A DNA stretch of 64,000 nucleotides, from assembly GCA_021200315.1 (NCBI GenBank), contig JAJQGU010000053.1:1-64000 (forward strand), written 5' to 3'. This stretch comes from Akkermansiaceae bacterium (GTDB lineage Bacteria; Verrucomicrobiota; Verrucomicrobiia; Verrucomicrobiales; Akkermansiaceae). Of this stretch, positions 1 to 64,000 are shown one piece after another. The notes beneath the pieces are model-generated. The model was not told the DNA's origin, made no database searches, and worked only from the letters and a program-made list of their open reading frames with translations. How positions within the stretch are numbered: the stretch's first letter is position 1; each line of letters opens with the position of its first letter. The position numbers and the translations under genes were made by a program.

Positions 1-32
1 AAACGCCTGCTTTCAGGGGCGGGGAATGTATA

Positions 33-51
33 GCGGATTCAAAATCCGCTG
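33..51. repeat. Palindromic 19-mer, copy 1 of 2
   Basis: The word GCGGATTCAAAATCCGCTG occurs here and again at 210-228. It folds as a 7-8 bp stem and resembles the anticodon arm of a tRNA-Leu(CAA), with loop TTCAAAA. The flanks do not complete a tRNA at either place. Confidence 0.75.
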
Positions 52-209
52 TCAACTTGAAAGGTGTGCTTTCCGGAAGAAGCGGTGTTTATATCCTGTT
101 CCCCATTCCTTGAAAAAGGACGTTTATTCCTATAATTCCATTATTTATTTTTTCAATATCCATTGATGGGAGAATCTTTATCGATAAATTCATGGGGCGT
201 TTTTGCCTG

Positions 210-228
210 GCGGATTCAAAATCCGCTG
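210..228. repeat. Palindromic 19-mer, copy 2 of 2
   Basis: Exact second copy of the 19-base palindrome found at 33-51, 177 bases downstream. The surrounding sequence differs between the two copies, so the repeat is limited to the palindrome itself. Confidence 0.75.
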
Positions 229-308
229 CGCATCCTCGAATTCTCGGGAGGATGAGCCGAAGGGAATTTTCCCTTGTCAGATAATGATTACAGGAGTAAT
301 CTTGAGGC

Positions 309-791
309 ATGAAGGATCGACTTGTCATTTCATTGGACAAATGGCCGGAGGGAGGACGATATTGCGAAGGAGAGCTGGATGGCAGCATTTTCGGGGTGGA
401 AAATGAGGACGTGAAGGAATGCGGCTCTCTGCGCTATGCGTTAAATGCCCAGATGCATGGGGAAGAACTACTGCTTTCCGGCGCGCTCTCCGCGCGATTT
501 CGCCTTCAATGCGCCCGCTGTCTGAGAGAGTTTGAATACGAGCTCCGCCTCGATGATGTGCATATCTCTCTGGAAGTGGGTGGGGAGCGCCAAGTGGACG
601 TGACGGAAGCGCTTCGCGAAGAGCTCGTAATATTACTTCCGGCATACCCTAAATGCGAAATTTCTGGTCTCGAATGTGACATAAAAGACGGAAATATGCA
701 TTTTGGGCTGGACAAGGAGGGGGTGCCGGAGGTAGAATCATCCGCCGCTGGTGACGGCAAAGTGTGGGATGTGCTTGATCACTTAAAGTGA
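309..791 (+). CDS. YceD/DUF177 family protein
   Basis: A 160-residue protein of the YceD (DUF177) family, which is almost always encoded just before rpmF and is implicated in 23S rRNA or large-subunit biogenesis. The family-typical CxxC pair is seen at C68 and C71, with two further cysteines at C116 and C123 that could complete a metal site. The gene lies 54 bases upstream of rpmF on the same strand, the usual arrangement. The ATG at 309 is preceded by GAGG. The biochemical role is not firmly known, so the function is inferred from family and position. Confidence 0.85.
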   Translation: MKDRLVISLDKWPEGGRYCEGELDGSIFGVENEDVKECGSLRYALNAQMHGEELLLSGALSARFRLQCARCLREFEYELRLDDVHISLEVGGERQVDVTEALREELVILLPAYPKCEISGLECDIKDGNMHFGLDKEGVPEVESSAAGDGKVWDVLDHLK

Positions 792-845
792 TCTGGTCGG
801 CACACTTCAGGCAGAACAGGAAAACAATTTGACCAAAAGAAAGAT

Positions 846-1037
846 ATGGCAGCACCTAAGCGCAGAACATCTAAAATGAAACAACGCACGCGCCTTGCCG
901 CCCAAGCATGGCGTGCCCCCAAACTCCGCATCTGTCCAAAATGCGGCAGTGCCGTTCCTGGACACACGGCTTGTTCTTCATGTGGCACGTATACGACCCG
1001 CAACGGAGCCGAAGTAGTCATCAAAGCCGAGGTTTGA
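846..1037 (+). CDS. rpmF: 50S ribosomal protein L32
   Basis: A 63-residue basic protein with the standard L32 start [10 protein letters not shown] and a zinc-ribbon formed by C30, C33, C43 and C46, so this is the zinc-binding form of L32. It is a structural component of the large ribosomal subunit. It sits between yceD and plsX, the classic yceD-rpmF-plsX order, but a strong terminator follows at 1060-1091, so plsX is probably transcribed mainly from its own promoter. Confidence 0.97.
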
Positions 1038-1059
1038 TCCTCTTTTGGATTGTCAGAGC

Positions 1060-1092
1060 CCGCCGCGCTTGAGACAGCGCGGCGGTTTTTTG
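1060..1092 (+). terminator. Rho-independent terminator after rpmF
   Basis: A perfect 9-bp GC-rich stem, CCGCCGCGC at 1060-1068 with GCGCGGCGG at 1077-1085, encloses an 8-base loop and is followed by six T. Confidence 0.92.
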
Positions 1093-1121
1093 TTGACTTT
1101 GCCCTGCATTTTTGTTAGCTT
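1093..1121 (+). promoter_or_regulatory. Possible promoter of plsX
   Basis: TTGACT at 1093-1098 is followed after 16-17 bases by a weak -10 (TTAGCT/TAGCTT). It begins directly after the rpmF terminator and 25 bases before plsX, which is the main reason to propose it. The -10 match is poor. Confidence 0.4.
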
Positions 1122-1145
1122 GCCGGCGTTGTTCAGTCACTTCAG

Positions 1146-2192
1146 ATGAAATTAGCTCTTGATGCCATGGGCGGGGATTTTGCCCCCGCAACCAATGTGG
1201 AAGGCGCGCGTCTTGCTTTGGAGAGGCTTGCAAATTTGGAAAAAATTTATCTGGTGGGAGATGAGGCGGCGTTGAAACGGCAATGTGACGCCTGTGGGCT
1301 GAGCGGTTCGCACGTCGAAATTATCCATGCCCCCGAGGTGGTGACCATGGAGGAATCAGGGCTCATGGCTGTTCGCCAGAAGAAGCGTTCCTCGATGTCT
1401 GTGGCTGTGGATTTGGTAAAGGAAGGGGCCTGTGACGCTGTGTTGAGCGCGGGCAATACGGGGGCGGCTGTGGCTGCATCAACGGTAAAACTGCGTCTGC
1501 TTCCCGGTGTGAGGCGTGCGGGCATTGCCACTCAGCTGCCCAATGAATACGGCGTCTGCAATGTGATGGACACCGGGGCCAATCCGGATGCAAGGGCTTC
1601 TCATCTAGTTGGCTATGCGGTAATGGCGGCCGTGCTGGTTCAATACATGTACGGCAAGGCCGAACCCAAGGTGGGTTTGATGAGCAATGGCACTGAAGAA
1701 TGCAAGGGCAATGATTTCTCGAAGGAAACACTCAAGCTTTTTCGCCAACTGGAAGGGGATGGAAAGCTTCCCTTTCATTTCCTTGGCAATGTCGAGGGGC
1801 ATGACCTTTTTGAGAAGGAACTTGATGTAGTCGTGACGGATGGATTTACCGGCAATGTATTGCTCAAGACTTGCGAAGCTACGGCCAAAACCTTTTCCAA
1901 ATGGCTGAAACGCGAGATCATGAAATCGTACGTTCGCAGGGCGGGCGCTTTGCTGATGCAGGGGGCATTCCGTTCATTGAAGAAAACACTGTCCGCTGAT
2001 CAAACGGGGGGCAGCCCTCTGCTGGGAGTGAACGGGGTTTCGATCATCGCGCACGGCAGAGCCAACTCTACGGCCATTTTCAATGCCATCCGCATCGCTG
2101 AAGGGATGCATGAAAATAGTGTCAATCCCCGCATTGTCGAGGCTCTGGCTGACATGGGAAACATCCCCGCTGAATATGACTTGCCCAGATGA
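1146..2192 (+). CDS. plsX: Phosphate acyltransferase PlsX
   Basis: A 348-residue PlsX, which converts acyl-ACP and phosphate to acyl-phosphate, the donor for PlsY in phosphatidic acid synthesis; it acts at the inner face of the membrane. The N-terminal LALDAMGGDFAP signature, the SAGNTGA segment and the VVTDGFTGNV segment are typical, and the length matches the family. In most bacteria plsX is followed by fabH; here it is followed, with near overlap, by prmA, so the fatty-acid genes are elsewhere. Confidence 0.96.
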   Translation: MKLALDAMGGDFAPATNVEGARLALERLANLEKIYLVGDEAALKRQCDACGLSGSHVEIIHAPEVVTMEESGLMAVRQKKRSSMSVAVDLVKEGACDAVLSAGNTGAAVAASTVKLRLLPGVRRAGIATQLPNEYGVCNVMDTGANPDARASHLVGYAVMAAVLVQYMYGKAEPKVGLMSNGTEECKGNDFSKETLKLFRQLEGDGKLPFHFLGNVEGHDLFEKELDVVVTDGFTGNVLLKTCEATAKTFSKWLKREIMKSYVRRAGALLMQGAFRSLKKTLSADQTGGSPLLGVNGVSIIAHGRANSTAIFNAIRIAEGMHENSVNPRIVEALADMGNIPAEYDLPR

Positions 2193-3045
2193 CGGTATGT
2201 GGGTTTGGTCCAAATTGTCCGCTCGAAAATGGGTCGATGTATGGGAGGAACTGCTGACCGGCAATCCTGGTTCGGTCATTACAGAAGTCAAAGGAGGCAG
2301 GACTATCCGCGTGACCGTGTACTGTGAGACGGAGAGAGATGCGATTACTTTGAAGGAATCTTTCGGCGGCTCCGTGCGCAATGTAAAGTCGCGCGACTGG
2401 GTAGCCGAACAGGCGTTGATTTGCCGAAAACCATTGGTGATTCGCGATCGATTGATCGTGACGGACGCTTATGCAGCCGGAAAAATTGAATCTCTCCGCC
2501 AACAGTGGCCCGAAAGAGAAATTATTGTCATACCCGCAGGGGTGGCCTTTGGTACTGGGGGGCATGCCACCACCTCTTCTTGTCTACGTATACTCTGTGA
2601 CTTTGCTCAGGCGGAGAGGGGACGTTCGTGGACGATGATCGACGCAGGTTGCGGTACTGGCGTATTGGCCATTGCTGCAGTAAAACTGGGCGCGGTTCAT
2701 GCCGATGCCTTCGATTTTGATGAAAAGGCTGTGGAGGTTGCACGGAAGAATTGCGAGCGCAACGGCCTCGAGTCGGAACGTATATCGGTTTTCTGCGGCG
2801 ACGTATTCCGTTGGAGTCCGGCGAAACCGGCGGATCTCGTGACAGCAAATCTTTTCTCGACGATCCTGCAGCGGTCTTTTCCCCGTCTGGCGGCTGCGTT
2901 GAAACCCGGGGGTGCCTTGGTGGTTTCGGGCATTCTGAATGCCCAGTGGCAGGAAACCCTTGAAGCGGCCCGTAGAAACGGACTGGTATGCGAACGGGTT
3001 GTCCGCCGCGGCAAATGGACGACAGCCCGTCTTGGGCACCAATGA
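2176..3045 (+). CDS. prmA: Ribosomal protein L11 methyltransferase family
   Basis: A class I SAM-dependent methyltransferase of the PrmA family, which trimethylates ribosomal protein L11. The family signature FGTGGHATT precedes the SAM-binding motif DAGCGTGVLAIAA, and VTANLF stands where the family has its NxL/NPPY-like catalytic loop. The open frame extends back into plsX, but the protein most likely begins at the ATG at 2176, overlapping the plsX end by 17 bases, or at the ATG at 2197 just after it; neither has a clear ribosome-binding site. At 283-290 residues it is close to normal length. The extreme N-terminal domain is divergent. Confidence 0.85.
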   Translation: MTCPDDGMWVWSKLSARKWVDVWEELLTGNPGSVITEVKGGRTIRVTVYCETERDAITLKESFGGSVRNVKSRDWVAEQALICRKPLVIRDRLIVTDAYAAGKIESLRQQWPEREIIVIPAGVAFGTGGHATTSSCLRILCDFAQAERGRSWTMIDAGCGTGVLAIAAVKLGAVHADAFDFDEKAVEVARKNCERNGLESERISVFCGDVFRWSPAKPADLVTANLFSTILQRSFPRLAAALKPGGALVVSGILNAQWQETLEAARRNGLVCERVVRRGKWTTARLGHQ

Positions 3046-3066
3046 ATTGATGCTTGTCACACCGCC

Positions 3067-3750
3067 ATGAATATTCTTGCCCTGGAGACTTCCACACCTC
3101 ATGCCTCGCTGGTTTTGGAAAGCGGGAATGTCCTTCTTTTCGAAACAGATTGGGAGACGGCGCGTAATCACGATACCAGCATCTTTCCTGCCCTGCGGGA
3201 TGCGTTGAACGTTCTCGGGCAGGGGGTGGCGCTCGATCTCGTGCTTGTGGGCGCGGGCCCTGGCAGCTACGGCGGCGTGCGAGTAGCTCTTGCTGCCGCC
3301 GAAGGGATAGCGCTCGTGCATGGCGCGCGCGTGGTGGCTCTCAATTCATGGCTCTCGCTTGCATGGGGTGAAGATGAGTGCTGTATTGTGAGTGACGCCC
3401 GGCGTGGAGGATGGGCGTTCGGACATTTCCGCCACGGTATGCTTGAGGATGAGCTGCGAGTTCTTTCCCGACAGGATGTACAGGCGGCTCTTGTTGCCTA
3501 TTCGGCGGGACCCAGCCTTTCCATCGAATCCGCAGACTCTCTCCGGGAGAAAGGAATGACAGTGGATTATGCCGGGCTTTCTCCGACGGCTTCAGGACTT
3601 GTCGCGGCTTGGCACGGCTTGTCCGCCGCACGACAACAGGAGCTTGCGGCTAAACCCGCCGAGCCTATTTATGTGCGTCCCCCCCACATCACCCAAATGG
3701 GGAAACGCCCTTGGGAGGTGAATTTTCCTTCCGAGAGACAAATAAACTGA
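3067..3750 (+). CDS. tsaB: tRNA threonylcarbamoyladenosine protein TsaB
   Basis: A 227-residue TsaB, the ASKHA-fold partner of TsaD in making the t6A37 modification of ANN-decoding tRNAs. The start MNILALETST, the N-HD segment and GPGSYGGVRVALA are characteristic (GPGSFTGLR in most TsaB, slightly altered here). It follows prmA by 21 bases and closes the plus-strand group yceD-rpmF-plsX-prmA-tsaB. The C-terminal region, ending with a Y-V-R-P motif, is typical of TsaB. TsaD, TsaE and TsaC are not in this window. Confidence 0.92.
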   Translation: MNILALETSTPHASLVLESGNVLLFETDWETARNHDTSIFPALRDALNVLGQGVALDLVLVGAGPGSYGGVRVALAAAEGIALVHGARVVALNSWLSLAWGEDECCIVSDARRGGWAFGHFRHGMLEDELRVLSRQDVQAALVAYSAGPSLSIESADSLREKGMTVDYAGLSPTASGLVAAWHGLSAARQQELAAKPAEPIYVRPPHITQMGKRPWEVNFPSERQIN

Positions 3751-3854
3751 TTTCACTGCTTGGCAATTTTTCCTGTTTATTATATGATACAGTGCTTTTA
3801 TCGCTGCATTTCCCGCTGTGTGCGCAATGTGATTCTGTGAGACATGGCGCCGAA

Positions 3855-5003
3855 TCAGAATTTTTCGACGAGAAACAGGAATTCGGTGACTTTGATGGAG
3901 CGCTCTTTGAGATTTCTGCATCCCCTGAACGTGTTGTAATCCGTTTGTAATAGATGCACTCTGCCTATTTTTGACAAAAAGCGGATGAAATCGTCGTATC
4001 GAATGAATCCCTCTGAGTTGTAGGAGATAAGAATAAATTTCGCGGGGCATGCCCGAATGGTTGAGAACAATTCGTCTTGGGCTGATTGGCGCTTGTTGTA
4101 AGGGGAACGGTTCCAATTGTCAGGTATTCCGGAAATTCGTGAAAACGCCTCCGGTTTTTTGTTGTTTGTTATTATATTGAGCATGAAATAATTAGAACCG
4201 TACGGATGTTGGTTGTAAGGTGGATCAAAATAGGCGAAGTCCACTTCCGGAATTGTGTTCATGAGTTGACGTGCGTCTTGTTGGTGAATATGACAATCCA
4301 CATCAAAGCGTGAAAAAACGGGCAACTTCAGCTCAATATCTCCCAATATGCGGGTGAGGGCTTTCCTCCCATGTCCTCCAAATTGTCCTATTCCTTTGTG
4401 ATTCTTATAAAATCCCTTGAAAACACCCGATGTGTTGTTGTGTACGGATGCTTCGTACAGGAGAGGCGCCAAGAAAAATTTTCTCAATTCAGGCTCAATA
4501 TCATCGATCGCCTGCCTTGCGGTATCAATGTATATGGCGTTTCTCCGAGTATAAAAGACCCTGTCGATCTGCGTAATGTGCTTTTCATCGGCGGGGGCAT
4601 ACATTTCCGTAACAATTCCCTCGCTCCAAGAATCTTCGATTTTCTGATGAAGAGAAGACAGTTCACTTTTCAACAGAAGCAGATCGACAGATGATTCGTT
4701 GGTCATGTAGCATTCATTGATAACTCTCGAATAATCTTCTAGATCATTACAATGAATGCTTGAAGAAAAACGTCTCAGATATCGGGAAACAATCCCAGAA
4801 CCGGAAAAAGCGTCCAAACTGCTTATTTTATTCTTACCCAGCCTTCTACAAACGAAATGAATTCCTTTCTCTATGAAATCGAGCAGGGAACGCTTGTTGC
4901 CTATATATGTGATTATTTGCTCAGATAAATAAGCTGGATATTCGCCGTTTATATCGCAATCCCCACGTTTGGGCGGCAGAACCTCCTGCTTCCTGCTGTT
5001 CAT
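3855..5003 (-). CDS. Orphan D12-class DNA N6-adenine methyltransferase
   Basis: A 382-residue type II N6-adenine DNA methyltransferase of the D12 group. YIGNKRSL (residues 33-40) and DAFSGSG (64-70) form the SAM-binding region, and the catalytic DPPY motif is at 260-263, in the context FDPPYNQHPYG. The gap between the motifs holds the target-recognition domain. No restriction endonuclease or specificity subunit lies nearby, so it is an orphan. Its base composition is visibly richer in A and T than all neighbours, which suggests recent acquisition. The recognition site cannot be read from the sequence. It is preceded by a promoter whose -10 box nearly touches the ATG. Confidence 0.92.
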   Translation of the reverse strand: MNSRKQEVLPPKRGDCDINGEYPAYLSEQIITYIGNKRSLLDFIEKGIHFVCRRLGKNKISSLDAFSGSGIVSRYLRRFSSSIHCNDLEDYSRVINECYMTNESSVDLLLLKSELSSLHQKIEDSWSEGIVTEMYAPADEKHITQIDRVFYTRRNAIYIDTARQAIDDIEPELRKFFLAPLLYEASVHNNTSGVFKGFYKNHKGIGQFGGHGRKALTRILGDIELKLPVFSRFDVDCHIHQQDARQLMNTIPEVDFAYFDPPYNQHPYGSNYFMLNIITNNKKPEAFSRISGIPDNWNRSPYNKRQSAQDELFSTIRACPAKFILISYNSEGFIRYDDFIRFLSKIGRVHLLQTDYNTFRGCRNLKERSIKVTEFLFLVEKF

Positions 5004-5387
5004 ACAGCGTTCTAATAATCAGGATAGAAAATTAATGTCAAGCATTATTAGCCATTTCATGAAGTGATCGAGCCGCCGACAGTTCGACCAATTTCCCGAA
5101 AGGTATGGAGCGGATTTCGTAATTCATTTGAGATCAGCACTCTCCAATATATTGTGGGCTCCGCTTTTAAAGCGCCTTGTGGGGATTCCCGCCCCGCTTC
5201 AATAACGCCTGAATTTTTCTATTCCCTCCCAGCGTATTCTAAACCCAAGAGAGAAGGGTATGGAATAAAGCCTGTTTTTATTTGTCGGAGAAGGTGAACA
5301 ATGATGAAACTGCAGAACGAGGGGGGCATATGCTGATAGAAATGAAAATCGCTCCTTTTTCCATGGAGTGGCTTGGGAATCTTCAGG
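5004..5387. other. Non-coding gap between methyltransferase and lipoprotein genes
   Basis: Apart from the methyltransferase promoter at 5012-5041, I see no gene, RNA or strong hairpin in this 384-base stretch. A 77-codon plus-strand frame at 5064-5297 has no recognisable domain or start signal and I regard it as chance. Confidence 0.5.
5012..5041 (-). promoter_or_regulatory. Promoter of the adenine methyltransferase, nearly leaderless
   Basis: On the minus strand a perfect TTGACA (5036-5041) is followed after 18 bases by TATTAG (5012-5017). The -10 ends only 8 bases before the ATG at 5003, so transcription would start within about two bases of the start codon. Confidence 0.55.
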
Positions 5388-5855
5388 TTATTCCCACAGA
5401 AACGACTGGCGGCTGTCGATTTCCTTTCCATCCACCTCGAGGGTAAGCTTCCAAGTGAGAACATCTCCATCCCTGCGGCGTTTCTCCCCGTTGAAATCGA
5501 AGAGCTCATGTCTCACTCCTCCCACCCGGCCCGGTTTGTATTCCATTGTGCGTTCCAGAATGCGGGAGCCCGTCTTCGCCTGGGTATACCTAAATCGGAG
5601 TCGTGCGGGGAGATCAGTCTGGCGGTCTGTCCAGGTGACGAAATAGTAATCCCCCAGTCGATCTTGCCGATCACGCTCATCCGATGCCCCAAAAAGCATG
5701 TATGAGGCGTTGGCGCGTAAAAGCCCGGTGTCCCAGTCCGGGCGTATCGTCGTTTTCAGTGGCAAGTCCATCACCTCGTCGATCTGCGAGTATGGAGATG
5801 AGCATGAAGCGAGAGTAACTGCACAAGAGCTCAATACAAGAGAATAAAGTTTCAT
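5388..5855 (-). CDS. Putative lipoprotein of unknown function
   Basis: A 155-residue protein starting MKLYSLVLSS with a lipobox LASC whose cysteine is residue 18, so it should be exported and lipid-anchored. I do not recognise the mature domain. It holds charged stretches, two WTD/WDT segments and no repeats. The open frame begins three codons earlier, but the MKLY start gives the best signal peptide. It is the last gene of the minus-strand group leuS-rpe-VC0807-like, 42 bases after the membrane protein. Orientation in the envelope cannot be told from the sequence. Confidence 0.75.
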   Translation of the reverse strand: MKLYSLVLSSCAVTLASCSSPYSQIDEVMDLPLKTTIRPDWDTGLLRANASYMLFGASDERDRQDRLGDYYFVTWTDRQTDLPARLRFRYTQAKTGSRILERTMEYKPGRVGGVRHELFDFNGEKRRRDGDVLTWKLTLEVDGKEIDSRQSFLWE

Positions 5856-5897
5856 CTGTTCCAATTGAAGTCTGAAATGAATGTCAAGTACTGAGAT

Positions 5898-6650
5898 TCA
5901 GCGCATCAGCAGCTGATCTCGGGAAAGGCCGGTGAGCTCTCCCAGGCGGCGCACAAGATAGATAAGCATCCCCATGAGCGTAATCGCCAGCGGAACTCCA
6001 ATCACAAGGAACCCCCACCAAGTTTGACTGCTGACTGCATAATTGTAAGCAATATGCTGCTGATCTGACGATTGTTCGAGTACGGGAAGCAGAAAATGGA
6101 GAGTAAGGCAGAAGTTGGCGATGGAGGAGAGGACGAGTGAACCGCCCAGCATCCATGTAGCCAGCGTGATACATCGCCTGTAGGCCGTGCCCGCACCCCG
6201 CTCGGTGATCTTTTTCTCAATTGTATGGATATCGAATATCTCCGGAGTATAAAGAAGGACTCTCAGAAGGGGTGACGAGGTTCGGCCTGACAAGATCACC
6301 GCCACAGCCAGCGTCAAAGGAATAAGAGCTTCCTTCGAGGCGAAAAGCCAAGGTGTATCACCAGCAATGCGTCCGTCTTCCTTCACCGCCAAGAGTGTGA
6401 CGATACCCGTGCAGAGCACGCCTACTAGACCGATGGAGGACATCATGTCGATTTTGCGTGTGACTGCATAGCGAAAAGCGCCGTAAGCAATCGGCAGGCT
6501 CAGCGCCAAGCCCATCGCCCATGCAGGTCCCAATTTCCAAGGTGCGTCTCCTACCCCGCTGCAGTGATCCAGAATCAGCACTGGCACGATCACTCCGATC
6601 AAGACGCCTGTCAGCGAGTCATTTCTCTTTTTCTGCTTTTCGGCGCTCAT
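5898..6650 (-). CDS. VC0807-like integral membrane protein
   Basis: A 250-residue polytopic membrane protein with about six hydrophobic segments. A central KIDMMSSIGLVGVL stretch and a loop containing KEALIPL recall the VC0807 family, whose function is not established. Its start overlaps the stop of rpe by four bases (6647-6650), showing translational coupling with rpe and leuS. The polar C-terminal tail is short. Family assignment is by recollection of these motifs. Confidence 0.7.
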   Translation of the reverse strand: MSAEKQKKRNDSLTGVLIGVIVPVLILDHCSGVGDAPWKLGPAWAMGLALSLPIAYGAFRYAVTRKIDMMSSIGLVGVLCTGIVTLLAVKEDGRIAGDTPWLFASKEALIPLTLAVAVILSGRTSSPLLRVLLYTPEIFDIHTIEKKITERGAGTAYRRCITLATWMLGGSLVLSSIANFCLTLHFLLPVLEQSSDQQHIAYNYAVSSQTWWGFLVIGVPLAITLMGMLIYLVRRLGELTGLSRDQLLMR

Positions 6651-7303
6651 GCTTCACGAATGGCTTGAATGACGGCCGGCATATCGTCGGCTTGAAACGT
6701 GGATGAACCGGCTACGAGACAATCCGCACCCGCCTCCCCACAGAGAGATGCCTGCACAAGACCGATGCCGCCATCCATCTGAATCAGAAAACGCGCTCCG
6801 TTTGTTTCGCGCCATGCTTTCAAAGCCCGCACCTTGTCAAGTGACTGCGGCATGAACTTCTGCCCGCCGAATCCCGGCACGACAGACATCACAAGCGCCA
6901 TATCAACCATGGGCAGATAAGGCTGCATGATCTCCCAAGGCGTTGCCGGATTGAGAGCCAATCCAAATTGCACCCCCTCGGCGCGAATGGCGGCAGAAAG
7001 AGACTTAAGGTTCACAGCCTTTTCCCGTTCCACATGTACGGTGATCATGTCCACACCAGCCTTGATGAAACGCGGGTAATAGTGGTCGGGTGCGTCCACC
7101 ATCAGGTGTGCGTCCAGAAAGGCGTCGGAGCCCACTGCACGGCGAATGGCCGCGCAGATATCCGGCCCAAAGGAGATATTGTCGACAAAATGGCCGTCCA
7201 TCACGTCGAGATGCAGCCAGTCGGCGCCGGAAATCAAAGCCCGGCGGGCTTCGTCTCCAATGCGGGCGAAGTCGCAGGCAAGCATGGAGGGGGCGACAAG
7301 CAT
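6647..7303 (-). CDS. rpe: Ribulose-phosphate 3-epimerase
   Basis: A TIM-barrel epimerase interconverting ribulose 5-phosphate and xylulose 5-phosphate in the pentose phosphate pathway. The metal-binding HLDVMDGHFVDN, the DAHLMV strand and the phosphate loop SVVPGFGGQKF are all present, as is the MDGGIG segment. The frame opens at 7312, but the ATG at 7303 (MLVAPSMLACDF) matches the family start; 7312 would overlap leuS by four bases. The downstream membrane protein overlaps by four bases. Confidence 0.95.
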   Translation of the reverse strand: MLVAPSMLACDFARIGDEARRALISGADWLHLDVMDGHFVDNISFGPDICAAIRRAVGSDAFLDAHLMVDAPDHYYPRFIKAGVDMITVHVEREKAVNLKSLSAAIRAEGVQFGLALNPATPWEIMQPYLPMVDMALVMSVVPGFGGQKFMPQSLDKVRALKAWRETNGARFLIQMDGGIGLVQASLCGEAGADCLVAGSSTFQADDMPAVIQAIREA

Positions 7304-7308
7304 GACGA

Positions 7309-9885
7309 TCAATTGGCAACAATGTTCACCAGGCGTCCCGGCACCACGATTACTTTGCGAATAGTCTTGTCCGCCGTCAATTCCTGAATGCGGGGAAGGG
7401 CAATGGCACGCTGCTTCACTTCGTCCTCGGATGCGTCGATGGCCATTTGCATGCGTTCACGCAATTTCCCATTGATCTGCACCACGATCTCGCTTGTGTC
7501 GTCGTGCAGATAACGTTCTTCGGGGGATGGCCAGTCTTGTTGGCAGAGCTGCACATGGGGCAGGGAAGCGAAACATTCGCTCAGACGGGAATACACTTCC
7601 TCCGTCATGTGAGGAGCGAAAGGATTGAGCACCTTGAGAAGAGCAATATAATCCGCAGCCGCCACTGATTCTGCGGTCACCATTGCATTGGTGCACTGCA
7701 TCATGCGCGGAATTGCGGTATTGAAGGACATGCTTTCGATATCCGCCGTCACCTTTTCAATGGTGCGGTGCACTTCTTTGCGGACAGGCAGCGCTTCCGC
7801 TTCGGGCAGATTTTCGACTATTTTCCCCGAAGGCACCCATCTGTTCTCTTGGTTCTCTCGAAAGGCCAGCCGCCACACTCGGGCGAGAAAGCGGGAAATG
7901 CCCTCCACCCCCTTGGTGGCCCATGGTTTCACGTCCTTCAGAGGCCCCATGAACATTTCGTACAAGCGCAGAGAGTCTGCGCCGTATTCGCGTACCACGT
8001 CATCTGGGTTGACGACGTTGCCGCGGGATTTCGACATTTTCTGATTGTCTTCACCGAGGATAAGGCCTTGGTTGACGAGCTTGTGAAAAGGCTCCGGCGT
8101 GGAGAGGAAGCCGAGATCAAAAAGCACTTTGTGCCAGAACCGCGCATAAAGCAAATGCAGGACGGCATGTTCGGTGCCGCCCACATAAAGATCTACTCCG
8201 CCTGCTTTGTGCGTTCCGCCCATCCAGTACCGTTCGGCTTCTATTCCCACGAAGCGTTCCGTGTTGTCCGGGTCAATATAGCGGAGATAATACCAGCAAG
8301 ACCCGGCCCACTGAGGCATGGTGTTGGTCTCGCGAAACAGGTTGTCGCTGTAGTGGATCCACTGCGAAGCCTTTACAAGCGGCCCTCGCGGGTCGCCAGA
8401 GGGCTTGAAGTCCTCCATTGCGGGCTGCAGAAGAGGCAGATCGCTCTCGGGAATGGATTGATGGTGACCGTCCTTGGTCCACACGATGGGGAAGGGTTCG
8501 CCCCAATAACGCTGGCGCGAGAAAAGCCAATCGCGAAGTTTGTAGTTTACCTTGCCGTGTCCGCAGCCGTTTTCTTCAAGCCAGAGCGTCATCTTTTTCT
8601 TGGCTTCCGGTACGGTCATGCCAGTCAGGTGCCCCGAATTCACCATGGTGCCGTTGCAACCGCAGAAACCGCGCCAATCGACGTTTTTTTCATCGGGTTG
8701 CACCACTTGGATGATCGGCAAATCGAATTTCTGGGCGAAGTCAAAGTCTCGCTCGTCATGGGCGGGCACCGCCATGATGGCTCCCGTTCCATAGCCCGTC
8801 AACACGTAATCGGAAATCCAGATCGGTATTTCCTTGCCGTTGACGGGGTTCACGGCATATGCGCCAATGAAGACGCCAGTTTTCTCGTGGGCAAGATCGG
8901 TGCGCTCAAGATCGCTCTTGGCGGCGCAGGCTTTGCGGTAGTCGTTCACGGCGGTCTTCCGTTCAGGCGAGGTCAGTACATCCACCAAATTGTGCTCGGG
9001 GCTCAGCACCATGTAAGTGGCGCCGAAAAGCGTATCCGGGCGCGTAGTATAGATTGTGATGGCATGCCCTTGGGATTCAAACCGTACCTCGGCTCCTTCG
9101 GAACGGCCGATCCAATTGCGCTGCAGCAGTTTGATCGATTCCGGCCAGTCGAGCTCGTTCAGATCATCTATCAGGCGTTCAGCGTAATCTGTAATGCGCA
9201 GCATCCACTGGCGCAGATTGCGCCGCTCAATCGTGGCGCCCTTGGCGCGCCATTCCTCTACTTCTTCGTTGGCTAGAACCGTGCCCATGTCTGGAGACCA
9301 GTTGACGGGAACCTCGGCTACGTAAGCGAGACGCACGGCGTCAATCTGTTCGCGAGTCCATCCCTTCGCCTCTAATTCGGAGACGGGACGAGCCCTCTTG
9401 AGTTCCTTGTCGTAGTAGGAATTGTAAATTTTCAGGAAAATCCATTGCGTCCACCGTACATAGTCGGGGTTAATCGTGGCGATTTCCCTGTTCCAGTCGT
9501 AGGAGAACCCCAGCATTTTCAACTGGCGGCGGAAGTTGTCGATGTTCCTGTGAGTGGTGATCGCCGGGTGCTGCCCTGTCTTGATAGCGTACTGCTCGGC
9601 AGGCAGACCGAAAGCGTCCCAGCCCATGGGGTGCAGCACATTAAAACCACGCATTCTTTTGTAGCGCGATACAATATCCGTAGCCGTATAGCCTTCCGGA
9701 TGCCCCACGTGCAGCCCGGCCCCGCTTGGATAGGGGAACATGTCGAGCACGTAGCACTTCTCTTTTGATGCGTCAAAACCCTCATCACCGGGATTTTTCA
9801 CCGAGAAGGTCCTCTCATTCTCCCAAATCTTCTGCCATTTCGGTTCAAACTGATCAAACGGATACGGTAATTTGCGCTCGGACAT
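7309..9885 (-). CDS. leuS: Leucyl-tRNA synthetase
   Basis: An 858-residue class Ia aminoacyl-tRNA synthetase charging tRNA-Leu. PYPSGAGLHVGHPEGY carries the HIGH-type motif (HVGH at 59-62), the editing CP1 domain follows with a TTRPDTLFGATY segment, and KMSKSRGNVV is the second ATP-binding motif. The C-terminal anticodon-binding region ends with a normal LeuS tail. It heads a group with rpe and the VC0807-like gene. A long plus-strand open frame opposite it (7768-9276) is only its shadow. Confidence 0.98.
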   Translation of the reverse strand: MSERKLPYPFDQFEPKWQKIWENERTFSVKNPGDEGFDASKEKCYVLDMFPYPSGAGLHVGHPEGYTATDIVSRYKRMRGFNVLHPMGWDAFGLPAEQYAIKTGQHPAITTHRNIDNFRRQLKMLGFSYDWNREIATINPDYVRWTQWIFLKIYNSYYDKELKRARPVSELEAKGWTREQIDAVRLAYVAEVPVNWSPDMGTVLANEEVEEWRAKGATIERRNLRQWMLRITDYAERLIDDLNELDWPESIKLLQRNWIGRSEGAEVRFESQGHAITIYTTRPDTLFGATYMVLSPEHNLVDVLTSPERKTAVNDYRKACAAKSDLERTDLAHEKTGVFIGAYAVNPVNGKEIPIWISDYVLTGYGTGAIMAVPAHDERDFDFAQKFDLPIIQVVQPDEKNVDWRGFCGCNGTMVNSGHLTGMTVPEAKKKMTLWLEENGCGHGKVNYKLRDWLFSRQRYWGEPFPIVWTKDGHHQSIPESDLPLLQPAMEDFKPSGDPRGPLVKASQWIHYSDNLFRETNTMPQWAGSCWYYLRYIDPDNTERFVGIEAERYWMGGTHKAGGVDLYVGGTEHAVLHLLYARFWHKVLFDLGFLSTPEPFHKLVNQGLILGEDNQKMSKSRGNVVNPDDVVREYGADSLRLYEMFMGPLKDVKPWATKGVEGISRFLARVWRLAFRENQENRWVPSGKIVENLPEAEALPVRKEVHRTIEKVTADIESMSFNTAIPRMMQCTNAMVTAESVAAADYIALLKVLNPFAPHMTEEVYSRLSECFASLPHVQLCQQDWPSPEERYLHDDTSEIVVQINGKLRERMQMAIDASEDEVKQRAIALPRIQELTADKTIRKVIVVPGRLVNIVAN

Positions 9886-10031
9886 AGCTCGGGTCAGAAT
9901 ACTTCAACGCTTCCTGCATGGCAAGACTTTTCACCTTCCCTTCGACGCAGATGAGAGAAGAGGTCCTTCTCGAAAGAATATTGATTTTTCAAGAAAATTC
10001 ACTTTTATGGAGACTCGACTGAAAATTTTGC

Positions 10032-10060
10032 TTGCCAAACGCGCAAGAGAAGTGTATAAA
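10032..10060 (+). promoter_or_regulatory. Promoter of tRNA-Val(CAC)
   Basis: TTGCCA at 10032-10037, a 17-base spacer and TATAAA at 10055-10060 lie 22 bases before the mature 5' end of the tRNA. Good sigma-70-like match. Confidence 0.8.
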
Positions 10061-10082
10061 CGCTCCCGCATTTCTTATCAAT

Positions 10083-10157
10083 GCGCGGTTAGCTCAGCGG
10101 TAGAGCACATGCTTCACACGCATGGGGTCACTGGTTCGAACCCAGTATCGCGTACCA
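10083..10157 (+). tRNA. tRNA-Val, anticodon CAC
   Basis: A complete cloverleaf. The acceptor stem GCGCGGT pairs with ATCGCGT, the D arm holds TAGCTCAGCGGTAGAGCA, and the anticodon stem CATGC/GCATG encloses loop TTCACAC, so the anticodon is CAC (valine, GUG codons). The T arm contains GGTTCGAACCC, and CCA is encoded. It has its own promoter and a terminator at 10181-10211. Confidence 0.96.
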
Positions 10158-10180
10158 TCTTCAGGCTTTAAGCCATTTTA

Positions 10181-10211
10181 ACCCCCCTTGAGTTTTCAAG
10201 GGGGGGTATTT
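10181..10211 (+). terminator. Terminator after tRNA-Val
   Basis: A stem of CCCCCCTTGA with TCAAGGGGGG (about 10182-10207) has a short loop and is followed by a T-rich tail. Confidence 0.85.
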
Positions 10212-10345
10212 ATTTGAGACAGGCACAGAGAGGAACTTCTCTGCTCATTGTGTGGGAGGCTTCACACGGCAACCCAAAACAAGCCTTAAAGACCATTTCA
10301 AACTTGAGCTCAATTAAGCGATCAACAAAAAAACCAAGAGCGTCA

Positions 10346-10421
10346 TGGTGGAGCATAGGAGATTCGAACTCCTGACCTGTTGCGTGCGATGCAACCGCTC
10401 TACCAACTGAGCTAATGCCCC
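10346..10421 (-). tRNA. tRNA-Ala, anticodon CGC
   Basis: On the minus strand a full cloverleaf is seen. Acceptor GGGGCAT pairs with ATGCTCC, the D arm holds TAGCTCAGTTGGTAGAGC, and the anticodon stem GTTGC/GCAAC encloses ATCGCAC, giving anticodon CGC (alanine, GCG codons). The T arm holds AGTTCGAATCT and the CCA end is encoded. A CGC alanine isoacceptor implies other Ala tRNAs elsewhere. Confidence 0.93.
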
Positions 10422-10442
10422 ATGACGAGGAGGTCGAAAAGG

Positions 10443-10471
10443 TTTATACACGAAGTGCCGCTTTTATGCAA
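10443..10471 (-). promoter_or_regulatory. Promoter of tRNA-Ala(CGC)
   Basis: On the minus strand TTGCAT (10466-10471), a 17-base spacer and TATAAA (10443-10448) lie about 22 bases before the tRNA. Its spacing and -10 match the tRNA-Val promoter closely. Confidence 0.8.
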
Positions 10472-10533
10472 GCCTAATTTGCCTGTTGCAGTTTAACTTG
10501 AAAGAAAGCACTTGGCGTGCAAATTGTTTTTTC

Positions 10534-11256
10534 TCAAATATTATGTTGATTGTAAGCAGGTTGATGGGAATACCTCGGAGCATTGACGCCACCGATAATG
10601 AGAACGAATTCTCCCTTGGGAACTTGGGAGTGCAGTTCGCCCAGAACTTGAGAGACGCTGCCACGGTGGTATGTCTCGAAGATCTTAGTGAGTTCGCGGG
10701 CAACGCAGACGGGCACATCTGGGTCAATGGCTGCGAGGGCTTCCAGTGTCTTGATAATGCGATGAGGTGACTCGTAAAAAACACTGGTGTGTGAAGATGC
10801 CGCCGCTGTTTGCAGACAGGCGGATCGTTTTCCCGGCTTGACGGGCAGAAAGCCGCCGAAAAAGAAGGCGTCGCTGGGCAATCCGGAACCCACGAGAGCC
10901 GTTGTTGCCGCCGAGGGACCCGGCAGCACGGTAAAGGGAACACCACAGCACTTGAGCTCTTGGATGAGGCGGTATCCGGGATCGCTTATGCCGGGCATGC
11001 CGGCATCGGTGACAACGGCGAAGCGTTCGCCTGCGAGAGCCCGCCGGACGATTTCGGGAGCACGTGCCGCTTCGTTATGTTCATGCATGCTGAGCAGAGG
11101 CTGCGAGATGCCATAGTGAGAGAGCAGAAGCCCCGTGTGGCGCGTATCTTCGCAGACGATCACGTTCACACTGGAGAGGACCTCAAGAGCTCGTCGGGTG
11201 ATGTCGTCGCGGTTGCCGATAGGCAGGGATACAAAACTGACCGGATATTCGATCAT
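10534..11256 (-). CDS. rsmI: 16S rRNA (cytidine-2'-O) methyltransferase RsmI
   Basis: A tetrapyrrole-methylase-fold enzyme that 2'-O-methylates C1402 of 16S rRNA. The FVSLPIGNRDDIT start, CEDTRHT, TDAGMPGISDPGY and YESPHRI motifs are all present. The open frame extends 42 codons upstream into lptE, but the ATG at 11256 (MIEYPVS) gives the normal RsmI length of 240 residues and lies 10 bases after the lptE stop. It is the last gene of hisI-bamD-lptE-rsmI. The C-terminal tail is proline and histidine rich. Confidence 0.95.
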   Translation of the reverse strand: MIEYPVSFVSLPIGNRDDITRRALEVLSSVNVIVCEDTRHTGLLLSHYGISQPLLSMHEHNEAARAPEIVRRALAGERFAVVTDAGMPGISDPGYRLIQELKCCGVPFTVLPGPSAATTALVGSGLPSDAFFFGGFLPVKPGKRSACLQTAAASSHTSVFYESPHRIIKTLEALAAIDPDVPVCVARELTKIFETYHRGSVSQVLGELHSQVPKGEFVLIIGGVNAPRYSHQPAYNQHNI

Positions 11257-11266
11257 AGGCTTGAAA

Positions 11267-11788
11267 TCAGCCGTTTGTGAGATCTTCCGTGATTCTCTGA
11301 GCCGCGAGTTGGGCTGCGTAGGAAAGTGCGTTGGCGCGGGCCGTCTGCACGTTCCCCGAATTGTAGTAACTCGATGAGACAATGCAGGAGTTTTCGATGA
11401 GTGTTCGCTGGATGCTGTTGTCTACCACTCGGTATTTGACAGTCACATTCATTGAAATCTCATCGCTGAGATAGGTGTCTTCTGTATTGGTGCGGAGGGA
11501 ACTGTAACCAATTCTGGAAACCTCTCCCTCAATGCGGAAATCGCTCTCCCCACGTGCAGCCAAGCGATAGGTGCCGTCGCGTTGGAGAGTGTCCGCCAAA
11601 GCGGAGCTGATGAGTACGGCAGCTTCAGGTTCAAGGGAGTAGTTCGCCATCATGGTGACGTTGAATGTTTGCATCTTTTCCAAGACGCGGGGTTTGTAGC
11701 CACCCAGGCGATAGCCGCAGGAGGGGATGAGAAACAGCGCGGCCAAGACAAAGGCCGAGAAAATAAGATGACGGGATTTCGTCGCCAT
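11267..11788 (-). CDS. lptE: LptE-like LPS-assembly lipoprotein
   Basis: A 173-residue lipoprotein with lipobox IPSC (cysteine 24) followed at once by GYRLGG, the usual beginning of LptE, the plug of the LptD outer-membrane translocon for lipopolysaccharide. The ORF opens three codons earlier; MATK is the better start. The domain pattern, including the SALADTLQRDGTYRL segment, is typical of verrucomicrobial and planctomycete LptE-like proteins. It is placed between bamD and rsmI. Its assignment rests on the lipobox context and length, since LptE sequences diverge strongly. Confidence 0.8.
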   Translation of the reverse strand: MATKSRHLIFSAFVLAALFLIPSCGYRLGGYKPRVLEKMQTFNVTMMANYSLEPEAAVLISSALADTLQRDGTYRLAARGESDFRIEGEVSRIGYSSLRTNTEDTYLSDEISMNVTVKYRVVDNSIQRTLIENSCIVSSSYYNSGNVQTARANALSYAAQLAAQRITEDLTNG

Positions 11789-11800
11789 GGGAAACAATGG

Positions 11801-12763
11801 TTATCGAGCGGATGTTTCGCTGCCCCCCCCTTTGCGAATGCGATTCAGATAGTTTTGGGCTTTGGCTGCCGCTTCGGGGTTTACATCCTTTTGTCGAGCT
11901 ACGTCCTCAAAGCAGAAAACGGCGGGTTTGATATCGCGCGCCCGGAAGTAGTAGAATTCGCCCACTTCAAGCTGCTGCTGAACGATTGCCTTTTTCATGC
12001 CGCCTACGCCAAGTTTAGCCTGTTTAGCTTCGGGATGGTTGGGATAGCGCAGCAGGAATTCTTCATAAGCCTCCTGAGCATTGGCAAGATTCACCTGGTT
12101 CTTGCTGCCCTTGGTAACGGATTCTGCCCAGAGCCGAGCTACCATGAGCTGGGCTTCTGGTGCGTATTTACTCGAAGGGTAGTCTTCTACGAGTTTCTGA
12201 TAGGCTTCTCGAGCTTCATCCGGTCTGTTTAGACCGATCAAATATTTGCCGAGCATCCATGTGGTGGTGGCGGCCATTTCGTTGTAAGGTGCGGCGTCGC
12301 GGATGAATTGCAGCCATTTGATGACAGCGGCTGAATCCATATTGACGTTCCACAGCCAGAGCACTTTGTTCTTGATCTGCCCGTTGATGGCGCTGTGGGC
12401 GAGGGCGAGCTGACGGTTCAGAGCCTTTTCATACAGATGAGACCCATGGTATTTCTCGACAATTTTTTTGTAGGCATCAAAGGCGTCCGTATATTCTCCG
12501 CGCTGTTCATAGAGTTTTCCCATGCGGAAATATGCCTCGGGTGCATTCTCATCGATGGGGTTGTAGTCGATCAGCCGTTCGTATTGCTTGATGGCGCCTT
12601 TTGCGTCTCCGCGGGTTTCTCTGGCCATTCCTTCATTCATGTAGGCCAGTGCCTTCGGATCCGAAACCCGGATGGAGCCTGTGGGGGGAGGCCCGTCGTA
12701 GGCGCATTGCACGAGTGCCGCAGATGCCAAGATCCCAAGAGCGACGAGGAGATTGCACTTCAT
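11801..12763 (-). CDS. bamD: BamD-like outer-membrane assembly lipoprotein
   Basis: A 320-residue lipoprotein with lipobox LVQC (cysteine 20) and tandem TPR-like repeats. These recur as PEAYFRMGKLYEQRGEYTDAF, WMLGKYLIGLNRPDEAREAY, and a terminal EAYEEFLLRYPNHPEAKQA. That is the BamD/YfiO arrangement, a scaffold that holds BamA partners in the beta-barrel assembly machine. The frame opens further upstream, but the ATG at 12763 fits the signal peptide. The product is somewhat longer than E. coli BamD (245 residues). It precedes lptE, so two envelope-assembly lipoproteins are made together. Confidence 0.85.
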   Translation of the reverse strand: MKCNLLVALGILASAALVQCAYDGPPPTGSIRVSDPKALAYMNEGMARETRGDAKGAIKQYERLIDYNPIDENAPEAYFRMGKLYEQRGEYTDAFDAYKKIVEKYHGSHLYEKALNRQLALAHSAINGQIKNKVLWLWNVNMDSAAVIKWLQFIRDAAPYNEMAATTTWMLGKYLIGLNRPDEAREAYQKLVEDYPSSKYAPEAQLMVARLWAESVTKGSKNQVNLANAQEAYEEFLLRYPNHPEAKQAKLGVGGMKKAIVQQQLEVGEFYYFRARDIKPAVFCFEDVARQKDVNPEAAAKAQNYLNRIRKGGGSETSAR

Positions 12764-12830
12764 ATCTATCACAGTATACGTATTGTCCTCACCATTGCAA
12801 GCCGGAAAGCGGATGCAGAATGAGAGGGAC

Positions 12831-13241
12831 TCATTTCTTTCCGTAAACCTTCTCGGCATCAAAGGTGAAACCGTCATCTGCCGATTCGAGAACTACTGGC
12901 GATCCGTCGATTAAAGAGTCACCAAACGGTACGACCCGGTAGAAGCATGAGCGATGTCCGGTGTGGCAGGCGCCTGCCCCCATCTGATCGACGAGCAGGA
13001 TGAGAGCATCTTGGTCGCAGTCGACAAGTATTTTATGTATTTTCTGAATATGGCCGCTGGTTGCTCCCTTGCGCCAGATTTCCCGGCGACTGCGCGAATA
13101 GTAGACGGCTTCACCGGTCTCGAGTGTCATGCGAAGCGATTCTTCGTTCATATAGGCCAGCATGAGAGGCTCTTGTGTCCGGTAGTCCATGGCCAGAGCC
13201 GGGATGAGCCCTGTTGCGTCAAACTTCGGGGAGAATTGCAT
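12831..13241 (-). CDS. hisI: Phosphoribosyl-AMP cyclohydrolase
   Basis: A 136-residue HisI, the third step of histidine biosynthesis, opening the ring of phosphoribosyl-AMP. The segments MLAYMNEESL, YYSRSRREIWRKG, the DCDQDA metal-binding site and ACHTGHRSCFY with its zinc cysteine and histidines are all intact. It is the monofunctional form, lacking the HisE domain. The frame opens 51 codons earlier, but the ATG at 13241 gives the family length. Other his genes are not in the window. Confidence 0.95.
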   Translation of the reverse strand: MQFSPKFDATGLIPALAMDYRTQEPLMLAYMNEESLRMTLETGEAVYYSRSRREIWRKGATSGHIQKIHKILVDCDQDALILLVDQMGAGACHTGHRSCFYRVVPFGDSLIDGSPVVLESADDGFTFDAEKVYGKK

Positions 13242-13387
13242 GCTATTCTCTGTGTCGGTATGGCTGCAGCGATGGCTCCAGACAATGCGTTTGCTGTTCA
13301 TGGCGGGAAAGAGCATATACGATTTTCCCTGTAAGAACGATTCTTTTCCGTTGCACTGACACGGGAAAATGCGATAATAGCCCCGCG

Positions 13388-14365
13388 ATGGCATTCACTT
13401 TCCAACATGCCTGCGAGCTTTTGTCCGCCGCCCAGCGTTCCGGACGCCTTCCGCACGCACTGTTGGTGACGGGCTCCGCCTCTTCTGGCACTCATGAACT
13501 TGCGCTTTTTCTGGCGCGGAAGCTCAACGGATGCAGGGCGGAGACTCTCGAGAGTCTCCGCCATCCGATGTGCCGAGTGTTGAGTCCCGGTTCGAAGTCT
13601 CGCCGCATCTTGATTGACGATATGCGTTCCATCGAGCCTTTCCTTCAGCTCAAGGCGGATCCGGGAAAGACCAAATTCGTGGCAATCGTAGAGGCGGATC
13701 GCATCAATGAACAGGCTGCCAACGCCTTCTTAAAGACCTTAGAAGAACCGCCCGCGCAAACGCTCATCGTGTTGATCACGGCGCACCCCTCGCGCCTGCT
13801 TGCCACGATTCTTTCCCGCTGTATTCGCCTCGATCTTCGCGATGCGGCAGGCGAACCTGCTCTCACCGAGGTGCAGCGGCAATTTCTTCCGTCGGTCGTC
13901 AAGGCGTTGGAAGGAATGGGCAGTGATTTGGCCGCTTTGGCCTTACGTACCGCGTTGCTCGATTTTCTCGCCCAGCGCCGGGAGTCTATCACGAACAGCC
14001 TCCAGTGTGCTCTCAAGGACGAGGCCAAGGCCATTTCCGTCGGTACCGGCGTGAAGGATTGGGAAGCCAGCCGAAAAGAAGAGAACGTTGCTCTCATTGA
14101 AACTGAATACCTGGCAGAGCGCACAGGCGTGCTCGATCTTCTCTCCCTCTGCTTGGGGCAGGCCGTGTTGCTCGCCTCGCACGCTCCTGATGTGAAGCCT
14201 CTCGCCCTGGTCATTCGACGGGTGGCCGAACAATTCCCCGTGAAACACCTCATTCGCCGCATGAAGGCAGTTGATGCCTTGCGCAGAGATCTGGAATTCA
14301 ACGTTCATGAAGGGTTGGCCGTCGACCGCAGACTTTTAGAGGCGTTCGGCGCATCCCCGGCTTGA
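13388..14365 (+). CDS. holB: DNA polymerase III delta' subunit-like clamp-loader ATPase
   Basis: A 325-residue AAA+ family protein of the HolB/DnaX group, part of the clamp loader. The expected pattern is seen in HALLVTGSASSGTHELA (a degenerate P-loop, as usual in delta'), ILIDDMRSIEPFL, VAIVEADRINEQAANAFLKTLEEPP and the RCIRLDL sensor region. There is no zinc-ribbon. The frame opens at 13214, inside the divergent hisI, so the ATG at 13388 (MAFTFQHACELL) is preferred. It is transcribed divergently from hisI. Confidence 0.88.
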   Translation: MAFTFQHACELLSAAQRSGRLPHALLVTGSASSGTHELALFLARKLNGCRAETLESLRHPMCRVLSPGSKSRRILIDDMRSIEPFLQLKADPGKTKFVAIVEADRINEQAANAFLKTLEEPPAQTLIVLITAHPSRLLATILSRCIRLDLRDAAGEPALTEVQRQFLPSVVKALEGMGSDLAALALRTALLDFLAQRRESITNSLQCALKDEAKAISVGTGVKDWEASRKEENVALIETEYLAERTGVLDLLSLCLGQAVLLASHAPDVKPLALVIRRVAEQFPVKHLIRRMKAVDALRRDLEFNVHEGLAVDRRLLEAFGASPA

Positions 14366-14558
14366 CTTTCGAGCGGCGCCCTGCCGCTTTTCACAGCCGT
14401 TTCTCCAGAAGGAGCCCTGCTGTGTTTCCGTGCATCGTATCGAGGGCTCGCCTATGGCGCAATGCCATGGAATTTCACGGCTTCTTCTGCCAAAGTCCAC
14501 GGTTTTTCGCGAATGGACAGGGCGAAGAGCTGACCTGAAGGGGCGGAGAATCTCCCGC

Positions 14559-15497
14559 TCAGAGGCGTTTCCACGGAAGATTCTCAAGCATCTCGTCGAA
14601 GCCGAGCCCAGTTCCCGGCGGTGAGACTAATTCCGGCTTGATGTACAGGCCGAGAGCTATGGAGAATGCGTGTGGCTGATAGACGTGTTGTGTGACGAGT
14701 CCGCAGACGGGGACATCTTCGGTTGCGGTGTTCCGATAGTGAAAGGCTGCGCAATAGGCAGCCCAGAGCTGTCCGAGCGGGTGATCCATATAGCTGGTGA
14801 AAATAGGGCGGCCATCCACGATATGATCCCGTGCGGGTTTGACGATGCACCTTGCGGGTATGCAGGATGAGATGCTTGAGTGATGCGGCGGAGGCATATC
14901 GCAGGCGAGGGGGATGCCTGCATTCTGCAGAGCCCGCCAACTCTTGACGGAGCAGGTGCATGGGTCTTCAATGAAATCGATGCGGTCACGAAGAGTTTCG
15001 GGCAGCATGAACCAGAATTTCAGAGTCTCCTCGTGTGTCAGTGTAGCGTTGAAATCAAGTCTCCATGACCATTCGGGGAGTGCGGCCGCTATGGTTATGA
15101 GACGCCTGGCCGCTGCCTTCAAATTGGGCGGAAGCTTCAATTTTCCTGTCCGAAATCCTCTTTGATTGAGCGTGTCTGCCGTGGCGAGAGAGGTGCTGGA
15201 GAGAAGAGTGGCATGGCTTCTGGGGATGGTGAGGTTCTCAAAGAGGTTTTTACCTTCCCGCCGAGCTTTGCCGTCGAGTTCCATACAGCGCAGTGCGCGT
15301 GCTCCAAGTCTCAGGGGGTGCCCTTCACGCAGAGCCGCCAGTTCGTGCTTGAGGGAATCGTCGCCCAGTTCAGGCCAAGGATGCAGACAGGCAAAACCTC
15401 CGCTGTCACTGCGCAACAATGCGCCAAGGCGAGGATGCTTGCCCGCCCGGGCGTTTGGCGAATCTGTCGGGTTCAATGTATACAGAACATGAAACAT
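14559..15497 (-). CDS. menC: Enolase-superfamily protein, o-succinylbenzoate synthase-like
   Basis: A 312-residue member of the enolase superfamily resembling MenC, which dehydrates SHCHC to o-succinylbenzoate in menaquinone synthesis. The KLK lysine pair, the RLDFNA and FIEDP metal ligands, an ACDMP third ligand and the IVKPARD lysine stand at the expected places, so the active site looks complete. No other men genes are near, so a different substrate (for example a dipeptide epimerase) cannot be excluded. It reads away from ppdK's terminator and is probably transcribed on its own. Confidence 0.7.
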   Translation of the reverse strand: MFHVLYTLNPTDSPNARAGKHPRLGALLRSDSGGFACLHPWPELGDDSLKHELAALREGHPLRLGARALRCMELDGKARREGKNLFENLTIPRSHATLLSSTSLATADTLNQRGFRTGKLKLPPNLKAAARRLITIAAALPEWSWRLDFNATLTHEETLKFWFMLPETLRDRIDFIEDPCTCSVKSWRALQNAGIPLACDMPPPHHSSISSCIPARCIVKPARDHIVDGRPIFTSYMDHPLGQLWAAYCAAFHYRNTATEDVPVCGLVTQHVYQPHAFSIALGLYIKPELVSPPGTGLGFDEMLENLPWKRL

Positions 15498-15553
15498 CTA
15501 ACCCTTCTTAAGTACTGCCGGCCTGAAATCGCGCTGTACGATGCTCATCCCCT

Positions 15554-15591
15554 AAAAAAGACAGGAAGGAAACTCCTGTTCCTTCCTGTCT
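15554..15591 (-). terminator. Terminator after ppdK
   Basis: On the minus strand GACAGGAAGG (15581-15590) pairs with CCTTCCTGTC (15560-15571), followed by six T. It ends the ppdK transcript and separates it from menC. Confidence 0.85.
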
Positions 15592-15610
15592 GAATGGGAA
15601 TGTTTTTTAC

Positions 15611-18367
15611 TCAAGCCTGTTCAAGCGCGGCTTGGGCAGCGGCCAAGCGGGCCGTGGGCACGCGGTAGGGCGAGCAGGAAACATAATTGAGGCCAAGCGT
15701 GTTGCAGAATTTTACCGAATCGGGATCTCCCCCGTGTTCGCCGCAAATACCCAGCTTGATATCCGGGCGTGTGGAGCGGCCGAGCTTGCAGGCAATCTCC
15801 ATGAGCTTGCCCACACCTTTCTGGTCAATTGAGGCGAACACGTTTTTCTTAATGATCTCGAGATTCTGGTATTCGGGCAGGAAAGACCCCGCGTCATCGC
15901 GGCTCATGCCGAGACCGGTCTGGGTGAGGTCGTTTGTCCCGAAAGAGAAGAATTGAGCTGTTTCGGCAATTTCATCAGCGGTCACAGCCGCACGGGGAAT
16001 TTCGATCATTGTGCCTACGAGATACTTGATCGTCTTCCCCTTTTCGGCGAAGACACTTTGAGCAACTTTGTCGATGATAGACTTCTGGATGTCGAGCTCT
16101 TTTTTGAATCCGACGAGGGGAACCATAATCTCGGGTGTGATTTCGAACCCTTCCTCCTCAATGACTTCTATGGCTGCTTCAAGAATGGCGCGAACCTGCA
16201 TTTCGGTTACTTCTGGGTATGCGATGCCGAGACGGCAGCCACGATGGCCAAGCATGGGGTTGCTTTCATGCAGTTCCGCCACGCGGCGCATAATGTCCTC
16301 TACGCGCAGATTGAGAGCCTTGGCAAGGTCGAGTTGCTGCTCTTTCGTCTGAGGAAGGAATTCATGCAGGGGAGGGTCGAGCAGGCGTATGGTGGCCGGC
16401 AACCCCTTGAGCGCTCTGAATATGCCCTTAAAATCTCCTTTTTGGAAGGGGAGAAGTTTGTTAATGGCCTCCGCCCGCTCGCTGCGGCGGGATGCCAGAA
16501 TCATCTGACGCACAAAGTCAATGCGATTGCCCTCGAAGAACATGTGTTCCGTGCGGCAGAGTCCGATACCTACAGCTCCAAAAGCAACGGCGGCCTCCGC
16601 CTGCAGGGGGGAATCCGCATTCGTGCGCACTTTCATTTTCGTTGCTTGATCGCACCAGTTCATCAGGCGCGCGAAATTTCGATACGAGCTGCTTTCCTCA
16701 GGCTTGAGCGTTTTGTTGATAAGCACTTGGATGATTTCCGACGGAGCTGTTTCCACCTTGCCCGCGTAGACAGCGCCCGTAGTGCCGTCCACCGAGATGT
16801 AATCCCCTTCTTCGAGCACGGTGCTGCCCACGGTGATGGTACGTTTCGCATAGTCGATCACCAACGCATCGGCGCCGCACACGCACACCTTGCCCATTTG
16901 GCGCGCCACGAGAGCGGCATGAGAGGAAACCCCGCCGCGAGCGGTCAAAATACCCTCGGCGGCGATCATGCCCCGAAGATCTTCCGGAGACGTCTCGAGG
17001 CGAACCAACAACACTTTTTCGCCCCGATCAGCAGCTTCAACACAACGTTCTGCATTGAGATAGAAACGGCCGGAGGCGGCTCCAGGCCCAGCGGGCAGGC
17101 CGTGGGCAATCTTTTTCGCCTTCTTGAGAGAGTCTCCGCTGAAGATCGGGGTGAGCAGCTGATCCACTTGGTCGGCCGGTACGCGTTTCACTGCCGTCTG
17201 CCAGTCAATAAGCCCCTCCTCCACCATTTCGCAGGCGATGCGGAAGGCGGCGATTCCAGTGCGCTTGCCGTTGCGTGTCTGAAGCATCCACACCTTGCGA
17301 TCTTGAATGGTGAATTCGAAATCCTGCATGTCGCGGAAGTGGTCTTCAAGCGTGCGGCGGATATCGCAGAGCGTCCGGAAGGCTTCGGGGATCACGTTTT
17401 CAAGTTCGGCAACAGGAGCGGGAGTGCGGACTCCCGCGACTACATCCTCGCCTTGAGCGTTCATCAGGAATTCGCCGTAGAAAACGTTTTCGCCGGTGGC
17501 GGGATTGCGGGTGAACGCCACGCCTGATCCGGATTCATCGCCCGTATTGCCGAATACCATGGCCTGCACATTGACAGCTGTACCCCATTCGGATGGGATG
17601 CCGTATTTCTGGCGGTAAACGATGGCGCGGTCGTTGTTCCAAGAACCGAATACGGCTCCAATGGCGCCATGGAGCTGTTCCCAGGGACAGACGGGAAACG
17701 CGCGTCCCGTGCGTTCGAGCACAAGAGCCTTGAAACGTTTCACGAGCTCTTGCGAATCTTCGGGGGTAAGTTCGGCGTCGCTGATGTTTTTACCATAGCG
17801 TTCCTGTTTGAGGGAACCGATCACGGCTTCGAAAGGTTCATGGTCTTCACCGGGCTGTTTTTGGACGCCGAGCACCACATCTCCATACATTTGAATGAAG
17901 CGGCGGTAGCAGTCCCAAGCGAAGCGGGGGTTCTGGGTGGCCTGAGCCATCGCGGCCACGGTCTGGTCATTCAATCCGAGATTGAGGATCGTATCCATCA
18001 TGCCAGGCATGGATTCGCGGGCTCCCGAGCGCACGGAGACGAGCAGCGGCATGGCGTTGGTGTCTCCGAATTTGCGTCCCACCAGCTCCTCCATGCGTGC
18101 AATCCCATCCTTGACGTCGCCTTCAAGCCGAGTCGGATACGTCTTCTCGTGATCGTAATAGTAGGTGCAGACTTCAGTGGTAATAGTGAACCCGGGAGGC
18201 ACCGGGAGCCCGATACGAGCCATTTCTGCAAGGTTGGCGCCCTTGCCGCCAAGAAGGTTCTTCATGCCGCCGCTGCCGTCGGCCGTCCCGCCTCCGAAGG
18301 CGTAGACAATCTTTTCTGGTGTACCACAATTCATTTTGGATATATGTGTGTTATAGCGTTTTTGCAT
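15611..18367 (-). CDS. ppdK: Pyruvate phosphate dikinase
   Basis: A 918-residue PPDK interconverting pyruvate, ATP and phosphate with PEP, AMP and pyrophosphate. The N-terminal nucleotide-binding domain begins with [14 protein letters not shown]; the phosphohistidine domain has [21 protein letters not shown] with the catalytic histidine; the TIM barrel contains [12 protein letters not shown] and the C-terminal [10 protein letters not shown]. All key residues appear present. The frame opens at 18397; the ATG at 18367 follows a GGGGAG and is preferred over one at 18334. It is monocistronic, with its own promoter (18415-18443) and terminator. Confidence 0.97.
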
Positions 18368-18414
18368 GTTGCGGATTCTCCCCGTGCTGTCGAACAAAAG
18401 ATGCCGGGAGGCGC

Positions 18415-18443
18415 ACTCTACTCTTCTTAAGACAGGAAGTCAA
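18415..18443 (-). promoter_or_regulatory. Promoter of ppdK
   Basis: On the minus strand TTGACT (18438-18443), a 17-base spacer and TAGAGT (18415-18420) lie about 48 bases before the preferred ATG at 18367. Confidence 0.65.
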
Positions 18444-18536
18444 GTCCGTATCTCATTTTTAGAGCGCTCAAAATTGCGTTCTCTTACATTTTCCGCTTGA
18501 GCGGCCGGGATGGGAACGTTAGAATCATTTCAGGGT

Positions 18537-19634
18537 ATGGCAAGGCTCTTCTTGGTTCGTTTTTTATGCTCGGCATGGGTTCTGCTCTGTGTGACAGGCG
18601 GGCGGTGCGGGGCCGCGACGTGGCCGGAGGAGACGTATAGGGGGATTCAATATACTTCCATGACGGCTCTGCGCAGTTTTTTCTCCTTTTCTGCGCTGAA
18701 GAACTCCCGGAAAGGTTACGAGGCATTGGGCGGCAAGGATATGAGATTCGAATACAGGCTGGGGCATCAAGATGTCTATTTGAATAACCTCAAGTTTGTG
18801 CTCTCCTATCCCGTCGTGAAAAATTCGGCAGGAGAGACACTCATCTCGCTAGTGGATCTGAACAAGGTGATCACACCTGTCGTTCGCCCGCAGTACATCA
18901 GAAACGCCAGCAATCTCAAGTGCGTGGTGATCGATGCAGGGCATGGCGGCCATGATGCCGGAGCCTGCAATGGTTCCGTCCGCGAAGCCGATCTGAATCT
19001 TGCTCTTGCCAAAAGACTGAAGAAACTGCTGCTGAAATCCGGTTTCCAAGTGGTCATGACTCGGGAGAGGGATGTATTTCTCACTTTGCAGCAGCGCGTG
19101 GAAATAGCCAATCGCTATCAGGAGGCTATCTTTGTATGCATTCACCATAATTCGGCGCGCAGCTCGGCGTCAGGCATCGAGACGTTTACGCTGGCTCCGC
19201 AGGGCACGACGTCGCCCTTTGCCCGTACTCAGCGCGATCGCTTTCTGAAGGGCAATGCTCAGGACAGCACCAACATCGCCTTGGCCGCAGCCGTACACAG
19301 TACGGCGATTCTCTATACCAAGGCCATGGATCGCGGGATCCAGAGAGCACGCTTCTCGGTACTCTGCACGGTGAAACACCCGGCCATTCTCTTTGAGGCG
19401 GGCTTTGTGACGAACGCGCGTGAAAGCCGTCTTCTGGCCGATCCGAATTATCAGGAACTTCTGGCTCTTGCTCTGCACAATGGCATCGTGCGCTACCGCA
19501 ACGTAATGAGTACCCGCCCCGGCACGAAGACGGTTCCTGCGGTGAAAAAGGCAGGGACGGGAAGAACTTCCGCCAAGCCCGCCACCTCTATTTCTCCCTC
19601 CCGAGCGGAGCGCCTCAGAAAGGGGAAGAAATGA
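18537..19634 (+). CDS. N-acetylmuramoyl-L-alanine amidase (Amidase_3)
   Basis: A 365-residue exported zinc amidase that cuts the bond between N-acetylmuramic acid and the peptide stem of peptidoglycan. A hydrophobic signal (residues 3-20) is followed by an N-terminal domain of about 110 residues and the catalytic domain. The zinc ligands and general base are in VVIDAGHGGHDAG, VREADLN, CIHHNSA and ILFEAGF. The C-terminal 40 residues are basic and rich in alanine, threonine and serine. The frame opens at 18510; the ATG at 18537 gives the signal start. It overlaps lipB by four bases. Confidence 0.92.
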   Translation: MARLFLVRFLCSAWVLLCVTGGRCGAATWPEETYRGIQYTSMTALRSFFSFSALKNSRKGYEALGGKDMRFEYRLGHQDVYLNNLKFVLSYPVVKNSAGETLISLVDLNKVITPVVRPQYIRNASNLKCVVIDAGHGGHDAGACNGSVREADLNLALAKRLKKLLLKSGFQVVMTRERDVFLTLQQRVEIANRYQEAIFVCIHHNSARSSASGIETFTLAPQGTTSPFARTQRDRFLKGNAQDSTNIALAAAVHSTAILYTKAMDRGIQRARFSVLCTVKHPAILFEAGFVTNARESRLLADPNYQELLALALHNGIVRYRNVMSTRPGTKTVPAVKKAGTGRTSAKPATSISPSRAERLRKGKK

Positions 19635-20269
19635 ATGTGTATCGGTTCTCCTCCTTGGTTCCATATAAAAAGGGACTTGAATTGCAGCGCCGTCTGCGTG
19701 CCCTGCACGAGATGGATGCAGACCGCGGGGATGATCTCATCCTGTTGGAGCACGAGCCCGTCTACACCATTGGCCGTACACGGGATCACCATAGTCTGGG
19801 GGCGGCGGCGCACTTGCCCTCCCCGGTGTACGAAATCCACCGGGGAGGGCAGGCCACGTATCACGGCCCCGGGCAGCTGACGGGCTACCCCATCGTTGAT
19901 CTTAACCGCCGTCGGAAGGATATCCATGCCTACGTCGCTTGTCTGGAGAAGGCGCTGATCGCCGCCTGCGCCCATTGGGGAGTGCAGGCGGCGAGCCGGG
20001 AAGGATTGACAGGCGTTTGGGTGGGGGTGCGCAAACTGGCTTCCATTGGCATTGGCGTGAGAAAATGGGTGACGGCGCACGGTTTTGCCGTCAATGTCAC
20101 ACCCGTATCTCTGCCTCCGTTTCGTCATATCATTCCATGCGGGCTCGATGGAGTAGTGATGACCTGCCTGCAAAATGAGGGAGCCATCTGCTCCACAGAG
20201 GAATTTTCCGCCGTCCTTGCCCCATGTCTGGAAAGTATTCTGGAGGCGGAGATGCCCGTGCGCGGATAG
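19631..20269 (+). CDS. lipB: Lipoyl(octanoyl) transferase
   Basis: A 212-residue LipB, transferring octanoyl from ACP to the lipoyl domains of 2-oxoacid dehydrogenases or the glycine cleavage H protein. The signature RGGQATYHGPGQLTGYPI, the lysine in GVRKLASIGI and the catalytic cysteine of IIPCGLDG are present. It starts inside the amidase stop (ATGA overlap), so the two genes are translationally coupled though functionally unrelated. lipA is not in this window. Confidence 0.95.
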   Translation: MNVYRFSSLVPYKKGLELQRRLRALHEMDADRGDDLILLEHEPVYTIGRTRDHHSLGAAAHLPSPVYEIHRGGQATYHGPGQLTGYPIVDLNRRRKDIHAYVACLEKALIAACAHWGVQAASREGLTGVWVGVRKLASIGIGVRKWVTAHGFAVNVTPVSLPPFRHIIPCGLDGVVMTCLQNEGAICSTEEFSAVLAPCLESILEAEMPVRG

Positions 20270-20384
20270 ACAGTCTGTAGAAAATGGAATGCCGATATAG
20301 AATATTCTCTGTCAGGGAATATCGGATAACAGATGAAAATGAAGGGCGGCTTTTGCCCGTGCCGGGGAAGAAGAGCCCGGCGCG

Positions 20385-20424
20385 GGAAAAAAGAGCGCCC
20401 CGCCGTATGACACGGGGCGCTCTT
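20385..20424 (-). terminator. Terminator after the Gre-fusion gene
   Basis: On the minus strand AAGAGCGCCCCG pairs with CGGGGCGCTCTT (20391-20402 and 20413-20424), a 12-bp stem with a 10-base loop, followed by six T. It may also slow plus-strand readthrough from lipB. Confidence 0.85.
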
Positions 20425-20519
20425 GAGACGGGAAAGACATTCACACGAGCTTCCCCGGACGAACGAGGAGGAAGCCCTCCCGGACACCGGAGCGTCGGGC
20501 AGCAAGCTGCCGGAGAGAT

Positions 20520-22415
20520 TCACGGATTGACAGCCTCAATCTTCAAAACCGTGAGCTTTGCCGGCGCGTCACCCGATTGGAGAGGCAGCCGGAAGCTGTC
20601 GCCCACCTTGTGCCCGATGAGCTTTTTGCCCATGCGGGATGAGTAGGAAACGACGTGATTTTCCGGATCGGAATCCCATGCGCCGAGAATGGTGAAGGTA
20701 ATGCTGCTACCGCCTTCCACCGCAACGGTCATGCGCGTGCCCATGGCGGAAACGGAGGCGTCAATCCCTTTGAAATCGGTGGGATGAGCTTGGGCGAGGT
20801 TGCGTGCCAGTTCTTCCGAGCGGCGCATGAGCACTTGGCGGGTAGCCTTGGCGTCTTGATAGCCGCCGTTCTCCCTCAAGTCACCTTCGGCTCGTGTGAC
20901 GGCAAGATCATGTTTGTTCTGGGGAATGCGCACATTGATGATATCCTCGTATTCGGCTTTCACCTTGGCAAAGCTTTCGAGAGAGACGTAAAGAGGCTGC
21001 TTTTCCTGTACCTTGGTGCGGGCCAGCGCAATCTCCTGCAGGCGGGGATGTACCTTCATCATATTGGCGAGCAGAAGGCCGCGGTCAAGATCGTGGAGCG
21101 ACGCCGAATCGTAAATCGACTTGGCAAAAGGACGGGCTTCCGCTTCAGAGACGCCGGTCACGAGGTCGGGAGCCAGCTCCTTGTCTTCCACCAGCATATT
21201 GCGCAAGCGAAGCGCTTTGCTGGGGCCGCCTTCGGCGCTGTCGCGCTCAATGGCGTTGATGATGGCCGAGCCGAGCAGGAGCTTGGTCTTTTCAAAGACC
21301 GGTTTTGCCACGCCCTTGCGTTCGTGGCAGAGCCAGACGAGCACGTCGGGCATGAGGCTCTGCCGGGAAATGCCGTTTTGAATATCGGCGAAGAGGTGTT
21401 CCTGTCCCCCTTTTTCGATGATGAATCGTGCGGCCTCTCCAATAGCCTTCGGTCCGCCGAACAGAAAAATATTCGTGGCATAGGCCAGCCATTGCGATTC
21501 CGTATCGAAGGCGTCGGGCAGGGCTGCATAAATTTTCTGCTGGCGAGCAGAAGAAATGTCACCGATGAAGGAGGTCATCTTTTCGGACGAGATGTCTCTC
21601 AATTTGTCGGTCAGTGAGATCAGCCCAGAGGGGTCGATTACCGTTTCCTTGGCGTCCGCATTGAGGGCGTCGATCATTTCGTCGCGAATGAGGATCAGTT
21701 CGAGCACAGCTTGGGTTTCATGCTCACTGCCGGCTTTGATATCTCGTTCCACGGCTTCGGCCAGCTGGACGGCTTCTTGAGGGTGCCCCTTCAGAATATC
21801 CATCTTGGCCGCATCAAAAACGCGCACGCAGTCCGCAAGGTTTTCCGCTTCTTTATAGTCAGAGAGCAGAGCTGCTGCGGCGGAATCCGCGCTGCGCAGG
21901 ATGATGCCGTCTCCCCGATGCATGGGAAGCTTGAATTCAGGAGCGTTGCGCATAGCCGCGCGCGCTTTCTCCCACCATGATTTCCATTCGGGGTCAGGTA
22001 CGACGCGTCCGCGCAGGTACTTTTCCAGATCATCTGTCGACATGGGCAGAACCTCGTCGGCTCCTTCGCGGAGAGAATAATTGTGTTCCAGTACGGAACG
22101 GAGGTATGAGAGCATGGTGCTCTCGTTCTTCGCCTTGTCCCAGCATGCCGCACGATCGTCGTAACAGTTGATCAGGAAATGCCCTTCCGGAATAGGCGTG
22201 AGCTGTTTGTAGGCCAGTTTCAGCCCCATCGGGTAATGCCTTTGAATCTCGAAATCGATGACTACTTCATTTTTGCCGATCTTCCAGCTCTCGACCTTTC
22301 CCACGCCCCACAATGAATGGAGCACATACTTGCCCGGAGAAAATTTATCCAGCCTTTCGGCGAATTCTATTGGGATTTTCCCTTTTTCAACAAGGGTATC
22401 TAGATCAGCATGCAT
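20520..22415 (-). CDS. greA: Long Gre-factor fusion protein
   Basis: A 631-residue protein whose last ~160 residues are a Gre transcript-cleavage factor. A coiled coil (SFAKVKAEYEDII and following) carries the acidic tip GDLRENGGYQDAK, matching GreA's catalytic D and E. After it comes an FKBP-like domain ending in HKVGDSFRLP. The remaining ~470 residues are an unrecognised, largely helical N-terminal extension. The start at 22415 (MHADLDTLVEKGK) is a guess by family; the open frame runs 51 codons further. Such extended GreA proteins are known in Verrucomicrobiota. The extension may tie the factor to a specific complex, but that is inference. Confidence 0.8.
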   Translation of the reverse strand: MHADLDTLVEKGKIPIEFAERLDKFSPGKYVLHSLWGVGKVESWKIGKNEVVIDFEIQRHYPMGLKLAYKQLTPIPEGHFLINCYDDRAACWDKAKNESTMLSYLRSVLEHNYSLREGADEVLPMSTDDLEKYLRGRVVPDPEWKSWWEKARAAMRNAPEFKLPMHRGDGIILRSADSAAAALLSDYKEAENLADCVRVFDAAKMDILKGHPQEAVQLAEAVERDIKAGSEHETQAVLELILIRDEMIDALNADAKETVIDPSGLISLTDKLRDISSEKMTSFIGDISSARQQKIYAALPDAFDTESQWLAYATNIFLFGGPKAIGEAARFIIEKGGQEHLFADIQNGISRQSLMPDVLVWLCHERKGVAKPVFEKTKLLLGSAIINAIERDSAEGGPSKALRLRNMLVEDKELAPDLVTGVSEAEARPFAKSIYDSASLHDLDRGLLLANMMKVHPRLQEIALARTKVQEKQPLYVSLESFAKVKAEYEDIINVRIPQNKHDLAVTRAEGDLRENGGYQDAKATRQVLMRRSEELARNLAQAHPTDFKGIDASVSAMGTRMTVAVEGGSSITFTILGAWDSDPENHVVSYSSRMGKKLIGHKVGDSFRLPLQSGDAPAKLTVLKIEAVNP

Positions 22416-22748
22416 ATGTGCATTCAGGATAGCATAACTCCTTTCGAGGTCAACCCCAATTCCAGGTATGGAGAAGAAGAATGCTTCCTCCGCTCCATGA
22501 AAGGCGAAGAAAGATGAGAGCCTGCGGATGGCAGCTTTCCCGGGGAAAATGCCCCGCTCCGAGGGCACTCCCGGAGGAGACTTCCGCCCGTATCATTGAC
22601 AAGCGCAGCCATGACAACTGAACGTGCGCATCGCGATGGCGATGAGAAGTCAACTTTCTCCCCTGCAAATATTTTCCTTTCTTTCGGGGAGAATCATGCT
22701 CTATCAGGAAGCTCCTTTCGACGGCCTCATGAGAAGAAAGTCTGACGT
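22416..22748. other. Non-coding gap between Gre-fusion and beta-barrel genes
   Basis: I find no gene in these 333 bases. The open frames here are an upstream extension of the Gre-fusion gene and shadows. No convincing promoter was found for the Gre-fusion gene, which must be transcribed from this stretch. Confidence 0.5.
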
Positions 22749-24074
22749 TCAAAAACGATAAGTCACTCCGGCAGAGACAAGAGCGTAATAGCGATTACGT
22801 TTGCTCACCTGTCCGCATTCGGCCTGATAATAACCCGCTTCGTCGCTCGGCGTTCCTGCATCGCGTCCGAAGGATTGCGTGAAATCGTATCCGATGGTCA
22901 TCGTGGCCCGCTCGCTCATGCGGACATCGACTCCAAGGCGCAGACCCAGAGCGGGATTTACGCGGACGCAATGCTCCCTCGCTTCGGATTTGATTGTCCC
23001 GGAGGCGTTTGACCGGGAATAGGCGACGCTGTAAAAAAGATCGAAATCCGTTTTTCGGATGATCGCTCCGCCCGCCAGACCGCAGCGGAGAGAGAATGTG
23101 GAATTTACTGCGTACGCCAGCTCCCATGTCGCGAGCAGAGGGATAGCTGTGATTTTGCTGTAGACGGAATGCTCATATGCGGTATTTCCGCCGTCCTGTT
23201 CCATGCCTGCGCCTCCGTATCGATTGTTGGCTTCGCCGTAGTAATAGCCCGTAGTAAATCCAACGCGCTGCGACAGGCGGGAACGGGACGACACTTCCCG
23301 GGCAATTGTTATTCCTCCGCCGTACAGATCGGAATCGACCCACTGATCGCCATTGTTTTCGTAGCCCCGGTTAGAATTCATCATGCCCATAGCGATGGAG
23401 ACGAACCAATCGCTTCCGTTTTTCGTGCGGGTGAGAGGGGCGGAGTCGTCAAAGAGCATCGTGAAACCTGCGTGTACGGTGCCGGCTACGGCGTGGGTGC
23501 TTCTGGGGTAGGCGCTGTCATTGCTGAAACGCTTGAATGGCGTCATGCCCATCACGGAGTAGGCCGCATGGAGCGCCCATTTTGGGGAAAAACGCCAGGT
23601 GACGCCCGTGCCCGTGCCCGCGGCGAATGAATTGGAGCTCGTGCCGAGGTTCTGGTGAAAGTCCACTCCATCTTCTGTGCCGTACGCCTTCTGACGGGAG
23701 CCGGAATAGACATATCCCAATTGAACGCCGAGCCATGCGCTCCAGTTTTCCGAAACGTTCCAAGTATAGCGGTATCCGGCGAGGAAAGGGAGCAATTCCT
23801 GCCTGAGGTGCAGTCTGAACTGCGGAGTATTCGCACTCTGCGAGCCATAGAACCACCCAGTGAGGAAATAAAGATCATGGCTGCCCGTTTCCGTGGTTAA
23901 AAACCGGCAGGCTCGTCCCGTAGTGAAACCGTACAGAGTGTCGACGGTCATTTTGTCGTTCCAAGAGCTCATGATGCCGACATTTTGTTCCATATACGCA
24001 GAGTCCTCGCCGACGGCAAGGGCGGCGGTGGTGAACAGAAGGAAGCAGGCGTTCAGTGTATGTGGGCGGGACAT
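22749..24074 (-). CDS. Outer-membrane beta-barrel protein
   Basis: A 441-residue protein with a signal peptide (residues 1-21) and a long run of alternating aromatic and hydrophobic strands. It ends in YALVSAGVTYRF, the terminal F signature of an outer-membrane barrel. About 16 short strand-like segments are visible. Repeated GGG and small-residue loops and the absence of an N-terminal passenger argue for a simple porin or autotransporter-like barrel. The role cannot be told. The single gene is divergent from ugd, with a promoter that reaches its start codon (24081-24108). Confidence 0.8.
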   Translation of the reverse strand: MSRPHTLNACFLLFTTAALAVGEDSAYMEQNVGIMSSWNDKMTVDTLYGFTTGRACRFLTTETGSHDLYFLTGWFYGSQSANTPQFRLHLRQELLPFLAGYRYTWNVSENWSAWLGVQLGYVYSGSRQKAYGTEDGVDFHQNLGTSSNSFAAGTGTGVTWRFSPKWALHAAYSVMGMTPFKRFSNDSAYPRSTHAVAGTVHAGFTMLFDDSAPLTRTKNGSDWFVSIAMGMMNSNRGYENNGDQWVDSDLYGGGITIAREVSSRSRLSQRVGFTTGYYYGEANNRYGGAGMEQDGGNTAYEHSVYSKITAIPLLATWELAYAVNSTFSLRCGLAGGAIIRKTDFDLFYSVAYSRSNASGTIKSEAREHCVRVNPALGLRLGVDVRMSERATMTIGYDFTQSFGRDAGTPSDEAGYYQAECGQVSKRNRYYALVSAGVTYRF

Positions 24075-24080
24075 GCACTT

Positions 24081-24108
24081 ATATTAAGGATAATCGTATG
24101 TTAGTCAA
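24081..24108 (-). promoter_or_regulatory. Promoter of the beta-barrel gene, nearly leaderless
   Basis: On the minus strand TTGACT (24103-24108), a 16-base spacer and TAATAT (24081-24086) sit just 6 bases upstream of the ATG at 24074. The transcript would begin at or next to the start codon. Confidence 0.5.
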
Positions 24109-24202
24109 GAGTTAATTGCATGCGTGACACATTTGTGCATATTTAGCCTTGCTTTTTTTTCTATCCTGATGTAGATTCCTCCGCCTCTATTCGGCAGTTG
24201 CA

Positions 24203-25531
24203 ATGAATCTATCTATTGTAGGAACAGGATATGTCGGTCTGACAACAGGGACGTGTTTTGCAGAAATGGGGCACAATGTACTCTGCGTGGATAACGATTC
24301 CCGCAAAATCACGATGCTTTCCGAAGGGAAATGTCCGATCTACGAGCCTGGTCTGGAGGAGCTGATTCAACGCAATATGGCAGAGAAGCGCCTGAATTTC
24401 ACTTCAGACATCGCACGTGCCGTAGCCGAGAGCGACGTGGTTTTCATCGCCGTGCCGACGCCTCCCCAAGTGGATGGTTCTGTAGATCTTTCCTACATTG
24501 AGGAGGTCTCGCGTGAAATTGCCGAAAGTCTTACGTCAAGCTGCGGCTATAAAGTAATCGTCGACAAGTCGACCGTGCCGGTCAGCACTGGTTCAAAAGT
24601 GATGCAGACGATTAAAACCTATGCCTCGGAAGGTGTGGATTTTGATGTGGTATCCAACCCTGAGTTTCTGCGTGAGGGCTGTGCCGTGTCAGATCTCCTG
24701 CATCCGGATCGCATTGTCATCGGATCGGATTCTCCGCGCGCCATGAAGGTGATGAAACAGGTGTACCAGTCTTTCGACGCGCCCATTCTGGAGACCGACC
24801 TCCATTCCGCCGAATTGATCAAGCATGCGGCCAATTCTTTCCTGGCGCTCAAAATTTCGTATATCAACGCCGTTTCCGCCGTGTGCGAACGCAGCGGGGC
24901 GGATGTGGAACTTGTCGCCGCCGGGCTCGGTCTGGACAAGCGCATTTCATCCCACTTTCTTCGCGCGGGGCTTGGCTACGGCGGTTCCTGCTTTCCGAAA
25001 GACGTGAAGGGGTTCATTCACATCAGTGATGCGTTGGGGGTGCCGTTCGATCTGCTGAAGGAAGTGGAGCGCATCAATCAGCGGCAGATGGAACGTTTTC
25101 TGAACCGCATCCGTGAACGCCTGTGGGTGCTCCGCAACAAGAAAATAGCCGTTTGGGGACTTGCCTTCAAGCAGAACACGGATGATATCCGAGAATCCGT
25201 TTCCATCAAGCTTTGCCGCCGCATGGATGAAGAACAAGCCATCGTCAGAGCCTATGATCCGCAGGCGGCGGCAAACGCCTCCCGCGGGCTGGCCGATACG
25301 CACGTCGAGATTTGCCGTGATATGTACGAATGCGTTCGCGACGCTGAGGTGCTTGTCATCGCGACGGAATGGGAAGAGTTTGCCTGTGCGGATTTCGGGA
25401 GGGTGCGGGAATTGATGCACTTGCCTGTGATTTTTGACGGACGGAATTTGCTGGAAGCCGAAAGCGTGGTGCGCGCCGGCTTTGAATACCACTCTGTAGG
25501 ACGCCGCTCGGCATATCCTGCAAAGAATTAG
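24203..25531 (+). CDS. ugd: UDP-glucose 6-dehydrogenase
   Basis: A 442-residue NAD-dependent dehydrogenase oxidising UDP-glucose to UDP-glucuronate for exopolysaccharide or LPS sugars. The Rossmann motif IVGTGYVGLTTGTCFA is N-terminal, KSTVPVSTG is present, and the active-site cysteine lies in GGSCFPKDVKG. The C-terminal domain ends normally. The start ATG at 24203 matches the usual MNLSIVGTGYVG. It is divergent from the beta-barrel gene and followed after six bases by tRNA-Arg, which may be cotranscribed. No glycosyltransferases accompany it. Confidence 0.96.
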   Translation: MNLSIVGTGYVGLTTGTCFAEMGHNVLCVDNDSRKITMLSEGKCPIYEPGLEELIQRNMAEKRLNFTSDIARAVAESDVVFIAVPTPPQVDGSVDLSYIEEVSREIAESLTSSCGYKVIVDKSTVPVSTGSKVMQTIKTYASEGVDFDVVSNPEFLREGCAVSDLLHPDRIVIGSDSPRAMKVMKQVYQSFDAPILETDLHSAELIKHAANSFLALKISYINAVSAVCERSGADVELVAAGLGLDKRISSHFLRAGLGYGGSCFPKDVKGFIHISDALGVPFDLLKEVERINQRQMERFLNRIRERLWVLRNKKIAVWGLAFKQNTDDIRESVSIKLCRRMDEEQAIVRAYDPQAAANASRGLADTHVEICRDMYECVRDAEVLVIATEWEEFACADFGRVRELMHLPVIFDGRNLLEAESVVRAGFEYHSVGRRSAYPAKN

Positions 25532-25537
25532 TGCAAA

Positions 25538-25612
25538 GGGCTCATCGTTCAACGGATAGGACGTCGGTTTCCGGTACCGAAAATGAGGGTTCGATTCCTT
25601 CTGGGCCTGCCA
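25538..25612 (+). tRNA. tRNA-Arg, anticodon CCG
   Basis: Acceptor GGGCTCA pairs with TGGGCCT with one G-U closing pair. The D arm has TCGTTCAACGGATAGGAC, and the anticodon stem TCGGT/ACCGA encloses TTCCGGT, so the anticodon is CCG (arginine, CGG codons). The T arm has GGGTTCGATTCC, the discriminator is G, and CCA is encoded. It begins six bases after the ugd stop with no obvious promoter of its own. Confidence 0.95.
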
Positions 25613-25617
25613 AATTT

Positions 25618-25650
25618 CTTCAAACAAACAGCCCCTGTTTCAGGGGGAGC
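25618..25650 (-). terminator. Probable terminator after queC
   Basis: A short hairpin CCCCTG/CAGGGG (25632-25646) is followed on the minus strand by CTGTTTGTTTG. The stem is only six pairs, so it is a weak terminator. Confidence 0.5.
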
Positions 25651-25683
25651 TGCGTTGGCGGATTTACGGGAGAAACCCTTCAT

Positions 25684-26358
25684 TCAAGCTTCGTAAGAGG
25701 TGGGATCCGCTGTCCCAGCCTGCCGGAACGCTTGTTTTCGTTCCCTGCAAGTGGCGCAGACGCCGCAATGTCTCTCTCCTCCTTTGTAGCAGGAGTAGGT
25801 ATGGGCAAAGTCCACTCCGAGGCGGACACCGAGGCGAATGATGGCGGCCTTGTCCTGGTCAATGAAAGGCCGCAGAAGATGCAAGCGTGCATGAGTGCCG
25901 GCGGCAACGGCCGCTTCCATGGCCTGCATGAATGATTCCCGGCAATCGGGGTAGACGGCGTGGTCGCCTGAATGGGCGGCGATTACGATGCCGCCGCAGC
26001 CGGCGCTTTCTGTGATGCCGGCGGCAATGGCAAGGAAGATGCCGTTGCGGAAGGGGACGACGGTCTGTCTCATGTTTTCCTCATTGTAGGGCTCTGCGGG
26101 AATGGCGGCAGCGCCGTTGAGCAACGCGGAATCAAGATGTTGTGCGATGGATGAGATATCGATGACGCGATGGGGGACGCCCGCGCTTTCCGCTTGGAAC
26201 CCAGCGCAGGCGAGCTCATGGGAGCCATGGTTGGAACCGTAGTTGAAACTGAGGGCGAGACGAACCCTGTGCTCTCGCTGCGCCCAGCGGAGAGCGACGC
26301 TGGAATCGAGACCTCCGCTGAGAAGTACGGCCACTTGAAGAGGGGATGATGCGGACAT
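25684..26358 (-). CDS. queC: 7-cyano-7-deazaguanine synthase
   Basis: A 224-residue QueC, ATP-dependent ligase-like enzyme converting 7-carboxy-7-deazaguanine to preQ0 for queuosine. The PP-loop LLSGGLDSSVAL and the C-terminal zinc cysteines (SCYKGGERHCGVCATCRER) are intact. The frame opens at 26400, but the second ATG at 26358 (MSASSPLQ) is preferred because the PP-loop lies close to the start in this family. It follows queF closely and is the last gene of the serS-to-queC array. Confidence 0.93.
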   Translation of the reverse strand: MSASSPLQVAVLLSGGLDSSVALRWAQREHRVRLALSFNYGSNHGSHELACAGFQAESAGVPHRVIDISSIAQHLDSALLNGAAAIPAEPYNEENMRQTVVPFRNGIFLAIAAGITESAGCGGIVIAAHSGDHAVYPDCRESFMQAMEAAVAAGTHARLHLLRPFIDQDKAAIIRLGVRLGVDFAHTYSCYKGGERHCGVCATCRERKQAFRQAGTADPTSYEA

Positions 26359-26430
26359 AGAAAATAAAGAAGAATTGCGCCGAGACAATGAAGAAGGCAT
26401 CAGACGACTAAATATTTTTCAGGAGTGGGT

Positions 26431-26859
26431 TTACACGGGAGATGTTCCCGTGACGGGCGGCCTGTTCTGAGGTTTGTGTTCGGCGACGACTGTGAGCCGG
26501 ATGCCGCCCCGCATACCGAAACGGCCTTCGACGCGCAGCCACGCGGGATCGATGGCCTGCACGAAATCGTCGACGATGCGATTGACGATCTGTTCATTGA
26601 AAGCGGGATAGTTGCGATATGAAGCCAGATAATATTTAAGGGATTTGGTTTCCACGCATTGTCCCGCCGGGCTGTAGGTGATGGTGAGGCGGCAGGAATC
26701 CGGCTGGCCGGTGACGGGACAAAGAGAGGAGAATTCCGTCGTGTCGAGTTCGACGACGTAGGGGCGTCCGGGAGTGCGGTTGGGGAAGGATTCGAGCTTT
26801 GCGTCATCCGGGCTCGAAAAGAAATCGCTGTGTTTGCCGAGAAGTGTGAGATTGTCCAT
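26431..26859 (-). CDS. queF: NADPH-dependent 7-cyano-7-deazaguanine reductase
   Basis: A 142-residue short-form QueF reducing preQ0 to preQ1 in queuosine synthesis. The catalytic cysteine is in SSLCPVTGQPD and the family signature ETKSLKYYLASYRN (E-S-K-S-L in most members) follows, with conserved F-N-E. It is encoded directly before queC, so the two steps flanking preQ0 are made together. queD and queE are not in this window. Confidence 0.95.
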   Translation of the reverse strand: MDNLTLLGKHSDFFSSPDDAKLESFPNRTPGRPYVVELDTTEFSSLCPVTGQPDSCRLTITYSPAGQCVETKSLKYYLASYRNYPAFNEQIVNRIVDDFVQAIDPAWLRVEGRFGMRGGIRLTVVAEHKPQNRPPVTGTSPV

Positions 26860-26865
26860 GTGCGT

Positions 26866-28290
26866 CTATTTCGTAGGGGAAAAAGCGTCTTTCAAGTGCG
26901 GTGAGACCAGGTTTCTGGCTGCCCGGTGAGCCTCTGGGGGAACATATTCTTCCCAAGACGGGTCGTTGGATTCGATCATTTTCTGAATGTCGCGGGGGGT
27001 TTGCAGCAGATATTTCTGGTTGAAGTAGGGAACCTCGACAATGAGGCCGTTTTCGATAAGATGCTGGTAGAGATACTTGTACTTGGCAGGGGCCATGAAT
27101 GTCTTGGCCGTGACAAATTCGCCCGTTCTCCTATTGATCCACGGGGTGACGTAGAGCTTGGTCTTATTCAGGAAAGTGCGTCCTATAGAAGAGAGTATGC
27201 CGCCGGGCAAGTCTTCCACCCATTTATCCTTGAAGAGTTCATTGAGCAGACCAATGGAAAGCGCAATGGCCACGGGTTCATTGGTGTATTGGTTGAGCAG
27301 GGCGGAGATGCGGTGGAAGTGCGTCATGTTGGTGACGAGCACCGTTTTGCCCAAGGCGGCAAGACTGTCGACGCGGTCGAGGAAGTCGAGATGGTCGACT
27401 TCATCGCCGCGCAGGAGATTGCTCATGGAAATCTCGCAGATATCGACGCCCCGCTCTTGCTGCGTCTCATTAAGAGAGGCGCGGAATTTGCTGCGCACGC
27501 TGTCCATCATTTCGAGATGGATGTTGCAAAGAGGACGAAAACTGCCGCGCATAAGCACGATAGGTCGTTTGTAGAGGACGTCTGCCGCCTGAGCCACCGA
27601 ACCGTCCGGCTGAAAGAGAGTGGAATCGGACAGGCCGGACTGCACCAGCTGCAGTGCGAATAAACGGTTGTCCACCATCTCGAATCCATGTCCTTCAAAG
27701 CGTACGACGTCGATTTCGAGGTGGCCGGGAGGAATGTCGTCGGCGAGGGATTCGATGAAAGACTGCATCTGATCCATCTTGTAAAAAACCGCATAGATGA
27801 GATTGACGCCGATTGCGCCCAGATCGCGCATTTGAGAAGCATGGTTGGGCTCTTTCAGCCGTACATGCACGATGAGATCAGAGTGGGGGGAGCCGGGCTG
27901 GAGTTGAAAGCGGATGCCGAGCCATGCATTCCAAGGCCCATTGTCGCGATAGCCCTTGATTTTCGCCGTATTGCAAAAGGCAAAGAAACGCGTGTTCTCT
28001 CCGCGCTTTTCGCCGAGGCGGTTGATCAGCTGCGTGAATTCATAATCCAGCATTTGCCGCAAGCGCGCTTCGGATACATAGCGGCGAACCGAACCATAGA
28101 GTGTGTCGCTGACGGTCATGTCGTAAGCGGAGATTGTCTTGGCCACGGTGCCGGCCGCGCCCGAGGTGCGGAAAAACCAATTGGCGGTTTCCTGGCCGGC
28201 GCCTATTTCAGCAAAAGCCCCATATATGGACGGGTCGAGATTGATTTGGAGCGCTTTTTCTTGAGGGTCACTCAGCTCTTTGGTATCCAT
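26866..28290 (-). CDS. Conserved protein of unknown function
   Basis: A 474-residue soluble protein with no signal peptide or membrane segment. It begins QINLDPSIYGAFAEIGAGQE and contains ISAYDMTVSDTLYG, which I recall from a widespread family that databases annotate inconsistently (for example as a nicotinate-nucleotide adenylyltransferase). I cannot confirm any such activity: no HxGH nucleotidyltransferase motif is seen. It overlaps the PBP gene by 23 bases and precedes queF by 6, so it is clearly part of the operon. Its role is unknown. Confidence 0.7.
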   Translation of the reverse strand: MDTKELSDPQEKALQINLDPSIYGAFAEIGAGQETANWFFRTSGAAGTVAKTISAYDMTVSDTLYGSVRRYVSEARLRQMLDYEFTQLINRLGEKRGENTRFFAFCNTAKIKGYRDNGPWNAWLGIRFQLQPGSPHSDLIVHVRLKEPNHASQMRDLGAIGVNLIYAVFYKMDQMQSFIESLADDIPPGHLEIDVVRFEGHGFEMVDNRLFALQLVQSGLSDSTLFQPDGSVAQAADVLYKRPIVLMRGSFRPLCNIHLEMMDSVRSKFRASLNETQQERGVDICEISMSNLLRGDEVDHLDFLDRVDSLAALGKTVLVTNMTHFHRISALLNQYTNEPVAIALSIGLLNELFKDKWVEDLPGGILSSIGRTFLNKTKLYVTPWINRRTGEFVTAKTFMAPAKYKYLYQHLIENGLIVEVPYFNQKYLLQTPRDIQKMIESNDPSWEEYVPPEAHRAARNLVSPHLKDAFSPTK

Positions 28291-30883
28291 TGTCTTGTTT
28301 GTTCAGTTCTGGAGGTCGGACGGGGATGCGGATGTAGGATGGCACGGGAAGAGGCAGCAGAGTGGCCTCTGTCGACGTTTCCTCGTCGGCCTCTTCTACT
28401 TCGGCGGCTGTCGCTTCAAGCGGCGTGCTGGAGATATTTTGAACCGCTCCGCTGCCGTCTTTATATTTAGGACTGAGTTTGAGATCGCAGCCATAGGGAT
28501 CGCTGCCCTCGAGCGCGGGAGACAGGGGCAGAATGGGGGCGATTGGCAGAATGCGCGAAAGGACGCGCGGTCCGCTGGCTGACATGAAATCGAGCAGGCT
28601 CGGCGTTTCCTCGCCATGGATGTTGCATGCAGGGATGGTGAGATCGCCCTTGGGCAGGTATTCCATATACGTGTTGCGCACGTAGGTGGATTTGCCGTCG
28701 CGTGTCTGGGATTCATAGCAATACATAGTAGCGCGGCGTCCCGAGAGCGCACAGATTTCGACTGCTTCCACGGTGTCGGGCATGGCGATGTCCCTGCCGG
28801 GCAGCACCTCTTCCGCCATAGTGAGCGCCGCACCGAGAACCGGGGCGCATGTGTCCGACGAAAAGGCGTTGGGATAAATGGCGCTGCGTCCGTTGACAAA
28901 GCCGATCCAAACACCGCAGGTCACTTGCGAGGTATACCCGAACAGCCAGTTGTCGGCGAAGTCATAGTTCGTTCCCGTCTTGACTGCGCCCTTGAAGCCG
29001 GGGGGCAGATGATTCTGGACGCGAATCGCCGAACCGTCCTTGAGGGAATCCTGCAGAATGGAGTGAATTTGCCACGCGATGCTGGAATCGAGCGCCTTTG
29101 TGTGGGTATAGCCGCGGCGCGCGGTTACTTGAGGAGCTTCCCAGAGAGTATTGCCGTGAGTGTCCGTGATTCTGGTGATGAAATAAGTGGATTTGAGGCG
29201 TGTCCCCATGTTGGGGAGAGCGGTGTAGGCCATGGCCATCTGCAGCATGGAGACGGGCTCGGTGCCTACGTAAATGCGGGGATAGTAGACGGGATTAGCC
29301 TCGGTGCTGCCGGGGTTGCGCTGGGGTTCTGAGATGCCGAGTTGTTTGAGAATCTCGATGAAGGGGCGGCTGCCCAAGGCGATGCCCAATCTCAGAGATG
29401 CGGATATTTTGGACTGGGAGAGCGCCTTGCGCGCGGAAACGCTGTCTTCATAACGTCCCTTTACCGTCTCGATACCCCATTCGCCAAGAATGCCTTCAGA
29501 ACCACCAATGCCGGTCAGGCGATTATCGATCGCGTCGTCTACCAGTCGTGAGGTGGGATTGTAGCCCTGCTGAAAGGCGGCCATGTAGAGCATGGGGAGA
29601 ATGGCCGTGCCGGGCGGGCGGGCGCCGTTGCGGATAATATCGTAGTTGTCGCGGGCGAAATCGCGCCCCCCATGGTAGGCCAAGATGCCTCCGGTCGAGT
29701 TGTCGAGCATGAGCACGCAACCATCGAGATATTTGTGTTTTTGTGAATCGGGTGCGTTTTTGTCCGCAAAGAGCACATGTTTGTAATCCTCGTGCTTTTC
29801 GATTTTTTCGAGCTGTTCCTTCAGGGCGGCGCCCGTGGCGTCCTGAAGCTTTTTGTCGAGCGTGGTGTAGATGCGGATGCCGGAGCTTTTGACGATCTCT
29901 TCCCCGCGCACTTTGTCTTCAAACAGGTTGATGGCCTGTTGCTCGATCAGTTTGTGGATGTGCGAGGTCTGGCGGCGGAGAGGGCGAGGATTAATCCCCA
30001 GGGGGAGGGCTTTGAGCCGTTCGGTCTCCTGATAGCTTAGATAGCCGCTGCGGCGCATGCGATCCAGCACGTCATTGCGCCACTGGACGTTGCCTTCGGG
30101 ATTCCTGATGGGGTTGAACGTCTCTGGGTTTTTGATCAAGGCGGCCAGTGACGCGGATTCGCGTACGGTGAGGTCTTTCGGCTCTTTGCCAAAATAGCCG
30201 AGAGAAGCGGCTCGAATGCCGTAATATCCACGCCCGAAGCAGATTCTGTTGAGATAGAATTCGAGGATCTGTTCTTTGCTGTACTTCTCCTCAATGCGCA
30301 TGGCCAAGAATATCTCCACAATCTTTCGCCCGTATTTGCCTTCGTTTCTGGCTTCGGCACGGCGTTCGAGATCATAGGCGTTGCGGGCCAGCTGCTGCGT
30401 GATGGTTGAGGCTCCCTGATTGGCATGGCCTCCCGCCTTGAACAATTGCAGCGCGGCGCGCGCGATCCCGACGGGGTCATAGCCCTTGTGTTCTCTGAAG
30501 CGGGAATCTTCCTGGGCGATGACGGCGTTGATCAGGTTGTCCGATATGTCTTTGAGAGGCACATAGCTGCGGTTTTCATCGAAAATGCGCCCCATTTCCT
30601 CCCCGTTTCTGTCGAAAATGATGCAGGGGCGGTCGAGGTTGTTGATGTTTTCCAGATCGAATTCTTCGGCCCATTTTTTGTAGGGTGAGGTGAAGAAGTC
30701 GAAGGCGAGCCAGCCGCAGAGAACTCCTGCGGCGGCGATGACGAGTAGCGTGATCAGCAGGCGCACGAGAAAACGGCGGAGACGCGGTGTCTTCTCTCCC
30801 CGGCCTCCCCGCCGCTGCGGATCATGTTTTCGCCGTTGAGCCTGCGCTCGCCTGCGCAGCTGGAAATCATCCAATTCATCCAT
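28268..30883 (-). CDS. Class A penicillin-binding protein with a degenerate transpeptidase domain
   Basis: An 871-residue bifunctional-type PBP: a basic cytoplasmic tail, one membrane anchor (about 37-58), a GT51 glycosyltransferase domain (about 105-280) and a transpeptidase domain (about 335-680). The GT51 motifs IAQEDSRF (E125), GASTITQQL and ILEFYLN are intact, so glycan polymerisation should work. In the transpeptidase domain the S-x-x-K motif reads T426-A-I-L429 inside PPGTAILP, so both the nucleophile serine and the lysine are replaced, and the S-x-N motif reads S491-K-I493. The KTGT motif (635-638) is kept. It therefore looks like an active glycosyltransferase with a pseudo-transpeptidase. 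It has a long C-terminal tail rich in P, E and T. Confidence 0.9.
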   Translation of the reverse strand: MDELDDFQLRRRAQAQRRKHDPQRRGGRGEKTPRLRRFLVRLLITLLVIAAAGVLCGWLAFDFFTSPYKKWAEEFDLENINNLDRPCIIFDRNGEEMGRIFDENRSYVPLKDISDNLINAVIAQEDSRFREHKGYDPVGIARAALQLFKAGGHANQGASTITQQLARNAYDLERRAEARNEGKYGRKIVEIFLAMRIEEKYSKEQILEFYLNRICFGRGYYGIRAASLGYFGKEPKDLTVRESASLAALIKNPETFNPIRNPEGNVQWRNDVLDRMRRSGYLSYQETERLKALPLGINPRPLRRQTSHIHKLIEQQAINLFEDKVRGEEIVKSSGIRIYTTLDKKLQDATGAALKEQLEKIEKHEDYKHVLFADKNAPDSQKHKYLDGCVLMLDNSTGGILAYHGGRDFARDNYDIIRNGARPPGTAILPMLYMAAFQQGYNPTSRLVDDAIDNRLTGIGGSEGILGEWGIETVKGRYEDSVSARKALSQSKISASLRLGIALGSRPFIEILKQLGISEPQRNPGSTEANPVYYPRIYVGTEPVSMLQMAMAYTALPNMGTRLKSTYFITRITDTHGNTLWEAPQVTARRGYTHTKALDSSIAWQIHSILQDSLKDGSAIRVQNHLPPGFKGAVKTGTNYDFADNWLFGYTSQVTCGVWIGFVNGRSAIYPNAFSSDTCAPVLGAALTMAEEVLPGRDIAMPDTVEAVEICALSGRRATMYCYESQTRDGKSTYVRNTYMEYLPKGDLTIPACNIHGEETPSLLDFMSASGPRVLSRILPIAPILPLSPALEGSDPYGCDLKLSPKYKDGSGAVQNISSTPLEATAAEVEEADEETSTEATLLPLPVPSYIRIPVRPPELNKQDNGYQRAE

Positions 30884-30998
30884 TGTGGAAAGTTATAGAG
30901 AACTTGTGGAAATACTATCAGAGCCTGCGGGGAAAGCAAGGCGAAAGCCTGTCGCGATTTGTATACGCCGCCAATTCGGCGATGACGAGCCGGCGTTT

Positions 30999-31208
30999 TT
31001 ATTTGTTGCGGGCGCTGCAATTGGGACAGCGGGGGAACGCTCCTTTCCGGATGAAGCGGTAGCCGCAGAGGCGGCAGATGCGATGCGTCTTCCTGCGCTT
31101 CATGCGGCGAAGCTTGGCGCTGAGGGCGGAAGCGGAAAAGATCGCGAGCACGCCGGCCATGCCGATGAACGCCAAGTCCAGCATCCATTCATCCGGAGTA
31201 AACGTCAT
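30999..31208 (-). CDS. Small membrane protein with a zinc ribbon
   Basis: A 69-residue protein with one hydrophobic segment near the start and a C-terminal zinc ribbon, CRLCGYRF...CPNCSARN, giving a C-x2-C / C-x2-C site. The longer frame adds six residues; the ATG at 31208 overlaps the tonB-like stop by four bases and fits coupling. It precedes the PBP gene by 115 bases. No family is recognised. A role as a metal-dependent regulator or scaffold is only a guess. Confidence 0.65.
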   Translation of the reverse strand: MTFTPDEWMLDLAFIGMAGVLAIFSASALSAKLRRMKRRKTHRICRLCGYRFIRKGAFPRCPNCSARNK

Positions 31209-31933
31209 GGCGAAATCTCCTCCCATTCAATTGACAGCAGAGCGCTTCGCATGGCGGGGGAAAATGACCACCGGGCATCCCGGAGAAAGGCTGCGGCTGC
31301 GCGATCCGCTTCGGATGAGCCGGAACTTTCCATGAGTGTGAGCTGCTCTGGGCGGCCGTCGCTGCCAAGGACTACGAGGAAGGAACTTTTCCTGCCGACC
31401 CAACCTGGGTCTGCATCATGCGGATGAGGAGGACGGTGCGCGAGAGCCCCCCATGACATGGGAACCCGCAGCAGGTTCGGCATGACGGAAGGCGCTTCCA
31501 AGGGGCTCTCTTTTGTATCTTCCCGTTCGGTCGGGGGAAGCACGGGCTCCTGTGCGAGAGTATAAGAGAACGGTACCGGCGAAAGCCGGCGAGGTATGGG
31601 AACAGGAGCTGGATTCGATCTGACATCGGTGTGCAGCGGAAAGCTGGTTCTGGACTTTTGTGCGGGATCCACCTGCGCCGGAAATCCTCTCCTGAGGACG
31701 GAGCGGCTGTCGAGTGAGAACAGTAATTGCCGATTGTTCTGGGCAATGTAGAAAATCTGCCCCGGCAGGGCAGGCGTCCTCTGCTTGGGAAACTTCACCC
31801 GACTTGCGAAAAGCAGACCTGCGTAAAGCCCGGCTCCCAGCAGGAGGAAGACCGGCATGTAACTTTTGATGCGCCCCCTTCGGACGAAAAATGTCAAAAG
31901 TTCCTGGAAATCAATTTTTTGAACCTTTTTCAT
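31205..31933 (-). CDS. TonB-like energy-transducing protein
   Basis: A 242-residue protein with a short cytoplasmic start, one membrane segment (about 26-44), a proline-rich middle, and a C-terminal domain holding VVLGSDGRPEQLTLMESSGS and ending RDARWSFSPAM, the pattern of TonB/TolA-type C-terminal domains. It follows exbD after three bases. TonB proteins span the periplasm and use the proton gradient through ExbBD. No TonB-dependent receptor is in this window, so a cell-envelope (Tol-like) role is equally possible. Confidence 0.75.
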   Translation of the reverse strand: MKKVQKIDFQELLTFFVRRGRIKSYMPVFLLLGAGLYAGLLFASRVKFPKQRTPALPGQIFYIAQNNRQLLFSLDSRSVLRRGFPAQVDPAQKSRTSFPLHTDVRSNPAPVPIPRRLSPVPFSYTLAQEPVLPPTEREDTKESPLEAPSVMPNLLRVPMSWGALAHRPPHPHDADPGWVGRKSSFLVVLGSDGRPEQLTLMESSGSSEADRAAAAFLRDARWSFSPAMRSALLSIEWEEISP

Positions 31934-31936
31934 CCA

Positions 31937-32377
31937 TCAGTGTCCGGGTTCGGCCGCGCTGGCGCAATGCATGCCCTTTGAAAGCACGAGATCAATGACG
32001 CTCTGCATCATGCCGAGAGAGATGCTTTTGTCGGCGTAGAGAACTATTGTCAGGTGATGGCGGTGCTCTTGGGGCGTTTTTTCGATTAATTCATCAAACT
32101 CTCTCGATAGACCTCTCACGCCGTCTTTGATCAATTTGCTTTCCAGAAAGCAGCGGGGAGAGTCGCCGGGGGTGATGGTCAGCACGCGCATGTAGGCCGG
32201 GTCATAGGTGCCGATGTGATAGCGCGATTCCGCCGGCACGACGGAAACGCCGTAACGGGGCAGAATGCTCGAGCTGATCAGGGTGAGCACGAACACGAGA
32301 ATGACGACATTCAGCCCTACGCTTCCCAGTATGAGAAACGAAGGGGTAGGCAGAGTGGAGCGAATGGGAGGCGTCAT
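31937..32377 (-). CDS. exbD: Biopolymer transport protein ExbD/TolR family
   Basis: A 146-residue ExbD/TolR protein. The start TLPTPSFLILGSVGLNVVILVFVLTL gives a single membrane segment near the N-terminus. Its periplasmic domain has the usual ILYADKSISLGMMQSVIDL pattern. ExbD and TolR pair with ExbB or TolQ as the proton-driven motor. It overlaps the ExbB-like gene by four bases and is followed by the tonB-like gene. The catalytic aspartate normally in this membrane segment is not evident, which may be misalignment or divergence. Confidence 0.8.
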   Translation of the reverse strand: MTPPIRSTLPTPSFLILGSVGLNVVILVFVLTLISSSILPRYGVSVVPAESRYHIGTYDPAYMRVLTITPGDSPRCFLESKLIKDGVRGLSREFDELIEKTPQEHRHHLTIVLYADKSISLGMMQSVIDLVLSKGMHCASAAEPGH

Positions 32378-33015
32378 GAGACAGCGGTCGGCGGTTGGAG
32401 GCCGTTCATCCGCGCATCGGCGATCATGTGCACGGTTTCCAGAGCCGCACGATGCACTTTGTTGATCAGTTTGCGGGCGCGTGATGAAAGATAGACGTAG
32501 AACAAATAGGCTGGGATGGCCAGCGCGATGCCCATGGCCGAAGCCAGCAAAGCCTGGTGGACGGCATGCGACATTTCCAGCGCGGGCACGCGGCCTTCAA
32601 GAATATTGGGCTGGTTGTAAAAGCGGATCAGTGCCAGAATGGTGCCGAACATGCCGAGCAGAGGCGTTACCATGGCCGTTACCAAAAGCCCCCGGATGTT
32701 TTTCTCGATCCGGTAGGTTTCAAGCTGGACAGCCTCTGTGGCAATATCGCGCAATTCAGTGCGCGGGAGAGAAGGGCGGGAGAGCACGGCCTCCACCACG
32801 CGAGCCGTGGGCCCCGGCAGCAAGGCAGCTTCGTGCTGTGCCTCTCCATAGGCTCTCTTGCGGAGCAGGGCGGAGAGGCCGCGCAGGAAATCGCCCGAGT
32901 TGATGTTGACCCGATGAAAGTAGAACAGCCTTTCGCCGATTACGCCCATCGCGTACACGGCGAAGAAACTCATTACCCAGAAAAGCGGTCCGATGTTGTC
33001 GATCAATTCTTTCAT
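32374..33015 (-). CDS. exbB: MotA/TolQ/ExbB proton channel family protein
   Basis: A 213-residue MotA/TolQ/ExbB protein with three membrane segments (about 5-25, 103-125 and 155-180), and a typical cytoplasmic loop. The signature TAMVTPLLGMFGTILALIRFY and the ALLASAMGIALAIPAYLFY segment are seen. It forms the proton-conducting pentamer with ExbD. It overlaps serS by four bases and exbD by four, so serS, exbB, exbD are coupled. Whether it serves TonB or Tol cannot be told. Confidence 0.9.
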   Translation of the reverse strand: MKELIDNIGPLFWVMSFFAVYAMGVIGERLFYFHRVNINSGDFLRGLSALLRKRAYGEAQHEAALLPGPTARVVEAVLSRPSLPRTELRDIATEAVQLETYRIEKNIRGLLVTAMVTPLLGMFGTILALIRFYNQPNILEGRVPALEMSHAVHQALLASAMGIALAIPAYLFYVYLSSRARKLINKVHRAALETVHMIADARMNGLQPPTAVS

Positions 33016-34307
33016 TGCCTTTCAACGTGTTGAGCCACTGGTCTGATGCAGTCGCTTCCGTAATAAGGGACAAGCGCCGCGGGGAGCTTCACCGAGCCGT
33101 CCGGCTGCTGGCATTGTTCAAGAAGAGCGACGTAGAGCCTTGGCAGAGCCGTGCCCGAACCATTGAGCGTGTGGCAGAAGCGGTTTCTTCCTCCGGCATC
33201 CTTGCAGCGCAGGCGCATGCGGCGAGCCTGGTAATCCGTGAAGCATGAACAGGATGAGACTTCGAGATATTGGCCCTGGCCGGGCGCCCACACTTCGATA
33301 TCGTATGTCTTGGCGGAGGAGAACCCCAAGTCACCCGTACAGAGCTCGATTACCCGGTAGTGCAGACCGAGTTTTTGAAGGATGGATTCCGCGTGGGAAA
33401 GAAGTGTCTCAAGCTCTGCAAACGAATCCTCCGGCTTGAGAATTTGTACAAGCTCAACTTTGTCGAATTGGTGGATGCGGATCATGCCTTTGTTGTCCCG
33501 CCCGGCGGAGCCGGCTTCGCGGCGGAAGCAGGGAGTGTAGGCTGTCAATTTGATCGGGAGCTCGGCCTCCATCACGATCGTGTCGCGATAGAGATTGGTG
33601 ACGGGCACTTCGGCCGTGGGCGCCAAGAACATCTGTTGGCCTTCGGTGCCGTACATGTCGTCTTCGAATTTTGGGAGCTGGCCGGTGCCTTCCATACATT
33701 CGCGCTTCACAATGAACGGCACTCCCACTTCCTGATAGCCGTTTTCCCGCGTTTGCGTATCGAGCAGGAAGTTGATCAGGGCGCGTTCCAGCCGTGCGCC
33801 GCGTCCTCGATAGACCACGAAACCCGAGCCGGCGATGCGAATGGCGTCCTCAAAGGAAATCAGGCCGAGCGAGGAGGCGAGCTCCACATGATTCCTCGGG
33901 TTTTCGATGGCCGGCTTTTCCCCCCATGTCTTGATCTCGGGATTGGCTGTTTCGTCCAAACCTACGGGGCACCCTTCATGCGGCAGGTTGGGGATGCCCA
34001 TCAGCAGTCCGTTCAATTCCATGGCGACGGCTTCGGATTCCGCCTCCAGCTCTTTGATGCGTCTGCCGATGGCATGCATGTGAGTTTCAAGCTCCGAAGT
34101 GTCCTGACTTTGCCTTTTGAGTATGCCGATTTGCTTGGACGACGAGTTGCGTTCGGACTGAAGCTGTTGTTTTTCTGTTTCTGCACGGCGCCTTTTGTCG
34201 TCGCAGGCGAGAACGCGGTCGACCAAGCGCCACGCATCGCCTCCGCGCCGGCGGAGCCGTTCTTTCACTTCTTCCGGCCTCTCTCTGATCAAACGAATGT
34301 CAAGCAT
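33012..34307 (-). CDS. serS: Seryl-tRNA synthetase
   Basis: A 431-residue class IIa synthetase charging tRNA-Ser. The N-terminal long coiled coil is followed by motif 2 (around TPCFRREAGSAGRDNKGMIR) and motif 3 near the C-terminus. The frame opens 34 codons earlier; the ATG at 34307 (MLDIRLIRERPEEV) is the standard SerRS start. It is the first gene of the long minus-strand array through queC. Confidence 0.97.
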   Translation of the reverse strand: MLDIRLIRERPEEVKERLRRRGGDAWRLVDRVLACDDKRRRAETEKQQLQSERNSSSKQIGILKRQSQDTSELETHMHAIGRRIKELEAESEAVAMELNGLLMGIPNLPHEGCPVGLDETANPEIKTWGEKPAIENPRNHVELASSLGLISFEDAIRIAGSGFVVYRGRGARLERALINFLLDTQTRENGYQEVGVPFIVKRECMEGTGQLPKFEDDMYGTEGQQMFLAPTAEVPVTNLYRDTIVMEAELPIKLTAYTPCFRREAGSAGRDNKGMIRIHQFDKVELVQILKPEDSFAELETLLSHAESILQKLGLHYRVIELCTGDLGFSSAKTYDIEVWAPGQGQYLEVSSCSCFTDYQARRMRLRCKDAGGRNRFCHTLNGSGTALPRLYVALLEQCQQPDGSVKLPAALVPYYGSDCIRPVAQHVERQ

Positions 34308-34600
34308 AGCGGAAACCAGTGTAATCGACAGGGCTTTCTCTTCAAGCTTGAAGTGCGTCCGCAGGATTCCATGCGGCCTTTCTCCGACTTCACTCTTGTG
34401 CCTTTGCACTGATGAAATTCATGGAATCGAACGCATCTTTCAAATACAGCATGTTTTCTCAGAGGGTAGACTTTACGGGCAGAGATTCTCCGAGGGAAAC
34501 GGGAACATGAAGCAATGTCGGCATGTTTTTCCTTGCATAGGGAAGGCCGGCGCCTTATATTCGGGCGGTATTTCGGAAGCGTGACCCGCGAGAAAGTGAT

Positions 34601-36463
34601 ATGCAGAAGAAACGCATGGCAGGAGTGTTGATGCCTCTGTTTTCATTGCGCCGTGAAAACGACCATGGCATCGGAGATTTGTGCGCCTTGAGAGAATGGG
34701 TCGATTGGGCAGCGGATCACGGCGTGAGTTTCCTGCAATTGCTCCCGGTGAACGCGCTGGGTTCGGAGCCTTCGCCATCCCCTTATTCGGCGATCAGCTC
34801 CGTGGCGTTGGAGCCTCTCTATCTTTCTCTGGAGCCATGGGCTCTCCCCGGTATGTCAGAGCGCATCATCTTTCCGCCGGAGGATTTGCCGCCCCTGATG
34901 TTTCCGGCGGGGCCGGATTTAGTGGATTACTCCCGAGTGCGCCTTTGGAAGAAGAGCGTGCTTCACCAAGCTTGGCGCGCGTTCTCTTCGGAAGAGGAAT
35001 ATCGGATGCTGCGTCCGCACTTCCGGCAGTGGGCGTTGGAGCAGGGGGACTGGTTGAATGATTTCGCCTGTTTCAGCGTGGCTTCACATTTGTTCGGCAC
35101 CAGTGACTGGTGGAAATGGCCGGAGCAGGATCCGAATCGAGTGCGGCTGATTGCGGGAGAATATCGGGACAGGCTCGATTATGAAAAATGGCTGCAATGG
35201 CTATGCTATTACCAGTGGAAGCTTCTTCGGGCCTACGCGGAGCTTCGCGGCGTGGCTTTGATGGGCGATATGCCGATCGGCGTTTCGATGGCCAGCTCCG
35301 ATGTGTTCTTTGAGCGGAGAAATTTCGATATGGAGTGGAGCGGCGGAGCGCCCGCGGAAGGCGATTTCGCCGACGATCCTTTCACCGGAAAATGGGGGCA
35401 GAACTGGGGCGTTCCCCTCTATCGCTGGGATGAGATGGAGAAGGACGGTTTCCGGTGGTGGAAGCGGCGCGTGCGGCGTATGGCGAAGATATTCAGCATA
35501 TGCCGCATCGATCACATTCTGGGCTTTTATCGCATTTACGCCTTCCCTTGGAAGCCGGAGGACAACCCAGTCTACCTCCATCTCACCCCCGACGAGGCGG
35601 CGGCGCGTTGCGGCGGCCGGCGCCCGGGGTTCAAGCCGTGTCCGGATGACACGCCGCAGAACAGACGAAGCAATCTGACGCACGGTGATCGTTTGCTGCG
35701 TGTCCTGCTTGAGGCTGTCCCCGGCATGCGCATGGTGGGGGAGGATCTCGGCTGCGTGCCTGATTATGTGCGGCCGGACATGAGCATGCTGCGCATAGCG
35801 GGGTTCAAGATTCCTCACTGGGAGATTGAAGAAGGGCGCATCATTCCGGGAAGCCGGTACAATCCCTGCTCCTTCGCCGTTTATACGACGCATGACTTCG
35901 CCCCTTTCATGGAGTCTTGGAATGAGTGGTGGCAGGGCGTGCGAGCCTGGCTGGATGTGAGAGAACGCGCGGAGGAGCTGGAGGAAAGAAAACGCAATGA
36001 ATTGAAGAATAAATATGAAGATTGCCGTCGGGTGTTGCTTTGGTTTGCCGATTATTGCGGCATGCAGCAGGAAAAAGTGATGAGTCCGTGGACTGAGGGC
36101 GTCAAGGATAAGCTCTACCGAGCCTTGTTTTCTTCCCGTTCAAATTATACCTCTCTGATGTGGACGGAATTGTTCGATGAAGCGAGGCGACTCAACATCC
36201 CGGGTACTGTCGGCGGTTGTAATTGGAGGCCCCGTATGCCCTTTACCGCCCGCGAGGCGGGAAAACTGCATCAGTCCGCCTGGCTCCGGGAACTGATTGA
36301 GACGAGTGGACGGGCTCCCAGGCCCGGCCTCAGCCGGGAGGAGGCGCTCGGCCAAATTAAGATCCCCGACGCGCTGCGGATCGGCCGCCGCTTTTTCTCT
36401 TCACCGGCAGAGTATGCGCGAGAGCTGGGGAAGACAAAATACGAGTTGCTCAAACAACCGTGA
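34601..36463 (+). CDS. malQ: 4-alpha-glucanotransferase
   Basis: A 620-residue GH77 amylomaltase (MalQ), transferring maltooligosaccharide units between glucans. The segments MPLFSLRRENDHGIGD, GDMPIGVS, SICRIDHILGFYR with the nucleophile aspartate, MVGEDLGCVP with the acid/base glutamate and VYTTHDFAPF are all present. Two adjacent insertions are typical of plant-type and verrucomicrobial enzymes. It stands alone on the plus strand between the serS array and the prophage remnant. The latter begins only a few bases after its stop at 36463. Confidence 0.93.
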   Translation: MQKKRMAGVLMPLFSLRRENDHGIGDLCALREWVDWAADHGVSFLQLLPVNALGSEPSPSPYSAISSVALEPLYLSLEPWALPGMSERIIFPPEDLPPLMFPAGPDLVDYSRVRLWKKSVLHQAWRAFSSEEEYRMLRPHFRQWALEQGDWLNDFACFSVASHLFGTSDWWKWPEQDPNRVRLIAGEYRDRLDYEKWLQWLCYYQWKLLRAYAELRGVALMGDMPIGVSMASSDVFFERRNFDMEWSGGAPAEGDFADDPFTGKWGQNWGVPLYRWDEMEKDGFRWWKRRVRRMAKIFSICRIDHILGFYRIYAFPWKPEDNPVYLHLTPDEAAARCGGRRPGFKPCPDDTPQNRRSNLTHGDRLLRVLLEAVPGMRMVGEDLGCVPDYVRPDMSMLRIAGFKIPHWEIEEGRIIPGSRYNPCSFAVYTTHDFAPFMESWNEWWQGVRAWLDVRERAEELEERKRNELKNKYEDCRRVLLWFADYCGMQQEKVMSPWTEGVKDKLYRALFSSRSNYTSLMWTELFDEARRLNIPGTVGGCNWRPRMPFTAREAGKLHQSAWLRELIETSGRAPRPGLSREEALGQIKIPDALRIGRRFFSSPAEYARELGKTKYELLKQP

Positions 36464-36471
36464 ACCCTTGA

Positions 36472-36654
36472 CGCGGGGTGCTGGATTGGGTGCGTGCCGG
36501 CGGTGCCGCAAGATGTGGCTCGCAGGGAATGGCAATGGAGCTCGTGGGGCACGACAGCGCGGCCGTGCACGAGGTGTATATCCGGCCGACGGCGGAACAG
36601 CTGGCGGCCGCGGCGGCGGCACTGCCAGTGCTGGATGCAAAAAAAAAGACTTGA
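36472..36654 (+). pseudogene. C-terminal remnant of a phage tyrosine recombinase
   Basis: A plus-strand frame of 60 codons, lacking a start, contains MAMELVGHDSAAVHEVYIRP followed by TAEQL and an alanine-rich tail and TGA. The LVGH(D/S)S..V...Y sequence is the active-site end of a tyrosine integrase, with the conserved histidine and the nucleophile tyrosine, usually at the very end of the protein. The frame has no upstream catalytic domain (R-x-x and H-x-x-R box absent), so it is a truncated relic. It begins just after malQ and was not in any long open frame. Confidence 0.8.
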
Positions 36655-36678
36655 CAGGAGAAGCGCGTGAGATAAACT
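36651..36678 (+). promoter_or_regulatory. Possible promoter after the integrase remnant
   Basis: A perfect TTGACA (36651-36656), 16-base spacer and TAAACT (36673-36678), overlapping the end of the integrase remnant. It drives no recognisable gene, only the hairpin-rich stretch up to 36768. Confidence 0.5.
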
Positions 36679-36683
36679 AAGCC

Positions 36684-36769
36684 CGCACCCACAAGGTGCG
36701 TTTTCATATATATTTTTTTGTTTGTTTTTCCCTCACCCCGGCGCAGAAATGCGCCGGGGGCGGTTTTTA
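36684..36769 (+). ncRNA. Candidate short structured RNA
   Basis: Downstream of the promoter at 36651-36678, a 6-bp hairpin CGCACC/GGTGCG (36684-36700) with T-rich flanks is followed by a 9-bp hairpin CCCCGGCGC/GCGCCGGGG (36736-36759) and then GCGGTTTTTA. It would make an about 85-base transcript with two hairpins and a rho-independent end. It could simply be a pair of terminators. Confidence 0.3.
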
Positions 36770-37330
36770 TCTACCCCACGGCACACCCTTTGCGAGCCCC
36801 CGCCGGGTGAAGGCAGTACTGCGCCTCTGGCCGCGGGGAAGAGGAGCGCGGCGCACGAGGTCGCGGGAGATGAAGCCGGCCTGCCATGCCTGCGCGAACG
36901 TGCGGAACGCGTCCGCCGCATGCGAGCAGGCGTTATGGAGAGGTTCTTTGCGTTCCACGCCGCTCCGCCCCATGGGAGCGGTCTGGTAGTTCTCCAGCGC
37001 GTTCACGCCTGAGATGTGTTCGATGCCGTCAACCAGCACGGGCTCGGAGCAGCGGGCATGGAAAACGCAGTAACGAAGGAGCCGCCGTGTCAGGTCAATG
37101 GCCGCCCAAATATCCGTTGTGCGCGGCACAATGCGGGAAGGAAGTCCCAGCTTCTGGAAGTGCGACTGGAAGGAAAGCCCCTGCACTTTATCGCGCTGCG
37201 CCGCGTCGTGGGGAAGAATGTGCATGGCAACGGCCTGCCCGCAGCGGGCTTCCCATTCGCGGCACTTGGCGATGAAGTAATCCAGATTCTTGTTATTGGC
37301 CGTGTGATGGTCGAGAATCAAAAACTCGCC
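36767..37330 (-). pseudogene. Phage terminase large subunit, C-terminal nuclease fragment
   Basis: Minus-strand fragment of about 185 residues matching the C-terminal RNase H-like nuclease half of a phage terminase large subunit. Recognisable are HDAAQRDKVQGLSFQSH, RIVPRTTDIWAAI, a YCVFHARC, and HNACSHAADAFRTFAQAW with the catalytic aspartate of the last motif. The ATPase half and the first nuclease strand are missing. The reading frame runs on without stop across the junction near 37330 but has no homology there. It reads away from, and against, the polyvalent-protein gene. Confidence 0.88.
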
Positions 37331-37354
37331 TGAAGCAGCGGGCTGGACGAGCCG

Positions 37355-40300
37355 TTGCGCGGGGAGTTCACGGAGGGCAAGGCACTCACGGATGAGGAGA
37401 TTCGGCGGGCAGGCATTTCGCGCGAAGGGACGCTCGGCTCGATAGGGTACCGCATCGGACGCAATGCCGGCGAGACGGTGATTTCGAACATGCGCAACGG
37501 GACGATAGACGAGAGGCAGGCACTCTGGATAGCGGACTTCGCTCCCGGCTCGGACAAGGTGCAGTCGGCAGGCGTGAGGCTCGCCATTGAGGGCGCGAGC
37601 AAGGGCGAGATTCTCGCCCGCATGGAGGCGGAGCAGGCTCTGCTGAACATGCAGGATGAAATGGGACTCTCAGGCGGGACGGACCTCTTCGGCGGTGCGC
37701 TCGACAATGACGAGTTCAATAATTTCGCGGCGAAGTACGTCAACCGCAAGCGCAACAGCCTCGGGCAGGATATTTCCTATCTCAATAAACTTGTCGGCAA
37801 AAAACTATCCAAGGAGCAGGCAAAGAGGTACGGCATCAACATCAAGGACCCGGAAGGGCTCCGCAAAGCCCTCGACAAGCTGAGGCTTCAGCAGCAGGAG
37901 TGGCAGAACCCGTGGGTGCGCCGCGAGCTCATGGACGAGATCCGCGACGCATGGAAGAAGGAAAACCCGATTATTTCCGGGAGCGGGGAGCTCACGGACA
38001 GCAAGGGCGGCACGGACGGCTCGGACAGCAAGGGCGGCTCGGACGGCACGGGCGGCGCGAGCATGTCTGTAACGGCGGTGAAGCGCGGCGGCAAGGAGCC
38101 GCCTGTTTTCAAGATGCTGGATTTGTATCACAAGCGCGACCTCCGCGGTGAAAGTTTCACGGTGAAAGAGGCTAAGGAGAAGAAGCTGTTCGACGAGCAC
38201 GGCATCATGCAGGCGGCGAACGGCGTTCTTATCGACGGCACGAGCTTCGCCGTTACGGCTATGCACGCGAGCCCGCATTGGATTCAGGACAAGTTCCGGC
38301 TGGACAAGATTGGCTCGGGCGAGGGGGCGCAGGTGTTCGGCTCCGGCATGTATTTCACGGAGAGCGAGGGGGTGAATGACCATTACCTCGACCAGTTTAA
38401 AGAGGAAAACCACGTACGGTCTTGGAAAATCAACGGAAAAAGGTATACTAGTTGGAAAGAGCTCGCCGACGTACTGACAGAAGCAATAGGAGACGAAAGG
38501 GCGGGGCGTTTCGCGCCCCTTGTTTTCGCACTGAGGGGGGATGATACATTTGAGATAGGTGATGCTTTTGAACACCTGAAAGCAGAAGAGAAGTACGCCC
38601 GCCGGCTTATAAAAGACGACTTCTACTATTCATCCGAACCGATTGAACGCGCGAAGAAAGATCTGCAAATCATCCCTAAGATTAGAGAATGGCTGGCAGA
38701 CAAAAACAATAAGATAGAGTATGAAGGGACGGAAACAATCCCCGCGTACAACTACCGCGTGGAAATAGACGCGGAGGAGGGCGAGCTGTTCTATTGGGAT
38801 GACCTCATGACCGACGAATCGAACGCGGGAGCTTTGGAGCGTATTCGCAATTCGCCCGTGGTGGAGGTGAGGGAACTGGCGGAGGCTATCGGGGCGAACA
38901 CCGGCGAAAAGTTCTATTGGGCTCTCGCCGACAAAATGCGGGAAAAGCACGGGCTCGGATACTCCCGCAAGGACAAAGCTTTGGCAGCGAGATACGCGAG
39001 CGAGGCACTTCTCGCCTCCGGCATCAAGGGGCACAAGTATGCGGACGGATTCACGCGTGGCAAGGCGAGGAGCAAGCGGGACTATAATGAAGTGGTGTTT
39101 GACATGGACGCAATCAGGATTACGCACGTGGCAAGAGGGAACAGGGACTGGAAGCCCTACGTGCCGCGGGAGGAGCCGGGCGGCGCGAGCATGTCGGTAG
39201 TGATACCGCCGCGCCGTATTTGCCGAACGAGACAAGAAGCTCTGGCAACAGTGGGCGGCCGCGGAGGTTCGCTGATTTTGGAAAACCGTTTTCTGAATCT
39301 GAAAGCCGTTTTCAATTCTAAGAGCAAGGGGAAATTTGCTCATAAGGATTCACTGGGAAGAACCTTTGAGGCTCTTCAGCCCTCAGGGATGAGCGATGAG
39401 GACATCAAGACGGCACATTTCTCCGCCTACGGAAACATTGTGGAATTGTTCGCCAACGCGGAGCGGATGAAATACGAGCGGGCATATAAGGATAAAGAGG
39501 TGCGCAAGGGCTTTCTGCATGTTTACTCCCCCTTTGAATTGGAGGGGATGGGCGAGAAGTTTGAAGCGAATATTGAGTTAATGATTTTTAAAGAAAAAGG
39601 GAAAACTCCTATGGCTTACCTTCTTAATGTGAGCTTGGCTCCTGCCGCCGGACAAAAAGGCAGGGGAGCCGGTTTCCCGAATCTCCCCATTTATTTATCT
39701 GGGGAAATTAAAAGTGATTTTCCCGATATTGTCAAGCGGGAAGAAGAAAAAAATTACGGAGGGAGCTTTTCGGTAATCGGTCCGCGGGCGAAGACGTTTT
39801 CGAAGTACGTGGACAAAGCGTTCCTCGGCCGCGACGACGGGAAGATGCGTGCGGAGATTGACGCGAGCCAAGCGAGGCTGAAGGGCGCGTGGACGGCTCC
39901 GAAAGATCTCGACAGGCTGGCAACGCCGGGCGAGAAGAAGAAGCTCGATGAGCTCCGCCATGCGTGGGATGAGTGGCAAAAACTCGCGCACTCAAGGAAA
40001 CCGGAGGAGCTTGCTGAAAAACAAGCTTTGCAGAAACAGGCCGCCAAGCTGGAGAAGGAGCTGGAAGGGCTTGGCGACCGTATGCTTAAGGAGCTGGGGT
40101 ATGACTTTAAGAACGCAGCACTGCCCGAATTGCTGGACAGGGGGGGACGGTTCGCGCTTCTGGGTGAGTTGGACAGGCTGAGAAACGACACCCAGCTCAG
40201 CGTCTACAAAAAGTATGAAAGGAAGCTGGGGGAGGTGCTGGATTATCCCGAGCTCTTTGATGCGTACCCCGAGCTTGCGGAGATGGAGGCACGGGACAGA

Positions 40301-40945
40301 GATTTGGGCAAAGGTTATTACGGAAGCTACGACCAGTGGACGCATATTATTACAATAAATGAAACCTTGACGCCGGAAGAGAGGCGCAGCGCGCTCCTTC
40401 ACGAGATTCAGCACGCGATTCAGGATATTGAGGGGTTCGCCGCCGGTTCAAGCGTCGGAGCGGCGGGCGATAAAGCACGGCGCATTCAGTGGGCGAGAGA
40501 AAAGCTTAAGGATTACCGCTGGGAGTTAAAGCAAACCGAGGCTTACCCGGAGGAGATGAAAGATATGGACCGGAGCGCGCTTAAGGGGGCAAGAGATAAG
40601 CTGCTGGCAGATTATACGGCTCTTGGGGCGGAGCATTTACGGAAGACGAAGAAAGAGCGCAGGAGCCTCACCGATGAGGAGCGCAAGAAAGAAGCGGAGC
40701 TTTGGGACTCGTACAGAGATTATGATTCCCTCCTCAGCATGGTGGAGAGTAAAGGCAAGAAAAACGCGAGGGAGGTTGTAGAGGAACTCAAGAAGGAAAT
40801 TAAGCAGACGCAAGCGCAGCTGCGAGGAGTGCATGGGGTGCGGCAAAGCCTGAGCGACTACGAGCTTTACCGTCGCACCCCGGGCGAGATTGAGTCCCGC
40901 AACGTGCAGGAGCGGCGGAACTGGACGGCCGAGCAGAGGCAGTGA
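37355..40945 (+). CDS. Phage polyvalent protein, 5' truncated
   Basis: A 1196-residue remainder of a phage polyvalent protein. The open frame starts after a stop at 37331; the first usable codon is a TTG at 37355 with no ribosome site, so the true N-terminus is lost. Modules seen: residues 1-95, LTDEEIRRAGIS and GYRIGRNAGETVISNMRNG; 255-600, an ADP-ribosyltransferase-like module with AMHASPHWIQDKF, GSGEGAQVFGSGMYFTE and VVFDMDAIRITH; 640-800, an AHFSAYGNIVELFANAE region like the BECR/LPD3 domain; 860-930 helical; 980-1030, a metallopeptidase-like HEIQH (1016-1020); and a tail with RRTPGEIESRNVQ. Three GG(A/S)(S/M)(F/S)SV linkers precede modules. No other phage gene follows. Confidence 0.85.
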   Translation: MRGEFTEGKALTDEEIRRAGISREGTLGSIGYRIGRNAGETVISNMRNGTIDERQALWIADFAPGSDKVQSAGVRLAIEGASKGEILARMEAEQALLNMQDEMGLSGGTDLFGGALDNDEFNNFAAKYVNRKRNSLGQDISYLNKLVGKKLSKEQAKRYGINIKDPEGLRKALDKLRLQQQEWQNPWVRRELMDEIRDAWKKENPIISGSGELTDSKGGTDGSDSKGGSDGTGGASMSVTAVKRGGKEPPVFKMLDLYHKRDLRGESFTVKEAKEKKLFDEHGIMQAANGVLIDGTSFAVTAMHASPHWIQDKFRLDKIGSGEGAQVFGSGMYFTESEGVNDHYLDQFKEENHVRSWKINGKRYTSWKELADVLTEAIGDERAGRFAPLVFALRGDDTFEIGDAFEHLKAEEKYARRLIKDDFYYSSEPIERAKKDLQIIPKIREWLADKNNKIEYEGTETIPAYNYRVEIDAEEGELFYWDDLMTDESNAGALERIRNSPVVEVRELAEAIGANTGEKFYWALADKMREKHGLGYSRKDKALAARYASEALLASGIKGHKYADGFTRGKARSKRDYNEVVFDMDAIRITHVARGNRDWKPYVPREEPGGASMSVVIPPRRICRTRQEALATVGGRGGSLILENRFLNLKAVFNSKSKGKFAHKDSLGRTFEALQPSGMSDEDIKTAHFSAYGNIVELFANAERMKYERAYKDKEVRKGFLHVYSPFELEGMGEKFEANIELMIFKEKGKTPMAYLLNVSLAPAAGQKGRGAGFPNLPIYLSGEIKSDFPDIVKREEEKNYGGSFSVIGPRAKTFSKYVDKAFLGRDDGKMRAEIDASQARLKGAWTAPKDLDRLATPGEKKKLDELRHAWDEWQKLAHSRKPEELAEKQALQKQAAKLEKELEGLGDRMLKELGYDFKNAALPELLDRGGRFALLGELDRLRNDTQLSVYKKYERKLGEVLDYPELFDAYPELAEMEARDRDLGKGYYGSYDQWTHIITINETLTPEERRSALLHEIQHAIQDIEGFAAGSSVGAAGDKARRIQWAREKLKDYRWELKQTEAYPEEMKDMDRSALKGARDKLLADYTALGAEHLRKTKKERRSLTDEERKKEAELWDSYRDYDSLLSMVESKGKKNAREVVEELKKEIKQTQAQLRGVHGVRQSLSDYELYRRTPGEIESRNVQERRNWTAEQRQ

Positions 40946-41076
40946 ATACGGGTATTATGCTTATGCTGAGGCGGATCCGAAGGCACACGGTTTCCATGAG
41001 CCGCGATGAAGCCGATCGCTGGCTCGCCATGACGGCGGGAGAGAGCTGAATCCGTCATGCGTCATACAATAGAGAG

Positions 41077-41385
41077 TCAGAGCGGGCGCTCCCCGAGCCA
41101 GTGGACGCCCGGGTAGTCGTTCCCGCGGTATTTGTCCTGAAGCTCCTGCTGAATACGCGCAAGCTCGCGATCCATGAATTCGGGGATATCCTTTTGATGG
41201 GATGCGAGCTCGGCAAGAATGCGATCCCGATAGTCGAGAGCCATCTGATGAGCTCTTTCCGTTGAGCCGCATTGAAGATCGGAGAAATATTTCGTGATGA
41301 TGCGTCCGCATCGCTGAATGCTGACGCGCCATCCCTGGAAATCCGTGTTCTCGTAAGTGTAGCGGGTGATGTTTTTCTGGCTCAT
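41077..41385 (-). CDS. AP2-like DNA-binding domain protein
   Basis: A 102-residue protein whose first ~45 residues look like an AP2 domain: YTYENTDFQGWRVSIQRCGR with KYFSDLQCGS. The remainder is a charged helix. AP2-like domains in bacteria usually go with mobile elements or phage homing genes. It lies next to the prophage remnant, yet sits on fba's strand behind fba's terminator. The ATG at 41385 gives the compact protein; the open frame is 46 codons longer but low in complexity. Confidence 0.55.
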   Translation of the reverse strand: MSQKNITRYTYENTDFQGWRVSIQRCGRIITKYFSDLQCGSTERAHQMALDYRDRILAELASHQKDIPEFMDRELARIQQELQDKYRGNDYPGVHWLGERPL

Positions 41386-41463
41386 GGTGGTGGAGGTGTG
41401 CAGGGCCTCGGTTGGGGAATATGCGTGAGACGCTTTGGGGAAGAAGGAAGTTCGATAACTGGT

Positions 41464-41497
41464 AGAAAATAAAGAAGCCGCCTCCTGGGGAGGCGGC
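41464..41497 (-). terminator. Terminator after fba
   Basis: On the minus strand GCCGCCTCC pairs with GGAGGCGGC (41477-41497) with a 3-base loop, followed by TTCTTTATTTT. Confidence 0.85.
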
Positions 41498-41526
41498 GGC
41501 GGGAGAAGCACAGGGCAGGTCATGGA

Positions 41527-42558
<1,032 letters not shown>

Positions 42559-42586
42559 GGTTTTGTTTGGTTGGTTAAATGATTAA

Positions 42587-43879
42587 TTATTCGGGAAGAA
42601 TTTCGCCGCGCACGAGGTCTTCGAGCGTCTGCCGGGCGCGGATGAGCGTCCACGTGCCGCCGTCGACGAGCACTTCGGCCGCCATGGGGCGGGAGTTGTA
42701 GTTCGAACTCATGGAGAAGCCATAAGCTCCAGCGGAGAGAACGGCCAGATATTCGCCCGCGCGGATGTCGTGCATGGGACGGTTCTGAGCCTGAAAGTCG
42801 CCGGATTCGCAGATGGGTCCCACTACGTCGGCTGTGACGAGGTCGTCTCCATGCTGGACAAGGGGGACAATCTCGTGATGCCCCTGATAAAGCGCGGGGC
42901 GGATGAGGTCGTTCATCCCCGCGTCCACTATCTTGAAGGTCTTGGATTCTCCTTTCTTTTCGTAAAGGCATTTGGCGAGCAGGACGCCGGCATTGCCGAC
43001 GATCATGCGGCCGGGCTCCACAATGATGCGGAGCCCCAAGGGCTTGAGCAGGGGAATGAGGCGTTCGGCGTAGGTTTCGATATGGAGGTGAGAGCGGGAT
43101 TCCCGGCTTTCCCACCATGCGGGGAAGGCCGCCGGGAGAGGCTGGTCGTAGACGATGCCGATGCCTCCGCCGATGGAGAAAAATTCGATGCCGTAGAGCT
43201 CCCGAAGGCGGGCCGCCATTGGGGCGACCTTGTTCACAGCCTGTACAAAGGGCTCTATGCTCGTGAGCTGTGAGCCGATGTGCATTTGAAGCCCCCTGAT
43301 GATGAGACTGGGCATTTCGTGGTGGATAGCGGCGTACAGAGCTTCCACACGATCGAGGTCGACGCCGAATTTGTTTTCTTTCCTGCCGGTGGTGATGTAT
43401 TGGTGCGTGCCGGCCTCGACATTGGGATTCACGCGCACGGCCACGGGAGCCTTGACGCCCATCGAGGCGGCGATTTCGTCGATCGTGCGCAGTTCAGCTT
43501 CCGATTCGGCGTTGAAGCAATAGATGCCCTGTTCGAGAGCATAGCGGATTTCATCTTCCGTTTTGCCCACACCGGCATAGGTGCAGCGCCCCGGGTCGCC
43601 TCCCGCGCGGATGGTGCGCCACAGTTCGCCGCCGGAGACGATGTCGAACCCCGCGCCTTCCCTGGCCATCAGCTGCAGGATGGCGAGGTTCGAGCAGGCT
43701 TTCACGGCATAGGCCACTTCGGCGCCCAAGGGCGAAAGAGCTCTTTTCAGGCGTTGGAAGTGGTCGAGAATGGTGTGTTTGCTGTAAACATAAGCGGGCG
43801 TGCCGACCGTTTCCGCGATGTGAAGCAGGCGAACGTTCTCGCAGCAGAGGAAGCCGTCTTGGTAATGGAATGTGTGCAT
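42587..43879 (-). CDS. lysA: Diaminopimelate decarboxylase
   Basis: A 430-residue PLP enzyme forming L-lysine from meso-DAP. AYAVKACSN holds the PLP lysine, HIGSQ and SIGGGIGI the ring-phosphate loop, and GPICESGDF the catalytic cysteine of the partner subunit. Family start MHTFHYQDG. The adjacent genes are the AI-2E permease (10 bases upstream) and fba, so lysine and leucine synthesis genes lie in one transcript. Confidence 0.96.
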   Translation of the reverse strand: MHTFHYQDGFLCCENVRLLHIAETVGTPAYVYSKHTILDHFQRLKRALSPLGAEVAYAVKACSNLAILQLMAREGAGFDIVSGGELWRTIRAGGDPGRCTYAGVGKTEDEIRYALEQGIYCFNAESEAELRTIDEIAASMGVKAPVAVRVNPNVEAGTHQYITTGRKENKFGVDLDRVEALYAAIHHEMPSLIIRGLQMHIGSQLTSIEPFVQAVNKVAPMAARLRELYGIEFFSIGGGIGIVYDQPLPAAFPAWWESRESRSHLHIETYAERLIPLLKPLGLRIIVEPGRMIVGNAGVLLAKCLYEKKGESKTFKIVDAGMNDLIRPALYQGHHEIVPLVQHGDDLVTADVVGPICESGDFQAQNRPMHDIRAGEYLAVLSAGAYGFSMSSNYNSRPMAAEVLVDGGTWTLIRARQTLEDLVRGEILPE

Positions 43880-43888
43880 GGCGAAAAA

Positions 43889-45013
43889 TCAGTCTGTCTC
43901 CTGCGATTCGTGCGGATGGAGCGGAAGCTTTTTGGCTATGGGCAGCGTGGTGGGCGGGTTGTCCAGCAGCATGGCGATCCATTTCAAATCGCGGGAATTT
44001 TCAAGAGCGAGCTTGATGAGCACGGAGATCGGCACGGCGAGCAGCATGCCAATCGGCCCCCAGATCCAGCCCCAGAGCAGAACGGAGAGAAGGACGACGC
44101 TCATGGCGATTCCGAACTGTTTACCCATGAGAATGGGTTCCAGTCCATTGCCCAACGAGATGTTGATGGCCAGATATCCGATGGCGGTGATCAGAGCATT
44201 CAGGGGTGTGCCCAGCAGCAAGGCGAGCAGTATGGGCGGAATAGCCGCCGCAATGGAGCCGAACGTGGGTATGAAATTCAGGGTGAACGCCACGATACCC
44301 CAGAGCAGAGCGAAGTCTATGTCCATGTAAAGACAGAGCAGCCAAGCCATCAATCCCGTGATCAGGCTGATGAACGTCTTGATGAGCAGATACCGCTGGA
44401 TGCCTTGCAGGGCGTTGGCGAATTGAAGCAGGTCGAGCCCCTCCTCTTTGGATATTTTGTTGACGTTGCGCCTGAATCGGGGCGCCTCCGCCAAGAAGAA
44501 CGTCATCAGGATCAGCGTCAGCACGATGACGGTGACAAATGTCAGAGCCTTGTTCATGATCAGCGTGGAGACGTCCAGAATCATCTTGCCGCTCAGGAAT
44601 TCCTGGGGCGAACCGATGATGCCGGTAATATACTGATCCCAGCCCGTCTCTTTCAGCGAGGCCATGAACTGCGTGTATTTCCCGACGATGAGGGGCAGGT
44701 GAACCCTCTGGATCTCTGTGGAGAGGCTGCCGGCGAGGAAATTAATCAGGCTGCCGATGCCGAACAAGGCGCTGAAGTCGGCGAGCACGGTGCACAGCAC
44801 GGCCAGCCAGTGGGGAAAGCGCAACTTTTTGTGGAGAAAGACCGTGATGGGGTAGCTGACGATGGCCAGAAAACAGGCCATGATCACGGGAACGATGATA
44901 TCCCGGGCGGCTTGCAGACCGGCCAGCACGATGATGACAGCCGCGCTCGTCAGCAGAACCCGCATGCCGTCCCCGAGGGGCGAAAGCCGATGAATAATGC
45001 CTGGCGTTCCCAT
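43889..45013 (-). CDS. AI-2E family transporter/permease
   Basis: A membrane protein of about 374 residues of the AI-2E transporter family (PF01594), with eight hydrophobic segments and the family PTFGSIAAAIPPIL loop. Members include putative autoinducer exporters and Na+/H+ antiporter-like proteins, so the substrate cannot be told. The open frame extends to 45058 with a TTG start; the ATG at 45013 is chosen because the first membrane segment follows at once. Neither has a ribosome-binding site. It lies between the unknown gene and lysA. Confidence 0.85.
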   Translation of the reverse strand: MGTPGIIHRLSPLGDGMRVLLTSAAVIIVLAGLQAARDIIVPVIMACFLAIVSYPITVFLHKKLRFPHWLAVLCTVLADFSALFGIGSLINFLAGSLSTEIQRVHLPLIVGKYTQFMASLKETGWDQYITGIIGSPQEFLSGKMILDVSTLIMNKALTFVTVIVLTLILMTFFLAEAPRFRRNVNKISKEEGLDLLQFANALQGIQRYLLIKTFISLITGLMAWLLCLYMDIDFALLWGIVAFTLNFIPTFGSIAAAIPPILLALLLGTPLNALITAIGYLAINISLGNGLEPILMGKQFGIAMSVVLLSVLLWGWIWGPIGMLLAVPISVLIKLALENSRDLKWIAMLLDNPPTTLPIAKKLPLHPHESQETD

Positions 45014-45099
45014 GAATAAGAGCGGAAGCAGTATGGCGCAGGGCGCGGCGAAAAGCAAGCTTAAACCGTGAATGTTTCAGAATGCCGGGCATCTCTCCC

Positions 45100-46245
45100 T
45101 CATTGATTTTTTTCGCGGGGAAGATTGCTCAGAAAGCGGAGCAGATCGATGCGCAGACGTTCGGCGAGGGGAAGTATGTCCGTGCTTACATATTCTTCAT
45201 GGAATCCTGAAAGACAATGAATCAGGGAGTCCATGCTTTGGGCGAGCCTTTCGACCCGCGGCGAGAGCATGCCGACGTTCATCGGGTTCTCATTGAGTTC
45301 CAGCAGCGTCCCCAGAAGGTGGGGGACGATGAAGGTGTACATTTTCATCAATGCCTCGAATCGTTTTTGCGCGGGAGCCCCATCGTGCAGGCGCGGCCGG
45401 GATTTGCAGAGGGGCTGCAGGCTGTCGGTCAGTTCGGAAAGATGCAGGAAGAGCAGGTTCTCCATGGCATGGTGCACCGCTGCAGCCTCGGCCCGCGGAA
45501 GAAAGTCGGTCACGCTGGGGAACCCCATTCCGGAAATGTTGAAGGGAGGACTCGATTCCCCGCCGCCGTCGGCAATCCTGGCCAAGCCGGCATGCCATTG
45601 CAGGGCGTAGGCCACACGAGCCTGCCAACCCGGGAGATCGCCGTACTTTTCCTTTGCCAAGGAGTAGGAGAAGGCCATGGCTTCGGCTTTCCGCAGTTTG
45701 CGATCCCATGCGTTTTCCGGAAACTGGTCTTCGGCCGGAGTGTGCGAGAGTATATAGGCACCGATCGTTTGCTGGATGTAGTGGCGGAAGGCGTCTTGGT
45801 TGAGCAGATCCTGGACGGCGTCCGATGAGGCGTCGGGCTTCCAAACGCACGCTTCGAGCCTGAGCCGCGCCCGGGCATCCTCGACGAGGATGCGTTCGCC
45901 TTGAATATCGAAGAACTCCAACGAAATGACATTGTGGAGGATACCGGAGGCATCCCGTGCGCACCTCCGCAACGAGGCCGTCATGTCCCCCATGCGGAGG
46001 TGCGCACGGCGCTGCGCGAGCATGGTGAAACAGCCGCGATCGCTTTGAGAGAGAGGAACGCGGGCGGAGGAGTTCCTGAAGCGAAAGCGACAGCCGGCGA
46101 GATCCAGCCGGCAGTCCCCCTTCAGCGTGAACTCGAGGAAGTCGTCCCGGCCGAAAAAGCGGAGGCCGAGCGCCACGATTCCTCTTGTGGTGTTGTCGAT
46201 GTATCCGCCGGCGAGCAGACGGGCGATGCGCAGGGTTCCGGACAT
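45100..46245 (-). CDS. Conserved hypothetical protein
   Basis: A 381-residue protein I cannot place. The N-terminal ~110 residues look like beta-rich sequence (RGIVALGLRFFGRDDF, FTLKGDCRLDL); the rest looks helical and soluble. It has no signal peptide. Histidine-containing stretches in the middle (VHHAMENLLFLHLSEL) are suggestive of a metal-binding helix bundle but nothing more. It starts 3 bases after leuD's stop and lies before the AI-2E gene, so it belongs to the leu transcript. Confidence 0.7.
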   Translation of the reverse strand: MSGTLRIARLLAGGYIDNTTRGIVALGLRFFGRDDFLEFTLKGDCRLDLAGCRFRFRNSSARVPLSQSDRGCFTMLAQRRAHLRMGDMTASLRRCARDASGILHNVISLEFFDIQGERILVEDARARLRLEACVWKPDASSDAVQDLLNQDAFRHYIQQTIGAYILSHTPAEDQFPENAWDRKLRKAEAMAFSYSLAKEKYGDLPGWQARVAYALQWHAGLARIADGGGESSPPFNISGMGFPSVTDFLPRAEAAAVHHAMENLLFLHLSELTDSLQPLCKSRPRLHDGAPAQKRFEALMKMYTFIVPHLLGTLLELNENPMNVGMLSPRVERLAQSMDSLIHCLSGFHEEYVSTDILPLAERLRIDLLRFLSNLPREKNQ

Positions 46246-46248
46246 GTG

Positions 46249-46854
46249 TTATCGCGCTCGGGGCATGGGCTGTCTGGCGGAAAGGGCTTCGACGGCTTCG
46301 GCTGTATTCATCAAGTCGGCGATGGCGTCCCAGCGTCCCCGAATGAGCGCTTCCCGGGGCTCTTCCGGCATGGAGATCGGGAAGGCCGCGAGTGCGGAGC
46401 GCAGCTGCATCCGCTCCAAATCGAGCGTCCAGATCAGTTCGGGGTGTTCCTCCGTCAGTTTCATGGCGGCGGCGAGATCTTCGTGCGAGGCTGCGGCGCA
46501 GGGCAAACCGATGCCGGTGCTGTTGCCGAAGAATATTTCAGCGAAAGATTCGGCCACGATGCCTTGGATGCCGGAACGCCTGATAGCTTGAGGAGCATGT
46601 TCGCGGGATGAGCCGCAGCCGAAATTTTCCCCGCCGAAAATGAGAGCGGCGCCGGCGTGGGAGGGGCTGTCGATCGGATGCCCGGCGGGGCGCCCCGATT
46701 GATCAAATCGCTCGTCCCAAAACATTTTGCCCGCCAGTTCGTCGAACGTGATGCACTTCAGAAAACGGGAGGGGATGATGCGGTCGGTGTCCATGTCGGC
46801 CCCGGGAACGGGGACGGCCTTGCCGGAAACTTGAGTAATATGGCGGAGAGGCAT
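46249..46854 (-). CDS. leuD: 3-isopropylmalate dehydratase small subunit
   Basis: A 201-residue LeuD, the swivelling-domain partner of LeuC in leucine biosynthesis. DMDTDRIIPSRFLK, FGGENFGCGSSREHAP and the IVAESFAEIFFGNSTGIG segments are present. It starts ten bases after leuC's stop. Confidence 0.97.
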   Translation of the reverse strand: MPLRHITQVSGKAVPVPGADMDTDRIIPSRFLKCITFDELAGKMFWDERFDQSGRPAGHPIDSPSHAGAALIFGGENFGCGSSREHAPQAIRRSGIQGIVAESFAEIFFGNSTGIGLPCAAASHEDLAAAMKLTEEHPELIWTLDLERMQLRSALAAFPISMPEEPREALIRGRWDAIADLMNTAEAVEALSARQPMPRAR

Positions 46855-46863
46855 GAGAGCGGA

Positions 46864-48276
46864 TTAATTCATGTGAAACACTTCGCGGGGATCGGCCACC
46901 CGGCCCGTCAGGGCCGTGGCGGCAACGGCCTCGGGACTCATGAGCAGCGTGCGCCCGGAGGGGCTGCCCTGCCGTCCCTTGAAGTTGCGGTTTGACGAGC
47001 TGGCGCAGAGCTGGTCGCCCACCAACCTGTCCGGATTCATGGCAAGGCACATTGAGCAGCCCGCTCTGCGCCATTCGAACCCCGCCTCGAGAAAAATTTC
47101 GGCAATGCCTTCATCCTCGCATTGGCGGGCCGTCATCTGCGAACCGGGAACGGCCAGCGCCTTGACGCCGGCAGCTACCCTGCGCCCTCTGATGAGGCGC
47201 GCCACCTTGCGGAAGTCCGAAATGCGGCCATTGGTGCACGAGCCGATGAAGCACACCTGCACGGGCATGCCCTTGATCGGGACGCCGGGGGTGAATTTCA
47301 TATAGGCGAGGGCTTCGAGCATGCCTTTGCGGGTCTCTTCGTCGGGGGCGTCGGCCGGATCGGGCACGACGCCGTCGATGGGCACGCTCTGGGCGGGAGT
47401 GATGCCCCATGTGACGGTGGGCTCTATTTCATCCGCCTGAAAGGCGACTTGGTCGTCGTAATGCGCGTCGGCGTCTGACGCGAAGCTTTTCCAGCGCACG
47501 ACGGCTTCGTTCCAGGCGGCGCCCGTCGGGGCGAACAGGCGGCCTTGAAGGTATCTGAACGTGGTCTCGTCGGGATTGATGTAACCGCAGCGCGCAGCGC
47601 CCTCGATGGCGAGATTGCAGAGTGTCATGCGTTCATCCATGCTCATGGCCTCGACGGCCGAGCCGCCGAATTCGTACGCGTAACCCAAGCCGCCCTTGAC
47701 GCCGAGCCGCCTGATGATGAAAAGCGCGGCGTCTTTGGCCGTGACGCCCGGTTTCAATCTCCCTTCCACGCGCACGCTGCGCACCTTGAGCGGAGTCTGC
47801 GCCAGCGTCTGGGTAGCGAGCACGTCGCGCACCTGAGTGGTGCCGATGCCCATGGCGACGCTGCCCATGGCGCCGTGCGTGGCCGTGTGCGAGTCTCCGC
47901 AGACGATGGTCATGCCCGGCTGGGTGATGCCGAGCTCGGGACCCACCATGTGCACAATGCCCTGCATGCCGCTGGGAAGGTCAAACATGCGGATGCCGTG
48001 GGCAGCGCAGTTGCGGCGCAGAGCCTGAAGCATGGCGGCTGCGCGGGGGTCGGCAAAGGGCTCGCTCTGGTCGTCAGTGGGGATGATGTGATCTACTGTG
48101 GCGAAGGTGCGCTCGGGATGCAGAACGGACAAACCCAAGTCGCGCAGCATGCCGAAGGCTTGGGGAGAGGTCACTTCGTGCAGGTAATGCGTGGCAATGA
48201 AAAGCTGCGTGCGCCCGTCCGGCAGCATGCCGACGGTGTGCGCATCCCATATTTTTTCGTATAAGGTTTTACCCAT
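46864..48276 (-). CDS. leuC: 3-isopropylmalate dehydratase large subunit
   Basis: A 470-residue aconitase-family subunit carrying the [4Fe-4S] cluster. The cluster cysteines lie in [13 protein letters not shown] and [12 protein letters not shown], and [14 protein letters not shown] is the aconitase-family signature. It begins the minus-strand run leuC-leuD-unknown-AI-2E-lysA-fba. I see no leader peptide or T-box upstream (48277-48456). Confidence 0.97.
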
Positions 48277-48456
48277 ATGCAGTGAAAAGCATGCTCTGGA
48301 ATCGGGAATTCGTCAAGAGCGAAAGCGGCCGTTCCTTCTGCACTTGTGACATACGAACCGACTTGCGTCAAATCATCGGAAAGTGCGGGAAGGCAGCCCA
48401 ATTCCGCCGCCGGCCCCGTTCCGATCGATTGGTTGACGTTGAAGATTGAGAGCCCT

Positions 48457-49386
48457 TTAAATCCTGAACAGGGACGAAACGGATTCTCCCGCATGGATGC
48501 GTCGGATGGCATCGCCCATCAATCCGGCGATGCTCACCACATCCACTTTGGGTCCTTGAGCCATGGGCACCGAATCGCTGGTGAGCACGCGCTCGATGTC
48601 CGAATGGCTCAGGCGTTCGCGCGCCAAGTCGCTCAGTACCCCGTGGGAAACGCCGGCGAAGATGCGGTTGGCTCCATGCTCCTTCAGAATGCGTGCGGCG
48701 GCGCAAAGCGTGCCTGCGGTTTCCGTCATGTCATCCACAAGCAGCACGTCACGTCCCTCGACATTGCCGATCACGGCTGATGCCTCCACTTCCGTAGCGC
48801 TGACGCGGTGTTTGGCCACAATGGCCATCTGGACGCCCAAGGCGCTGGAATAAGCCTTGGCCATTTTCACGCCGCCGATGTCCGGACAGACGACAACAAG
48901 GTTTTCCATGTTCCTGACGTAATGTTCGCGCAGGTGGCGCACCAGCACGGGGGTAGCGTAGAGATGATCGACAGGAATATCGAAGAATCCCTGAATCTGA
49001 GCCGCATGCAGATCCATCGTCAATACGCGGTTCACGCCGGCTGCCGTCAACAGGTTGGCTACGAGCTTGGCCGTGATGGGTACGCGGGGCTGATCCTTGC
49101 GGTCTTGGCGGGCATAGCCGAAGAAGGGCATCACCGCCGTAATGCGCCCAGCGCTCGCCCGTTTGGCCGCATCGATCATGACGCAGAGCTCCATGAAGTT
49201 ATTATTTGTCGGAGGACATGTCGGCTGAATGAGGAACACATCACTGCCCCGAATGTTCTCGTTGATCTTGACGAAGCTTTCCCCGTCGGGGAACGAGTTG
49301 ACCGCGACGTCTGTAAGAGGTATGCCGATGTGCGACGAGATCTTTTCCGCGAGTTGTTTGTGAGCTGTACCGCTGATGATTTTCAT
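48457..49386 (-). CDS. prs: Ribose-phosphate pyrophosphokinase
   Basis: A 309-residue PRPP synthetase. The segments YGYARQDRKDQPR-type (FGYARQDRK), DLHAAQIQGFFDIPVDHLYA and VLLVDDMTETAGTL, the PRPP loop, are as expected. PRPP feeds purine, pyrimidine, histidine and NAD synthesis. It is divergent from the exosortase gene and starts at 49386. The upstream region carries a hairpin (49405-49430). Confidence 0.97.
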   Translation of the reverse strand: MKIISGTAHKQLAEKISSHIGIPLTDVAVNSFPDGESFVKINENIRGSDVFLIQPTCPPTNNNFMELCVMIDAAKRASAGRITAVMPFFGYARQDRKDQPRVPITAKLVANLLTAAGVNRVLTMDLHAAQIQGFFDIPVDHLYATPVLVRHLREHYVRNMENLVVVCPDIGGVKMAKAYSSALGVQMAIVAKHRVSATEVEASAVIGNVEGRDVLLVDDMTETAGTLCAAARILKEHGANRIFAGVSHGVLSDLARERLSHSDIERVLTSDSVPMAQGPKVDVVSIAGLMGDAIRRIHAGESVSSLFRI

Positions 49387-49404
49387 GATAATGACGCAAC
49401 GAGC

Positions 49405-49430
49405 GCGCGGCTATTCTTGACAAGCCGCGC
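49405..49430. promoter_or_regulatory. Hairpin between divergent prs and exosortase genes
   Basis: An 8-bp inverted repeat GCGCGGCT/AGCCGCGC separates prs from the exosortase gene. A TTGACA at 49417-49422 in its loop has AATACT 17 bases downstream and could be the exosortase promoter, in which case the palindrome overlaps its -35. Confidence 0.4.
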
Positions 49431-49484
49431 AGGAATATCAATACTAAACACATCTCTCCAACATATTTTTTTCTCCTTTTCCGG

Positions 49485-50438
49485 ATGAATACAATCTGCA
49501 CGATGAAATCAAAGTGTTCGCTCACGATGCGTTACACGTCCATGGCGCTTACGGCGGCACTGCTGGTGTGGTTTTATTGCGTCCAGCCGGGTTTTTCCTC
49601 CCACAGCGCCGTGGGTTGGCTGGTAAGCAGCTGGAACAGTGAAACGGATTACGAGCATGCTTGGATGGTTCCCCTGTTTTCCGCGGCCATGATCTATCAG
49701 GTGCGGTCAAAGTTGGCCGCTCTTCCCCGCACGGAAACGGTTTCGTGGCTTCCGTTTCTTTTCCTCGCTTCGGGTGCGCTGCTCTACGTGGCGGGCTATC
49801 GCACCATGCAGGGGCGAGTGGTGATCGGCGCCCTGCCTTTTCTGCTGACGGGCTGTATGTGGTTCTTTCTGGGGCGCCGTGCGGCTTGGTTGTGCGCTTT
49901 CCCGTTCTTCTTCCTTTGGATGGCCATCCCTCTGCCCGGGTTTCAACAGGCGACAGTGGGCATGCAGCTGATGGCTACCCAGGCGGCTCACTGGGGTGCG
50001 TCGCTTTTTGGCGTACAAACTGTCGTTGAGGGAACGAACATCGCCTCGGCCACCGGAAACTGGGATGCCTACAGCATCGCCGGCGGCTGCAGCGGCATGC
50101 GCTCATTGATGGCTCTGCTGATGATCGCCGTTGCGTGGGCTTACATGTCGCCTCTCTCATGGTGGAAGAAGCTCATTCTGGCGGGAAGCGCGATTCCGCT
50201 GGCCATATTGGGCAACGCCTTCCGCGTGACGAGCATTTTCGTGTTCGCCGAATATGTCGACCCATCCTTCGCCTCGAAGACGTGGCATGACTGGTCGGGG
50301 CTGCTCTTCTTCTTCCCGGCGACGTTGATCGGCCTGACTCTTCTGTATTCTGTCCTTGCGGGAGAGATCCCCTTTCTAAAGAAAAAACGCACGGTCGTTT
50401 TGCGCAGCAATGGCCCGAAAGAAAGGAGCGCGCAATGA
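49485..50438 (+). CDS. Exosortase
   Basis: A 317-residue polytopic exosortase, the membrane transpeptidase that cuts and sorts PEP-CTERM or similar proteins. The catalytic cysteine lies in AGGCSGMRSL, the arginine in GNAFRVTSI and the histidine in TWHDWSG, all near the C-terminal half. At least seven membrane segments are seen. Several ATGs occur near the start (49485, 49503); the first is used. It overlaps epsI by four bases, and no PEP-CTERM substrate is in the window. Confidence 0.9.
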   Translation: MNTICTMKSKCSLTMRYTSMALTAALLVWFYCVQPGFSSHSAVGWLVSSWNSETDYEHAWMVPLFSAAMIYQVRSKLAALPRTETVSWLPFLFLASGALLYVAGYRTMQGRVVIGALPFLLTGCMWFFLGRRAAWLCAFPFFFLWMAIPLPGFQQATVGMQLMATQAAHWGASLFGVQTVVEGTNIASATGNWDAYSIAGGCSGMRSLMALLMIAVAWAYMSPLSWWKKLILAGSAIPLAILGNAFRVTSIFVFAEYVDPSFASKTWHDWSGLLFFFPATLIGLTLLYSVLAGEIPFLKKKRTVVLRSNGPKERSAQ

Positions 50439-51256
50439 TCCGTCGCCTTTATGTTCTGCTGCTTCCCCTGTTTCTTCTGCTGGCGCTGGGGTGCATTTAT
50501 CTCTTGCCGGAACATCACGAGATTCTGCCTTCGGCTATTTCCGAGGAATTGCCGACGGGGTATCATCTGCCCGGTTGGTATGGGGAAAAGACTCAGGAAA
50601 CTGATATAGAACGGAAAGTGTTATCGTCTGATACAAAATTCAGCAAGGCTGTCTATGTCAGTTTGGAAGATCCCGTGCTTTTCTCCAGCCGTGATGAAGA
50701 GGGGCGCGAGCGGCGTGCCGCTCTTCCCTGTATGGTTTCGATCGTCTTTTCGGGAAATGACATGAACAACTCCATCCATCGCCCCGAACGGTGTCTTCCC
50801 GCGCAGGGACATACCAATCTGGTGTCATCCCGAACAGAGCTGCGCATGGATGACGGGCATATATTGCCCTTCACCCGGCTGTCGACCGACACGAAGACGG
50901 CGGATGGTCAAACGCTCCGCCATATTCATTATTATGTGTTCATCAGCGATTCGCATGCGACGGAGAGTCACCTGAGGCGCACGCTTCTCGACATGCGCGA
51001 TCGGCTCGTCTACGGCAAGGTTCAGCGTTGGGCATACATCCAACTCTCCACACATTATGGAAACGTTGTGCAGGTCGAAGAGAAGCTTGCCGATGAACAG
51101 CTGAAAAAGCTGATATGCAGTCTGCTGCCAGGCCTGATCGATTGGAAGCGCATTCGCTCACCCCTGCAAAGGGAGAGAGTGGAAGACGAGAGGAAGAATC
51201 AAGATCAATCCATTGAAGCCGAGGACATCTTCCAGAAAGCGCTGAAAGGCTCGTAA
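50435..51256 (+). CDS. epsI: Exosortase-associated EpsI-type protein
   Basis: A 273-residue protein with an N-terminal membrane segment (residues 4-24) and an extracytoplasmic domain. The motif NSIHRPERCLPAQGH is the typical EpsI/exosortase-C-terminal domain signature (H-P-E-x-C). EpsI-like domains are found fused to or next to exosortases. It overlaps the exosortase by four bases (ATGA), so the two are coupled. The C-terminus is highly charged. Its exact role in sorting is unknown. Confidence 0.88.
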   Translation: MIRRLYVLLLPLFLLLALGCIYLLPEHHEILPSAISEELPTGYHLPGWYGEKTQETDIERKVLSSDTKFSKAVYVSLEDPVLFSSRDEEGRERRAALPCMVSIVFSGNDMNNSIHRPERCLPAQGHTNLVSSRTELRMDDGHILPFTRLSTDTKTADGQTLRHIHYYVFISDSHATESHLRRTLLDMRDRLVYGKVQRWAYIQLSTHYGNVVQVEEKLADEQLKKLICSLLPGLIDWKRIRSPLQRERVEDERKNQDQSIEAEDIFQKALKGS

Positions 51257-51349
51257 GAAGGGAGGGCATGTCGGGATCATCGCCTAAAAGAAAACAGGGT
51301 TCCCGGCGGGAGTGGGGCTATGCCTGCTGATTTCATGGGGCTTGCCTGA

Positions 51350-52372
51350 ATGAGAACGGATATGGATTCCAGGAGAAAGTCGTTCGGAATATCGTTGGAC
51401 AGGAAGTTGGGTATGTTGATGCGGGGGCTGACCAGTGAGGACGATCTGCTTTATCAGGTGTACGGGTTCGGATTGCCCCGCTCCTATTTGATGCCGCTGC
51501 CGATTCTTTCCACAAAGAGAGCGAAGAGTATCAAGACGCTGGCGAAGGAATTGAATATGCATCCTTCTCAGGTATCCCAGGCGGTGCGGGAATTGTCGGC
51601 CAGAAATCTGGTCATTCAGCGTAAAGATCGCGAGGATAGCCGAAGGAGAATGGTACTGCTTACTGAGGAGGGCAGACGGTGGGTGGAGAGACTTCAGGAG
51701 ATAAAAAGCGATTTATCGCGGGCTGTCGACCATTTGACGGAGGAAACGGGTTTTGATTTGGGGAAAGCGGTGGAGTGTTGGCTGGATCATTTGAAGGGGA
51801 AAGATATCGTTCAACGCGTGATGGAAGAAAAAAAGAAACGGACGAGGCTGATGGTTCGCATAGTTCCGTATCGGCCGTCCCATCAAACCGCATTCCGCAC
51901 GCTGAATGAAGAATGGACAGCCCGGTGTTGGACAATGGAGCAATCTGATTACGAATGTTTGGAACATCCGCAAAGGAGTATACTCGACAAGGGCGGCCGC
52001 ATCCTCGTGGCGCTTCATCAAGGCAAACCCGTAGGCGTGTGTGCACTGTTGAGGTTTTCGGGGCGGGTTTATGAACTGGCCAGACATGCCGTGCTTCCGG
52101 CCGTTCAGGGCAGAGGGGTTGGCATGAGACTGGCGAAGGCCGCCGTGGATCAGGCAAAAAAACTGGGAGGGGAAAGAGTTGTTCTGAAGAGCAACGTGTT
52201 GCTCAAGGCCGCTTTGCACATCTACAAAAAACTGGGTTTTGTGGAACTGGACAAGAACCGTTCTTTCCGTTCCTGTGGTGATGTACATATGGATTTGACT
52301 TTGAAAACCGCGCAGGGACAGGTGAAGGATGCCTTTGCAGCCGGAAGCGTCAGGCCGTCCGGAGAAGATTAA
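51350..52372 (+). CDS. MarR-type regulator fused to a GNAT acetyltransferase
   Basis: A 340-residue two-domain protein. Residues ~10-150 form a MarR winged helix, with SIKTLAKELNMHPSQVSQAV as the recognition-helix region and a DREDSRRRMVLLTEEG wing. Residues ~165-325 are a GNAT fold; the acetyl-CoA site is VLPAVQGRGVGMRLAKAAV, followed by the ALHIYKKLGFVE motif. Such fusions occur in several phyla; they acetylate unknown substrates. The gene stands alone after epsI, on the same strand but 93 bases later, and a terminator for the opposing gene overlaps its stop. Confidence 0.88.
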   Translation: MRTDMDSRRKSFGISLDRKLGMLMRGLTSEDDLLYQVYGFGLPRSYLMPLPILSTKRAKSIKTLAKELNMHPSQVSQAVRELSARNLVIQRKDREDSRRRMVLLTEEGRRWVERLQEIKSDLSRAVDHLTEETGFDLGKAVECWLDHLKGKDIVQRVMEEKKKRTRLMVRIVPYRPSHQTAFRTLNEEWTARCWTMEQSDYECLEHPQRSILDKGGRILVALHQGKPVGVCALLRFSGRVYELARHAVLPAVQGRGVGMRLAKAAVDQAKKLGGERVVLKSNVLLKAALHIYKKLGFVELDKNRSFRSCGDVHMDLTLKTAQGQVKDAFAAGSVRPSGED

Positions 52373-52407
52373 AAACGCAGTGAAGCCGCCGGAAGCGTCA
52401 CTGCGTT
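52369..52407 (-). terminator. Terminator of the basic AT-hook-like gene
   Basis: A 10-bp inverted repeat AACGCAGTGA/TCACTGCGTT (52374-52383 and 52398-52407) is followed on the minus strand by TTTTT. It overlaps the stop codon of the MarR-GNAT gene. Confidence 0.75.
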
Positions 52408-52427
52408 GAAAGAAACGGAAAGACGGC

Positions 52428-53210
52428 TCAAATGTTGTCGCCGGCTTGATGATCGGCGGGGGCTTCGTCCTGGTGCGCGCGCTTGTCGTGCCGTGCCGCT
52501 TCAAGGAGATAGAATTCAGCCACCCGATAAGCCCGCCGGGCGGTTTCGCGCGCCGTGGCGTCATCCATCAGCGCAAGACCTTCTTCAGTCACTTCCCCTA
52601 AAAAAATCTGCCAGGCTCGTCTGTGGAGCTTTTTGACGCTGACGTTGGCGAGCGCGGACTGCTGAGAGGCCGGATCTCCCTGGCCTCCCCGCCGATTGCG
52701 GCGCCGATGCTTGCGGCGTCCCCCCGTGCGCTCGTCTTCAGCTCCGCCCACGGTTTCAGGCTGAACAAAGGGAGACGACCGTTCCTCTTTTTCGGGAGAT
52801 GCGACGATTCCTTCCTTGACTGCAAGCTCCGGTTCGGGACGCTTCCTGGAGAGGCGCCCCTTTTTCTCCGGTGTCTCGGCAGGGGCGGGCGGCACGGATG
52901 CCGCATCTTGGATTTCGGCTTGTCCCTTAGGTTTTCTGCCGCGACGCGGCTTAGGCTGTTCGGCCGGCGATTCCTCGGGGGCGAGAAGAGCTTTTTGTTT
53001 TCGTGCGCTCGTTTTTCGGGTTTGTGTGCTCGGGGAAACGCCCGAGGCTCCGGCGGCGGCCTCTTCCTCGCTTTGAGCGCTCTTTTGTCGTGTCGTCTTT
53101 GTCACGCGCGTTTTTGGAACGTCGGTACCGTCAGTCTTGGCCTTCCGGATGCGTGTCTTTCCGGCGACAGCCGATAGAGCCGTATGTGTATTTTCTGTAT
53201 CGGAATCCAT
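52428..53210 (-). CDS. Basic low-complexity protein with an AT-hook-like motif
   Basis: A 260-residue protein rich in K, R, P, E and A. The start is taken at the ATG at 53210. The first ~170 residues are a disordered basic region with PKPRRGRKPKG, an AT-hook-like R-G-R-K-P core, and a second basic patch GGRRKHRRRNRRGGQG. The last ~75 residues (NVSVKKLHRRAWQIFLGEV and following) form a helical domain. It resembles nothing I can name; a nucleoid or RNA-binding role is inferred only from the charge. Confidence 0.55.
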   Translation of the reverse strand: MDSDTENTHTALSAVAGKTRIRKAKTDGTDVPKTRVTKTTRQKSAQSEEEAAAGASGVSPSTQTRKTSARKQKALLAPEESPAEQPKPRRGRKPKGQAEIQDAASVPPAPAETPEKKGRLSRKRPEPELAVKEGIVASPEKEERSSPFVQPETVGGAEDERTGGRRKHRRRNRRGGQGDPASQQSALANVSVKKLHRRAWQIFLGEVTEEGLALMDDATARETARRAYRVAEFYLLEAARHDKRAHQDEAPADHQAGDNI

Positions 53211-53778
53211 ATGGATACAAAATGTATGCGCACCCATTATGCCTGTTTTGCGCATCTTGTCGAGTCTTCATTTTCATTCTGTCCGGGTAAATGTCTCTTT
53301 GCCTGCCGATCGGGCGTCTGAAGCTCCGAGAAAAAAGAGGGACGGGAGAGATGAAAGGCTCGTTCCGTCAGCTCTCCGAGGGGAGATTGGTCGCTCTTCC
53401 CGATGGTTATCAATCCGCTTCGTGTGATCAGGCCGCCGAAGAGCCGCGCCAGGAGGATGGAAAATCCGTTCGAAAAATAAAAAAAGAAAATTTGCGCTTG
53501 CAATAATAGTTAGCTCGGACTAACATTTGTGCATGCGAAGCAGCAAGGGATCAGAGGAGCTCGCTGAGTTCGGATGCGCCGATGCGCGGCCGAAGGTGTG
53601 CTGCGCGGTGGGAGTTGTCGCGGAGAGGCGGCTCGTTCCCAAGTTGTCACTCGCTTCCAATCTTCATGTGCAAATAGAAAAGAGAGGGGAGATGCGTTCA
53701 GGCCGTTTGTGCCGCCGGCGCGTGGTACCGCCGGCGGGTCGTTGAAACGCATCTTCCCTCTCGAATCAATTTCAACAA
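53211..53778. other. Long intergenic region before the porin
   Basis: These 568 bases between the basic protein gene and the porin contain no gene I trust. The 71-codon frame at 53291-53506 and those at 53527-53843 have no domain. The region holds the palindrome-bearing porin promoter at 53498-53526. The leader from there to the porin ATG is about 250 bases. Confidence 0.5.
53498..53526 (+). promoter_or_regulatory. Porin promoter with an overlapping palindromic operator
   Basis: TTGCAA (53498-53503), a 17-base spacer and TAACAT (53521-53526) form a candidate promoter. A perfect palindrome GTTAG-N6-CTAAC (53509-53524) spans the spacer and the -10, the usual place for a repressor site. The repressor is unknown. 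It resembles DtxR/MntR-type half sites (TTAG/CTAA) but with different spacing. Confidence 0.45.
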
Positions 53779-55062
53779 ATGAAAACAAATACCATGACCC
53801 GATTGGGGCTTGCCGTTCTCATGGCAACGCCGGCCGCGGCTGAAGAAGCCAATCTCCTCAAGGACATCAATCAGTTTGGCGCCGAATGGGGCGATGACAC
53901 AGCGCTCGTCTCCGAAGATTCCCTTACAAAGGCGATCACGAAGGCTCACGCTGACGCCTACGAAAAATATGGCTTGGAATGGGTGGTCGAAACCTCCTAC
54001 CTCTTCTCCGCCATCAATAATCCCAATGAAGGCATGCCGGGCAACCAGAACTGGTACCTTCTGCACGCCCAGGCCAACTGGAACATCAACAAATCCACCA
54101 ATACATGGATCCGCGCTGAGATTTCCCTCTCCGCCGCTCTTGACAGCCGCACATGGCGCGGCGACGGGCTCAATGAAGCCGTAGCCAGTACGGGAGCCCT
54201 CAATGCCGACGTGTTTACCCGGCGCGGCTTCGGCATTCCCGAGCTCGCGGTGATGCAATACCTCAACAATGAGACCGTTTGCATTATCGCCGGCATTATC
54301 AATCAGACGAACTATTTCGACGCCAATGCTTATGCCAACAGCACCTTCGCCAATTTCACGAACAGCGTGTTCGTAAATACGCCCGTGCTTCCCCTGGCTG
54401 ACAGCAATTTCGGTTTCGTCGCGCAGAGCCAGTTCAACGAGAAATGGTACGGCATGCTCTCCTACAGCATTACCGAGAGCGAAATGGGGTACACCCCCTG
54501 GCATCGCGCCGCAGACCGCGATCCGGCCGCGGGCGTGGGCTACAACTTGCTGGCCGAAGTGGGCTATGTCCATGAAAAAGGCGCCATTCGCATCACTCCT
54601 TTCGTGGCTCAGAATTTCGATGGCGAAAAGGATCGCACCTATGGCGGCGTCAGTGTCGGGTTCGACCAGGAATTGACCGGACACTTAGCCTGTTTCGGCC
54701 GTGTGGGGATCAGCTCATCCGATGACAATAACTTTGGCGGCGCTTCTTTCGCCGCCTCCGCCGGCCTTATTCTCAAGCAGCCTCTCACCCTGCTCTTCGG
54801 GCACAAGGAAAGTGAGAACAACTTCCTCGGCGTCGCCCTGAGCGTCGTGCGCCCGAACACGGAAGCCGCTCCCGAAGATGAAGAGGAAGAGGCGGTCAAC
54901 GGCGCTCACGCCAAGCGCGAGCTGGTGCTTGAAGTGGGTTACAGCTATGCCGTGACGCCCTTCTTCTGCGTGCGTCCGAATTGGCAGCTCATTCAGAATC
55001 CTTCCGGGTCTGCGCGCAGTACGGCCACCGCGTTTGGCGTGCAGGCTGTCCTGACGTTCTGA
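53779..55062 (+). CDS. OprB-like carbohydrate-selective porin
   Basis: A 427-residue outer-membrane protein. A signal peptide ending at about residue 21 is followed by LLKDINQFGAEW. An FTNSVFVNTPVLPL segment is close to that of OprB porins, and the barrel ends FGVQAVLTF, with the terminal F. OprB porins take up sugars; the substrate here cannot be told. The first ATG at 53779 (MKTNTMTRLG) is used. A P-type ATPase and a small protein follow, with their own promoter. Confidence 0.85.
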   Translation: MKTNTMTRLGLAVLMATPAAAEEANLLKDINQFGAEWGDDTALVSEDSLTKAITKAHADAYEKYGLEWVVETSYLFSAINNPNEGMPGNQNWYLLHAQANWNINKSTNTWIRAEISLSAALDSRTWRGDGLNEAVASTGALNADVFTRRGFGIPELAVMQYLNNETVCIIAGIINQTNYFDANAYANSTFANFTNSVFVNTPVLPLADSNFGFVAQSQFNEKWYGMLSYSITESEMGYTPWHRAADRDPAAGVGYNLLAEVGYVHEKGAIRITPFVAQNFDGEKDRTYGGVSVGFDQELTGHLACFGRVGISSSDDNNFGGASFAASAGLILKQPLTLLFGHKESENNFLGVALSVVRPNTEAAPEDEEEEAVNGAHAKRELVLEVGYSYAVTPFFCVRPNWQLIQNPSGSARSTATAFGVQAVLTF

Positions 55063-55103
55063 CCTGAGGCAATTTTCCAGCGAGTTGTTGCCTGTATCGC
55101 TGC

Positions 55104-55135
55104 CGCTCCGGGTCGGGGATTTCCGGCTCGGAGCG
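55104..55135 (+). terminator. Possible weak terminator after the porin
   Basis: A 7-bp inverted repeat CGCTCCG/CGGAGCG with an internal paired part lies 42 bases after the porin stop. There is no U-run, so it may be only a stabilising hairpin. Confidence 0.3.
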
Positions 55136-55262
55136 TTGCTGTGTCTATGTGATAAGCGGGAGAGGAAGCGGATTGCGGAATGTCCGTTCTTTTTTCTGCC
55201 GTCTGTCTCGAGCGGGTTCCCGCCCGGAAATCGTCCAGGCTTTTTCTCCGGAAAGCCGGGTA

Positions 55263-55291
55263 TTGACGGAACCTTGGAAACGCGCTATAAC
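55263..55291 (+). promoter_or_regulatory. Strong promoter upstream of the PacL-like/ATPase pair
   Basis: TTGACG (55263-55268), a 17-base spacer and TATAAC (55286-55291) form the best promoter in this part of the window. It lies about 70 bases before the small gene. Confidence 0.8.
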
Positions 55292-55361
55292 CCTCCTGTC
55301 GGCATGCGCTGATCGCGGGGGAAAGCTCTCGCGCAACAACAACCATTTGATTGAAAAGACT

Positions 55362-55589
55362 ATGAATTGCCTGAAAAACACCAATCTGCTCTGTTTCTTC
55401 GGCGGGCTCGCGGCCGCAATGGCTGGGGCGAAGCTCGTGAAGAGCGGAGCGGTCCGCAAGGCGGCCGTTTCCGGACTGGCTCGTGCGATGCGGCTCCAGA
55501 AAGAGGCGCAGGAGGCTCTGGCCAATCTCCGGGAGGACGCTTGTGATCTCTGCTGCGAAGCCGAGCGGAAAAGCAAGGGAAAAGCATAA
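55362..55589 (+). CDS. Small PacL/DUF6110-like membrane protein
   Basis: A 75-residue protein, with a membrane-type segment LLCFFGGLAAAMAGAKLVKSG (residues 9-29), a basic middle and a C-terminal cysteine-rich acidic motif DACDLCCEAE (C61, C64, C65). That layout matches DUF6110/DUF1490 proteins, including mycobacterial PacL proteins, which assist CtpC-type metal-efflux ATPases and bind metal through a C-terminal motif. The gene lies directly before the ATPase, after a strong promoter. The start ATG at 55362 fixes the frame; the longer open frame upstream has no sensible sequence. Confidence 0.7.
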   Translation: MNCLKNTNLLCFFGGLAAAMAGAKLVKSGAVRKAAVSGLARAMRLQKEAQEALANLREDACDLCCEAERKSKGKA

Positions 55590-55595
55590 AACCGC

Positions 55596-55646
55596 GCCTC
55601 TGCGGAAGAATCCGCCTTCAGGCGGATTCGCCGCAGAGGCGGATTC
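55596..55646 (+). promoter_or_regulatory. Nested hairpin between the PacL-like and ATPase genes
   Basis: An outer stem GCCTCTGCGG/CCGCAGAGGC (55596-55605, 55631-55640) encloses an inner stem GAATCCGCCT/AGGCGGATTC (55608-55629) with a 2-base loop. It is followed by GGATTC, a further copy of the inner word, and a short T run. It lies 14 bases before the ATPase GTG start and could form a transcript attenuator or stabilising structure. Confidence 0.55.
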
Positions 55647-55659
55647 TTTCTTCAGGTAA

Positions 55660-57735
55660 GTGCAGTTCAAAATTGTCCACGAAATACCGGGGCGTATCCG
55701 CTTCCGCGGCGGGAGGGGAGCCTTTTCCGTATCGCGGAAGGCAGCTCTCGAAAGGGCTGTGGAAAATTGGCCGTATGTGCATTCAGCCAAAGCGAATCCG
55801 TTGAATGGAAGCCTCCTCGTGCACTATGAAGTTCCGTCGCGCGGAGATCTGCTTGCGCGGCTTTGCGCTCTTGACGTCTCATTGCTCCCGGAGGAGATGG
55901 AAACTGATTCTGCGGGGATGGAACAGCTGAAGCGCGAGTTCCGGAAAAAGCTTTTTGGCCGGGCGATGGGCTATGCGCTCCGAAAAATGCTGCCGGCGCC
56001 GCTGGGAATGTTTTTCAGCCTGATGCGCTACAGACCTTATTTCGGCAAAGGAGTCCGCAGCCTTCTCCACGGTCGGGTGAACGTGGCCGTGCTCGATTCC
56101 GTTTCCATAGGAGCGGCCTTTGCGTCGGGCGCTGTCTCTACGGCCAATTCAATCATGTTTCTTCTTTCGATTACGGAACTGTTGGAGGAACACACCCGCA
56201 GAAAAACCCGCAGAGCTCTTTCCGAAAGTCTTGCCGTCAATGTGGAGCGTGCGTGGAAAGTGGAGGATGGAAAAGAAACTTCCGTGCCGTTCGCATCGCT
56301 TGTGTGCGGCGATGTCATCCGCATTCGGGACGGCTCCATGATCCCGGCGGACGGCGTGGTCGTCTTTGGCGAGTGCGAGGTGAACGAAGCTTCCATGACG
56401 GGTGAATCCACGCTCGTGCACAAGGCCAAGGCATCGACAGTCTATGCCGGCACGGCGGTGGAGCAGGGGAGCATACAAGTGCTGATAACGGCTCTCCGTC
56501 ATGAAACGCGCATCAGCCGCATCATGGACATGATCGATCGTTCCGAAGGAATGAAGGCGCTCATGCAGAGCCGCGCCGAGAGTCTGGCCGATGCAATCGT
56601 TCCGTATACCCTGCTCTCTTCTGTATGCTTTTATTTTTTGACGAGCAATGTGACACGTGCCATTTCGCTGCTGATGGTCGATTATTCCTGCGCCATTAAG
56701 CTGGCAGTGCCCATTTCGGTGATTTCCGCCATGCGCGAGGCGTCTCAGCGGCGTGTGGCAGTGAAGGGGGGACGCAGCCTTGAAGCCTTTGCCGAAGCCG
56801 ATACCATTGTGTTCGACAAGACAGGAACGCTCACCAGCGCTTCGCCCTCCGTGGCCAAGGTGGTTCCTCTGGCAGGATATACACGGGACGAAGTGCTGCG
56901 CATATCCGCCTGCCTGGAGGAGCACTTCCCTCACAGCGTGGCCCGAGCCGTTGTGCGCCAGGCGGAGTGCGAAGGGCTCGTCCATGACGAGCAGCATGCC
57001 GAAGTGGCTTATGTGGTCGCGCATGGAATCGCGTCGAGTCTCCACGGCCAGCGCACGCTCATCGGCAGCCATCATTTCATTTTCGAAGATGAAGGGGTGG
57101 AACTTACTCCCGAAATCCAGACGGCCATTGACCGTGAAGGAGCTCGTTCCTCAAATATTTATCTGGCCATTGACGGCAGGCTGGCCGGTTTCCTCTGCAT
57201 CGAGGATCCTCTGCGGCCGGAAGCCGCCGGAGTGATCAGGAAGCTGCGGGCGCAAGGGATCAGCCGTATTATAATGCTTACAGGCGATGGCGAAAATGCC
57301 GCGAGAAATGTGGCCGAAGAGTTGGGCATCGATGAATACCGCGCCCAGGTTCTGCCGGGGGACAAGGCCCACATAGTGCAGGAATTCAAAGATCGGGGCC
57401 ATTGCGTCATCATGGTGGGAGACGGCATAAACGATTCTCCCGCGCTTTCCTGCGCCGATGTCTCCGTGGCGATGAAGGACGCTTCGGATCTTGCCCGTGA
57501 AGTGGCTGATATCACGCTCCTGTCGTCGGATCTCAGGGAGCTCATTGCTCTCCGCAGACTCAGCCGCGCACTGTTGGATCGCATTCAGTCCAACTATCGC
57601 TTCATCGTAGGGTTCAACAGTTCACTCATCGCGCTCGGCATGGCGGGAATGCTTTCTCCTGCCGCCATCGCCTTTTGGCACAACGCCTCGACTATGGCCG
57701 TCAGTGCCCGAAGTGCGCGTCCCTGCCTTGCATAG
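55660..57735 (+). CDS. Metal-translocating P1B-type ATPase, CtpC-like
   Basis: A 691-residue P-type ATPase. The N-terminus has HEIPGRIRFRGG, an HxxPGRxR-type domain found in CtpC-like and other Zn/Mn ATPases; the actuator has TGES (247-250), the membrane ion site reads SCAIKLAVP (343-351) in place of CPC, DKTGT (386-390) is the phosphorylation site, and LEEHFPHS (HP locus) and GDGINDSPAL follow. The start is GTG at 55660. Ligands suggest manganese or zinc rather than copper, but this is inferred from the SCA motif. It is downstream of the PacL-like gene. Confidence 0.9.
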   Translation: MQFKIVHEIPGRIRFRGGRGAFSVSRKAALERAVENWPYVHSAKANPLNGSLLVHYEVPSRGDLLARLCALDVSLLPEEMETDSAGMEQLKREFRKKLFGRAMGYALRKMLPAPLGMFFSLMRYRPYFGKGVRSLLHGRVNVAVLDSVSIGAAFASGAVSTANSIMFLLSITELLEEHTRRKTRRALSESLAVNVERAWKVEDGKETSVPFASLVCGDVIRIRDGSMIPADGVVVFGECEVNEASMTGESTLVHKAKASTVYAGTAVEQGSIQVLITALRHETRISRIMDMIDRSEGMKALMQSRAESLADAIVPYTLLSSVCFYFLTSNVTRAISLLMVDYSCAIKLAVPISVISAMREASQRRVAVKGGRSLEAFAEADTIVFDKTGTLTSASPSVAKVVPLAGYTRDEVLRISACLEEHFPHSVARAVVRQAECEGLVHDEQHAEVAYVVAHGIASSLHGQRTLIGSHHFIFEDEGVELTPEIQTAIDREGARSSNIYLAIDGRLAGFLCIEDPLRPEAAGVIRKLRAQGISRIIMLTGDGENAARNVAEELGIDEYRAQVLPGDKAHIVQEFKDRGHCVIMVGDGINDSPALSCADVSVAMKDASDLAREVADITLLSSDLRELIALRRLSRALLDRIQSNYRFIVGFNSSLIALGMAGMLSPAAIAFWHNASTMAVSARSARPCLA

Positions 57736-57806
57736 AGTGAAGGTTCGTGCGCCTCTCGAGCGGGAGGAGGAATGTCCCTTGACGCCCTTCCGGCTCTTGT
57801 CCCGTC

Positions 57807-59444
57807 TCACCCTTTTGAGAGAAAGGTTCTCCGAGCCCAGTCGCCGAAGCTTTCGCCGGGGAGGCGTTCTTGAGAGAACCTGGTGAAGAGAGGTTTTACG
57901 GCTTCGACAAGTTCGGAGGCAGGGACGGTTTCCCGATAGATGAAAGCGAGGCGATCGCCGGCACGGGAGCCGCCAATCCAGATGTTGTATTTGCCGGGAG
58001 CGCGTCCCACAAATGCGATTTCGGCGAGGAAAGGGCGGGTGCAGCCATTGGGACACCCGGTCATGCGGAGTGTGATGGGCTCATCTTGGAGACCGAGGGC
58101 GAGGAGATGTTTTTCCAGCTCCGTGACGAGCCCGGGCAGGCTGCGTTCGGAATCCGCCAGAGCCTGCGGGCACCAAGGCAGACTGGTGCAGGCTGAGGAA
58201 TGGCGCCTCAGCCCCGAGCTCGCGGGCAGGAGATTGTATGCTGCAATGATCTCTTTTATTGGTGAGAGGGTTTCGGGAGCGATGCCCTGGAGAGTGAGGT
58301 TTTGATTGCCGGTGATGAAGAAATTTCCCCGGTGCACCTTGGCGAGTTCGCGGAGTCCCGTTTTCATTCGCTGTCCTTCTGTGTCGCGCACACGGCCGCC
58401 GTCCACGAAGATTGTGAGGCGAGCGGGTGAATCGGGCGCCTCGCTGTTCGAGGCGAGTGTAAACGGACGGGCTGCGCCAAGCGGAAAGGTGAGGCGATTC
58501 TTTAACTCGCGGATGAACCATTCCGCGCCCCGCTCGGCCATGGTGTAGCGCAGACGCGAAGTTTTGCGGTTGCAGCGGGTGCTGTATTCCTTGTGAATGA
58601 GGAGAACCTGGCGAGCCACTTCTTCCGTTTGCGGCGGCGTGCAGAAACCGATCGTATCGGCCAATCGGGGGTAGGATGCAGCATTGCCGTAGGCATAGCC
58701 CTGACCGCCCCCGGCGAGAATATCGTAACCGACGATGCTCCCCTTGTCCTCAATAGCGACGAAGGCGAGATCCTGAGCGTAGACGTCCACATCATTGACG
58801 GGAGGCAGAGCGAAAGCGATCTTGAATTTCCTGGGCAGATAACCCGCACCGTAAAGAGGCTCTTCATCGCCGCCGGTGTAGACCCGCTTTCTATCGAGCC
58901 AAATTTCATGGTAGGCATGCGTGTGGGGTTCGAGTTTACGGGAAAGGTTTCGTGCTTGTTCCATGATCTCCCTGCTGAGTTCGGGCGCATCCGGATTGGT
59001 TGCTGCCATTACGTTGCGCACGGCGTCGCCACTGGCGGCGATGCATGTGAGAGAGCGTTCGTGCAGCTCTTGCATGGTTTTCTTGAGGTCCGTCTTGATC
59101 ACGCCGTGCAGCTGGATGGATTGGCGGGTAGTGAGCTTGAGAGTGCCATTGCCCAAACGATCGGCCATTTCATCAATGGCAAGCCATTGATGCGGGCTCA
59201 GGCATCCGCCGGGCAGGCGGAGACGCACCATGAATGACCAGTCGCGATCTTTCCCTGCTTTTTTGCGGAGCTGTCGGATATCCCTGTCGTCCTGCTGGGT
59301 GACGCCGTGAAATTTGAGGAGGAACTCTTCGGCGGCGGGGAAATGGGAAGCAAGAGGGTCTTGCAGGAAGGAGCTGATGCGGCCTCTCAGGAAATCGCTT
59401 TCCTCCTTGTATTGTTCATGGGCTGTGTACTTTTCTTTGTTCAT
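57807..59444 (-). CDS. cysI: Assimilatory sulfite/nitrite reductase hemoprotein
   Basis: A 545-residue siroheme [4Fe-4S] reductase of the CysI/Sir family, reducing sulfite to sulfide with six electrons. The cysteine clusters SSACTSLPWCPQAL and MTGCPNGCTRP are complete, and LKLTTRQSIQLHGV is the siroheme-site segment. The N-terminus has only a short extension. Residues alone cannot rule out nitrite reductase, but cysD, cysN and a sulfonate-type transporter are its neighbours, so sulfite is the likelier substrate. It is the last gene of the set. Confidence 0.9.
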   Translation of the reverse strand: MNKEKYTAHEQYKEESDFLRGRISSFLQDPLASHFPAAEEFLLKFHGVTQQDDRDIRQLRKKAGKDRDWSFMVRLRLPGGCLSPHQWLAIDEMADRLGNGTLKLTTRQSIQLHGVIKTDLKKTMQELHERSLTCIAASGDAVRNVMAATNPDAPELSREIMEQARNLSRKLEPHTHAYHEIWLDRKRVYTGGDEEPLYGAGYLPRKFKIAFALPPVNDVDVYAQDLAFVAIEDKGSIVGYDILAGGGQGYAYGNAASYPRLADTIGFCTPPQTEEVARQVLLIHKEYSTRCNRKTSRLRYTMAERGAEWFIRELKNRLTFPLGAARPFTLASNSEAPDSPARLTIFVDGGRVRDTEGQRMKTGLRELAKVHRGNFFITGNQNLTLQGIAPETLSPIKEIIAAYNLLPASSGLRRHSSACTSLPWCPQALADSERSLPGLVTELEKHLLALGLQDEPITLRMTGCPNGCTRPFLAEIAFVGRAPGKYNIWIGGSRAGDRLAFIYRETVPASELVEAVKPLFTRFSQERLPGESFGDWARRTFLSKG

Positions 59445-59474
59445 GGTGGTGCAGATGGCAAATTTAGTGGAAGA

Positions 59475-60251
59475 TCAGTTTATATTGGTCCCCCAGCGTT
59501 TGTGGAGCGATCGCTCCAGAGGGGAAAAGATCAGCTTGTCCGAGAGCAGACCCACGAGGATAATGATGAGCATGACTCCTATCACCTGCTCCATGGCGTT
59601 TAGTTCGCGGCCGAAGTGCAGCAATTGCCCCAAGCCGAACCCCGTAAGGATAGTGACGTAGATTTCCGCAGACATGAGGGAGCGCCAGGCAAAGGCCCAA
59701 CCCTGTTTCATGCCGCTCACCACAAAGGGGGCGGATGCCGGCAGCGTGACGAAGAGAAGTGTGTAGGCTGCTCCTGCTCCCATGGTGCGCGCCGCGCGGG
59801 CGTAAATAGGGGGTACATTTGACAGTCCGTTTTCGGTCGAAAGCATCACGGACCAGACGGTGCCCATGATCACGACGAAGAGAATGGCCGATTCTTCCTG
59901 TCCGAACCAGAGCACGGCCAGAGGCACCCAGCATACGCTGGGTAATCCCTGAAACCCGAGCCCCAGCAGTCCAATGGTGTTCTTCACCAGATTCAGCTTT
60001 GCGCTCAGCAGACCGAGAGGAACGCCCGCAAGCACACCGATGAAATAGCCCAGGAAGAGTCGATGTATCGTAACCAGAAGAGCCGACCACAGCGTCCCGT
60101 CTTCAGCGGCCTCTTGAAGATAGGCAAAGATAGATGAAGGCGATGGGAAAAGGAATATCTGCCACCATCCCGCGTGTGCGCCGTATTCCCAGAGCGCAAG
60201 AGCGGCCGCGGCAAACAGAAGAGATTCGGAAATATTGATCAGTTTTTTCAT
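59475..60251 (-). CDS. ABC transporter permease, SsuC-type
   Basis: A 258-residue permease with about six membrane segments and the inner-membrane component motif around LPASAPFVVSGMKQGWAFAWR (EAA-type loop), as in the SsuC/TauC/NrtB group. It forms the channel of the transporter with the neighbouring ATPase and binding protein. It follows the ATPase gene by 13 bases. Confidence 0.88.
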   Translation of the reverse strand: MKKLINISESLLFAAAALALWEYGAHAGWWQIFLFPSPSSIFAYLQEAAEDGTLWSALLVTIHRLFLGYFIGVLAGVPLGLLSAKLNLVKNTIGLLGLGFQGLPSVCWVPLAVLWFGQEESAILFVVIMGTVWSVMLSTENGLSNVPPIYARAARTMGAGAAYTLLFVTLPASAPFVVSGMKQGWAFAWRSLMSAEIYVTILTGFGLGQLLHFGRELNAMEQVIGVMLIIILVGLLSDKLIFSPLERSLHKRWGTNIN

Positions 60252-60264
60252 GGCTCAGAATGGT

Positions 60265-61035
60265 TCAGAGACGTTTTCGGGCGCTTGTCCCGCGCTGTTT
60301 CAAAGCACGGGTGATTTCCAATGAGAGAGCGGATAACTTCGGATCATTGATCTGGCGAGGTCTCGGAAGGCGCACGGAAAATTCCCGGCAGATGCGTCCC
60401 GGATGCTCCGAAAAGAGAATGACGCGGTCACCGAGGCATACGGCCTCGCGGATGTTGTGAGTCACAAATACGACAGTGGTTCCGTTTCCGCTGCAAATGA
60501 ACTGCACATCTGCGTAAAGCTGTTCCCTCGTCATGGCGTCGAGAGCGGCGAAGGGTTCGTCCATCAAGAGCACACGGGGATGGGCAGCCAGGGCTCGTGC
60601 GATGGCCACGCGCTGCTTCATGCCGCCGGAAAGTTCGTGAATCCGAGAATGTACGACGTTTCCCAGGTTTACGCGTACGAGGCTCTCGAGAGCGGCCTTC
60701 CGGCGCTTCCTGTGGGGAATGTCCGAGAAGCGCAGTCCGAATTCCACGTTTCCCAAGACATCCAGCCAAGGGAAAAGGGCGAAATCCTGAAACACCATGG
60801 CGCGGCCAGCTCCCGGTCCGGTGATGATTTCTCCATCATACAGAATGACTCCTGTGTCGCTTTCGAGCAGACCGGCGATCATATGGAGCAACGTTGTTTT
60901 GCCGCAGCCGCTCGGCCCGACAAGACATACGAATTCCCCTTCTTCAACGTCCAGACTGGCCGGCGAGAGAGCCAGCCCCGATATCTTGTCGGCGATGTAG
61001 CTTTTAGAAACATTGCGTATGGAAAGTCGGCTCAT
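60265..61035 (-). CDS. ABC transporter ATP-binding protein, SsuB-type
   Basis: A 256-residue ABC ATPase. Walker A GPSGCGKTTLL, the LSGGMKQRVAIARAL signature, Walker B VLLMDEPFAALD and the H-loop VTHNIREAV are complete. The group (SsuB/TauB/NrtD) energises uptake of sulfonates, taurine or nitrate; sulfur is likelier here from the context. It sits between binding protein and permease. Confidence 0.9.
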   Translation of the reverse strand: MSRLSIRNVSKSYIADKISGLALSPASLDVEEGEFVCLVGPSGCGKTTLLHMIAGLLESDTGVILYDGEIITGPGAGRAMVFQDFALFPWLDVLGNVEFGLRFSDIPHRKRRKAALESLVRVNLGNVVHSRIHELSGGMKQRVAIARALAAHPRVLLMDEPFAALDAMTREQLYADVQFICSGNGTTVVFVTHNIREAVCLGDRVILFSEHPGRICREFSVRLPRPRQINDPKLSALSLEITRALKQRGTSARKRL

Positions 61036-61047
61036 TTTGAGGAATGG

Positions 61048-62046
61048 CTAATATGGGGCGACAATGTCTGAAATGTCGGAGGTGTTCTTGAAGAAACCGC
61101 ATTGCGCGGCATCCCCCACAAATAGGTCAAGCTTCTTCTGTGAGATTTCGTGAGTGGGAAGCAGGCGTTTCCAAGCTTGTTTCACTAACCCCGGGTCTAT
61201 TTTGGAGTGCGAGAGATCCTCGATTTCTTCAACTACAATCTTCTGAGCATCTTCAGGATGCTCGAGAATCCACCGAGTGAGATCGCGGTGCGCTTCGATC
61301 ACAGCCTTCGTGATGCCGGGGTTCTGCGACATGAATTCCCTGCGGGCTGTGAGTACCGTGGTGATGGCCTCCGATTCGTCGACCAGAATTTTCCCTTTTG
61401 CGTTGCTCTCGAGACGGCTGACCCAGGGCTCGACAGTCCAGGCGGCATCGATCTTTTTCTGACGAAACAGGTTGATCTGCTCAGGATTGGGCGTGGGAAG
61501 AATACGGACGTCTCCGCCGGACTGCGTAATCGTGAGTCCTGCTTTGGCAAGCCAAGCGCGGCAGGCGATGTCTTGCGTATTGCCGAGCTGAGGAGTAGCG
61601 ATCACCTTGCCTCGAAAGTCTTCCGGCGCACCGGCCGTGGAATCCTCCGGAACGACGAGAGCTGAACCGCCTTGCACAGAACCGGCGATAATTTGTAACA
61701 GCGCTCCGCGAGACTTTGCGTAGGCATTGATGGCAGGGCCGGGGCCTACGTAGGTAAAATCCAATGCACCGGCAAACATGGCTTCCATAGCGCTGGGACC
61801 GGCGTTGTAGGAATACCATTGGATGCTCACAGGCCGTCCGATGCGTTCGCCGAGATATTTCTCATAGCCGATCCAACCTTGGCCGGTGCGGCTGGCGTGT
61901 CGGGCCACGAGCCCTTGCGCGTGCGTTACATTCGGGAAGAGGCCGAATCGAACCTTGGCAACAGGGGATTCTTCCTTGGAAGAACCGCAGGACGCAAGGA
62001 GGAACAATACCGGGACGGAGGAGAATAATAATGAAAAGATTTTCAT
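61048..62046 (-). CDS. ABC transporter substrate-binding lipoprotein, SsuA-type
   Basis: A 332-residue periplasmic binding lipoprotein with lipobox LASC (cysteine 20). The mature part begins VRFGLFPNVTHAQG, and holds AMFAGALDFTYVGPGPAINAY and LFRQKKIDAAWTVEPWVSRLE, typical of SsuA/NrtA/TauA proteins. The ligand is probably an aliphatic sulfonate or related sulfur compound, from the family and the cys neighbours. Start ATG at 62046. Confidence 0.87.
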   Translation of the reverse strand: MKIFSLLFSSVPVLFLLASCGSSKEESPVAKVRFGLFPNVTHAQGLVARHASRTGQGWIGYEKYLGERIGRPVSIQWYSYNAGPSAMEAMFAGALDFTYVGPGPAINAYAKSRGALLQIIAGSVQGGSALVVPEDSTAGAPEDFRGKVIATPQLGNTQDIACRAWLAKAGLTITQSGGDVRILPTPNPEQINLFRQKKIDAAWTVEPWVSRLESNAKGKILVDESEAITTVLTARREFMSQNPGITKAVIEAHRDLTRWILEHPEDAQKIVVEEIEDLSHSKIDPGLVKQAWKRLLPTHEISQKKLDLFVGDAAQCGFFKNTSDISDIVAPY

Positions 62047-62142
62047 TGCTCTATGGATTGTTAAGATGATTGCGGGAGATTGTATGTGGTTTTCTTTGCC
62101 ATGTCAGCATGCGTTGTGTTTCTATTTCTTCAGCTGCGCTTT

Positions 62143-63882
62143 TCAATGATCGAAATCGACGAAAAGTGTTCGGGCCAGAAGCGCTGCTGACATTTTCCCC
62201 GCTTCCTGGATGGGAATGATGCGGTCGGCCGTTTCCGGCGCACCATTGACATCACCCAGCCAGACGCGGAAGATACCGTGAGCCTTGAGGGGCAGCGCAG
62301 GCAATCCCGGGAGCACGGCAACGCTCATGACGCCCGCTTCGGAGAGGAGGCCGGCCACATTCATGATTTCGCGGGCCGATCTTCCCCAGAGTCCCTCCGA
62401 CCGATAGTCCAGTCCATAGGTATGAGCGCCTAAACGAAAGAGTTCCCGTTCGAGCTGCCGGGCAAAGAGGCGCGCTGGTTCGATATCTTCTCCTGCCACA
62501 TAGATCTGGCGCCCTCCGTGCCCGAACATTTCGGCTCGTTCATCACCCGCGACAAAGGCGTTGATGCTTTCCTTCCCTTGTTCGTGGTTTGAGGCGCCCG
62601 CCCTGTGGGCGGGGCGGATCATGCCTGCGCCTGCCGTGATGTTGGTGATGGGATCAATGAGAATGAAGGCTCCGCCCGAGCGGTTGTCGCGATAGTAATC
62701 GTAGAACAGAGGCGAGTTTGTTTCCAGGACGATCCGCCCTACGTGATTGAGCGGCAGTTCGCGTACTTGACGACTTTCGAGTGTGTTGACATCGATGTCA
62801 TACTGGAGCTCGGCAATGCGCCCTTGTGTGTTTTTCCCGGCGTGGCGGACAAGATATTTGTCACCGGAGCGCATCGGCTTTTCAGACATCCAGATCACTC
62901 GGGCTTCCACGCGGTCGGAGATGTGAGGGATGATGCCCTTCTTCACGATCATGTCTCCGCTGCTGATGTCGATCTCATCCTCAAGTTCAAGTACGACCGA
63001 CTGAGGGGAAAAAGCCTCTTCGAAATGTCCGTCGGGGGTGACGATGGTTTTCACTCGGCTCGTTTTAAACGAAGGCAGAGCCACGATCTCGTCTCCCTTT
63101 CTGATTACGCCCGAAGTGATCATGCCGGCGAAACCTCGAAAATCGGGATTGGGACGGATAACCACCTGGACGGGGAAGCGGAAATCGTGAAAGTTCTGCG
63201 AGTCGCTGATATCAAGTGTTTCGAGCTGTGTGAGCAGATGGTCGCCGTGGAACCAGGCCGTTTTTCCCGTTTGATGCGTCACATTTTCGCCTTCGATGGC
63301 GGAAATGGGGATGAAGCGAATGTCTGGAATGTTGAGCTGGCGCGTGAACTCGCGGAAGTCCGCTTCAATGGCATGGAATTTTTCCTCCGAGTAGTCCAAC
63401 AGATCCATCTTGTTTACGGCGACGATCAGGTGGCGGATCTTCAGCAGGGAGACGATGAAAGCATGGCGCTTCGTCTGCGTGAGCACACCATGGCGCGCGT
63501 CGATGAGAATGATGGCGGCGTCGGCCGTGGAAGCGCCTGTGGCCATGTTGCGGGTGTATTGTTCGTGGCCGGGGCAGTCTGCAATGATGAATTTGCGGCG
63601 CGGCGTGGTGAAATAGCGATAAGCCACGTCGATGGTAATACCTTGTTCCCGCTCGGCTTTGAGGCCGTCGAGAAGCAGCGCGTAGTCAATTTTTCCCGCG
63701 CCTGTGGTGCCGTTCTTTTCGCTGGCCTTCCGGAGTTCGGAAAGCTGATCGTCAAAAATCAGCTTGCTGTCGTAAAGCAGCCGGCCGATGAGAGTAGATT
63801 TTCCGTCGTCCACGGAGCCGCATGTGAGCACGCGGAGCAGACTCTTGTTCTCGTGTTCGTTGAGATAGGCGTTTATATCCAT
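62143..63882 (-). CDS. cysN: Sulfate adenylyltransferase large subunit with degenerate APS-kinase tail
   Basis: A 579-residue CysN, the GTPase subunit of ATP sulfurylase, forming adenylyl sulfate with CysD. The GTPase loop CGSVDDGKSTL, DCPGHEQYTRN and NKMDLLD are intact. The last ~124 residues (from about 456) resemble an APS kinase: GGRQIYVAGEDIEPARLFAR aligns to the kinase P-loop strand and ERELFRLGAHTYGLD to its next helix and strand, but the G-x-x-G-x-G-K-S sequence is gone. It is thus a CysNC-like fusion with a dead kinase. It starts at 63882, just after cysD. Confidence 0.9.
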   Translation of the reverse strand: MDINAYLNEHENKSLLRVLTCGSVDDGKSTLIGRLLYDSKLIFDDQLSELRKASEKNGTTGAGKIDYALLLDGLKAEREQGITIDVAYRYFTTPRRKFIIADCPGHEQYTRNMATGASTADAAIILIDARHGVLTQTKRHAFIVSLLKIRHLIVAVNKMDLLDYSEEKFHAIEADFREFTRQLNIPDIRFIPISAIEGENVTHQTGKTAWFHGDHLLTQLETLDISDSQNFHDFRFPVQVVIRPNPDFRGFAGMITSGVIRKGDEIVALPSFKTSRVKTIVTPDGHFEEAFSPQSVVLELEDEIDISSGDMIVKKGIIPHISDRVEARVIWMSEKPMRSGDKYLVRHAGKNTQGRIAELQYDIDVNTLESRQVRELPLNHVGRIVLETNSPLFYDYYRDNRSGGAFILIDPITNITAGAGMIRPAHRAGASNHEQGKESINAFVAGDERAEMFGHGGRQIYVAGEDIEPARLFARQLERELFRLGAHTYGLDYRSEGLWGRSAREIMNVAGLLSEAGVMSVAVLPGLPALPLKAHGIFRVWLGDVNGAPETADRIIPIQEAGKMSAALLARTLFVDFDH

Positions 63883-63910
63883 GATGATGAAATTGTAGTT
63901 GATGAGGCGA

Positions 63911-64000
63911 TCAAAAATATCCTTCCCGTTTTTTCTGCTCCATTGAGGCGTCTCCGTCGTGGTCGATCACGCGGGTGGAGCGTTCGCTCAAGCGCGTTTC
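63911..64000 (-). CDS. cysD: Sulfate adenylyltransferase small subunit (partial)
   Basis: The last 29 codons of CysD, cut by the window end. The sequence ends SERSTRVIDHDGDASMEQKK followed by REGYF and a stop, the conserved CysD C-terminus. It lies 28 bases before cysN. CysD is the catalytic ATP-sulfurylase subunit. Confidence 0.9.
   Translation of the reverse strand, partial: ETRLSERSTRVIDHDGDASMEQKKREGYF

What the first reader, a model, noticed from the sequence alone, without database searches (positions are those of the whole stretch)
28268..30883. Class A PBP that has lost the transpeptidase serine and lysine
The SxxK position reads T-A-I-L (T426, L429), the S-x-N position S-K-I, while KTGT and the GT51 catalytic glutamates are kept. 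Both essential residues of the acyl-serine mechanism are replaced, so it should not bind beta-lactams or cross-link peptides. The domain is otherwise full length. It may act as a glycosyltransferase with a regulatory or peptide-binding pseudo-enzyme domain.
Basis: partly seen in the sequence, partly recalled or inferred. Interest (0 to 1): 0.65.

Follow-up and report, generated by a model that had tools for sequence, protein, structure and literature searches.

The report
Cell-wall polymerase with dead cross-linking domain
This gene makes a cell-wall polymerase whose attached cross-linking (penicillin-binding) half has lost its active-site residues, and that loss turns out to be an old, conserved feature across much of a bacterial class (the window's own genus is probably the gut microbe Akkermansia), so it looks like a reworked non-catalytic part kept for some other job.

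Summary
ORF 28268-30883 (-) is an 871-aa class A PBP. Its GT51 catalytic glutamates are kept. The SxxK columns hold Thr426/Leu429, SxN reads S-K-I, KTGT is kept. Among 124 orthologous sequences across the bacterial class, 121 have Thr at 426 and 3 have Ser. The Lys position is degenerate (L, T, F, V, H, I, Q, G, A; K in only 12), so Thr came first and Lys was lost repeatedly. The domain still folds as a transpeptidase (AF2 pLDDT 82; Z 41-45 to PBP1a/PBP1b) and is under purifying selection (dN/dS 0.09; GT domain 0.07). All members share an extra loop of about 12 residues beside the active site (GGxxGILGEWGxE); residue 470 is Gly with Thr426 and Ala with Ser426, without exception. Intact class A PBPs coexist. 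A second GT51 protein with an even more degraded transpeptidase domain lies in the same genome. The window's genus has also lost RodA (38/38 genomes) while keeping MreB. Best reading: a dedicated glycan polymerase whose transpeptidase domain is a conserved pseudoenzyme. Loss of beta-lactam binding is inferred, not shown.

The parts
28268..30883 (-). Class A PBP gene, 871 aa, GT51 plus pseudo-transpeptidase
   Evidence: ORF; Pfam PF00912 and PF00905; AF2 model with mean pLDDT 82 and fold match to PBP1a/PBP1b at Z 41-45
30665..30781 (-). N-terminal membrane helix (residues 35-73 are one helix in the model)
   Evidence: AF2 secondary structure; sequence shows a hydrophobic stretch LLITLLVIAAAGVLCGWLAF
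30056..30604 (-). GT51 glycosyltransferase domain (residues 94-276), catalytic Glu125 (30509-30511) and Glu190 (30314-30316) kept
   Evidence: E125 and E190 invariant in 73/73 orthologues
28925..29722 (-). Pseudo-transpeptidase domain (residues 388-653)
   Evidence: dN/dS about 0.09 in close congeners
29597..29608 (-). SxxK position reads T426-A-I-L429
29468..29539 (-). Clade-specific loop, residues 449-472 (DDAIDNRLTGIGGSEGILGEWGIE), insertion beside the active site
   Evidence: absent from intact paralogues and solved PBPs; G464, G467, E468 invariant in 124/124
29405..29413 (-). SxN position reads S491-K-I493
28970..28981 (-). KTGT motif, residues 635-638, kept
   Evidence: K635 kept in 123/124, G637 in 122/124
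28613..28783 (-). C-terminal region 701-757 with conserved C711, C722, C753, H756
   Evidence: dN/dS 0.026
26866..28290 (-). Downstream 474-aa gene overlapping the PBP stop by 23 bp; no Pfam or NCBIfam match; neighbour in the window's genus and near the PBP in several sister genera

Best explanation
The gene encodes a membrane-anchored peptidoglycan glycosyltransferase (GT51) of class A PBP architecture whose transpeptidase domain is a conserved pseudoenzyme. Shown: the nucleophile Ser is Thr, the general-base Lys is Leu and the SxN Asn is Ile; the fold is kept (predicted), the domain is under purifying selection, and the state is shared by the whole genus and family and widespread in the class. 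Inferred: the enzyme polymerises lipid II but neither acylates nor cross-links; its strands are cross-linked by other enzymes (the intact class A PBP on C54, the PBP1C-like protein on C40, the two class B PBPs, or the YkuD enzymes). Inferred, less certain: the dead domain serves as a scaffold or peptide-sensing module (KTGT, the carboxylate-binding strand, is kept) that couples this polymerase to a partner transpeptidase, with the GGxxGILGEWGxE loop packed over the old nucleophile.
For: Motif columns fixed by two independent alignments. GT51 site invariant. T426 in 121/124 orthologues, Lys lost in 112/124. dN/dS of the TP domain 0.089 against 0.069 for the GT domain, so it is not decaying. AF2 model with pLDDT mostly above 90 in the TP domain and Z 41-45 to PBP1a/PBP1b. 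Residues 429 and 493 change together: K with N in 12/12 and T with N in 31/31, whereas Leu/Phe/His/Ile goes mostly with Ile/Val, which looks like repacking of the site with hydrophobic residues in the window's family. Intact class A PBP paralogues found in 19 of 19 further genomes examined that carry the orthologue, and in the window's genome. Seven YkuD hits in the genome.
Against: No biochemistry is available. Thr426 is almost invariant although a fully dead site should drift; this asks for a role of Thr (helix start, loop packing or catalysis). Three orthologues keep Ser/Lys/SxN/KTGT, and nine have Thr with Lys kept, so catalysis may survive in some branches. For one congeneric pair the TP domain evolves about twice as fast as that of the intact paralogue (0.144 against 0.063).
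Confidence: 0.78

Rival explanations
1. The site is not dead but retooled: Thr426 acts as nucleophile with a new acid/base from the group-specific loop (Glu468 or Glu472), giving a Thr-dependent acyltransferase or carboxypeptidase with different substrates and low beta-lactam affinity.
For: T426 almost invariant (2 changes on the tree) while position 429 takes 23 changes. E468 invariant 124/124 and E472 in 123/124. Residue 470 co-varies perfectly with 426: T-G 121, S-A 3, in two separate clades. KTGT kept.
Against: In the window's family Lys and Asn of the catalytic set are replaced by Leu/Phe/His and Ile/Val, which removes the known proton path. The loop region 461-467 has pLDDT below 50, so contact of Glu468 with Thr426 is not shown. 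The Ser members also have the loop together with the canonical residues. The Gly/Ala swap is explained by steric packing against the Thr methyl.
Confidence: 0.1
2. The gene is a decaying class A PBP on its way to loss, made redundant by the intact paralogue.
For: Several motifs are lost; one family member (G269) shows no orthologue-level match.
Against: Full-length open frame in more than 100 genomes, dN/dS 0.03-0.18 over all segments, class-wide age, orthologue found in nearly all sampled genomes of the genus.
Confidence: 0.03
3. The pseudo-domain specifically stands in for a SEDS partner: in this RodA-less genus the GT51 enzyme feeds glycan to the class B PBP2 homologue, with the dead domain as docking site.
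For: RodA absent in 38/38 genomes of the genus by two searches while MreB is kept and an intact PBP2-like class B enzyme lies on C24.
Against: The dead domain is older than the RodA loss: other genera of the family and other families have it together with RodA. No physical link to PBP2 was tested; C24 is not adjacent.
Confidence: 0.15

Closest known systems
PBP1A family (TIGR02074) of class A PBPs, e.g. A. baumannii PBP1a (3UDF), and E. coli PBP1b (5HLB)
   Same: Architecture TM - GT51 - linker - transpeptidase; fold over residues 85-754; GT51 catalytic residues; KTGT
   Different: SxxK is TxxL, SxN is SxI, W-x-P-x-N is replaced by W-G-x-E, extra loop of about 12 residues; score 403.8 is under the TIGR02074 cut-off of 508.75
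Monofunctional GT51 transglycosylases (MGT, TIGR02070)
   Same: Would do the same chemistry: glycan polymerisation without transpeptidation
   Different: This protein keeps a whole transpeptidase-fold domain; matches TIGR02070 at 130.2 bits, under its cut-off of 182.65
Second GT51 protein of the same genome (contig C64, 627 aa)
   Same: GT51 intact, transpeptidase fold recognisable (AF2, Z 28 to PBP1a), SxxK lost
   Different: Shorter, no Pfam transpeptidase hit at all, SxN region and KTGT also gone; sits beside the intact aPBP gene in sister genera

Membership tests
Class A PBP architecture (GT51 plus PF00905) | GT51 domain over the curated cut-off with both catalytic glutamates | tested here: met
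   198.5 bits against 27; E125, E190 invariant
Class A PBP architecture (GT51 plus PF00905) | Transpeptidase domain over the curated cut-off and with transpeptidase fold | tested here: met
   58.9 bits against 22.1; AF2 fold and Z 41-45
Active-site-serine acyltransferase (functional PBP) | SxxK nucleophile and general base | tested here: not met
   T426 and L429
Active-site-serine acyltransferase (functional PBP) | SxN motif | tested here: not met
   S491-K-I493
Active-site-serine acyltransferase (functional PBP) | KTG motif | tested here: met
   K635-T-G-T638; K in 123/124
Active-site-serine acyltransferase (functional PBP) | Covalent beta-lactam binding | not testable with these tools
   Needs a binding assay
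NCBIfam TIGR02074 PBP1A family | Score over curated cut-off 508.75 | tested here: not met
   403.8 bits; the intact paralogue C54 also falls short at 466.6
NCBIfam TIGR02073 PBP1C | Score over curated cut-off 494.2 | tested here: not met
   279 bits
Monofunctional GT51 (TIGR02070) | GT51 alone, score over 182.65 | tested here: not met
   130.2 bits and a transpeptidase-fold domain present

The most novel reading that the evidence does not exclude
A class-wide family of PBPs has exchanged the serine nucleophile for threonine together with a new invariant loop (GGxxGILGEWGxE) and works either as a Thr-dependent, beta-lactam-insensitive acyltransferase or as a non-catalytic stem-peptide sensor that gates its own glycosyltransferase.
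Probability: 0.3. Interest if true: 0.85.

Novelty: new variant of a known kind. Interest (0 to 1): 0.62.

Why it matters
Class A PBPs are defined by two linked activities and by penicillin binding. Here one orthologous group, spread over many families of a bacterial class, has kept the polymerase and turned the penicillin-binding half into an apparent pseudoenzyme, with graded intermediates (Ser-Lys, Thr-Lys, Thr-Thr, Thr-Leu) alive today. It offers a natural test of what a transpeptidase domain does for the glycosyltransferase apart from catalysis. In the window's genus it coincides with loss of RodA, so cell elongation there must use another polymerase. I found no mention of it in the papers searched.

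Tried and rejected
Chance or frameshift: rejected, the same residues occur in more than 100 genomes. SxxK elsewhere in the protein: rejected by two alignments and by the model, where residues 425-438 form the helix that SxxK starts. Decay: rejected by dN/dS. RodA loss as the cause of the dead domain: rejected as origin, because the dead domain occurs with RodA in other genera. RodA merely too diverged to be seen: tested with a profile of the sister genera's own RodA, which found only the FtsW locus. The genome-contig scan gave only two distant clostridial PBPs, so names of the relatives are not known. Literature searches for pseudo-transpeptidase or inactive class A PBPs gave nothing on this group. 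The V. spinosum essentiality paper (PMC12283558) lists ftsW/rodA, mreBC and class B PBPs as essential; the words 'class A' and 'glycosyltransferase' do not occur in its text.

Full report
WHAT IS THERE. The ORF at 28268-30883 on the minus strand encodes 871 aa starting with ATG. It has a membrane helix, a GT51 domain (residues 94-276, 198.5 bits) and a weakly scoring transpeptidase domain (388-653, 58.9 bits). phmmer against solved structures aligns ARPPGTAILPMLY with WRQPGSTIKPFLY of A. baumannii PBP1a, and a profile of 32 orthologues gives the same columns against PBP1a chains of 4OON and 3UDF. So SxxK is T426-A-I-L429, SxN is S491-K-I493 and KTGT is kept at 635-638. The GT51 glutamates E125 and E190 are invariant.

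HOW WIDESPREAD. In the window's genus (code g1) all orthologues read have Thr at 426 and Leu at 429, with Ile or Val at 493. In the class, 83 of 237 genomes sampled carry an orthologue scoring above 820 bits, clearly apart from the next group below 700 bits, whose members that were read are intact class A PBPs (the 83 counted by hand from the table). A phylum-wide draw gave matches at E 1e-60 or better only within the class. Of 124 orthologous sequences (identical ones merged), 121 have Thr and 3 have Ser at 426. The Lys position has L 63, T 31, K 12, F 8, V 4, H 2 and I, Q, G, A once each. On a tree built without the motif columns, position 426 needs 2 changes, Lys/non-Lys 6, and the letter at 429 needs 23. 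Thr was therefore fixed early and Lys was lost several times later. The tree cannot tell whether the three Ser members are relics or reversions; two of them (L146, L148) are nested among Thr members, next to Thr-Lys ones.

THE DOMAIN IS KEPT, NOT DECAYING. In 54 close congeneric pairs, summed dN/dS (Nei-Gojobori; the pairs share branches and are not independent) is 0.069 for the GT domain, 0.089 for the TP domain, 0.026 for the region 701-757 with conserved C711, C722, C753 and H756, and 0.18 for the disordered tail. For one species pair the intact paralogue's TP domain has 0.063 where this one has 0.144, so constraint is somewhat weaker than in an active enzyme but strong. AlphaFold2 gives mean pLDDT 82 with most of the TP domain above 90, and the closest solved folds are PBP1a and PBP1b at Z 41-45.

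A CLADE-SPECIFIC LOOP. Between the SxxK helix and SxN all orthologues carry a version of D..DNR.VMIGG..GILGEWG.E (residues 449-472), about 12 residues longer than A. baumannii PBP1a, and the canonical W-x-P-x-N is missing in 124 of 124. G464, G467 and E468 are invariant and E472 is kept in 123. Residue 470 is Gly in all 121 Thr members and Ala in all 3 Ser members. Apart from 426 and 470, only column 46, in the variable membrane helix, gives the Ser members one shared letter that no Thr member has. The simplest reading is that residue 470 packs on residue 426, the Ala methyl replacing the Thr methyl. That would place the loop over the old nucleophile. This is inference; pLDDT at 461-467 is under 50 and the coordinates could not be measured. 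Positions 429 and 493 also go together (K with N 12/12, T with N 31/31, L/F/H/I mostly with I/V), as if the core of the site had been repacked with hydrophobic residues in the window's family.

WHO CROSS-LINKS. The genome (2.22 Mb, 98 percent complete) has four GT51 proteins: this one, an intact class A PBP on C54, a PBP1C-like protein on C40 that passes the TIGR02073 cut-off, and a 627-aa protein on C64. It has two class B PBPs, FtsI on C22 in the dcw cluster and a PBP2-like protein on C24, and seven YkuD hits. In 19 other genomes with the orthologue an intact class A PBP was read in each. The C64 protein and its orthologues have lost SxxK, SxN and KTG altogether while keeping a transpeptidase-like fold. 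So the genome holds two GT51 polymerases with dead transpeptidase domains.

A LOST ROD PARTNER. All 38 genus genomes searched have one SEDS gene only (one genome shows it in two fragments), in the window's genome on the contig of the dcw cluster, whereas 45 of 46 other class members have two or more hits. A profile of the sister genera's RodA found only the FtsW locus in the genus. MreB is kept. The dead domain is older than this loss, so the two are not cause and effect, but GT51 enzymes are the only other known polymerases left to serve the PBP2 homologue.

MECHANISM. Shown: residues, predicted fold, conservation, selection, loop, coexistence with intact enzymes. Inferred: active glycosyltransferase, no acylation, and a scaffold, sensor or coupling role. 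The kept KTGT strand, which binds the substrate carboxylate in active PBPs (established knowledge), and the conserved Thr leave room for peptide binding.

COMPARISON. It has the architecture of class A PBPs but fails the sequence test for an active-site-serine acyltransferase. I found no description of this group in the papers searched; most subscription papers are not held. An earlier genome survey counted Akkermansia as having class A PBPs without remarking on the motif (PMC8406291). That the genus is Akkermansia is my inference from the group structure and genome sizes; it was not tested.

Noticed in passing
G000 contig C64 (locus L069 1668-3548, -): Second GT51 protein with a transpeptidase-like fold that has lost SxxK, SxN and KTG; in sister genera its orthologue lies directly beside the intact class A PBP gene.
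   Followed up: yes
genus of the window, 38 genomes: RodA is absent in all genomes searched although MreB is kept (and a PBP2-like class B PBP, seen in the window's genome); sister genera keep a diverged RodA.
   Followed up: partly
window 26866-28290 (-): 474-aa protein without Pfam or NCBIfam match, start overlapping the PBP stop, next to the PBP in the genus and near it in several sister genera.
   Followed up: partly
L072 1307-3442 (+): The PBP2-like class B PBP starts with what looks like a signal peptide instead of a clear membrane anchor; by eye only.
   Followed up: no
L080 2454-4535 (G039 contig C1): A further class A PBP with the GEWG loop, T..L in place of SxxK, and W in place of the KTG lysine, in a genome that also has the normal orthologue.
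   Followed up: no
L146, L148 and L056: The only orthologues with intact Ser, Lys, SxN and KTG; they may be relics or reversions of the Thr state.
   Followed up: partly
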